This document shows, piece by piece, positions 1 through 35,529 of a stretch of DNA of 35,529 nt (position 1 is the stretch's first letter; each line of letters starts with the position of its first letter). A program made the position numbers and the translations under genes. The notes under the pieces are model-generated. The model searched no databases. It was not told the origin of the DNA and worked only from the letters and a program-made list of their open reading frames with translations. The DNA is from Candidatus Aenigmatarchaeota archaeon (GTDB lineage: Archaea > Aenigmatarchaeota > Aenigmatarchaeia > CG10238-14 > SCSR01): contig JACPJT010000002.1 of the NCBI GenBank assembly GCA_016187415.1, forward strand, positions 44,577 through 80,105, in the 5' to 3' direction.

Positions 1-228
1 GTAGACATAACGAAGAATGAATTGGTGCCGAAGCATACCTTACTAACTGATGCTAAGAAAGAAGAAGTTTTAAAAAAATATAAAATTACACTTAGGCAAC
101 TGCCAAGAATTCATTCCAATGATCCTGTTATTCAAAACTTGGGCGGGAAGATTGGTGACATCGTCGAAGTCATAAGAAAATCTAGTACGATAGGCGAGTC
201 TATATACTATAGAGTTGTGGTGAAGTGA
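1..228 (+). CDS. rpoH: RNA polymerase subunit H (Rpo5/Rpb5 C-terminal homologue), 5'-partial
   Basis: This small subunit of archaeal RNA polymerase corresponds to the C-terminal domain of eukaryotic Rpb5 and sits in the lower jaw near downstream DNA. The frame is open from base 1, and the residues before the GTG at 22 (ending KNELVPKH) fit the family, so the true start lies upstream of the window. The C-terminus GESIYYRVVV is the typical ending. The stop at 226-228 lies six bases before the rpoB'' ATG, in the standard archaeal order rpoH-rpoB-rpoA. Identification is secure; only the N-terminus is missing. Confidence 0.95.
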   Translation, partial: VDITKNELVPKHTLLTDAKKEEVLKKYKITLRQLPRIHSNDPVIQNLGGKIGDIVEVIRKSSTIGESIYYRVVVK

Positions 229-234
229 TAAGAA

Positions 235-1710
235 ATGAATAACGGGTTTGTTACATTGTTGGGAAATTTCCTTAAAGAATATGGATTTGTAAAATTCCAG
301 ATAGATTCTTATAACGATTTTATTACACGAAGGATACCGAAAGTTCTCAGTGAAATTGGTGTGATAAAACCCGATGTTCCTGACTTGGGCGATATCAAAT
401 TAAAGTTAGGTGATTTCAAAATCGGTGAGCCAACGGTAAAGGAAGCAGATGGAAGTGTAAGAACAATACTGCCTTCAGAAGCAAGGCTAAGAAACCTGAC
501 TTACGCTGCACCGATGTATGTTGAAATAACACCGGTGATAAACAAGCAGGAGGGCGAACCCGTAATTGTCAATTTTGGTGATATGCCGGTAATGCTCAAA
601 TCCAAGATATGCCCTTTGGCGCAAATGTCCAAGGAACAGCTTATAGAAGCCGGTGAGGATCCTGACGACCCTGGGGGATATTTTATTGTCAATGGTACTG
701 AAAGAATTTTGATCCTTGTAGAAGAGATTGCATCGAATAGGATAATCGTAACGAAAGCCGGATCGGGCAATATGTCAGAAATTGCAAGGATACATTCCGA
801 AAAGGATGGATATGTGCAGAGACATTTAATTGAAAGAAAGCGTGATGGAACAATAACCATAAGTTTCGCTAATGTGACTCGTTTGCCAATCGGCAATCTA
901 TTGAAGGCTCTTGGGCTGGATAATGACAAAGACTTGATGTCTGCAATCTCGCAGGACGATGGTGTACGCGAAGAATTTTATATAAACCTGTATGAGACAG
1001 AAGCCACGAACAAGAATGACGCATTGGAAGAGATTGGGAAGCATCTGAAAATACCGCAAAAAGAATATAGAATGGATCGCGCTATAAAAATTGCCGATAA
1101 ATATTTGTTGCCTCATCTTGGGCAAGAACCGACCGATAGGCTTTCTAAAGCCATGTTCTTGGCAAAAGCGATAGAAAAAATTCTCAAGTTGCATTTGGAG
1201 AAAATCGAAGAGGACGACTTGGATCACTACTCGAATAAAAGGCTTAGATTATCGGGGGACCTGTTGGAAATACTACTGAGATCCATACTTCTTGGCAAAT
1301 GGGGCCTTATTACAAGGGTAACATACAATTATCAAAAGCTGACTAAGAGGGGAAGACTGCCGCCATTGCAATCCATTATAGAATCTAATGTACTGAGCAA
1401 TCAACTTATATCTGCTCTTGCCATAGGTTCATGGGTTGGCGGAAGAACAGGTGTGAGCCAGAGATTGGAACGGGGGAGTTTCATCAAGACAATCTCACAC
1501 ATGAGAAATGTGCTGTCGCCTCTGACTTCTACTCAAGAACATTTCGAAGCACGAGAACTTCATCCGACACATTTTGGTAAATTGTGCACAAGCGAGACAC
1601 CAGAAGGTGCTACAATCGGTTTGAGAAAATATCTGGCAATAATGGCAGAAGTCACACGCGGCCTGCAAGAAAAAGAACTCAAACCTTTGATGGAAATAAT
1701 TAAGAGGTAA
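235..1710 (+). CDS. rpoB2: RNA polymerase subunit B'' (Rpo2 N-terminal part)
   Basis: N-terminal half of the second-largest RNA polymerase subunit, 491 aa. It holds the protrusion and lobe domains and the start of the fork. GGYFIVNGTERIL near residues 150-160 and the region HPTHFGKLCTSETPEG near the C-terminus are hallmarks of the beta family. The protein ends shortly after this motif, and B' begins five bases after its stop, so the large subunit is split at the place known from methanogens and haloarchaea. The subunit assembles with B', A', A'' and H, all encoded alongside. Confidence 0.96.
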   Translation: MNNGFVTLLGNFLKEYGFVKFQIDSYNDFITRRIPKVLSEIGVIKPDVPDLGDIKLKLGDFKIGEPTVKEADGSVRTILPSEARLRNLTYAAPMYVEITPVINKQEGEPVIVNFGDMPVMLKSKICPLAQMSKEQLIEAGEDPDDPGGYFIVNGTERILILVEEIASNRIIVTKAGSGNMSEIARIHSEKDGYVQRHLIERKRDGTITISFANVTRLPIGNLLKALGLDNDKDLMSAISQDDGVREEFYINLYETEATNKNDALEEIGKHLKIPQKEYRMDRAIKIADKYLLPHLGQEPTDRLSKAMFLAKAIEKILKLHLEKIEEDDLDHYSNKRLRLSGDLLEILLRSILLGKWGLITRVTYNYQKLTKRGRLPPLQSIIESNVLSNQLISALAIGSWVGGRTGVSQRLERGSFIKTISHMRNVLSPLTSTQEHFEARELHPTHFGKLCTSETPEGATIGLRKYLAIMAEVTRGLQEKELKPLMEIIKR

Positions 1711-1715
1711 AAATT

Positions 1716-3515
1716 ATGACTTCGATATTCTTAGATGGCAAATTTGTTGGTACAACTGCTGAACCGCAGAAAATTGTTAATGAAATTAGGGTGAAGAGAA
1801 GAACTGGGATTATACCGAACCAAATCAATGTCGCTTATCATCAGCATTTGGATGAAGTCAGAATACTCTCGGATTCTGGTAGAGTTAGAAGACCTCTGAT
1901 TATTGTTGAGAATGGTGTGCCGAAATTAACAAAAGATCATGTTGAAAAATTGAAAAAGAACGAGATAGCATGGAACGACTTGCTCAAGATGGGTGCAGTC
2001 GAACTTGTCGATAGCGAAGAAGAGGAAAATACCTACATCGCATTGACTGAAAAGGATTTGACACCAGAACATACGCATTTGGAATTCGACCCGTCGGTAA
2101 TCCTTGGTTTGTCTGCCTCGTTTATCCCATACCCAGAATTCAACAGAGGCGACAGGGTAAATTATGGGGCAAAAATGGTCGGCCAGAGCATTGGCATTTT
2201 CTCTACAAACTTTTTGTCCAGGACTGACACCAAATCAAACGTTATGCTGTATCCTCAAAAGCCTCTAGTTCAAACGCACGCATATTCTATTTTTCCTTAC
2301 GACAAACATCCGAGTGGAAACAACGTCGTTATAGCTGTAGCTTCTTTTGATGGTTACAATATGGAAGACAGTATTGTAATAAACGCAGGCTCTCTGCAGA
2401 AGGGTTTGCTGTGGTCCTACATGTACAGGACATATGAGACCGAACAAAAAAGATATCTTGGTGGTCAGGAAGACCAGATCGGCATACCAGAAGCTGGCGT
2501 GAGAGGGTATGCTGGCGAGGATGCTTACAAACACTTGTCTGAGGATGGCATATCAAATCCAGAAACAAACTTGGATTCTGACATGGTTATTATAGGGCGT
2601 GTTTCACCATTGCGATTCCTTGGAACGATGGACAAATTCGTAACTGGAATGGAAAATATACGCGAGACCTCTGTCAGACTGCGACACGGTGATCACGGGA
2701 TTGCCGATAGAATTTTTGTTACAGATACCACTGACGGAACCAAGCTGATAAAGGTAGTTGTTAGGGATATGAAAGTTCCTGAAATAGGTGACAAGCTCGC
2801 ATCACGACACGGGCAGAAAGGCATAATAGCACTGGTTGTGCCGCCTGAAGACATGCCATTCACTGAAAATGGCATTGTTCCCGATGTAATATTCAACCCG
2901 CACGGTATCCCATCAAGAATGACTATGGGCCAGTTGTTGGAGATTATTGGAGGGAAAGTTGCTGCATTAACAGGTAAGCCGATTGTTTCTCCTGCATTCA
3001 GTCCTACATCAGAAAAGGAATTGCGAGAGACGTTGGTCAGAAACGGTTTCAGAAACGATGGTAAAGAAATAATGTATGATGGTAGAACGGGGAAGAAATT
3101 TGAGACTCAGATATTCATCGGCTCGGCATTCTATCAGAAATTGGATCATCTTGTTTCTAACAAGATACATGCAAGATCACGAGGTCCTGTCACTCTGCTC
3201 ACAAAACAACCCACAGAAGGCAGAAGTAAGGAAGGTGGATTGAGATTGGGCGAGATGGAGAAGGACTGTTTGATCGCACATGGCGCATCTCTAGCTTTGA
3301 AAGAAAGGTTCGATTCCGACAAAGCAGTCATATCCATATGTTCCGTATGCGGGCTGGTTGCCATGCATGACAAGATAAAGAACAAGAAGATATGCCCGAT
3401 AGACGGGGAATCAAAGATAATAGACGTTCAAATGAGTTATGCATTCAAACTTATGCTGGATGAACTGAAAAGCATGATGATATATCCTAAGGTTATTGTT
3501 GGTGAAGAAGAATGA
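1716..3515 (+). CDS. rpoB1: RNA polymerase subunit B' (Rpo2 C-terminal part)
   Basis: C-terminal half of the second-largest RNA polymerase subunit, 599 aa. It carries the DGYNMEDSIVIN motif from about residue 212 and the GDK...SRHGQKG segment from about 358, both lining the active centre and RNA-DNA hybrid. The C-terminal zinc-binding region has C542, C545 and C560, but the usual fourth position is D563 (CPID). The remaining clamp-anchor sequence SYAFKLMLDELKSMMI is canonical. The last codons overlap the rpoA' start by four bases (ATGA), implying coupled translation. Confidence 0.97.
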   Translation: MTSIFLDGKFVGTTAEPQKIVNEIRVKRRTGIIPNQINVAYHQHLDEVRILSDSGRVRRPLIIVENGVPKLTKDHVEKLKKNEIAWNDLLKMGAVELVDSEEEENTYIALTEKDLTPEHTHLEFDPSVILGLSASFIPYPEFNRGDRVNYGAKMVGQSIGIFSTNFLSRTDTKSNVMLYPQKPLVQTHAYSIFPYDKHPSGNNVVIAVASFDGYNMEDSIVINAGSLQKGLLWSYMYRTYETEQKRYLGGQEDQIGIPEAGVRGYAGEDAYKHLSEDGISNPETNLDSDMVIIGRVSPLRFLGTMDKFVTGMENIRETSVRLRHGDHGIADRIFVTDTTDGTKLIKVVVRDMKVPEIGDKLASRHGQKGIIALVVPPEDMPFTENGIVPDVIFNPHGIPSRMTMGQLLEIIGGKVAALTGKPIVSPAFSPTSEKELRETLVRNGFRNDGKEIMYDGRTGKKFETQIFIGSAFYQKLDHLVSNKIHARSRGPVTLLTKQPTEGRSKEGGLRLGEMEKDCLIAHGASLALKERFDSDKAVISICSVCGLVAMHDKIKNKKICPIDGESKIIDVQMSYAFKLMLDELKSMMIYPKVIVGEEE

Positions 3516-5995
3516 AAGTTGAGAGAATCGAATTCAGCATAGTATCGCCTGAAATGATAAAGAACATGGCGGCTGCCAAAATAACTAAGACCGAACTATA
3601 CGATCAAGAAGGTTACCCAATTGAAGGCGGATTGATGGATCCGAGACTTGGCGTGATTGATCCTGGTGTAAGGTGTAGAACATGCGGTGGAAGCGTTGGT
3701 GAATGTTATGGCCATTTTGGCTATCTTGAAGCGACACGCCCTGTAATACATGTTCATTATTCAAAAATTATTTTTGCACTGCTGAAAGTGTTCTGCAGAA
3801 AATGCAGTAAACTGTTGATTGATCCTAAAGATATGGAAAAGGTAAAAGGCAGGAAATTATCATTCAAAGAGCTTGCGGCTTTGTCTAGGAAAAAGTGTCC
3901 CTTCTGCAATACGGAAGAGAAAAAATTGAAATTAATAAAACCTTACACATTTGTCGAAGGCGCAGAAACCTTAACTGCTACAGTTATCAGAGAGAGGTTT
4001 GAAAAGATTTCGGATGAAGATTTGAATCTAGTTGGGTTGAAATCGAGGCCGGAATGGCTCATTTTAACTTTGATACCCATACCGCCGGTAACTGTGAGAC
4101 CTTCAATTACGCTGGAGACTGGTGAAAGAAGTGAAGATGACTTGACGCACAAACTTGTTGATATAGTCAGGATAAATGACAGACTAAAGGAAAACATTGA
4201 TCTTGGTGCACCGGACTTTATTATAGAAGACCTATGGGAGCTCTTACAATATCACGTATCAACATATTTCGACAACGAGTTGACTGGTGTGCCGCCGGCA
4301 AGGCATAGATCTGGAAGGATATTGAAAACATTGTCGCAAAGGTTGAAAACCAAAGAAGGAAGGTTCAGGGGCAACCTCGCCGGGAAAAGAGTTAATTTTT
4401 CTGCGAGAACAGTCATATCGCCAGATTCGAAGATCGAACTTGATGAAGTTGGTGTGCCGGAAGTTATTGCTAAAGAATTGACGATTCCTGTGAAAGTCAA
4501 TGAAACCAACATCGAAACTGTGAAAACGTTTATAATGAACGGTCCTGAAGTTTGGCCTGGAGCAAATTATGTTATAAGGCCAGATGGCAGGAGAAAAAAG
4601 ATAACTGTTTTGACAAAAGAAGAGATAGCAAAAGAAATTATTCCAGGCTATATAGTCGAGAGGCATCTGAAAAACAATGACATTGTCATGTTTAACAGGC
4701 AGCCAAGCTTGCACAGAATGAGCCTGATGGGCCATAGAGTCAGAGTAATGCCGGGAAAAACATTTAGAATACATTTGAGTACAACGACGCCGTACAATGC
4801 GGATTTTGATGGTGATGAAATGAATTTGCATGTGCCACAGACTGAAGAAGCGAAAGTCGAGATTGAAAATTTGATGATGGTGCCAATGAATATCAGAAGC
4901 CCTAGATTTTCAGGTCCTATTATAGGGGCCATTCGTGATCATATAACCGGTTTGTATCTTTTAACTAAGGATGACATAAAATTGACTAGGCCAGAATACA
5001 CACAGATAGTAAGAGCTGTTGATAAAAATGTTGAATTGCCCGACAAAGAAAGTTTAACAGGTAAGGAAGTATTCAGTCTTTTCTTACCAAAGGACCTGTC
5101 GATTGAATTTAAATCGAATGTCGGTGACGTTGTTATCATCGAAAATGGCAAACTGACCAAGGGTGTAATCGATAAAGTCGCCGTGGGTGCGGAAAGCGGA
5201 AAGCTGCTTGACAAGATTGAAAAGGTATACGGCGGTGAATTCACCAAAAAATTCATTTACAACATAACAAGACTGGCAATAGAATTTTTAATGAAAGGCG
5301 GATTTTCTATAAGCATATCGGATCAAGATTTGTCGGATGTTGCTCGAAAAGAAATAAAGGAAGTCATTGAGAAAATCAGAAGAGAAGTGGATGAATTGAA
5401 TAGGCAGTATATGAAAGGCGAACTTAAACTTCTTGTGGGCAGATCGCCTAAAGAAAGCTTGAACCATATGGTTAAGACCATTTTGAGAAACGGTGTCAAT
5501 GAAGCACAGAAAGTTTTAGAGAGGCACGTCAAAGAAAATCCTACGCTGGCTATGGTTAAGAGCGGTGCTCGAGGTTCTTTGGTCAATATGACGCAAACTG
5601 CCGCACTTGTAGGACAAGAAATGGTTATGGGTGAAAGAATTGAGAGGGGTTATTATCAGAGGACATTCCCTCATTTCAAGAGAGGCACTGTCGGTCTAGA
5701 AGCGACTGGTTTTGTTAGCAGGGGATTCAAAGATGGCATTAATCCGTTTGAATTCTTCTTTGATGCAATTAACAGTAGAGAATCTCTGATGGATAAATCA
5801 CTAAAGACTAGACACAGTGGTTATATGGAAAGAAGACTGGTGGGTGCCATGCAAGACTTGAAAATAGAATATGACGGCACGGTAAGGGATAGCGCAAATA
5901 GGGTAATACAATTTTTGCCGGGTGAGGACGGCTTAGATCCTTCAAAAGTTCAAAAGGTAGGTATAGATGTCAGAACAATCGCAGACAAACTCTGA
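3512..5995 (+). CDS. rpoA1: RNA polymerase subunit A' (Rpo1 N-terminal part)
   Basis: N-terminal part of the largest RNA polymerase subunit, 827 aa. The catalytic magnesium loop NADFDGD is present with D431, D433 and D435. Two zinc sites are visible: C55/C58/C65/H68 (CRTCGG...CYGHFG) and C95/C98/C129/C132. The segment from [16 protein letters not shown] to [23 protein letters not shown] is the typical bridge-helix and trigger-loop region. The gene starts in an ATGA overlap with rpoB' and its end overlaps rpoA'' by 29 bases in another frame, so the A'/A'' split is the normal archaeal one. Confidence 0.97.
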
Positions 5996-7091
5996 ATCAG
6001 GATTGCCGAGCAGGCTTGTCGAAGAAATAGAACAGGTTAGCCGCGAGAAGAAGTTGAGCAAGGAAAAGAAAGAGAAACTTATTGAAGAAGTTAAGAAAGT
6101 TTATCAGCAAAGCATATTTGAGCCGGGTGAAGGAATTGGTATTATTGCCGCACAAAGTATATCCGAACCATCGACACAGATGACAATGCGTACTTATCAT
6201 TTTGCCGGTACGGCTGGCATCAAAGTCACTTACGGCCTGCCAAGACTTATAGAAATTTTCGACGCAAAGAAGGAACCAGAAACACCTATGATGACCATAT
6301 ATCTGAAAAAGGAATTCAACAATGCGACCGAAGCTGCGAAATTGGCAGAGGATGTGGTGGAAAAAAAGATATTGAATGTGACCAAAAGGATTTCGCTTAA
6401 CCTAAATGAAAATTCAATTGAATTCGAGGTTATAGATAAGAGGAGAATTGAAGCTGTTTCAAAGGCTGTCAGGGAATTTTTGAAAAACGTCAATGTAAAA
6501 ACAAAAGATGACAAAGTCATTGTGATTCCTAAGATAGAAAATGTGAAAGAACTTCAAACTGTAAAGGAAAAGATTCTTGATATTCATGTTGGTGGGATAA
6601 AAGACGTGAAAAATGCCATAGTAAGAAAGGATGGGGAGGATTGGATAATAAACACGATAGGAACCAATCTGAAGGATGTTTTTATCATAAAAGAAGTGGA
6701 TGAGAAGAGAACCTATACTAATGACATACACGAGACTTATACTATTTTGGGGATAGAGGCTGCCAGAAGCGTAATCATAAAAGAAGCGTTGAAAACGATG
6801 CAAGAGCAGGCATTGGATATCGATACAAGATATGTTATTTTAGTGTCAGACATGATGACGCTTAGCGGTGAAGTAAATTCCATAGGAAGATATGGCGTGG
6901 CGGGCGCAAAGACGTCGATTCTTGCACGTGCAGCATTTGAAGAAACAATCAAGCATCTTGTAAGGGCGTCAATAAGAAACGAGGTTGACAATCTGCAGGG
7001 AATTTTTGAAAACGTAATGATAGGCCAAGTTGCTCCTTCTGGAACAGGAATGTTCGACCTTATTGTTAAAGCAGATGAGGAGAAAGAGTAG
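5967..7091 (+). CDS. rpoA2: RNA polymerase subunit A'' (Rpo1 C-terminal part)
   Basis: C-terminal part of the largest RNA polymerase subunit, 374 aa, completing the jaw and cleft domains. [20 protein letters not shown] and the following [10 protein letters not shown] are family hallmarks. The C-terminal stretch [25 protein letters not shown] is also conserved. The chosen ATG lies inside the end of rpoA', in a different frame. The first 50 or so residues are charged and Lys/Glu-rich. It is followed by a short gap with its own TATA element, so the next genes may form a separate transcript. Confidence 0.96.
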
Positions 7092-7105
7092 GACTGTTAT
7101 TGAAT

Positions 7106-7113
7106 ATTTAAAT
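7106..7113 (+). promoter_or_regulatory. TATA element for rpl30e-nusA-rps12-rps7
   Basis: The sequence ATTTAAAT followed by CC lies in the 52-base gap after rpoA''. It sits about 34 bases before the eL30 ATG, placing a start site about ten bases upstream of the gene. The same ATTTAAATCC form recurs before fusA and rps10. Confidence 0.55.
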
Positions 7114-7143
7114 CCTTTTTACGATTAACTTGAGTAGATAAAA

Positions 7144-7404
7144 ATGAATCTGATAGATGAAATACAATCTGCAATAAAGTCGAAGAAAGTAGTTATTGGC
7201 CACAATGAATCGATAAACTACATAAAAACTGGTGCGCCTAAGGCAATTATCGTCGCGAATAATCTCCCAGCTAGTATAAGAGGGGAACTCGAGTACAATG
7301 CCAAGGTGTCAAAATCGCTATTCGAAGTATTTGACGGGACTAGCAGAGAATTGGGAGTTGTTTGTGGAAAACCTTTTCCTGTATCAACTATAATAATCAA
7401 ATAA
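7144..7404 (+). CDS. rpl30e: Ribosomal protein eL30
   Basis: Large-subunit ribosomal protein of the L7Ae/L30e RNA-binding fold, 86 aa, slightly shorter than the usual 95-105. KVVIGHNESINYIKTGAPKAIIVANNLP near the N-terminus matches the family, as does the central SLFEVFDGTSRELGVVCGKPFPVSTI. It sits between rpoA'' and the NusA-like gene, which is the standard archaeal position. The nusA start codon follows 12 bases after this stop. Confidence 0.93.
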   Translation: MNLIDEIQSAIKSKKVVIGHNESINYIKTGAPKAIIVANNLPASIRGELEYNAKVSKSLFEVFDGTSRELGVVCGKPFPVSTIIIK

Positions 7405-7415
7405 TAAATGATAAC

Positions 7416-7832
7416 ATGCCTGTAACATTAGATACTGATACAATACGCCTCATAACATTATTCGAGAATTTGACTGGTGCAGGCGTCAAGGACTGCCTGA
7501 TTGAGAATGGTAGCGTATATCTTGTAAGTGATGATGGTGAAATTGGAAAAGCCATCGGTAGAAATGGCAACAGTGTGAAAAACGCCGAGAGACTAATCAA
7601 AAAAAGTGTTAAGATATTCGAGTTTTCGAGCGATGTTGAAAAGTTCGTGAAAAATCTTATTCCTTGTGTTACAGCCACGAAATTAAAAAATGAAAATGGC
7701 AGAAACATACTCGAGCTGTCCGTTGAGAGGAATGACAAACCAATGGATATTGGGAGAGACGGTAAGAATTTAAAGATTTATAAAGAATTGTTACAGAGAA
7801 ATCATGATATAAACGAGGTAACAATAAGGTGA
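7416..7832 (+). CDS. nusA: NusA-like transcription factor, KH domains
   Basis: Archaeal short NusA of 138 aa, made essentially of two KH RNA-binding domains and lacking the bacterial N-terminal and S1 domains. The first KH contains GEIGKAIGRNGNSVKNAERL, and the second GRDGKNLKIYKELLQRNHD. I chose the ATG at 7416 because MPVTLDTDTIRLITLFENLTG matches the family N-terminus; an upstream ATG at 7362 would overlap the end of eL30 and add unrelated residues. It probably binds RNA during elongation or termination. It is followed four bases later by uS12. Confidence 0.9.
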   Translation: MPVTLDTDTIRLITLFENLTGAGVKDCLIENGSVYLVSDDGEIGKAIGRNGNSVKNAERLIKKSVKIFEFSSDVEKFVKNLIPCVTATKLKNENGRNILELSVERNDKPMDIGRDGKNLKIYKELLQRNHDINEVTIR

Positions 7833-7835
7833 AAT

Positions 7836-8258
7836 ATGCCAGGAGAATTTTCAGCTAGAAAATTGCACAAAACGAGAAAGCGTTTCAGATGGAAAAAGAT
7901 AACTTACACTAGGAAAAAAATGAAGTTATGGCAAGATGAACCTCTTGGTGGGGCACCACAGGCACGGGGACTTGTTATAAGCAAGAGGACAATAGAACAG
8001 AAACAGCCTTCTTCTGGTCTTATAAAAGCTGTGAGAGTGCAACTGATTAAAAATAATGTTCAAGTAACTGCATTTGTCCCGGGTAACAAAGCTGTTGATC
8101 AAATAAACGAGCATGATGAGGTAACGATAGCTGGTGTAGGCGGATCGCAAGGCGGATCGGTTGGCAGCATGTGGGGCTTGAAATACAAAGTTGTAGCTGT
8201 CAATGGCATTGACTTGGAAGAAATTTTGGCTGGAAGAAAACAAAAGCCGGCGAGGTAA
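7836..8258 (+). CDS. rps12: Ribosomal protein uS12
   Basis: Small-subunit decoding-centre protein, 140 aa, of normal archaeal length. It begins MPGEFSARKL, the usual archaeal start. The region EQKQPSSGLIKAVRVQLIKNNVQVTAFVPG matches the conserved KQPNSAIRK segment with several substitutions, and EHDEVTIAGVGG is typical. The C-terminus RKQKPAR is canonical. It is translated between NusA and uS7 in the conserved archaeal str-like operon. Confidence 0.95.
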   Translation: MPGEFSARKLHKTRKRFRWKKITYTRKKMKLWQDEPLGGAPQARGLVISKRTIEQKQPSSGLIKAVRVQLIKNNVQVTAFVPGNKAVDQINEHDEVTIAGVGGSQGGSVGSMWGLKYKVVAVNGIDLEEILAGRKQKPAR

Positions 8259-8263
8259 ATTAA

Positions 8264-8863
8264 ATGAGTTTGAAAATATTTGACAAATGGGATATCAGTG
8301 GTGTGACTGTAAACGATTTTGGCTTAAAAAATTATATCAATTTAAATCCTGCTATTATACCCAAAAGTTCTGGAAGGCTTTCGCAACAACAGTTTTACAA
8401 GTCTAAAATGAACGTGGTCGAGAGATTGATAACAAAAATGATGGTGCCCGGACATAAAGGCAGGAAGCATATTATTACATCCGGCAGGGTTGTAGGTAGG
8501 TACAATGCAACTTACAATATTGTAAAGGATGCGTTTGACAAAATTTACGAAAAAACTCAAAAGAACCCTGTTGAAGTTCTTGTCAGGGCTCTAGAAAACG
8601 CCGCATCGAGAGAAGAGATAGCGGGGTATCAAGTCGGTGGCATAATCGTAAGGAGAGCTGTCATTACATCTCCGCAAAGGAGAGTAGATCTGGCTTTAAG
8701 AAATATTGTGCAAGCTTCTTTTAAGAAAGCATTTGGTAAGAAATTGAACATTGTGGATGCAATCACAGATGAAATCATTGCAACTTACAATAATGATGCA
8801 TCAAAAAGCGATGCCATAAAAGAGAGGGAAAGAGTAGAGAAAGAATCTGAGGGCGCCCGATAA
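8264..8863 (+). CDS. rps7: Ribosomal protein uS7
   Basis: Small-subunit head protein that nucleates 16S rRNA 3'-domain assembly, 199 aa. QNPVEVLVRALENAA-type sequence (here KNPVEVLVRALENAASREE) and the following GGIIVRRAVITSPQRRVDLALRNIVQAS are diagnostic. The C-terminus is the usual charged helix ending in a short Ser/Glu-rich tail. It starts five bases after uS12. A 7-bp inverted repeat spans its stop codon (8855-8861 with 8890-8896), perhaps a mild termination or attenuation signal ahead of EF-2. Confidence 0.95.
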   Translation: MSLKIFDKWDISGVTVNDFGLKNYINLNPAIIPKSSGRLSQQQFYKSKMNVVERLITKMMVPGHKGRKHIITSGRVVGRYNATYNIVKDAFDKIYEKTQKNPVEVLVRALENAASREEIAGYQVGGIIVRRAVITSPQRRVDLALRNIVQASFKKAFGKKLNIVDAITDEIIATYNNDASKSDAIKERERVEKESEGAR

Positions 8864-8908
8864 AATATTTCTGTCGTCCAGATTTCATCATCGGGCTTGT
8901 AACTTTGG

Positions 8909-8916
8909 ATTTAAAT
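8909..8916 (+). promoter_or_regulatory. TATA element for EF-2
   Basis: ATTTAAAT lies inside the palindrome GGATTTAAATCC, about 36 bases before the fusA ATG. A purine-rich GAGGG at 8936-8940 lies in the resulting short leader and can serve as a ribosome-binding site. Confidence 0.55.
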
Positions 8917-8948
8917 CCCAATTTCAGAATAATTTGAGGGAAAAATAA

Positions 8949-11141
8949 ATGGCAAATAAAGAAATGACTGAAAGGATTGTAGAAGTGATGAAATATCCTG
9001 AAAGGATTCGGAATATTGCAACTTCTAGCCACGTCCATCACGGGAAAACCACACTTACAGACAACTTGATGGCGGGGGCGGGTATGATTGCTGAAGAAAT
9101 GTCTGGGAAAGCGATGGTTACATGGTTTGATCCTGAAGAAAGAAAAAGAGAGCTGACTGTTTATGGTGCCAATGTATCGATGGTTCATGAATTTGAAGAA
9201 AATGACTATTTGATTAATCTTGTGGATACTCCTGGGCACGTTGATTTTGGCGGAGATGTTACAAGAGCGATGCGCGCGGTTGACGGCACTATTGTGCTTA
9301 TAGATCCTGTAGAAGGAATAATGCCGCAGACCGAAACTGTTCTAAGGCAGGCATTGAGGGAATATGTAAAGCCTGTTCTTTTCATTAACAAGGTTGACAG
9401 ATTCATTCGCGAACTGAAGTTGACCCCTGAACAGATGATGAAAAGATTTGAGGAAGTAATCAGAGACGTGAACATTTACATACAAAAATATGCGCCTGAA
9501 GAATACAAACAGAAATGGCTGGTGAATGTGTTGGACGGTTCTGTCGCCTTTGGTTCCGCTTATAGAAAATGGGCCATATCAATTCCCTATCTGAAAAAAA
9601 CCGGAATGACATTCAAAGAAGTAATCGATCTGACTATTCAAGAAAAGGAAGATGAGTTGGTCAAGAAAGCTCCCATGCATCGGGTTGTTCTTGATATGAT
9701 TGTAAGGCATCTGCCCAATCCTATTCAAGCGCAAAAATACAGGATTCCAAAAATCTGGAAGGGCGATTTGGAATCAGGCGTCGGCAAAGACATGCTCATG
9801 TGCAATGCTGACGGAACATTGGCAATGATCATAACCAAGATGGTCCCGGATCCTCATGTCGGTTTTGTAGCTACCGGGAGGATATTCTCAGGAAAGATTT
9901 TCAAGGGGAAGGATGTTTTTCTTATAACACAGAATAAGCAACAAAAACTTCAGCAAGTGGTTGTATACAAAGGCATACAGAGAATACCCGTAGATGAAAT
10001 TCCCGCCGGAAATGTAGTCGGTATTGTCGGCATCTCAGATGCGTTCACAGGCGAGACTGTTACCGATGTTGGGAAGACCATAGAACCATTTGAAGAAATC
10101 AAACATTTGTTCGAGCCCGTGGTTACAAAATCCATCGAACCTAAGAATCCGATGGAATTGCCGAAACTGGTTGAGACATTGAAAAGACTGGGAAGGGAAG
10201 ATCCTACCATGGTTGTTAAAATCAATGAAGAAACTGGGGAGTATCTTGTCTCGGGTTTAGGTGAGCTGCACTTGGAAATTAAAGTCGAACACAAGCTGAG
10301 GGATTTGGGTATTGATGTTGAAATGTCCAAGCCTATTGTAGTTTATCGCGAGACCGTTTTTGACAAGTCGCCGGAAGTTGATGGAAAATCTCCGAACAAA
10401 CACAACAAGATCACATTGGAAATCGAACCGTTGGAAGAGGGCGTATATCAGGGGATGATAAACGGCGATTTGCCGAGCGAAGGCGAAATCAAAAGAAAAA
10501 ACATAGAACTGTTTCAGAAATTCAAAAGTTGCGGTTTGGACTATGACGAAGCCAAGAGTATAATTATCATGCATAATAAGAGCGTCTTGCTTGATATGAC
10601 AAAGGGTGTCCAGTTCCTAAATGAAGTAATCGAAATGATTAAAGACGCGTTCAAAGATGTTATGGATGACGGTCCACTTGCAAGGGAACCATGCACCAAA
10701 CTGAAAGTGAAATTGCTCGACACTGAATTGCATGAAGATCCTGTGCACCGTGGCGAGGGCCAAATAAGACCCGCTGTCAGATGGGGCATAAGGCAAGCCA
10801 TGTTAATAGCGGGCGCCCAGCTCCTGGAACCAAGGCAAATTATCAGAATAGACATACCCAACGAATTAATTGGCGAGTCTATAAGGGAAGTTGAGAATAG
10901 AAGGGGCCAGGTTCTTGACATGAAAGAGGAACGCGGCGCATCAGTAATAACCGCAAAGATCCCTGTAAGCGAGATGTTCGGATTTGACGCGACATTGAAA
11001 TCGGCTACAAGCGGAAGAGGATTCTATTCATTGATAGAAACTTCGTTTGAAAGGGTGCCAAAAGACCTGTTCGAGGAGACTGTCAGATCGATTAGAAAGA
11101 GAAAAGGATTGCCGGAGGATATACCACAACCAGAAGTCTAA
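8949..11141 (+). CDS. fusA: Translation elongation factor EF-2
   Basis: GTPase that drives ribosomal translocation, 730 aa, normal archaeal length. The P-loop is HVHHGKTTLTDN at residues 28-37, with His at position 30 where most archaeal EF-2 has Asp. DTPGHVDFGGDV (G3) and NKVDR (G4) are intact. The diphthamide-site loop is VHRGEGQIRP, with H600 as the expected modified histidine. The C-terminal domain V ends GRGFYSLIETSFERVP. It has its own TATA element after uS7. It converges with an unknown gene at its 3' end, overlapping by four bases. Confidence 0.97.
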   Translation: MANKEMTERIVEVMKYPERIRNIATSSHVHHGKTTLTDNLMAGAGMIAEEMSGKAMVTWFDPEERKRELTVYGANVSMVHEFEENDYLINLVDTPGHVDFGGDVTRAMRAVDGTIVLIDPVEGIMPQTETVLRQALREYVKPVLFINKVDRFIRELKLTPEQMMKRFEEVIRDVNIYIQKYAPEEYKQKWLVNVLDGSVAFGSAYRKWAISIPYLKKTGMTFKEVIDLTIQEKEDELVKKAPMHRVVLDMIVRHLPNPIQAQKYRIPKIWKGDLESGVGKDMLMCNADGTLAMIITKMVPDPHVGFVATGRIFSGKIFKGKDVFLITQNKQQKLQQVVVYKGIQRIPVDEIPAGNVVGIVGISDAFTGETVTDVGKTIEPFEEIKHLFEPVVTKSIEPKNPMELPKLVETLKRLGREDPTMVVKINEETGEYLVSGLGELHLEIKVEHKLRDLGIDVEMSKPIVVYRETVFDKSPEVDGKSPNKHNKITLEIEPLEEGVYQGMINGDLPSEGEIKRKNIELFQKFKSCGLDYDEAKSIIIMHNKSVLLDMTKGVQFLNEVIEMIKDAFKDVMDDGPLAREPCTKLKVKLLDTELHEDPVHRGEGQIRPAVRWGIRQAMLIAGAQLLEPRQIIRIDIPNELIGESIREVENRRGQVLDMKEERGASVITAKIPVSEMFGFDATLKSATSGRGFYSLIETSFERVPKDLFEETVRSIRKRKGLPEDIPQPEV

Positions 11142-11581
11142 TGATACTTCACTGAAAATTTATAAGATAAACTCTGGGTTATTTGTTTAATCGTCTTTTC
11201 CATATCTATTATTTTTTGTGTCATGTCTCTGAATAATCGACGGAAATACAAATCTATTTCCTTGTCACGTAATTTTACATCTAAAGATATAATATCGAAG
11301 GAAAGGTCATAATCTCTAAAACAGTAGATGTTCAACTCTAAACCAGTTAAAGGAGATGCTAAACTTCCATAGGGAACAACAGAATCTCTCCTTGGAATCC
11401 GTATATCTGAATCTGGTTGAAGTGGACGCACACAAACTAAACCACTTTCCTTATCTAGTGTCGTATATGCACCTCTAAGGTATTTAGGAATAGTGTAAGT
11501 TGCTGTGGTTACATTGAAATTTATTTGGGCTTGCGTTAACTGCTCTTGTAATCTTTCAAATTCTTTCGTTGCATCCGTCAT
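11138..11581 (-). CDS. Hypothetical protein, reverse strand between EF-2 and EF-1A
   Basis: I do not recognise this 147-aa protein. It has a predicted helical N-terminus (DATKEFERLQEQLTQAQ), a central part rich in beta-type residues with basic and Pro-rich stretches (RPLQPDSDIRIPRRDSVVPYG), and a charged amphipathic C-terminal helix region. I chose the ATG at 11581 because the shared TATA element lies about 27 bases upstream, suggesting a leaderless message; a TTG at 11590 would add three residues. Base composition is more AT-rich than the flanking factor genes, which hints at a later insertion. It interrupts the usual fusA-tuf neighbourhood and its stop overlaps that of fusA. Confidence 0.6.
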   Translation of the reverse strand: MTDATKEFERLQEQLTQAQINFNVTTATYTIPKYLRGAYTTLDKESGLVCVRPLQPDSDIRIPRRDSVVPYGSLASPLTGLELNIYCFRDYDLSFDIISLDVKLRDKEIDLYFRRLFRDMTQKIIDMEKTIKQITQSLSYKFSVKYH

Positions 11582-11604
11582 GAAAACCAATTAAAATGTA
11601 ATTT

Positions 11605-11612
11605 ATTTAAAT
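11605..11612. promoter_or_regulatory. Bidirectional TATA element between the 11138-11581 gene and EF-1A
   Basis: ATTTAAAT is its own reverse complement. It is the only strong TATA-like element in the gap between two divergent genes. It lies about 27 bases from the leftward ATG (11581) and about 42 from the EF-1A ATG (11651), so one element may serve both directions. Confidence 0.5.
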
Positions 11613-11650
11613 CTATCTCTCATAATAGATTAAGTAAATTTGGTGAATAG

Positions 11651-12928
11651 ATGCCAACAAAACCTCATATCAATATAATGACTTCGGGTCACGTAGACGC
11701 GGGAAAGTCTACCCTAGTTGGGCGACTTTTGTACGATACAGGCGCCATCAGAGAAGAAGAAATGAGAAAGCTGAAGGAAACCGCCACCGAATTGAAGAAA
11801 GAAACTTTTGAATTTGCTTTTGTAATGGACAAAGCCAAGGAAGAAAGGGAAAGAGGCGTTACTATTGACATTATGCACAGACCATTCGAGACAAACAAAT
11901 GGTTTTTCACTATTATTGACGCACCGGGACATAGAGACTTTGTCAAGAACATGATTACAGGCGCTTCACAGGCTGATGTCGCAATTCTTGTTGTTTCGGC
12001 CAAGCCCGGCGAAGGAATCCAAGACCAGACAAAGGAGCACGCATTCTTGCTAAAGGTATTGGGTATAAACCAGATGATAGTTGTCTTGAACAAGATGGAT
12101 GCCGCAAATTGGGACCAAAAAAGATTCGAGGAATTGAAAGGCGAAGTCACGAAACTACTTCAAGGAATCGGATACAAGATGTCTGAAGTGCCATTTATTC
12201 CAGTGTCTGCTTACCTTGGTGAAAACATCGCCAAAAAATCGGATAAGATGGCATGGTATAGCGGACCATCGTTGATAGAAGCTTTGGACCAACATGTAAA
12301 AGAGCCGGCCAAGCCTGTTGACAAACCATTGAGGTTGCCGATACAAGACGCCTATTCAATTACAGGTGTAGGAACTGTGCCTGTTGGCAGAGTCGAAAGC
12401 GGTATAATGAAATTAAATGATACTATAGTTTTCAAACCATCTGGAGTGACAGGTGAGGTAAAATCAATTGAAATTCACCACCAGCAATTGCCACAAGCCG
12501 CACCAGGTGACAACGTTGGATTCAACGTAAGAGGTGTCGACAAGTCGCAAATAAAGAAAGGTGATGTTGTTGGTCACCCTAATAATCCTCCGACTGTTGC
12601 AAAAGAATTCACCGCACAAATCATAGTTTTACAGCATCCTACTGTAATCACAAACGGTTACACGCCAGTAATACACTGCCACACTGCAGCTGTAGCTGGA
12701 ACAATTGAAGAAATAATCGCAAAGATCGACCCGAAGACGGGACAAGTTGTGCAGGAAAAACCAGATTTTATCAAGACTGGTGACGCTGCAAGAGTCAGGA
12801 TAAAACCATTGAAACCGATGGTGATTGAAAAACAGTCCGAGTTTCCGCAGTTGGCAAGATTTGCAATCAGAGACATGGGCATGACAGTGGCAGCCGGCAT
12901 AGTTCTCGATGTTGTCAAGGCCGAGTAA
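11651..12928 (+). CDS. tuf: Translation elongation factor EF-1A
   Basis: GTPase that delivers aminoacyl-tRNA to the ribosome, 425 aa, typical length. The P-loop GHVDAGKST is at residues 13-21, followed by [29 protein letters not shown] and NKMDAANW. Domains II and III are recognisable from [25 protein letters not shown] and the C-terminal [16 protein letters not shown]. The N-terminus [16 protein letters not shown] matches the family, so the start is secure. uS10, its usual downstream neighbour, is here separated by a reverse-strand transporter gene. Confidence 0.97.
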
Positions 12929-12930
12929 AT

Positions 12931-14025
12931 CTAGTCGAATTTCACTTTAATTAAAAACAGTGCTAGAAATACTGTCAGCAAAAAACTGAAATAGAATAAT
13001 CCCATGGTACCGAAATTTTGGAATATATAGCCGTTCATGATGCTGCCTAGAAACTGCCCGGAGTTTCCCATAAACTGATTTGCAGACCCGTCAAGCGACT
13101 TGAGCGGAAATAACTTTCTAATCATCGTAAAAAATGCCAGTGACGTCAAATTAAATCCGATTGAAAATGGCAATATTCCGACCAGCATCTCCACAAAGTT
13201 GTTAGACAGGAAAATGAACATCAAAAATGTGATAACTCCTATAATGGAGCCTAATATTGCAGAGAGTTTCGCACCGATACGGGATATCAACATGCCTGCG
13301 GGTATAAACGATAAAATGGCCGCGATGGATGACACTGAGATGATTGTCCCTATCTGGCTTTCATTTAGGCCGCGCTCTGCAAAAAACAATGGAAGAAAAA
13401 CCATCACATTTGTGACGGCAACCACTACGGTAAATGGTATGATGTATCCGAACATTTTTTTAATGTCTATTGAGACCTTTACCACTTTGTGCTTTTTGCC
13501 TCTCAAGAAAACAAGGGAAGCTATTAATGCGACTGGCATTATCAGCGAACCAAGTCGGAACAGACTCTGATAACCGATTTGCTGTATTAGAAAGCCCCCT
13601 ATGAAAGGCGCTATAACTGAAGGTATCATGTAAATGATTGAGAAATAGCTCACTGACATTGGAACGTTTTTCTGCTGAAAGATATAAGTGTTTCCAGAGA
13701 CCCAAAACAACGCCGCGCTTATACCGATTAGCATGAACAAGGCAATAAAGTGAACTAATGTTGTTGCAAACGATAAGAGGAGCAAGAACGCCGAATACCC
13801 GAGTATTGCAATCGAAATCGTTTTGCTTATTCCCAGCCTTTCAATGATAAAACTTGCCGGGAATGAGAGGATTATTATCATCAACGGCAGCATGCTTAGC
13901 ACTATTCCTGTCTGAAACTTGTTCAGCCCGTTTTGACTCAGGTAAAGCGGGAAGAAGGCGGATGGCATGTTGTAACCGAGAAGGACAAGAGCGAATATTA
14001 TAGATAAAACCCAAAGCCCTCTCAT
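12931..14025 (-). CDS. Major facilitator superfamily transporter
   Basis: Integral membrane protein of 364 aa with a hydrophobicity pattern suggesting about eleven or twelve transmembrane helices in two halves separated by a cytoplasmic loop near residues 175-190 (RGKKHKVVKVSIDIKK). The first half has the N-terminal helix followed by YNMPSAFFPLYLSQNGLNKFQTG and a positively charged loop IIERLGISK, typical of MFS porters. It is a little shorter than the usual 400 aa. The substrate cannot be told from sequence. It lies on the opposite strand between EF-1A and uS10, ending two bases after the tuf stop. Confidence 0.8.
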   Translation of the reverse strand: MRGLWVLSIIFALVLLGYNMPSAFFPLYLSQNGLNKFQTGIVLSMLPLMIIILSFPASFIIERLGISKTISIAILGYSAFLLLLSFATTLVHFIALFMLIGISAALFWVSGNTYIFQQKNVPMSVSYFSIIYMIPSVIAPFIGGFLIQQIGYQSLFRLGSLIMPVALIASLVFLRGKKHKVVKVSIDIKKMFGYIIPFTVVVAVTNVMVFLPLFFAERGLNESQIGTIISVSSIAAILSFIPAGMLISRIGAKLSAILGSIIGVITFLMFIFLSNNFVEMLVGILPFSIGFNLTSLAFFTMIRKLFPLKSLDGSANQFMGNSGQFLGSIMNGYIFQNFGTMGLFYFSFLLTVFLALFLIKVKFD

Positions 14026-14094
14026 TTTTTTCGCCTTAACTAAATAACATTCTGGACGCCTTAAATAATCTGCACTTTTTAAAGGCGGAAAAAC

Positions 14095-14102
14095 ATTTAA
14101 AT
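14095..14102 (+). promoter_or_regulatory. TATA element for rps10
   Basis: ATTTAAAT followed by CC is centred about 27 bases before the uS10 ATG, so the transcript is probably leaderless. Confidence 0.55.
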
Positions 14103-14125
14103 CCTTTCGGGGTAATTAAGAGAGT

Positions 14126-14443
14126 ATGCAAGTCGCAAGAATCAAATTAAGTGGCAGCAGCCCGCAGGAATTGGATCAGATATCCGGCGAGATCAAGGAG
14201 ATTGCCAAGAAGTTTGGCATTGATTACCACGGTCCTATACCAATACCTACAAAGAAGATGAGAATAACGACATTGAAAACTCCGTGCGGTGACGGTACCG
14301 GCCACGGAAACGCAACGTGGGAAAAGTGGGAAATGAGGATCCACAAGCGTGTTCTGGATGTCCAGGCCGACGACAGGGCACTCAGACAGATAATGAGAGT
14401 CAACATACCTGCAGATGTCCGCATAGAAATAAAGCTTCTATAA
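14126..14443 (+). CDS. rps10: Ribosomal protein uS10
   Basis: Small-subunit head protein, 105 aa, normal size for archaea. ARIKLSGSSPQELDQISGEIKEIAKKFG opens it and the conserved GPIPIPTKKMRITTLKTPCGDG follows. The C-terminal EMRIHKRVLDVQADDRALRQIMRVNIPADVRIEIKL is canonical. It has its own promoter, because the MFS gene separates it from tuf, and is followed by cytidylate kinase on the same strand. Confidence 0.96.
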   Translation: MQVARIKLSGSSPQELDQISGEIKEIAKKFGIDYHGPIPIPTKKMRITTLKTPCGDGTGHGNATWEKWEMRIHKRVLDVQADDRALRQIMRVNIPADVRIEIKLL

Positions 14444-14473
14444 TCTTTTTTTAAATCGTATACAATATGTTTT

Positions 14474-15013
14474 ATGAAAAGAGTTGTTGTCATATCCGGT
14501 CCTCCTGGCTCGGGAACCACGATCACCGGCAAGAGGGTTGCTCAAAAACTCGGGCTGAAATTTTTCTCGGTCGGGCTTTACTACAAAGGCATGTCAAAGG
14601 AAAAAAATGAAGGAAAAGCCGCATTGGACTTATGGAAGACCGAACTGGGTTCAAGCACGGGACTGCATAAGAACATTGACCGTTTGCAGACAGAACTCGC
14701 CAAAAGGGGTGGCATTCTGATTGAAGGGACGCTGTCGGTGCATTTTCTTAAGGATTTGAGCAAGTATAAAATATGGTTTGACATACCGCTGGTGGTCAGG
14801 GCTGAAAGAACAGCCAAAAGGGATAAGATTTCTTACGAGACTGCGCTGAAAGGCATACAGGAACGCCAGAGAATAGAAAGGAAGAGGTGGAAAGAGATAT
14901 ACGGGTTTGACTACTTCGACCAAAAAGACGATGCCGACCTTGTAATTAGCGATGGCAATGCTGGTATAGATGAGATAGTGGATAAGATTATTGCCTTTGT
15001 CGAGCAAGAGTGA
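14474..15013 (+). CDS. cmk: Cytidylate kinase, archaeal type
   Basis: Transfers phosphate from ATP to CMP or dCMP in pyrimidine nucleotide recycling; 179 aa, matching the short archaeal family. The P-loop is GPPGSGTT at residues 9-16, with Thr in place of the usual Walker Lys as in other archaeal cytidylate kinases. A cluster of basic residues after FDIPLVVRAERTAKRD is the expected lid region with Arg residues. The start gives the ATP-binding strand MKRVVVISG at the very N-terminus, as expected. It lies 30 bases after uS10 and may be co-transcribed. Confidence 0.88.
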   Translation: MKRVVVISGPPGSGTTITGKRVAQKLGLKFFSVGLYYKGMSKEKNEGKAALDLWKTELGSSTGLHKNIDRLQTELAKRGGILIEGTLSVHFLKDLSKYKIWFDIPLVVRAERTAKRDKISYETALKGIQERQRIERKRWKEIYGFDYFDQKDDADLVISDGNAGIDEIVDKIIAFVEQE

Positions 15014-15053
15014 AGTTTTAATTGTTGTGTTTTAAATTTCAAAGAAGGATTTC

Positions 15054-15530
15054 ATGCTACTATTGGGACACATAGGCATAACGGCATTCATTGCAGGATT
15101 GATATACATGCCATTAAGCGGCATGATTCTGGGGGTGCTTTTACCAGACATAATAGACAAGAGCCTGTTTTTCCTGGGAATTGCCCCGTGTTCAAGATTT
15201 ATCGCACACACTATATTCTTCTTTCCGCTGGCCGGTCTATTGACATACGCGATAACCAAAAACAAAAAACTGGCATTTGCCGTCACGCTTGGCATAATGC
15301 TCCACCTGGTGGAGGACCTGCATGACAGCGTACCGTTCTTATATCCACTGAAAAATTACGCGTTTCTAAGCACATGCGGGTTCGGCGTTTCATTCAGCGG
15401 GTACTTTATCGTGACAGAAGTCATCGGCGCGGCGCTGCTTCTTTTCATGGCGTTCTTCAATTCGCAATACCTCTACATCAGAAAACTTTTATGGGACTTT
15501 ATAATAAGATTTTTCAGGGGAAATAAATGA
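15054..15530 (+). CDS. YdjM/DUF457-like membrane protein (putative metal-dependent hydrolase)
   Basis: Membrane protein of 158 aa with about four hydrophobic segments. Potential metal ligands sit at membrane edges: H6 (GHIG), D32 and D35 (PDIIDK), H52 (AHT), and H84/D88/H90/D91 (HLVEDLHD). This arrangement is what I know from the YdjM/DUF457 family, annotated as membrane-bound metal-dependent hydrolases of unknown substrate. A TTTTAAATTT element lies about 20 bases upstream of the ATG. Its last four bases overlap the start of the DNA glycosylase (ATGA), so the two are probably co-translated. Confidence 0.65.
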   Translation: MLLLGHIGITAFIAGLIYMPLSGMILGVLLPDIIDKSLFFLGIAPCSRFIAHTIFFFPLAGLLTYAITKNKKLAFAVTLGIMLHLVEDLHDSVPFLYPLKNYAFLSTCGFGVSFSGYFIVTEVIGAALLLFMAFFNSQYLYIRKLLWDFIIRFFRGNK

Positions 15531-16168
15531 TAAAGGAATTGATGGAGACCTACCAGGAAAGGAAATCGGAAATTAAAAAAAGGTTGGAGGAATTCAAAAC
15601 TGTGCTTGACCGACCTGATGAAAAGGTGTTCAGCGAACTTGCGTTCTGCATATTGACACCGCAATCGAAAGCCACAACAAGCTGGAACGCGATACAATCA
15701 TTGGAAAGGAATAATCTTTTGATCAAAGGCGACGCAGAAACGATAAGACCGTTTATACAGACCGTGAGATTCAGTGACAAGAAAAGCAGGTACTTGGTTG
15801 GGGCCAGGAAATTATTTTTAGAAGACGGGAAACTGAACGTGAGGGGGAAACTTGCCGAAATCAAGGATGACCCCGTTGCATTTCGCGAATGGCTGCTGGA
15901 AAATGTCAAGGGGATTGGGATGAAAGAGTCTTCACACTTCATCAGAAATGTCGGCCTTAGTAAAAACCATCTTGCTATTCTTGACGTGCACATTTTGAAA
16001 AACCTCAAGGAACTTGGCGTGATTGGTGAAATACCCAATTCTCTGACAAAGAAAAAATATCTGGAAATTGAGGAGAAGATGAAGAACTTTGCAGAGAAAA
16101 TCGGCATTGAATTGGATGAATTGGATTTGTTATTGTGGTCTAAGGAAACTGGAATTATTTTCAAGTAA
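15527..16168 (+). CDS. ogg: 8-oxoguanine DNA glycosylase/AP lyase (Ogg2 type)
   Basis: Base-excision repair enzyme that removes 8-oxoguanine from DNA and cleaves the backbone; 213 aa, typical of the archaeal Ogg2 family. The helix-hairpin-helix VKGIGMKESSHFIRNVG spans residues 127-143, with K133 as the expected catalytic lysine. D153 in AILDVHILKNL is the expected catalytic aspartate. The N-terminal FSELAFCILTPQSKATTSWNAI is also typical. The start ATG overlaps the previous stop. There is no cysteine cluster, so it lacks the Fe-S site of endonuclease III. Confidence 0.92.
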   Translation: MIKELMETYQERKSEIKKRLEEFKTVLDRPDEKVFSELAFCILTPQSKATTSWNAIQSLERNNLLIKGDAETIRPFIQTVRFSDKKSRYLVGARKLFLEDGKLNVRGKLAEIKDDPVAFREWLLENVKGIGMKESSHFIRNVGLSKNHLAILDVHILKNLKELGVIGEIPNSLTKKKYLEIEEKMKNFAEKIGIELDELDLLLWSKETGIIFK

Positions 16169-16187
16169 AGGCGGTAAATTAAAAAGA

Positions 16188-16195
16188 ATTTAAAT
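16188..16195 (+). promoter_or_regulatory. TATA element for the 16225 gene
   Basis: ATTTAAAT is centred about 33 bases before the TTG start at 16225, giving a leader of a few bases at most. Confidence 0.45.
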
Positions 16196-16224
16196 ATGTT
16201 TTGCTATAGAGAAATTAGGTTAAA

Positions 16225-16746
16225 TTGGCCACGGGGAATGTTGTATATCATTTAAACGGTACGCATAATAAAGGGGATATATCTAAGAGACAACTCGATT
16301 ATGCAGCTCAAGTCAAACAAGAAAAGAATATTGAAGACGCGCTTAGGAAGCGTGGATATAGAGATTCTGAAATAAATGAAACTGTAGCACTTGTATTATC
16401 AACAGGCTTGCCTGTGGAGAAAGCAGTTTCTCGTCTACCAGTAAAGACATCGGATCAAAAATTGTCAGGTTATCGACAAAATGTTAATCGTGATGGGATT
16501 GGCACATATGAAGATCCGGTGGAAAGTTACGAGTCGATGTTGGGACCTGTCACCCCACCTGGAATAAATACCATCGGAAACTTTGTTCCTGTTAAAGGTG
16601 TTTATCCTCTACCTGTTCCATTTTCAAGACTTTCGGGAAGACAACGTGCGACTGTAAGAGAACTCGTAGAAGGCATTCATAGAGACGATCCAGTAAGTCC
16701 GCATCAATATGAACATCAAGCTGGCACACTTAACAAAGAAGATTAA
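16225..16746 (+). CDS. Hypothetical protein, 173 aa, TTG start
   Basis: I do not recognise this protein. Residues 30-75 (KQEKNIEDALRKRGYRDSEINETVALVLSTG) look like two or three short helices, possibly a small helical binding domain. The second half is Pro/Gly-rich and probably flexible (GPVTPPGINTIGNFVPVKG). It has no signal peptide or membrane segment. I chose the TTG at 16225 because it follows the TATA element closely and no ATG or GTG occurs in frame near it. It stands alone after the glycosylase and 21 bases before the basic mini-protein. Confidence 0.5.
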   Translation: MATGNVVYHLNGTHNKGDISKRQLDYAAQVKQEKNIEDALRKRGYRDSEINETVALVLSTGLPVEKAVSRLPVKTSDQKLSGYRQNVNRDGIGTYEDPVESYESMLGPVTPPGINTIGNFVPVKGVYPLPVPFSRLSGRQRATVRELVEGIHRDDPVSPHQYEHQAGTLNKED

Positions 16747-16767
16747 CTTAAAAGGGCAATATTAATT

Positions 16768-16854
16768 ATGGCAGCCGGAGAAAAAAGAAGACGAAGAAGA
16801 AAAACTAAGAAGCAGAGAATAAGAGAAAGAAGACGCCTGAGAAGAAGACAGTAG
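16768..16854 (+). CDS. Arg/Lys-rich 28-residue protein, possible eL41-like ribosomal protein
   Basis: This reading frame encodes 28 residues beginning MAAGEKRRRRRKTKKQRIR, of which more than half are Arg or Lys. Size and composition resemble ribosomal protein eL41 (about 25 aa, almost all basic), the smallest known ribosomal protein, but the characteristic Trp of many eL41s is missing and alignment is not decisive. The ATG follows the previous gene by 21 bases, behind AAAGGG at 16751-16756. It could also be a nucleic-acid-binding peptide. A 6-bp hairpin lies 27 bases after its stop. Confidence 0.5.
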   Translation: MAAGEKRRRRRKTKKQRIRERRRLRRRQ

Positions 16855-16880
16855 TAATCATTTTCTGTTCCTACTCATCC

Positions 16881-16897
16881 TGTATTTTGTCAATACA
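16881..16897 (+). terminator. Small hairpin after the basic mini-protein
   Basis: TGTATT and AATACA form a perfect 6-bp stem with a five-base loop. It sits 27 bases after the mini-protein stop in a T-rich context. It may help end the transcript, though archaeal termination usually needs only T-runs. Confidence 0.3.
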
Positions 16898-16949
16898 AGC
16901 CTCACCCATCTTTTGCTACTCATATTTATCACGATAAATGCAATAATTT

Positions 16950-17162
16950 TTGAGGGATAGTTGAGGATTAGATTGAGTTATGATGGTCTTAGGGGGATGA
17001 TGCCTGCTATCCTATCTCAATCGAGAACCTGTGCAAAGGAATTGGTTTTTAGGTCATCCGGAAGAATTGAAAAGAGGAATCATCCCAAATTAGCATATTG
17101 GAGATGAACAAATCATCTTAGCCAAAACTAGTACAATATTATAATTGCAGGCTAAGATTTTT
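16950..17162 (+). ncRNA. Candidate structured non-coding RNA in a 350-base gap
   Basis: The gap between 16855 and 17204 contains no convincing gene but much self-complementarity. GATTGAG (16971-16977) pairs with CTCAATC (17016-17022), and the stem continues with two mismatches for about eight more pairs. GGGATGAT (16994-17001) can pair with ATCATCCC (17079-17086). A hairpin of 6 bp lies at 17102-17118, overlapping a second, 9-bp stem (17115-17123 with 17150-17158) that is followed by four T. An AT-rich CATATTTATC element at 16921-16930 lies about 25 bases before the start of the folded region. I could not match it to SRP RNA, RNase P RNA or box C/D motifs. Strand is inferred from the T-run. 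Confidence 0.35.
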
Positions 17163-17204
17163 GACGGCATACTAATTTCATATTATACTAATACAGTTAA
17201 ATAA

Positions 17205-17822
17205 TTAACGCTCCCAATCGGCGTATCCGGTCAACTCGATTTTGTCTTCCTTTGGTTTGCTCTTGGCTTCCTTAATGCGCAGATAGATTCCGTAAAGCAC
17301 GCCAGTGAACAAACCGCCCAGATGCGCCCCTCTTGCTATGACACCGGGCGAAAACAATCCAAGAAATTCTAACATACCCCAGAAGAAAACCGCGACTATC
17401 ATAGGCATTGGCGCGAAACCTCCCACAAACACAAGCGACCCGGGCATCAGCAAAGCCAAAGTTCCCATTATCCCGTAAATTGCGCCGCTCATTCCAATCG
17501 CCGGTATTGACAGGTCCTGTGCGGTGACCATATACCCTATTCCCCCTGCTATTCCAGAAATGAAAAATATCATCAAGAATTTCTTCGACCCTATTTTTTT
17601 CTCCAGCGGCAAACCAAACATGACCAGAGCAAACATGTTGAAAAAAATGTGGGAGGTGTCTGCATGCAGAAACATCGAAGTGATGAATGTCCACGGGTGC
17701 ACGAAAGCCAGAGATGGCGTGAACGCCAACGGATCAAAATCGAAAATATTTATTGACTGCAAAAGGAAGACAAGCACGGCTATGACCAAGAAAATCAACG
17801 TCCAATTTAACTTCAGAATCAT
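17205..17822 (-). CDS. Rhomboid family intramembrane serine protease
   Basis: Membrane protease that cleaves transmembrane segments inside the bilayer; 205 aa with six predicted helices. The catalytic Ser is S112 in AIGMSGAIYG and the catalytic His is H167 in GAHLGG. The oxyanion-side motif HIFFN (H58, N62) is also present. The N-terminal helix and the loop PWTFITSMFLHAD are typical. The C-terminal 25 residues are charged and cytoplasmic-like. It is divergent from methionine aminopeptidase, and their promoter elements overlap in 28 bases; the AT-rich TATAAAAT at about 17842-17849 (read leftwards) fits its own start. Confidence 0.9.
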   Translation of the reverse strand: MILKLNWTLIFLVIAVLVFLLQSINIFDFDPLAFTPSLAFVHPWTFITSMFLHADTSHIFFNMFALVMFGLPLEKKIGSKKFLMIFFISGIAGGIGYMVTAQDLSIPAIGMSGAIYGIMGTLALLMPGSLVFVGGFAPMPMIVAVFFWGMLEFLGLFSPGVIARGAHLGGLFTGVLYGIYLRIKEAKSKPKEDKIELTGYADWER

Positions 17823-17830
17823 AGATTATC

Positions 17831-17838
17831 ATTTAAAT
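17831..17838 (+). promoter_or_regulatory. TATA element for methionine aminopeptidase
   Basis: ATTTAAAT is centred about 25 bases before the ATG at 17860, the fourth codon of the longest frame. This favours a leaderless start at 17860 over 17851. Confidence 0.45.
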
Positions 17839-17850
17839 TCTATTTTATAA

Positions 17851-18723
17851 ATGATGAAGATGGAAAAAGACGAATTGAAATCGTATGAAAAGGCGTTTCT
17901 GCTTACAGAAGACGCATTGGGATTCGCCGAGAAACTCGTAAAAGAAAAGGCTAAGGTTCTGGACATCGCCAATGCCGTGGAAAGCAGGATAATGGATATT
18001 GGCGGGAAGCCTGCATGGCCGGTAAATATTTCCATAAACGAGATTGCAGCGCATTACACACCCTCAATTAATGACCAGCTTGCGTTGAAAGACGGCGACA
18101 TGGTGAAAATTGATGTCGGTGTGCAGGTCAACGGGTATCTGTGCGACAGGGCTTTCACGGTTTGCATAGGAAAGAAGACGCATCCCCTGATTGAGGCTTC
18201 CAAAAAAGCATTGGAGGAATGCTTGAAGCTGTTCGTGCCGGGGACCAAGGTGTGTGAAATTTCCCAGGTGTGCGAAGACACCGTCAACAAGCTTGGATTT
18301 AATGTCATAAGGAATCTTGCAGGGCATAGGATAGACAGATACAGCCAGCATGAATCCCCGTCGATACCAAACGGGAAGAATTCCATGAAAGACGAGATAG
18401 AAGCCGGCAAGGTCTACGCGATGGAAGTGTTTGTAACAGACGGCAGCGGTCTTGTTGTTGAATCGTCGCCGGCAGAGATATTCCAATACAACAGCGATTC
18501 TCCTGTGAGGATGTGGGAAGCGAGGAAGCTTCTGGAACTGGCAAAAGGCGACTTTGAGCAACTGCCATTTACTAGAAGATGGATAAGCGGCATATCCCCT
18601 TTGAAGATAGACATGGCATTGAAGCAACTTTTGCAGTCGGAGGCGATAATAGAATTCCCGCCGTTGAAGGAAGAAAGCAACGGGATGGTGGCTGTAACTG
18701 AGAAAAGTGTTATCGTAAAATAA
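17851..18723 (+). CDS. map: Methionine aminopeptidase, type II
   Basis: Removes the initiator methionine from new proteins using two metal ions; 290 aa. The five metal ligands of the family are visible: D88 and D99 (KIDVGVQVNGYLCDRAFTV), H159 (AGHRI), E192 (AMEVF) and E284 (VTEKSVIV); H68 is the expected substrate-side histidine. The length and the long insert before the last ligand make it type II. It stops six residues after E284, a little earlier than most relatives. Methionines at 17851, 17854 and 17860 are all possible starts; promoter spacing favours 17860. Confidence 0.93.
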   Translation: MMKMEKDELKSYEKAFLLTEDALGFAEKLVKEKAKVLDIANAVESRIMDIGGKPAWPVNISINEIAAHYTPSINDQLALKDGDMVKIDVGVQVNGYLCDRAFTVCIGKKTHPLIEASKKALEECLKLFVPGTKVCEISQVCEDTVNKLGFNVIRNLAGHRIDRYSQHESPSIPNGKNSMKDEIEAGKVYAMEVFVTDGSGLVVESSPAEIFQYNSDSPVRMWEARKLLELAKGDFEQLPFTRRWISGISPLKIDMALKQLLQSEAIIEFPPLKEESNGMVAVTEKSVIVK

Positions 18724-18760
18724 TTTTATCTTTATATTCTTGGAATTGAAATTATAATTT

Positions 18761-18877
18761 GTGCACATTAAATGTGATAGTTGTTCAGGTTCTGTAAAAA
18801 GCGTTGGAAAATTATTCAAGACTGGTTATCTCTGGCTGTGCAAGGACTGCAGGGCGAAAAAAAAGAAGAGACGATAG
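18761..18877 (+). CDS. Small zinc-ribbon protein, 38 aa
   Basis: This short frame starts with GTG and encodes a peptide with two Cys pairs, CDSC at residues 5-8 and CKDC at 27-30, so a four-Cys zinc ribbon is likely. The C-terminus is a run of basic residues (RAKKKKRR), which suggests nucleic-acid or ribosome binding. The start is not certain but the Cys pairs require it to be near here. It converges on pyrB, its stop lying six bases from that of pyrB. No family name can be given. Confidence 0.55.
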   Translation: MHIKCDSCSGSVKSVGKLFKTGYLWLCKDCRAKKKKRR

Positions 18878-18883
18878 GGTTTT

Positions 18884-19813
18884 CTAAGAACTTGTAACGT
18901 AATGCAGCAAGGCCATGTGAACATAAAGTCCATTTTGAGCCTGTCTGAAATAAGCCGCTCTTGGATCTGGATCCACTTCTGGGGATATTTCCGAATTACG
19001 AGGCAGAGGGTGCATAACGATTGAACGCTCTTTCATCAAACCTAGAACTTCTTTGTTAACGATATAGAAACCGGGTATATTTTCATATCTCTCAAGAAGA
19101 TTGCCGCGTTCTTTCTGTGTCCTGGTCTGATAAACCACATCAACTTTAGAAGCAACTTCTCTTAAATCGTGCGATTCGGTAAATTCAACATTGTGTTTTC
19201 GCAGATAATCTTTAATGTCATCCCTCATTCTGGCTACCTCTGGCGAAACGAAATAAATCTTTACGCCTGAAAATTTACCCAGCAAATAAGATAGCGAGCG
19301 GACAGTGCGACCTCGGGCCAGATCGCCAACCATAGCAATCTCTATCCCGTCTACTTCGCCGAGTTCTTTCTTAATCGTGTAGATATCCAATAAGGCCTGT
19401 GTAGGATGCTGACCGGTACCATCGCCGGCATTTATGATCGGCACTGAGGAATAATCCGCTGCTCTTTTTGCCATTCCTTCTTCATCGGACCTTAGTACAA
19501 TGGCGTGTGGACCAAAACCGCAAAGCACTCTTACTGTATCTTCTATGCTCTCACCCCTCGCAGCCGATGAAAACTCTTTTGCATTCTCCGTTGAAAAGAT
19601 TACATCTCCGCCAAGCAATTTCGTTGCTATTTCAAAAGATGCGCGTGTACGCGTGCTGGGCTCATAGAAAAATGTAATTACTCTTCTCCCCTTTAAAAGA
19701 TTAGAACCGCCACTATCTGCAACCTCTCTCATTTTTTCCGTATCCGGGAAGAGCTCGTTTTCCAACCAATCCCTATTAAATTGTTGGGCTTCGAGTATGT
19801 GCTTTATTTCCAT
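18884..19813 (-). CDS. pyrB: Aspartate carbamoyltransferase catalytic subunit
   Basis: Condenses carbamoyl phosphate with aspartate in pyrimidine synthesis; 309 aa. The carbamoyl-phosphate loop STRTR is at 53-57, HPTQALLDIYT at 136-146, and HPLPR near the C-terminus, all as expected. In the loop before GES the residue aligning with the active-site Lys (K84 in E. coli) appears to be R86, based on remembered alignments. The regulatory subunit gene pyrI is not adjacent, so it may act alone or with a distant partner. It is divergent from a winged-helix gene, with an AAATATTTAA element about 30 bases upstream of its ATG. Confidence 0.94.
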   Translation of the reverse strand: MEIKHILEAQQFNRDWLENELFPDTEKMREVADSGGSNLLKGRRVITFFYEPSTRTRASFEIATKLLGGDVIFSTENAKEFSSAARGESIEDTVRVLCGFGPHAIVLRSDEEGMAKRAADYSSVPIINAGDGTGQHPTQALLDIYTIKKELGEVDGIEIAMVGDLARGRTVRSLSYLLGKFSGVKIYFVSPEVARMRDDIKDYLRKHNVEFTESHDLREVASKVDVVYQTRTQKERGNLLERYENIPGFYIVNKEVLGLMKERSIVMHPLPRNSEISPEVDPDPRAAYFRQAQNGLYVHMALLHYVTSS

Positions 19814-19932
19814 GTTTCGCTCAAGTGATTTTGTCAGTGAAAATATTTAACCTTGTCCATTAGATGCTTATAAATTTGCAAAATTCCAATTATAGAGTGA
19901 GAATTGCACGGGGTAGAGCGTGAGGTTTTATC

Positions 19933-20214
19933 ATGAAGGAAAAGACGCTGGAAAAGCTGATTAAAATCCTAAAAGCCGTAGAGCAGGCTGGAAATGCCGG
20001 CATTTGGCTGACCCAAATAGGCAAACTGGTTGATATGCACAGGACTACAGTTGCCAGGCTGATAGAAAGGCATCTGACAGAGTTCGTAACCGTGGACATG
20101 GTGCCCCCGTTCAATCTTAATATGGTCAAGTTGAAACCCGGAAGGGATTTGAGAGGCATACTCAGATATCTGAAAGTGAAAGAAAAGATTGAAGCCGTCA
20201 GAAATATGAAATAG
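19933..20214 (+). CDS. Winged-helix-type DNA-binding protein, 93 aa
   Basis: Short protein with a helix-turn-helix pattern: LTQIGKLVDMHRTTVARLIERHL at residues 26-48 includes the turn and recognition helix, followed by two strand-like segments (VTVDMVPPFNLNMVKLKPG). The rest is a charged C-terminal helix. It is probably a transcription regulator. An ATG follows GTGAGGT at about eight bases. The divergent pyrB gene could be its target, but nothing in the sequence shows this. Confidence 0.65.
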   Translation: MKEKTLEKLIKILKAVEQAGNAGIWLTQIGKLVDMHRTTVARLIERHLTEFVTVDMVPPFNLNMVKLKPGRDLRGILRYLKVKEKIEAVRNMK

Positions 20215-20221
20215 AATTATT

Positions 20222-20238
20222 TTTATCTCTCAGATAAA
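20222..20238. promoter_or_regulatory. Inverted repeat after the winged-helix gene
   Basis: TTTATCT and AGATAAA are perfect 7-bp inverted arms separated by CTC. It lies eight bases after the stop of the 93-aa gene and may be a weak terminator or an operator. The arms share TTATCT with the dyads flanking the large gene further on. Confidence 0.35.
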
Positions 20239-20312
20239 TAGCAGATTTATATACTTCAAACGCTATATTATATTCTACGTTCGATCGGTCTTTCCTCTAA
20301 GGGGTGAAAATA

Positions 20313-20441
20313 ATGTCGAAGTTCAGTCAATTCATAGCAAAGGTTAACGTACCTTGCAGAAAATGCCACGAGTTTGTTAAAGCGGGTGTTTTCGAAAAAT
20401 TAGAAATTTGCCCTCATTGCAAGGCGAAGTGGAGCAATTAG
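20313..20441 (+). CDS. Small zinc-ribbon protein, 42 aa
   Basis: A frame too short for most gene finders encodes 42 residues with C15-x2-C18 and C33-x2-C36 (CRKC and CPHC), a clear four-Cys zinc ribbon. It has the best ribosome-binding site in this region, GGGGTGA at 20300-20306, seven bases before the ATG. A TATA-like GATTTATATAC lies about 60 bases upstream. It ends WSN and has no other domain. Such proteins often bind nucleic acids or act inside larger complexes, but I cannot assign a role. Confidence 0.65.
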   Translation: MSKFSQFIAKVNVPCRKCHEFVKAGVFEKLEICPHCKAKWSN

Positions 20442-20491
20442 GTTTACTAGCTCCCTTTCTACTTTCTTTCTTAGGATGTATCCGGGTATAT

Positions 20492-21059
20492 CTAAGCGTT
20501 TGTTTGATCGTTTGACTGTCTAGACTCATCAAAAATGCCTGATTGATTGAGTGATTGAGCAGGAATTGAATCATTTTGAGCCTTTTTAAGCCTGACCCAT
20601 TTCTTTCTGTTTCCTTCTTTTTCAAATCGCTCTATCATGCCTGTTTTTTGGTCGACTACAGACAGAAATCCTCTTAGACCATCTTCGCTTTCCATGCCCA
20701 TACGCTTATAGAGATCTGAATAACTTATCTCTCCAACTTCCTTTAATATAAACAGAAGTACCTTTGAGATAATTAAGTAAAGACAGTAAAGTTTCGAATC
20801 GCCTTTGTTCATTATCGTCTATTGATTTGAGGAAGGGTAAAAGATAGGCTTCGGCCCATTGTTTGGTAATGACGGATGATTCTAGACGTTCCATTGCGGA
20901 CTCGAGAGATTTGAGTGAGTGGCCTGCATAGCCAGCTGCCATACCAAGTTCAAGAGAATCTTTCTGAAGACGTATATCACTGATTGATTGATTGATTGAT
21001 TCATCTGATTGATTGATTGATTGATTTTGAATCAATCGCTTGAGCCAGTCGAAAACCAT
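20492..21059 (-). pseudogene. Frameshifted gene with tetranucleotide repeats; winged-helix-like C-terminal part
   Basis: Two overlapping frames on this strand look like one broken gene. The upstream part (from the ATG at 21059) contains the N-terminus MVFDWLKRLIQNQ, a Ser/Ile/Asn/Gln repeat made by the microsatellites, and a helical segment ending near QRRFETLLSLL. The downstream part, one base out of phase, continues with KVLLFILKEVGEISYSDLYKRMG, which resembles a winged helix, and ends at 20492. Joining the two at about 20765-20790 gives roughly 190 sensible residues. An alternative is two overlapping genes, the second starting at 20812. The change could be fixed, phase variable or an assembly error. 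Confidence 0.5.
20981..21025. repeat. Two (TGAT)5 microsatellites
   Basis: Five tandem copies of TGAT at 20981-21000 and again at 21006-21025 are separated by TCATC. They lie in the N-terminal part of the broken gene and encode repeated Ile/Asn/Gln/Ser. A degenerate relative (TGAT TGAT TGAG TGAT TGAG) lies at 20540-20559 near the gene's end. A tetranucleotide unit shifts frame when copy number changes, as in bacterial phase-variable loci. Confidence 0.8.
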
Positions 21060-21597
21060 ATTATTTTATAGTATTTCACACAAATAAGCTTTTCGATCAC
21101 AACTCACATTGTGTTTTTTCATTCATTTCTCACTATTCTCCTTTTCGATGTTTTTACATCAAACCCTCACTTTCTCTAACTGGAGATAAAAGATTTCGCT
21201 GGAATGTGATACGTATCACACAGTTACTTTTACATATATTAATTCTCACCTCTTTTTTTATTTATATTATATAGACCATACTTAATTATCTCTTATGGCA
21301 TCTCTCACTAGCCAAAGATGCCACACAAACAATTGTTATATGATTTATATTTTCTACTATATAATAGATAATCGCTCACTTTTCTTAAAATTAATTCACT
21401 CTCATATATATAATATAGTATATGTTTTATTTTTATATGAAATAGCCAAAATAGGGTATATCCGTAGGTATTTAGACATGTTTTAACTTCTTTTACAACT
21501 AATAGATAACATAGAATCTAGTATATTATACTCACGGATATATGTGATGTAGAATATAAATACTTTACTTTATATACTTTTGATTGGAAATGTAAAT
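21060..21597. other. AT-rich gene-poor stretch
   Basis: About 540 bases with many TATA-like words and no convincing gene. A 63-residue frame at 21295-21486 has no recognisable features and is strongly hydrophobic by composition, as expected from AT-rich sequence. The stretch holds the 16-bp palindrome at 21205-21220 and the TATA element at 21569-21576. Confidence 0.5.
21205..21220. promoter_or_regulatory. Perfect 16-bp palindrome, operator candidate
   Basis: TGTGATACGTATCACA is its own reverse complement. It matches the form TGTGA-N6-TCACA known for bacterial CRP/FNR-family sites. It lies 146 bases upstream of the broken gene on the reverse strand and 378 bases before the 21598 gene, so its target is unclear. 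Confidence 0.5.
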
Positions 21598-21879
21598 ATG
21601 CAAATTCGCGAAAGGATACGAGAAGTGCCTGCTAGACTTTTTGATTTGGTAGTAGGGTTTTATCCCCAATATTTTGAAGAGCATCCCATATTCCATACTT
21701 CTAGAAATATGTTGCTTGGGTTTTCTAATGGGGGTATAGTTGTTGAATCTATCAAAGGAAATTGGGGGTATGCGGCTGTCAATGTTTTTGCATATGGTGT
21801 TATGAGATTGTATCCAAGGTTTTTAGGTTATAAACAGAAGTCCGTATTGGAATACGATAAAGAAAAGAGAAGTGATTAA
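21598..21879 (+). CDS. Hypothetical protein, 93 aa
   Basis: Unrecognised. It has a basic N-terminus (MQIRERIREVPARLFDLVVG), a middle segment with HPIFHTSRNMLLGFSNGGIVVE, and a weakly hydrophobic stretch (NWGYAAVNVFAYGVMRLYP), so it may associate with membranes. The ATG at 21598 lies 25 bases after a TTTATATA element, fitting leaderless transcription; a TTG at 21580 is the upstream alternative. It precedes the interrupted small membrane gene and the large nuclease-like gene on the same strand. Confidence 0.5.
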   Translation: MQIRERIREVPARLFDLVVGFYPQYFEEHPIFHTSRNMLLGFSNGGIVVESIKGNWGYAAVNVFAYGVMRLYPRFLGYKQKSVLEYDKEKRSD

Positions 21880-21947
21880 TTCACTCTAACATATATTCTG
21901 CAGAAGATAAATAAGAGAGTTAAATATTTTTGAATTTATATAAAATT

Positions 21948-22187
21948 ATGGCTTATTGATTAAAAGAATGGTATCCTGTCATTGGTGCGATAATCCCATT
22001 TTTAATAACAGAAGGTTATATTATCTCACGAGGAAGTAAAATCTCAGAAATAGAAGCTTCATTAATTATGTTTGGTGGATCACTTGCTACCATTGGTGGC
22101 GGGTTATTGGGAATGTACTTAGATGCACATACTAGAAACCGAGATAATCACTCAAATATATATTCTCCACCGCAACATTTGAGATAA
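21948..22187 (+). pseudogene. Small membrane protein gene interrupted by an in-frame TGA
   Basis: The reading frame from the ATG at 21948 has a TGA at codon 4 (21957-21959) and is then open to the TAA at 22185, giving 79 codons. The remainder reads as a protein with two hydrophobic segments (WYPVIGAIIPFLI and LIMFGGSLATIGGGLLGMYL) and a polar C-terminus. A TTAAATAT element lies about 25 bases before the ATG, as for a leaderless gene. TGG to TGA is a single-base change. No ATG, GTG or TTG restarts the frame until codon 45. TGA is used as a normal stop by several genes here, so recoding is unlikely. Confidence 0.5.
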
Positions 22188-22200
22188 ACTGTATTATCTC
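22181..22200. repeat. Left dyad: GAGATAA-N6-TTATCTC
   Basis: Seven-base arms GAGATAA and TTATCTC flank the six bases ACTGTA; the left arm includes the stop codon of the preceding frame. The right arm continues as TTATCTCTGAGG (22194-22205), which has an exact inverted copy beyond the large gene. It may be a terminator, an operator or an element end. Confidence 0.55.
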
Positions 22201-22261
22201 TGAGGTTATTTGCGTGACCTAATGAAATTTTATATTAATTTAAAACTTTCATATTCATCTT

Positions 22262-25200
22262 ATGAACAATAAATTGAATGATGTAATAAAATTTATTCAA
22301 AAAACCGTTTCTAAATATAATAAAAATGATCTTCTTTATTGGTTATCAGCCACATCTATTTTACCTGGAAATGAAGTATATCAATCTAGATTCGAATTTC
22401 TAATTCAAACAATTTTGTCTCTAGAAGATACAGAATTCAAAAATAATAAAGTAAGTCAAGATGTAATTCGAGATATATTAACTCAAACTAATTTGCTAGA
22501 TTGGTTTATACGTGAAGATTGGACACCTATACCACTAAAAGACAGAAGAGAGATTTTTCTCTCAGATAAACATCTTAAATATTTCCCATCCGATCTAGAA
22601 TTTCCAGATAATCTTATTAAGAGAATTTTTTCTACATTTTATCTATTAGAAGATAGTTATAAAGCGAGTTTTAAATATTCACCGTTAAATGAAATTGAAA
22701 ATTTGTTACTATATCAAAATGATTTAATTGATTTCATTCTCCAAAGTAATAATTATTCAAAATTCGATAAATTTAACTTACCCAATGAGATTTTTGTTGT
22801 TGATTGGAAAAATATTTTAATAGAAAGTGGCAGTCCATTTTCTAATGTAGTAAATACAGATATATCAGTTTCTGGTACTTTGAATGCACCGGATCAAAAT
22901 TGGTTTAATGGAAATTCCGCTATATCTTACAAACCAATTTATGAGAATAAAATAATTTTACCTAACCTTTTGATTTTCGCTTTTTATTACAAAATAATCA
23001 ATGATTTGAAGAAATTCATAAATGATGACATAAGAAGAGTTCTGCATAATAAACTCTTATACGATACTACATTAAGTATAGTCGAACAAGTGCCTATCCA
23101 AGCAGTTGTCACTGATTTTAAAATAAATAAAATGGATGAGAAATTGGAATTAGGTATAACTTATGATGATAAAATTTTCATAATATCAGTTATAGAAGAT
23201 AAATTTGACCAGAACTTATTTGAAAAATCGCTCTCCGATATTCAAAATACCTTCGAAAAAGTCAATTTGGAACTCCAAAAGTCTAATATATCATTAGATG
23301 TTAATGGTGAAATAACATGTTTTGAAGGTAATTTAGAACCCATTTTTTTAATTATATTCGGTGAATTGGATGCACTATCTACTAATTTTATTATAACTGA
23401 AAATAAAACAAGTTCTAAAAATCTTTTCATAATTCCTCAATCTTGTTTAAACTATATATTTGAAGATTTGAATGACAAAAAAAGTGATTTAATATTTTTT
23501 ACTAAAATATTACGAAAAAACATTTCAATGGAAAAACACATATTTAGTTTCACATTTTGTGATTTTTATCAAATTTTCTCAAATGGTTTTAAAAGTTTCC
23601 ATGAAAATAACCAAATGATATTTTTATATCCACATTCATGGTCAGATGCGGAGAATCAAAAAATAAAAATTAGACCATGTATGGATTTAAGACCTTATGT
23701 AGTTTTCCCACCTTTTAGTTTTAAAATTGAAAAACTAGACGAAAGTACATTTTATGGATACAATAAATTATTCCAAAAAAGTTTTTGGTGCTTCAAAAAT
23801 AGTTCCAAAATCTATTTTTTAATAGATCATGAAACTCTATCAGAAGAAAAGGAATATAAAATTATAGAACTTTATACCGCAAGTTTTTTGTCAGAGTTAT
23901 ATTCTCATATATTAGAAAAAACAAGTAAACTAAAATTATTCTTATCGAATAAAGATAAGATAATTAATTTGATGCCTTCGAGTTGGGCTATGAAAAATAA
24001 ATTAATAGACAATGATAATTTCGATTTTAAGGTTGGTATAAATCCACAAAACAAAAGTGAATTTCTTTTAATATTTAATCCAAATAAAATAAATGAAAAC
24101 CCTGATGAACAAATAGACCAAGCTATCAAACCATTATTTTCAATAATGGATGATTTAGTTAAAAAAGAAGATATCTCAAAATTTGTCGAAAATGTAATAA
24201 ATCTTGATCTTAAATCTAAATTCAATGTATCTAAAGTACCTCATTTTCTTAATATGCAATATGAGTATACCCCTTATTTCCCAACAATTATTGACGAATC
24301 TGATATAGAATTATTTATTTTAAATTTTGCTAAAGAAAATAATATTAAAGATGGTATCTACAATAAAACAGATGCTCATAATATAATAAATAATGTTGTA
24401 TCAAAACTTGAGTCCGAATTAAAAGAAAAACTTTCTAAATATAATCTGAAATCTATTGTAAAGCTAGCATATTCAGAATATGAAAAATCACTAATATCAA
24501 GAGAATATGCTAGAATAAAATTTCTATTAAACCGTAAAATGAAATTATATAAAAATCCTTTGGATATTATAGAGGATGCTGAAAGTAAGTTGAGCATTTA
24601 TTCGCCTAGTTGCAGATTTTTAATAGAAAAGGCTTTAGAATGGAATGTAAATGGGAATAAGAAAATAAATGTTGAAGAATGGGAAACTCTAATACCGGTG
24701 GCTTCGAAAATTCTAGAATTTTCTCAGATTAGTGATTATTTATATTATATATCAGAACTTGGTATACTCAATATAAACTTAAACATAGACACTAAAAACC
24801 GTTTAGAATTTAGACTTATTATAGAAAATAGCCCGTTTAATAAATTCTTCGAAAATTCGTTACAAAATGTAAATGAACAAGATTTGAATAATCATAAAAT
24901 AATGAATAAAACTGAAGAATCGGTAGTTGAAGAGACAAGTGGAATAATAACAAAACAAAAGGAATTAAATCAAATTAATATAAACATCAAAAAATATTTT
25001 GGTTTTAATTTAATAGAATATGGTATTATCTTAAATAAAATAACATTTCTAAACGACAGGCTTAAAAATCATATTATAGAGATGGATCAAGATAGTCTAG
25101 TTGATTTCCTAAATAAAGAAACAAATATAGAAAAAAGTATAATCCGTGATATTTTAAATTTTTCTACCGTCTCAAAAGAGAACTTTGCACAACCGTATAG

Positions 25201-25870
25201 ATATGGTAAGATATCTACTCGTGATAACAGGCTTACAATTAAACCTTTCATAAAAATTGATAATGATATTATATTTGGCATTGCTAGTGTTATTAAATGT
25301 TCTGAAATGGTCCTCAATTTATTAATTGATGGTAATTGGCCATATGCGGTTAATACTGATTTTCCAAAGGAATTACAAGAAAGTCTGGAATGGAGAAAGC
25401 AAAAGCTGTCTTCAGACTTTGAAAATCTTGTATACGAAAGAATTAAAAAAAATACTGATAAAATCGATAAGAATGTATGTCAAAATATAGGTCAAAACGA
25501 CAAGTGTTTATCAAAAGTAAAGGAATATTGCCCTGGTCAAATAGATGTAATATCGTATCACCCTAAATCTAAAACCATTATTTTATGGGAAGCTAAAAAC
25601 ATCAATATTAGATTTGGTTCAATGGAAATAATATCGGATATAAAAAATTTCACTAAAGAAGAAGGTGAAATATCAAAATTGAAAACTAAGGAGGATTATA
25701 TTAGAAGAAATTTAGAATCTGTACTCGATTATTATGATCTAAGTAACAAAAATGAATGGGATGTAAAATCAGTTTTTGTCTTTTCTGACCTATACATATT
25801 AAAATTCCTTTTAGAAAATAAAGCTAATACAATATTTTTTAATGAAATAGAAAAATTCCTAAGTTTATAA
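22262..25870 (+). CDS. Very large unknown protein with a C-terminal PD-(D/E)xK-like nuclease signature
   Basis: A 1202-residue protein that I do not recognise as a whole. The first 1000 residues are rich in Lys, Asn, Ile and Glu with no P-loop, repeat or membrane segment that I can see. The last 150 residues look like a restriction-type nuclease: a helix with E1054 (SDFENLVYERIKK), then D1095 in GQIDVISY, and E1110-x-K1112 in IILWEAKN, the classic spacing of PD-(D/E)xK enzymes. Three Cys lie just before this core (CQNIGQNDKCLSKVKEYC), a possible metal site. The gene is much more AT-rich than the neighbours. It stands alone between two dyads with a shared 12-bp inverted repeat. A TATA-like AATTTAAA lies about 21 bases before the ATG. 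Defence function is an inference from domain and context. Confidence 0.6.
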   Translation: MNNKLNDVIKFIQKTVSKYNKNDLLYWLSATSILPGNEVYQSRFEFLIQTILSLEDTEFKNNKVSQDVIRDILTQTNLLDWFIREDWTPIPLKDRREIFLSDKHLKYFPSDLEFPDNLIKRIFSTFYLLEDSYKASFKYSPLNEIENLLLYQNDLIDFILQSNNYSKFDKFNLPNEIFVVDWKNILIESGSPFSNVVNTDISVSGTLNAPDQNWFNGNSAISYKPIYENKIILPNLLIFAFYYKIINDLKKFINDDIRRVLHNKLLYDTTLSIVEQVPIQAVVTDFKINKMDEKLELGITYDDKIFIISVIEDKFDQNLFEKSLSDIQNTFEKVNLELQKSNISLDVNGEITCFEGNLEPIFLIIFGELDALSTNFIITENKTSSKNLFIIPQSCLNYIFEDLNDKKSDLIFFTKILRKNISMEKHIFSFTFCDFYQIFSNGFKSFHENNQMIFLYPHSWSDAENQKIKIRPCMDLRPYVVFPPFSFKIEKLDESTFYGYNKLFQKSFWCFKNSSKIYFLIDHETLSEEKEYKIIELYTASFLSELYSHILEKTSKLKLFLSNKDKIINLMPSSWAMKNKLIDNDNFDFKVGINPQNKSEFLLIFNPNKINENPDEQIDQAIKPLFSIMDDLVKKEDISKFVENVINLDLKSKFNVSKVPHFLNMQYEYTPYFPTIIDESDIELFILNFAKENNIKDGIYNKTDAHNIINNVVSKLESELKEKLSKYNLKSIVKLAYSEYEKSLISREYARIKFLLNRKMKLYKNPLDIIEDAESKLSIYSPSCRFLIEKALEWNVNGNKKINVEEWETLIPVASKILEFSQISDYLYYISELGILNINLNIDTKNRLEFRLIIENSPFNKFFENSLQNVNEQDLNNHKIMNKTEESVVEETSGIITKQKELNQININIKKYFGFNLIEYGIILNKITFLNDRLKNHIIEMDQDSLVDFLNKETNIEKSIIRDILNFSTVSKENFAQPYRYGKISTRDNRLTIKPFIKIDNDIIFGIASVIKCSEMVLNLLIDGNWPYAVNTDFPKELQESLEWRKQKLSSDFENLVYERIKKNTDKIDKNVCQNIGQNDKCLSKVKEYCPGQIDVISYHPKSKTIILWEAKNINIRFGSMEIISDIKNFTKEEGEISKLKTKEDYIRRNLESVLDYYDLSNKNEWDVKSVFVFSDLYILKFLLENKANTIFFNEIEKFLSL

Positions 25871-25930
25871 ATAAGTAATGGAAAAATTAGTCGTAAATTA
25901 ACAATATTCAAAAAAAATTTAAGCTCTTTT

Positions 25931-25953
25931 CCTCAGAGATAACATACATTATC
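25931..25953. repeat. Right dyad: CCTCAGAGATAA-N6-TTATC
   Basis: CCTCAGAGATAA (25931-25942) is the exact reverse complement of TTATCTCTGAGG at 22194-22205. With the following bases it forms GATAA-N6-TTATC, the same dyad as on the left. The pair points CCTCA inward on both sides of the large gene. Confidence 0.6.
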
Positions 25954-25959
25954 AATGTA
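25945..25959 (+). terminator. Hairpin between the large gene and VapC
   Basis: TACATT and AATGTA form a perfect 6-bp stem around ATC. It overlaps the right dyad and lies 20 bases from the end of the convergent toxin gene, so it could end either transcript. Confidence 0.35.
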
Positions 25960-25979
25960 GTCACCTATCTATGCAATTT

Positions 25980-26399
25980 TCACCCGCTCACCTTGAACAA
26001 TCTTACCTTGCCTTTTATTTTTTTCTTTAATTCATCGTCAAAAGTCAGCAATTCCGAATCAGTTTCCTCGTTCAAAGATACAAAAATGGCATCCGCTCCC
26101 CTTATTTCAAATTTGACAGTCGCTTCAACCGCCGAAAATATGCGATCGCTTGTAAGCTCTTTGAAGCTTATCATATTTCCTATCCATGATTTCAGGGTCT
26201 CTTCAGCCATGTAAGCCAGATTTGCGCTGTTTGTCCGTCGCCTTATCGCCCCCACCACTTCCGGCAATGCCAGATAAGACGTGAATTTCTCGCAATCTTT
26301 CATGATAAGCTCTCTGAAAATTTCCGCGGCTTTCTTATGGTTCTTTTCTCCATTCAGGAGCAAACTTACAAAAAATGAAGAGTCTATTGTAACTCTCAT
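25980..26399 (-). CDS. vapC: PIN-domain ribonuclease toxin (VapC type)
   Basis: Toxin of a VapBC-type pair, 139 aa, expected to cut RNA. The acidic residues of a PIN active site are in place: D6 (VTIDSSFF), E47 (LPEVVGAI), D103 (RGADAIFVSL) and D121/D122 (LLTFDDEL). The start ATG at 26399 follows the antitoxin stop by two bases, so the two are coupled. Typical targets are tRNA or rRNA, which cannot be told from sequence. It lies just beyond the right dyad, on the opposite strand to the large gene. Confidence 0.85.
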   Translation of the reverse strand: MRVTIDSSFFVSLLLNGEKNHKKAAEIFRELIMKDCEKFTSYLALPEVVGAIRRRTNSANLAYMAEETLKSWIGNMISFKELTSDRIFSAVEATVKFEIRGADAIFVSLNEETDSELLTFDDELKKKIKGKVRLFKVSG

Positions 26400-26401
26400 G
26401 C

Positions 26402-26656
26402 CTATCTGCGCTCTTCTCTAATCGCCTGTACTGCGGACAATCCTTTGGGCCACTTCTTGCCTATCATACCGGCTATCTTCTCTACTTTCTCCATTTCCTT
26501 TTCTACATCCAATTTTTCTATGATTATCTTGTTCCCTTCTAGACGTTCCCTGATAACAGTCCCGGGCTGTATTCCCGTAGCTTTTCTAAATTCCTTTCTC
26601 AACACTATTTGGCTCTTAGGACTTACCCTAAGCACCTTTTCCATATGTATTTTCAT
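26402..26656 (-). CDS. vapB: AbrB-type antitoxin (VapB)
   Basis: Antitoxin partner of the PIN gene, 84 aa. Residues 6-48 (RVSPKSQIVLRKEFRKATGI and the following PGTVIRERLEGNKIIIEKL) form an AbrB/SpoVT swapped-hairpin DNA-binding domain. The remaining C-terminus (EKEMEKVEKIAGMIG...AIREERR) should bind and block the toxin. A TATA-like element read leftwards lies near 26679-26686, about 26 bases before the ATG, so the message is probably leaderless. Such antitoxins usually repress their own operon. Confidence 0.82.
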   Translation of the reverse strand: MKIHMEKVLRVSPKSQIVLRKEFRKATGIQPGTVIRERLEGNKIIIEKLDVEKEMEKVEKIAGMIGKKWPKGLSAVQAIREERR

Positions 26657-26719
26657 ACCAGATATTTCGTATTACCTATATTTAAGTATTACATTCTAAG
26701 ACGTAGGAAATAAAGTAGA

Positions 26720-26941
26720 CTATGAAAACTGGGTTGGCCGGAAAATACTACCCACACCCTCCAGCCCGTCTAGTATCATAACATAGGCTAATTTCCCGCC
26801 CGAAATCGCTTTTCTGTATTCAATGTCATGTCTGTCAAAAACTGGCGCTAAACCTGATTCTATCAAGGCTCTAGGCAGAAAATAACGTTCGCGGCTTTCT
26901 GACATATTTGCTAATAGATGCCAATCTTTAAATCTCTTCAA
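26720..26941 (-). CDS. Hypothetical protein, 73 aa, coupled to a winged-helix gene
   Basis: Unrecognised. It starts with TTG at 26941, three bases after the stop of the upstream regulator (TAAGAG before the start), so it is clearly translated with it. The sequence has two weak helical regions (WHLLANMSESRERYFLPRALIESGLAPVFDRHD) and a hydrophobic C-terminal part (KLAYVMILDGLEGVGSIF). It could be the effector or partner of a two-gene module, possibly toxin-antitoxin-like, but no motif supports that firmly. Confidence 0.5.
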   Translation of the reverse strand: MKRFKDWHLLANMSESRERYFLPRALIESGLAPVFDRHDIEYRKAISGGKLAYVMILDGLEGVGSIFRPTQFS

Positions 26942-26944
26942 CTC

Positions 26945-27322
26945 TTACTTTCTACGCTTGACTTCTACAGGCATCTTTCCTGCCATTTGTTTGGCAGCGT
27001 AATTGGCTAGAGCTAAGCTCATGGTTATGAATTGCTTTGTTAAAGGATTTGACTCGTTTAATGTGTATAATTTTGTTTTTCCAAATTTTCTAGTTATTGA
27101 TACCAATCCAAGTTCCTCTAACTTTTTAAAGTATTTCAGAAACGTTACTTTCGATAATCCTGTTTCTTCCGCAATTTGCTTTTTTGAGTAATCGAATATT
27201 TTATTCTCTATCAAAAAATCTAAAATTCTTAACATCGGGTGTTCACCTAGATATTCGAGTAAAACTGATTTATCTTTCGCGTTACCTTTATATAGGTTAG
27301 GGTAAATGGTTCCTAAAGACAT
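26945..27322 (-). CDS. Winged-helix transcription regulator, 125 aa
   Basis: DNA-binding regulator with helix-turn-helix YSKKQIAEETGLSKVTFLKYFKKLEELGLV at about residues 45-74 followed by the wing VSITRKFGKTKLYTLNESNPL. The N-terminal 30 residues and C-terminal basic tail (AAKQMAGKMPVEVKRRK) are outside the domain. Its TATA element (TTATATATAAAG at 27343-27354) lies about 26 bases before the ATG. It controls at least the coupled 73-aa gene, perhaps autogenously. Confidence 0.7.
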   Translation of the reverse strand: MSLGTIYPNLYKGNAKDKSVLLEYLGEHPMLRILDFLIENKIFDYSKKQIAEETGLSKVTFLKYFKKLEELGLVSITRKFGKTKLYTLNESNPLTKQFITMSLALANYAAKQMAGKMPVEVKRRK

Positions 27323-27392
27323 TTAAAAATATTTGTGAAAGGTTATATATAAAGTTTTTCTTTCTATACCACCAAAGTATACTGATATAAAC

Positions 27393-27400
27393 CTTTAAAT
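27393..27400 (+). promoter_or_regulatory. TATA element for the 27422 gene
   Basis: CTTTAAAT is centred about 25 bases before the ATG at 27422, suggesting a leaderless transcript. Confidence 0.5.
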
Positions 27401-27421
27401 TAAGTAAAACATATAAATTTT

Positions 27422-27709
27422 ATGGTTTCTTTACCGTTGGACGATATAAAATCTCACATCCTTTGGAAATTACATATCAGAAGGATTTGGGGTGGTAAAC
27501 ATACTGCTATAGAAAATGTTGCGAAGGGGGTACAAAACCATCTACGGGGTGATTATATTGAAATGGCAAAAAAACTAATCAAACACGGTTTCATTTTATC
27601 AAAACCAACTAGTTATGGTCAACAAATTTCTTTGAACCCAAGAAAAATGGAAGAAATTATTAAACTTGTAACCGAATTCGCTAATAAAACTGGAAAACAT
27701 CTAATCTGA
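27422..27709 (+). CDS. Conserved archaeal small HTH-like protein, 95 aa
   Basis: The pattern DDIKSHILWKLHIRRIWGGKHT and the later KPTSYGQQISLNPRKMEEI resembles small archaeal proteins I recall as conserved hypotheticals with a helical, winged-helix-like fold, annotated only as hypothetical. No catalytic residues are evident, and the basic surface suggests nucleic-acid binding. It is divergent from the winged-helix gene at 27322. Confidence 0.6.
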   Translation: MVSLPLDDIKSHILWKLHIRRIWGGKHTAIENVAKGVQNHLRGDYIEMAKKLIKHGFILSKPTSYGQQISLNPRKMEEIIKLVTEFANKTGKHLI

Positions 27710-27797
27710 TACATTTTCTGGTAAAGTAGATTATTTACAATGTCTGTATTCGTTAAACAGGCATCGTGTTTCTGACATCAAAAGAAAATATAGCTAA

Positions 27798-27944
27798 TTA
27801 CTTATGTCTTCGCAATTCCTTTGCCAAGAATGGTTTTATTCTTCCTTTTCTGATGTCTTCGAGGGATCTGTTTATACCTTCCAGTAATTTCCTGTCTTTA
27901 GGTGTCAATACAACCACTTTTAACTTTCCATTAGCATGTACCAT
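27798..27944 (-). CDS. Small antitoxin-like protein, 48 aa
   Basis: A short frame on the reverse strand encodes 48 residues: MVHANGKLKVVVLTPKDRK, then LLEGINRSLEDIRKGRIKPF and a basic tail. The KLLEGINRSLEDIRKGRIKP segment resembles C-terminal parts of archaeal antitoxins of the RelB/VapB sort. No toxin gene adjoins it, so it may be an orphan. An ATTTAAAT element at 27975-27982 lies about 34 bases before the ATG. Confidence 0.5.
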   Translation of the reverse strand: MVHANGKLKVVVLTPKDRKLLEGINRSLEDIRKGRIKPFLAKELRRHK

Positions 27945-27990
27945 AATAGTTGTATTGCTTGTTATAAATTTAACGATTTAAATTTCTTTT

Positions 27991-28152
27991 CTTACAATCT
28001 TTTCATTCGTGGCTGGTAGAATGTAAATACAACTTCAGCACGCCGTCGTCCTCAACGCGGATTCTATAGTCCACATCGACTGTGAAAGGAATGTCTCTCC
28101 TTCCTTCACGAATTGTGTAGTCAACCGTCAGCTTTCCCGTAGGCACCATCAT
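27991..28152 (-). CDS. Small hypothetical protein, 53 aa
   Basis: An open frame of 53 residues starts MMVPTGKLTVDYTIREGRR and continues with alternating polar and hydrophobic residues (IPFTVDVDYRIRVEDDGVLKL), a beta-rich pattern. GC content is closer to the chromosome than to the island, suggesting native sequence. A TTTAAATA element lies about 33 bases before the ATG. The function is unknown; ATG at 28149 is an equal start candidate. Confidence 0.45.
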
Positions 28153-28223
28153 ACTCGTCAATAATTGGAATGAAAACAAGTTTTAAATAATTTATCGTGC
28201 ACTGCATTCTGGGTTTAATCATG

Positions 28224-28562
28224 CTATTTATCATTCTTGTATGCCGACCCGGGCACCCTCATCAATTCGATGCATGCCTTCAGACTGTCTGCCAAATCCG
28301 GCACTTGCATGCCAAGCTCATTCAATGCATCGATGTGCCTGTCGTATATCCTGGATCTGTTGCTGGGCCATTCTTCGCAAGTCCCCTTGTGGTATAGGAA
28401 TCTTTTCGGTGTTTCCATGTAAAACTCGTAGCAATTGAACTTCCTGTCGCCATTGTCGTTCCATGTTATCGTAACCGATGAAATATGTTGCCCGGAAGCT
28501 TCTACTTCCATCACCTGTTCCGACTTACCGCCTATGTAGAAACTATAATGCATTTCCCACAT
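28224..28562 (-). CDS. Hypothetical protein, 112 aa
   Basis: Unrecognised. The first half looks beta-rich (MHYSFYIGGKSEQVMEVEAS and ISSVTITWNDN), the second half mainly helical (DRHIDALNELGMQVPDLADSLKACIELMR). It has no membrane segment or metal-binding motif. It lies between the 53-aa gene and TspO on the same strand, with its own gap of 45 bases after TspO's stop. Confidence 0.55.
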   Translation of the reverse strand: MWEMHYSFYIGGKSEQVMEVEASGQHISSVTITWNDNGDRKFNCYEFYMETPKRFLYHKGTCEEWPSNRSRIYDRHIDALNELGMQVPDLADSLKACIELMRVPGSAYKNDK

Positions 28563-28607
28563 TGTTCTCTTGAATAGCTTGAAACCAATCTTTAAAAATC
28601 ATTGACG

Positions 28608-29075
28608 TCAGTTCAGCACGACAATTGCATAGTTGAGAACAGCGGCGAATGTGACCCACGCCAAGTATGGCAGAAGCATCATCGAAGCCGTCCTGGAATA
28701 CTTGCGGAATTCCATTATCGTCATAGCTATCGCCGCCCACAATGCGCTTATCTCGATCAATGCGTACAGCGGCTTGTGCAGTCCGAAGAACAGTACGGAC
28801 CAGAGGAAATTGAGGGCAAGCTGCGCGCCGAAAACATACAATGCGTTTACCGCCTTTTTCTGCTGAAGGCATTTCTCCCACACGAGATACGCCGACACAC
28901 CCATCAATAAGAACAGCATTATCCACACAGGACCGAATATCCAGTTGGGCGGATTGAACGACGGCTTGTTTATTGAAGCGTACCATGTTCCTATAGAAGG
29001 CGCTGTGAACACGGATCCCAATGCACCAATCAACAGGCAGACAGCGATAGTCGCCACCAGCTTGGGTATGTCCAT
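28608..29075 (-). CDS. tspO: TspO/MBR family membrane protein
   Basis: Five-helix membrane protein of 155 aa, the normal size for the tryptophan-rich sensory protein family. W31 in GTWYASINKPSF, the following NPPNWIFGPVWIMLF, and LALNFLWSVLFFG and PYLAWVTFAAVLNYAI are all typical. Family members bind tetrapyrroles or lipids and act in stress or signalling. Its partner and ligand here are unknown. It is preceded by a divergent gap and followed by an unknown gene on the same strand. Confidence 0.9.
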   Translation of the reverse strand: MDIPKLVATIAVCLLIGALGSVFTAPSIGTWYASINKPSFNPPNWIFGPVWIMLFLLMGVSAYLVWEKCLQQKKAVNALYVFGAQLALNFLWSVLFFGLHKPLYALIEISALWAAIAMTIMEFRKYSRTASMMLLPYLAWVTFAAVLNYAIVVLN

Positions 29076-29128
29076 AAAATAATTTTGTTCGGTGAGATAT
29101 TAAGATTGAAGTTGTGATCAATATTAAA

Positions 29129-29623
29129 TTATGCGACCCTTGCCACGTCTCTGACGGAATAGCGCCTCGGGTCAGACAGCACGGCTCTGATTCTCTCTTT
29201 ATTGTAAGATCCGTCTATCTCGTATTGGTCGATCGCCGCGGTGTCTAATGCTATCGATATTACAATATTAATGGCATCGGTCGGCACTTCGTCTGCGCAT
29301 AAAGTTCCAAAGCTTGATACTGGTGTCCTTAACTTGACTTTTCCCGGATCAATCTCATAAATAAGGAGCTGGTCTGGAATGAGGCCACGTGTCTTTCCGA
29401 CATTCATATAATGTTCAAACCACCAAGCCAGTTCCCTTTGTTCTCTTACCAGATGGATGTTCCCGAAATATGTATGCCCGTATCTCCCGAGCTGGGTGTT
29501 TCCATTGAGCTTATTTCCGAACATGTCGACCGCCTCTGTGAGCATATTCGGGAGAAGATCGTTCAGAAATCTCCTAATGAATAGGGCCTCCCCGTGATAA
29601 ACGACTTCCGGCAACATTTCCAT
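29129..29623 (-). CDS. Hypothetical protein, 164 aa
   Basis: Unrecognised. It begins MEMLPEVVYHGEALFIRRFLND and has an aromatic central stretch (YGHTYFGNIHLVREQRELAWWFEHYMN), with a soluble alpha/beta look. The C-terminus (SYNKERIRAVLSDPRRYSVRDVARV) is polar and possibly helical. No motif suggests an activity. The start is the first ATG, close to a short intergenic region that it shares with the next, divergent gene. Confidence 0.55.
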   Translation of the reverse strand: MEMLPEVVYHGEALFIRRFLNDLLPNMLTEAVDMFGNKLNGNTQLGRYGHTYFGNIHLVREQRELAWWFEHYMNVGKTRGLIPDQLLIYEIDPGKVKLRTPVSSFGTLCADEVPTDAINIVISIALDTAAIDQYEIDGSYNKERIRAVLSDPRRYSVRDVARVA

Positions 29624-29668
29624 TAATTAGCATGATGTATCGAAGCTTTTAACTGTTGCGCATTGACG

Positions 29669-29676
29669 CTTTAAAG
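29669..29676 (+). promoter_or_regulatory. TATA-like element for the 29698 gene
   Basis: CTTTAAAG is centred about 25 bases before the ATG at 29698. This spacing supports that ATG over an in-frame start at 29656. Confidence 0.45.
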
Positions 29677-29697
29677 CTTTATCGTGAATTGATTGTT

Positions 29698-30093
29698 ATG
29701 CCGTCCTTTTACAAACTAGCGCCAGCCACAGAAGACTTGAATAGGGCTATATGGATGATAGGTGTTGAGCTAGACTTTGACGGGTTGAATGGCATTTCTC
29801 AAAGGGGGAAAGAAGTAACATATTTCCGTTGTGGAAAGGGGGATTATTGTGGATTGGACAGCAAAAGGATAGTTGTATTTGGAAATGGTGATTTGTACTG
29901 CGTAAAAAGCTGGAGAGATGTGGAAAGGTACACAAACCATCAACAGATGTACTTGGGATGGGCGCAAACCATTAATCTTGATGATCTTCAGAAAACCGCA
30001 TCATGGATGGACACGATACCTGCAGAGATTATTGAGCGTGAAACTGGTTTGACAATTGAAAAGGAAAGGGAAATATTCCAACGAGTTTCATAG
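29698..30093 (+). CDS. Hypothetical protein, 131 aa
   Basis: Unrecognised soluble protein. It has a beta-rich middle (GKEVTYFRCGKGDYCGLDSKRIVVFGNGDLYCV) and helical ends. Cysteines at about residues 45, 51 and 68 are not in CxxC arrangement. I chose the ATG at 29698, which fits the promoter spacing; an upstream start would add 14 residues. It converges with the zinc ribbon at 30106. Confidence 0.55.
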   Translation: MPSFYKLAPATEDLNRAIWMIGVELDFDGLNGISQRGKEVTYFRCGKGDYCGLDSKRIVVFGNGDLYCVKSWRDVERYTNHQQMYLGWAQTINLDDLQKTASWMDTIPAEIIERETGLTIEKEREIFQRVS

Positions 30094-30105
30094 AGAAGAC
30101 AGACG

Positions 30106-30246
30106 CTACTTGCCCAGTATCTTTGACATATTCGTACTGCAAATGCTGCACTGGCCTTTGACCATTCTCAGTCCTTTGGCCGTAGTGGTCTCTTGATCAT
30201 TCTTCATTTCCCTTTTCTGCCTGCATTTCAAACAATACCCTTCCAT
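30106..30246 (-). CDS. Small zinc-ribbon protein, DUF5679-like, 46 aa
   Basis: A 46-residue frame on the reverse strand reads MEGYCLKCRQKREMKNDQET at its start and later QCSICSTNMSKIL. Two CxxC pairs (C5/C8 and C33/C36) make a four-Cys zinc ribbon, and the order YCLKC...GQCSIC...KIL fits the DUF5679 family as I remember it. Its role is unknown. It converges with the 131-aa gene at its 3' end. Confidence 0.72.
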   Translation of the reverse strand: MEGYCLKCRQKREMKNDQETTTAKGLRMVKGQCSICSTNMSKILGK

Positions 30247-30287
30247 ATCAACCTTCCTTTAATTTCGCCTAGCATATTAATAAAATT

Positions 30288-30509
30288 ATGCTTTTGACTG
30301 TCAAAGTCGTACCCAGCTCGAAGAAAGCGGAAATCGTGAAACTTGGTGAAGGCATGTATAAAATAAAAGTAGATGCGGTCGCAGACAAAGGAAAGGCCAA
30401 TCTGAGATTGATTGAAATCCTCTCGAAACATTTCAATGTCAACAGATCTGGAATAAGAATAGTGAAGGGACTGTCAAGCAGGGACAAACTGGTCGAAGTG
30501 TTGCGCTGA
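30288..30509 (+). CDS. DUF167 (UPF0235/YggU) family protein
   Basis: Small alpha/beta protein of 73 aa. VKVVPSSKKAEIVKLGEGMYKIKVDA at the start and the later ADKGKANLRLIEILSKHFNV and GLSSRDKLVEV match the conserved family. The function is not known. CTTTAATT lies about 26 bases before the ATG, in line with leaderless genes here. Confidence 0.88.
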   Translation: MLLTVKVVPSSKKAEIVKLGEGMYKIKVDAVADKGKANLRLIEILSKHFNVNRSGIRIVKGLSSRDKLVEVLR

Positions 30510-30604
30510 AAGAATGAAAACATCAAAATACAAGTTCAAAAACATTGTATGGGAAGAATAACGCTGCCACGCATTTATAAGTTCGGATTGCATACTATTC
30601 TTCT

Positions 30605-30931
30605 ATGAAATTTTGCGACAGCTGCGGCAACCTGATGCGCGTGAAAAACGACGAAGATGGCAGGTCACTGCATTGCAGGATATGCGACATCAAAAAGCCC
30701 CTGACAGATCAGCTTACAATAGAAGTTAAGAACGATAAGGCAGACCAAAAAATAGTTGTTATAGACGACAAGGAAGAAAGCGAGTTTCCAGTTACCAACA
30801 CGATGTGCCCGGAATGCGGCGACATGAGGGAGGCATACTGGACGATGCAGCAGACCCGCGGCGGGGACGAGCCTCCTACAAGATTCTATCAATGCAAAAC
30901 GTGCAACCACAGATGGCGGGAATACAGCTGA
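30605..30931 (+). CDS. tfs: Transcription factor S (TFS)
   Basis: RNA cleavage factor for stalled RNA polymerase, homologous to the zinc domains of TFIIS and Rpb9; 108 aa, normal length. The N-terminal zinc ribbon has C4/C7/C24/C27 and the C-terminal one C68/C71/C97/C100. The catalytic acidic pair is D88/E89 in QTRGGDEPPTRFYQC. The TATA element TTTATAA at about 30574 fits the start. It works on the polymerase whose large subunits are encoded at the other end of the window. Confidence 0.93.
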   Translation: MKFCDSCGNLMRVKNDEDGRSLHCRICDIKKPLTDQLTIEVKNDKADQKIVVIDDKEESEFPVTNTMCPECGDMREAYWTMQQTRGGDEPPTRFYQCKTCNHRWREYS

Positions 30932-31516
30932 TCATCCTTTTATGTTTAACAGGGTAATCTGAAACTTCAATACTTTTCCTGCAAGTGGACTGTTAAAGTC
31001 CACAGTCGCATTTCCATTTTCGATTTTAGTAATGATGCCTTTGGCGCCCGTGTCTGTCGTCACGCTGCCGCCGACAACCAGCGATTGTCCCTGTGTTTGT
31101 ATGCTGGAAGCGTTAACCGTGACTAGAAGATCCTGACTATAACTGCCATATGCGTCTTGTGGTTGGAGTGTAACATTTTTTGTTTCTCCCGCTTTCATTC
31201 CTACTACGGCATTGTCAAATCCTTTTATCAATTGGCCGCTTCCGACGACGAACTGCAACGGTTCATACGTCCTTAAAGGATCGCCTATTCCTTTTTGTAT
31301 CGCAACAGATTCTATTGATGTGTCAAAGACTGTGCCGTTTTCAAAACTGCCGATATAATTTACTGTAACAAGATTGCCAACTTTTGCTGTCCTTTCTTGC
31401 ATCATGCCACCAAACTGCAAATATGCCAAACCGCCAATCACGATTATCGCCAGAATCGCTATGACAATATAGCTTTTTTTGATTTTTGTTTTTGTACTAT
31501 GTTTTTCTTGGGCCAT
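30932..31516 (-). CDS. Membrane-anchored FKBP-type peptidyl-prolyl isomerase (SlyD-like)
   Basis: Isomerase that speeds protein folding outside the membrane; 194 aa. A basic N-terminus is followed by a single membrane helix at about residues 17-37, so the rest is likely extracellular. VTVNYIGSFENGTVFDTS, FVVGSGQLIKGFDNAVVGMKAGE and DAYGSYSQ are typical of the FKBP fold. The part after that (about 125-190) resembles the insert-in-flap domain of archaeal SlyD-like proteins. It converges with the TFS gene at its 3' end. Confidence 0.87.
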   Translation of the reverse strand: MAQEKHSTKTKIKKSYIVIAILAIIVIGGLAYLQFGGMMQERTAKVGNLVTVNYIGSFENGTVFDTSIESVAIQKGIGDPLRTYEPLQFVVGSGQLIKGFDNAVVGMKAGETKNVTLQPQDAYGSYSQDLLVTVNASSIQTQGQSLVVGGSVTTDTGAKGIITKIENGNATVDFNSPLAGKVLKFQITLLNIKG

Positions 31517-31655
31517 ATTTGATGTAAGAGAATTGCCCGGTAATGTATTTAACTTTAACTCATTAGCTTGACATGCGTGAATTTCTCTATTTGCAAATGC
31601 ATGGGGAAATATACATCAATCAACTTTATCTAAATGAAGAGACGCTATATAGTAA

Positions 31656-32327
31656 GTGATTTCTATCATAGATTTCGACAAATTAATCGAGACCCACCTG
31701 AAAAGGGAAAGGAAACAAAAACAAATCGGGAGGTATTATCCGTCGGAGATAGGAGGTTGCATCAGGAAGGTGTGGTATTCATACAAATATCCGCTGGAGA
31801 TTGAGCCTGACAAATTAAAGATATTCGAAATAGGAAACATACTTCACGAGTTCATTATGCAGGTTTTCAAAAACGAGAAGAACGCCGATTCCATATCGTT
31901 CCTTGAATCCGAGTTGCCGTTTAAGATGGAGAAGAAGGACTTTGTGATTTCCGGGAGATTGGATGACATCATTGTTCTGAAAGAAGACGGGAGAAAAATT
32001 ATTATAGAAGTCAAATCAATCAGGGATGTAAATTCCGCTTCAAAGCCCAACAAGAACCATGTCATGCAGCTGCAATTCTACATGCATGCCACAGGAATAA
32101 AGGACGGGGTGATTTTGTATGTCGATAAGAATAATCTTAAGACAAGGGCGTTTGAAATCAGTTACGATGAAAGGCACAGCTTGGATATCCTGAACAGGTT
32201 CAAGGCGTTGCACGAGCTCCTCACAAAGGACGTGCTTCCAATAGATGAAGCAAAACGATCAAAGGACACCTTATGGATGTGCAACATGTGCGAATATAGG
32301 GCAAAATGCGACAGGAATGAGGGATAA
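31656..32327 (+). CDS. Cas4/Dna2-like Fe-S PD-(D/E)xK exonuclease
   Basis: RecB-family nuclease of 223 aa. Four Cys for a 4Fe-4S cluster are C35 (GGCIRK) and C209, C212 and C218 (MCNMCEYRAKC). The nuclease core has H64 (ILHEF), D103/D104 (SGRLDDII), E118 and K120 (IIIEVKS), and the Q138...Y142 motif (QLQFY). This is the Cas4 pattern, but no CRISPR array or other cas gene is in the window, so I call it a general Cas4/Dna2-like repair enzyme. A TAA precedes the GTG start at 31656, which fixes the start. Its neighbour is a XerA-like recombinase. Confidence 0.88.
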   Translation: MISIIDFDKLIETHLKRERKQKQIGRYYPSEIGGCIRKVWYSYKYPLEIEPDKLKIFEIGNILHEFIMQVFKNEKNADSISFLESELPFKMEKKDFVISGRLDDIIVLKEDGRKIIIEVKSIRDVNSASKPNKNHVMQLQFYMHATGIKDGVILYVDKNNLKTRAFEISYDERHSLDILNRFKALHELLTKDVLPIDEAKRSKDTLWMCNMCEYRAKCDRNEG

Positions 32328-32362
32328 GAGTTTGAAAGTCGAATTAATTTCTAATTGACCAT

Positions 32363-33298
32363 ATGATTACCATGGAAATCCAAGAGATAACGCAGTTCAA
32401 ATCGGTCCAAAAGATGCTGGGGGAATTGAAACTCCTGACACGAAGCGAAAATACGGAAAAAACTTACCTGAAAGGTCTTGTCTCATTCACAAAGGCCATG
32501 AGCATCGAGAACTTGGACGAGTTTGTGGAAAAAATAAAAAGCCAGACCATAGATGCGAATGAAATCCACAAAGATTTTGTAGTCAACCTTGCCAACAAGA
32601 ATATGGCACCGAAGACTGTGGGCGCATGGGCGGCATCAATAAAAAAATTCCTTTCATCAAATGGCATAGACCTTACAAGGACTGTCCCGATTAAAGTTTA
32701 CAATATACACGAGGACACCTTGCCGTCAACAGAAGACCTGAAAAAAATACTGGCCAGCTGCAGCCTGAGAACAAAGACCATAATACTTTTGCTCACATCA
32801 TCGGGTCTAAGGATAGGCGAACTGAGAAATCTGAAAATCTCCGACGTTAATCTCAATTCCGAACCTTCGGTAATCAGAATAAAAGGCCTTACGGCAAAGG
32901 AGAGAAAATCTAGAACGACCTTCATATCAAACGAGGCCAAACAGGTTCTTCAGTCTTATCTGGAAGCTAGAAAGAATAACGGCCACCAGATAACGGATGA
33001 TTCGCATGTGTTTGCAACAAACGAAGGAACGCAGATGAGTTACCAGAACCTGCAGTTTATCTTGAACAATGTATTCAAGAAGGTTAGCAAGAAGGAAGGG
33101 AAGAGATACGGCCTGCACCCGCATTCACTTAGAAAATTCTTCAAAACACAGTTGATATCGGCCGGCGTGCCAGCACCTATAGTCGACAGACTGTCCGGTC
33201 ATGCAAGATATCTTGCCAGGGAATATGAACTTTATACAGAAGAGCAACTAAAAGAATGGTTTGTTAAAGGCATGAAAAATCTGGAACTGTTGAGCTGA
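32363..33298 (+). CDS. xerA: Tyrosine recombinase, XerA-like
   Basis: Site-specific DNA recombinase of 311 aa, a size typical of archaeal XerA. The active-site residues are R150 (SGLRIGEL), K178 or nearby, H254 and R257 (HPHSLRKF), H280 (LSGHARYL) and the nucleophile, probably Y288 in REYELYTEE. The N-terminal 110 residues are a SAM-like core-binding domain. XerA resolves chromosome dimers at dif; phage-type integration is the alternative. A TATA-like GAATTAATTT lies 26 bases before the internal ATG at 32372, which may be the real start. It follows the Cas4-like gene by 35 bases. Confidence 0.9.
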   Translation: MITMEIQEITQFKSVQKMLGELKLLTRSENTEKTYLKGLVSFTKAMSIENLDEFVEKIKSQTIDANEIHKDFVVNLANKNMAPKTVGAWAASIKKFLSSNGIDLTRTVPIKVYNIHEDTLPSTEDLKKILASCSLRTKTIILLLTSSGLRIGELRNLKISDVNLNSEPSVIRIKGLTAKERKSRTTFISNEAKQVLQSYLEARKNNGHQITDDSHVFATNEGTQMSYQNLQFILNNVFKKVSKKEGKRYGLHPHSLRKFFKTQLISAGVPAPIVDRLSGHARYLAREYELYTEEQLKEWFVKGMKNLELLS

Positions 33299-33299
33299 A

Positions 33300-33521
33300 T
33301 TACTCTTCTTCGGAATTGTCTTCGTGCCCCAAGTCCTCTTCTATCTCCGGATAGGGTTCTTCGCCTGCGTCTTCTTCCTTTTCTATATACAGCCCTTCTT
33401 CACTTTCAGCGACATCCTCACTGAGCTTGCGATCGACTTCCCGTATCTCGGGCTCTTTAGCATTATTTTTTTTCAAAAGAAATCTGTACTTCTTTACAAG
33501 TTTCGCTTTTCCTTTTGCCAT
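33300..33521 (-). CDS. Small acidic hypothetical protein, 73 aa
   Basis: Basic for the first 20 residues (MAKGKAKLVKKYRFLLKK) and then strongly acidic, with over half Glu/Asp in the last 40 (SEEGLYIEKEEDAGEEPYPEIEE). It is probably disordered. No homology can be given. It converges with the recombinase, stop to stop within one base. Confidence 0.55.
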   Translation of the reverse strand: MAKGKAKLVKKYRFLLKKNNAKEPEIREVDRKLSEDVAESEEGLYIEKEEDAGEEPYPEIEEDLGHEDNSEEE

Positions 33522-33565
33522 TAAATCGACCTCTATTCAATGCGAAATTTATTGTAACAATAACT

Positions 33566-33763
33566 TTATTTGCTTTTCGCTTTTACCCAAATGCCCTTGA
33601 GTATCAGGAGAGCTCCTATTACCATCAGCACGGTATTCCAGTCTACATTGTAGAATCTGAGGATACCTATCAGGAATAGAACTACTCCCAACATCATGAG
33701 AGGTTTTCCCCTGTAGTGACCATACATTTGTGGGTCTTCTTTTTTAGCTGGCATAAGTATCAT
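33566..33763 (-). CDS. Small membrane protein, 65 aa
   Basis: Two predicted membrane helices (about residues 22-37 and 44-60: PLMMLGVVLFLIGILRFY and TVLMVIGALLILKGIWV) and a short Lys-rich tail. MPAKKEDPQMYGHY at the N-terminus is soluble. ATG at 33754 is an equally likely start. It stands between the acidic protein and a wHTH gene on the same strand. The function is unknown. Confidence 0.55.
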   Translation of the reverse strand: MILMPAKKEDPQMYGHYRGKPLMMLGVVLFLIGILRFYNVDWNTVLMVIGALLILKGIWVKAKSK

Positions 33764-33768
33764 TTGTT

Positions 33769-34062
33769 TTAGCTTAATTTATCTTTTACCTTGCTGAGTT
33801 TTGTAAGTATGGTATCCATCCCTTTCGCCACCTCATCGCCGAATTCTGTCAATTTTACTATTTTTATTCTTCCTTTTTTCTCGAAATCAACCAATCCATA
33901 ATCATTGAACAAATCCAAAATCTTCACGGTGTGGGAATAGGTGCAATCTGTCTCTTTTGCGATAATCGTAGCGTATTTGGGTCCGACTTTTAATGCGGTC
34001 AGCATCTTAACGGGCTTAATCCTGAAAAACATCTTCGGACCAAGCTTTTGTTTTAACGCCAA
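33769..34062 (-). CDS. Winged-helix regulator (MarR-like), 97 aa
   Basis: Short DNA-binding protein. KYATIIAKETDCTYSHTVKILDLFNDYGLV at about residues 29-58 is the helix-turn-helix, and FEKKGRIKIVKLTEFGDEV the wing. The C-terminal helix may mediate dimer contact. It is probably a transcription regulator, with the small membrane gene five bases downstream as likely operon partner. It diverges from the MEMO gene. Confidence 0.72.
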   Translation of the reverse strand: MALKQKLGPKMFFRIKPVKMLTALKVGPKYATIIAKETDCTYSHTVKILDLFNDYGLVDFEKKGRIKIVKLTEFGDEVAKGMDTILTKLSKVKDKLS

Positions 34063-34188
34063 ATTTATCAGACCTTATTTAATTTTACTCGTTGCTCACT
34101 ATTTATAGTTATCCATTTACTTTAATATATATATCTTGCAGAATACTTTAAAAGATTAATTCTTCACGGATAAAATTCAATTGATGGT

Positions 34189-35010
34189 ATGTTTCTTAGA
34201 CCGCCTATATCAGCCGGAACGTTCTACGAGATAGACTCTAACATGCTCAGAAAGCAGCTGGACTTCTATTTCAGGAATGCGGTGGTGAAATCTAAAAAAA
34301 CCGATGCGTTGGTAAGGCTGGTGCCGCATTCCGAGTACTCATTATCCGGCCAGATAGCGGCCCACGCATATGTCAACATGACAAAATCGAATTTCATAAT
34401 CATCGGCAGCAACCACTCCGCATTCGGATCGGATTTTGCACTGATGAAAAACAGTCTGTGGAAGACACCGATAGGCGAAGCCGTCGTTGACAATTCGTTT
34501 GCCGACAAGCTGATGAAAGAAACGCCACTTATCGAGTTCGATGCAATACCGCACGAGGACGAATTTTCCATCGAGGTTCAATTGCCTTTCCTGTTGCATA
34601 AATTCGGTTCTGTAAACATGGTGCCGATTGTCGTAAACAACCAGATACCGGACGACGCATTCCTTGAGAGTTGCAGAACTGTTGGCAAATCTGTTGCGAA
34701 ATGGATGAAGAAGGGGAAGGACTGGAAATTAATAGGGAGCTCCGACCTGTCGAGGAGAATGGAAGAGGAAGATACGATAAAAACCGACAAATTATTGTTA
34801 AAACATATTTCAAAGCTGGATGTAAAGGGATTTTTCAATATAATAAATAAGCTGAACGTGAAAGTGTGCGGATATGGTGCAATCGCAACTACTCTTTTTG
34901 CCGCAAAAGAATTGGGCGCGAAGAAAGCCGAGATATTGAAATACGGCACATCCGGGGAAATTCCAGGAAACATGACAGTAACAGGTTATGCCTCATTAAT
35001 ATTTTATTAG
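34189..35010 (+). CDS. MEMO1 family protein
   Basis: Homologue of the iron-containing MEMO1 family, 273 aa, close to the usual length. The N-terminal RPPISAGTFYE is a family hallmark. The pocket residues of human MEMO1 appear as H47 (VPHSEYSLSG), H76 (GSNHSAFGS) and C227 (VKVCGYGAI), while PHEDEFSIEVQLPF covers the conserved EHSLEVQLPF position. The position usually occupied by a fourth His near SSDFSH is R190. Archaeal relatives often pair with AMMECR1 and radical-SAM genes, which are not seen here. Confidence 0.87.
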   Translation: MFLRPPISAGTFYEIDSNMLRKQLDFYFRNAVVKSKKTDALVRLVPHSEYSLSGQIAAHAYVNMTKSNFIIIGSNHSAFGSDFALMKNSLWKTPIGEAVVDNSFADKLMKETPLIEFDAIPHEDEFSIEVQLPFLLHKFGSVNMVPIVVNNQIPDDAFLESCRTVGKSVAKWMKKGKDWKLIGSSDLSRRMEEEDTIKTDKLLLKHISKLDVKGFFNIINKLNVKVCGYGAIATTLFAAKELGAKKAEILKYGTSGEIPGNMTVTGYASLIFY

Positions 35011-35028
35011 CTTACCAATTCTCTAGAT

Positions 35029-35529
35029 ATGAGAGACCTGATTTACAAGCATGCATTGCTCAATGCCGTGGAACATAATGGTAAGGCCGACTTCCAGGCT
35101 GTTTTGGGCAGGGTTCTGGGAGAAAATCCTGAATTGAAGCAGAAAGTAAAGGAAGTTGTCGGTGAAGTAAAAACCGTGGTCGAAGACGTCAATTCTTTGT
35201 CATTTGAGGAACAGAAAAAGACATTGAACAGATTTGGAATCAAACAAGAAGAGAAAAAAATTGAAGAGATAAAACTGCCCGACCTCCCCAACGCAATAAA
35301 GGGAAAAGTTGTGATGAGACTTGCTCCTTATCCGTCCGGACCTTTGCATATTGGAAACGCAAGGATGGTAATCTTGAATGACGAGTATGTGAAACGCTAT
35401 AAAGGTAAATTGGTTCTGGCTTTTGATGACACGATAGGGAGCCGGGAAAAATTCATCATTCCTGAAGCCTACAAAATGATTCCTGCCGGCTTGAAATGGC
35501 TCGATGTGAAATATCACAAGGTTGTTTAC
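35029..35529 (+). CDS. gltX: Glutamyl-tRNA synthetase, 3'-partial
   Basis: Charges tRNA with glutamate. The window holds the first 167 residues. About 90 residues precede the catalytic core: a helical extension of the archaeal/eukaryotic class. The HIGH-type motif appears as HIGN at 107-110 in MRLAPYPSGPLHIGNARMV, followed by LNDEYVKRYKG. The usual FEDTDPR segment reads FDDTIGSRE, a departure. The reading frame is open to the last base, so the rest lies beyond the window. It follows MEMO by 18 bases. Confidence 0.85.
   Translation, partial: MRDLIYKHALLNAVEHNGKADFQAVLGRVLGENPELKQKVKEVVGEVKTVVEDVNSLSFEEQKKTLNRFGIKQEEKKIEEIKLPDLPNAIKGKVVMRLAPYPSGPLHIGNARMVILNDEYVKRYKGKLVLAFDDTIGSREKFIIPEAYKMIPAGLKWLDVKYHKVVY

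Follow-up and report, generated by a model that had tools for sequence, protein, structure and literature searches.

The window analysed here is a stretch of 35,529 nt from Candidatus Aenigmatarchaeota archaeon (GenBank assembly GCA_016187415.1, contig JACPJT010000002.1, positions 44,577 to 80,105), whose genome measures 735 kb, a size suggestive of a DPANN-type lineage. Genes for a split RNA polymerase, aEF-2 and aEF-1A lie upstream on the same contig and mark the window as archaeal. On the forward strand, positions 22262..25870 hold an intact open reading frame of 1202 codons with no internal stop, exactly as an earlier sequence-only reading had described it. The encoded protein of 1202 aa, hereafter P0001, is Upx-like, as judged from a family profile match and a full-length profile-profile match detailed below. 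Its gene has 25.2% GC and a GC3 of 18.5%, whereas the remainder of the window, with 20.4–28.2 kb set aside, has 41.5% GC. This composition is foreign and bears out the earlier description of an AT-rich island; the best reading is that the gene was gained horizontally as a one-gene cargo.

A TATA-like element (TATATTAA), read from the sequence at 22231..22238 on the same strand, is located about 30 bp 5' of the ATG and, with the usual spacing of archaeal promoters, would yield a nearly leaderless mRNA. The gene is also flanked, about 60–80 bp off either end, by the two copies of a 23-bp imperfect inverted repeat, the left at 22183..22205 and the right at 25931..25953. Each copy is nearly palindromic, and no others are present in the whole 735-kb genome. 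They match each other at 19 of 23 positions, a level that was reached twice when the flanking sequence was shuffled 1000 times, and could be either operators or the remnants of recombination sites. Directly upstream lies a small, membrane-protein-like ORF (21948–22187) whose codon 4 is an in-frame TGA; the description of the neighbours as broken genes is correct in part. The toxin–antitoxin pair also reported there was recovered downstream, with a PIN toxin at 25980–26399 (Pfam E 9e-9) and a MazE/AbrB-type antitoxin at 26402–26656, the latter under the Pfam cut-off. Further neighbours are small AT-rich ORFs, and the genes flanking P0001 are merely about 29–42% identical to those of genomes from the same genus. 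Runs of a TGATTGATTGATT repeat occur at 20539–21026, within the small ORF 20706–21059 and immediately outside it. At 31656–33298, about 6 kb from the P0001 gene, a Cas4-like exonuclease gene is followed by a tyrosine integrase gene, both at 41–42% GC; this pair is possibly what is left of an integrated element of normal GC.

Searches started from P0001 alone gave little. No Pfam domain scored above its cut-off anywhere along the protein, ATPase, Toprim and STAND domains included, and the sub-threshold Pfam matches to DUF2023 and RGM_N were taken as chance. The absence of a recognised domain from the first 1000 residues, noted earlier, is thus confirmed for Pfam, but the region turns out to be the body of an Upx protein. 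PADLOC models, among them that of Upx (PDLC02221), returned nothing at E <= 1, and neither PHROGs profiles nor a phmmer search of PDB sequences produced a match. BLAST found no relative in 96 related genomes, four of the same genus among them, tblastn found none in plasmids and phages, and pattern scans built on P0001 were unsuccessful. The first hint of a family, and the sole clue at that stage, was a weak match over residues 696–1154 to the NCBIfam Upx model NF042954 (23.6 bits, E 6.4e-6), an equivalog model with a curated cut-off of 1900 bits. The bacterial protein Upx, which we take from its NCBIfam name to act against phages, reportedly came out of a defence-gene screen of 2020.

Searches for the Upx family in 156 relatives, 392 archaea and 369 Gammaproteobacteria returned almost nothing. 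It was a sample of Enterobacteriaceae, searched with the Upx model, that opened the family and gave true Upx, with L010 and L011 above the Upx cut-off and L013 more distant. An earlier sample had given another distant relative, L008, and tblastn from L008 and L010 in plasmids led to copies in Lactococcus, Bosea, Sinorhizobium and Deinococcus. An alignment of five such proteins yielded 30 loci from many bacterial phyla, Methanosarcina, a Helarchaeota metagenome-assembled genome (MAG) and two viral contigs. Weak candidates in genomes G016, G084, G123 and G389, matched in the nuclease core only (E about 1e-4), were left out, as were L003 and L006; all are probably other PD-(D/E)xK proteins. When 392 archaeal genomes were searched with a profile, one further convincing homologue emerged, an intact ORF of 1199 aa (L074:7027-10623) in genome G338, which belongs to another archaeal phylum. 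A scan of viral contigs with P0001 and L074 found nothing.

By BLASTP, P0001 matches several of the Upx-like proteins without any intermediate, the best being an actinobacterial protein (E 3e-15) over residues 633–1196. A family profile built from 32 full-length members, with P0001 left out, matches it at 156 bits (E 1e-48), whereas none of 20 shuffled copies scores above 0.4 bits. The match is co-linear in two segments, residues 3–77 (domain i-E 8e-7) and 633–1199 (135 bits), while the middle region of P0001 is too diverged to align by itself. This diverged part is bridged by L074, which matches the family profile over its residues 6–450 (50 bits) and is the best full-length partner of P0001; BLASTP aligns the two at residues 16–113 (32% identity, E 1e-13), and their overall identity is about 25%. 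Aligned as a pair against the family, P0001 and L074 gave an hhalign probability of 99.93% over 1122 columns, covering residues 14–1200. By these computations P0001 and Upx share common descent over their full length, the extent of homology that membership of a wider Upx-like family requires. In the tree, P0001 sits on a very long branch next to another long branch, and this join may be false.

Three parts of the protein can be distinguished. The first is a conserved N-terminal Upx segment (residues 3–113, 22268..22600, + strand), delimited by the profile domain at 3–77 and the BLASTP match to L074; it carries the 'ED' pair of the family, E85-D86, of which E85 is invariant in the family N-terminal alignment. 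The second, a helical Upx middle or scaffold (residues 633–1000, 24158..25261, + strand), falls within the profile domain 633–1199 and consists mainly of long helices in the structure model. The third is the C-terminal PD-(D/E)xK nuclease domain (residues 1036–1202, 25367..25867, + strand), whose signature the sequence-only reading had picked out, with E1054, D1095, E1110 and K1112 at exactly these positions. D1095 (25544..25546, + strand), the putative metal-binding Asp of a PD motif G1092-x-x-D1095, and the Glu and Lys of the (D/E)xK motif E1110-A-K1112 (25589..25597, + strand) are, like G1092, invariant in all 38 aligned proteins, P0001 included. Because of this invariance the nuclease motif goes beyond chance. 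The residues also constitute the catalytic G-x-x-D ... E-x-K signature expected of the wider Upx-like family, and the computation shows an intact active site. E1054 (25421..25423, + strand) is the acidic residue expected in helix 1, but its conservation is partial, with Glu in 20 of 38 homologues and mostly Asn or Ala in the others. The cysteines that had been remarked on just before the motif (1073, 1082 and 1090) do exist, but they are incidental: their columns are gapped or hold other residues in the homologues, L074 has none of them, and a zinc site was rejected.

An AlphaFold2 model of residues 620–1202, built from 30 sequences (pLDDT 75, pTM 0.75), predicts for this C-terminal domain the alpha-beta-beta-beta-alpha-beta order of the PD-(D/E)xK superfamily, with the acidic helix residue, the Asp and the ExK motif in the expected places. 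Helix 1036–1062 carries E1054; it is followed by strand 1067–1072, strand 1094–1100 with D1095, strand 1105–1112 with E1110 and K1112, helix 1120–1131, more helices and strand 1167–1174. The alpha-beta-beta-beta core proposed earlier is accordingly found in the model, and the computation supports a nuclease fold for the C terminus. When this model was compared with all PDB chains by Foldseek, the single significant match (E 8.3e-16, TM 0.58, 595 columns) was to 9wuf, entitled 'Cryo-EM structure of Upx', the next having an E of 0.13; the protein in 9wuf is essentially that of L010. Since the AlphaFold alignment held Upx relatives, the predicted fold is not fully independent of the sequence argument. 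The N-terminal 691 residues were modelled on the Helarchaeota homologue instead of P0001 (pLDDT 88), and 9wuf was again the sole significant PDB match (E 1.5e-30, TM 0.77). The resemblance to the solved Upx fold is therefore observed on P0001 itself for residues 620–1202 and judged on the Helarchaeota homologue for the N-terminal part. Comparison with viral structures gave partial matches, several PD-(D/E)xK nucleases among them. We do not propose a degenerate nuclease fold for the N-terminal region, since the Foldseek matches to BspD6I proteins that hinted at one are weak (probabilities <= 0.33). No confident whole-protein match to a non-nuclease family was obtained, and the whole of P0001 matches Upx, a defence nuclease family.

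P0001 and Upx (NF042954, PDLC02221, 9wuf) have in common their full-length profile homology, the C-terminal nuclease fold, the invariant G-x-x-D ... E-x-K signature, the single-gene organization and a similar size (1202 aa for P0001, about 1240–1272 aa for Upx). They differ by their identity of only about 20%, by the score of 23.6 bits, far under the curated cut-off of 1900, by the failure of PADLOC to detect P0001 and by its archaeal host. Several family motifs are also missing from P0001. The K-H-x-x-R motif that follows ExK, which is frequent in the Upx-like family yet no published defining feature, is altered at two positions, with L1140 in place of His (conserved in 35/38) and K1143 in place of Arg (37/38); the near-universal acid (D/E) after the Gly is replaced by Q1093, and the near-universal PW[R]F..RRLS stretch is absent. 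Because it falls short of the NCBIfam and PADLOC thresholds and lacks these motifs, P0001 was classed not as Upx proper but as a divergent form of it within a wider Upx-like family. The Upx-like proteins of Methanosarcina and of the Helarchaeota MAG are also archaeal, but they are caught by the PADLOC Upx model (E 1e-62 and 2e-72, respectively), group with proteins from Chloroflexota and Bacteroidota and, unlike P0001, retain the family motifs. A nuclease at the terminus is likewise found in Shedu, Gabija, Avs and other PD-(D/E)xK or terminal-nuclease defence proteins; P0001 shares this arrangement with them but matches no PADLOC model in sequence.

The surroundings of the relatives are rich in defence genes. 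Among 103 genes flanking family members (a raw tally, without a background rate), PADLOC matches include type I and IIG restriction-modification (R-M), CBASS cyclase and phospholipase, Dsr2, PLD helicase, MADS and more Upx copies. At individual loci, Avs2 adjoins the Deinococcus copy, Avs1b the Helarchaeota copy, Dsr2 the Hymenobacter copy and a type IIG R-M system the Neorhizobium copy, and a defence reverse transcriptase (DRT) and PD-Lambda-4 are found near Upx in Photorhabdus. L074 is adjoined by a divergent operon that encodes a DpnII restriction enzyme together with two DNA methyltransferases. The suggestion that P0001 belongs to anti-phage defence gains weight from its kinship with Upx and from these neighbourhoods, by analogy with which P0001 itself probably has an antiviral role.

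We hold, with a probability of roughly 0.82, that P0001 belongs to the wider Upx family as a divergent archaeal representative and acts as a single-polypeptide antiviral nuclease. The N-terminal and middle part of about 1000 residues, corresponding to the Upx body, would most likely sense either the invader or products of its replication, and most likely keep the nuclease inactive in the uninfected cell by a presumed autoinhibition. D1095, E1110, K1112 and probably E1054 would bind a divalent metal, and the C-terminal PD-(D/E)xK domain may then cleave nucleic acid, most likely invading DNA; we propose that such cleavage would be aimed at the invader rather than suicidal. Weighing against this interpretation are the scores under the NCBIfam and PADLOC Upx cut-offs, the missing His of K-H-x-x-R, acid after G1092 and PW[R]F..RRLS stretch, and the fact that no known defence gene adjoins P0001, just the PIN/AbrB pair of uncertain role.

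Within the same family, the infection-triggered nuclease might instead degrade host and viral nucleic acid alike, so that the cell dies, as in abortive infection. A one-gene system without a modification partner must be restrained before infection, and relatives adjoin the abortive systems Dsr2, CBASS and Avs; L074, however, sits with a direct restriction system, the DpnII R-M, and the sequence does not tell direct restriction from suicide. We consider suicide a substantial possibility that falls short of being probable. Another proposal, that P0001 is the nuclease of a mobile element, serving its mobility or competition between elements rather than cellular defence, draws on the inverted repeat that brackets the gene, the integrase and Cas4-like exonuclease genes at 31.7–33.3 kb, and the relatives that occur on plasmids or within viral contigs. 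Both the integrase gene and the exonuclease gene, however, are host-like in composition and not adjacent, and P0001 has no transposase or replication gene beside it; this origin of its activity seems unlikely, although defence genes ride such elements too and the two readings overlap. A decaying copy of Upx that no longer works might be suspected from the lost KHxxR His and RRLS, the very long branch and the small broken gene next door, but 1202 codons have stayed open at 25% GC, where chance stop codons are frequent, every catalytic residue is retained, and a second archaeal lineage has a similarly diverged intact ORF; decay is improbable. That P0001 is a housekeeping or DNA-repair nuclease of its archaeal lineage, an idea favoured by how common PD-(D/E)xK folds are among repair and recombination enzymes, is very improbable given its 25% GC island, the defence-rich neighbours of its relatives, the lack of any copy in the 96 relatives searched by BLAST and the presence, by profile, of a copy in just one distant genome among 391 other archaeal genomes.

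P0001 shows that Upx reaches small-genome archaea in a form that current libraries miss. Upx is already known and its structure solved; of this form in small-genome archaea the literature searched makes no mention. P0001 also offers a distant comparison for the essentials of Upx, as it keeps the catalytic D, the E-x-K and the N-terminal 'ED' pair but not KHxxR and RRLS. With 23.5% GC, compared with 35% on either side of it, the L074 gene is AT-rich too; its product also lacks KHxxR, and the active site reads D-A-K where P0001 has E-A-K. Since KHxxR is jointly absent, the D/E-A-K varies and defence detectors are blind to them, P0001 and L074 might, as a tentative idea, form a separate archaeal system on the Upx body, with an altered trigger or substrate. 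Were this so, some of the scarcity of defence systems that has been reported for small-genome archaea would come from a failure to detect them.

Some relatives depart from the common architecture. Four of them (L023 from Methanosarcina, L024, L030 and L045) carry an extra N-terminal SEC-C zinc motif, GRNDPCPCGSGKKYKKCC, that P0001 and canonical Upx do not have. A Pyrinomonadaceae MAG harbours two tandem Upx-like genes (L021:9082-16460). Finally, the Upx-like gene of the Lactococcus plasmid pFI430 (L009:6573-9251) is found immediately 3' of an IS981 transposase; its N-terminal third is missing, a truncation that the insertion probably caused.
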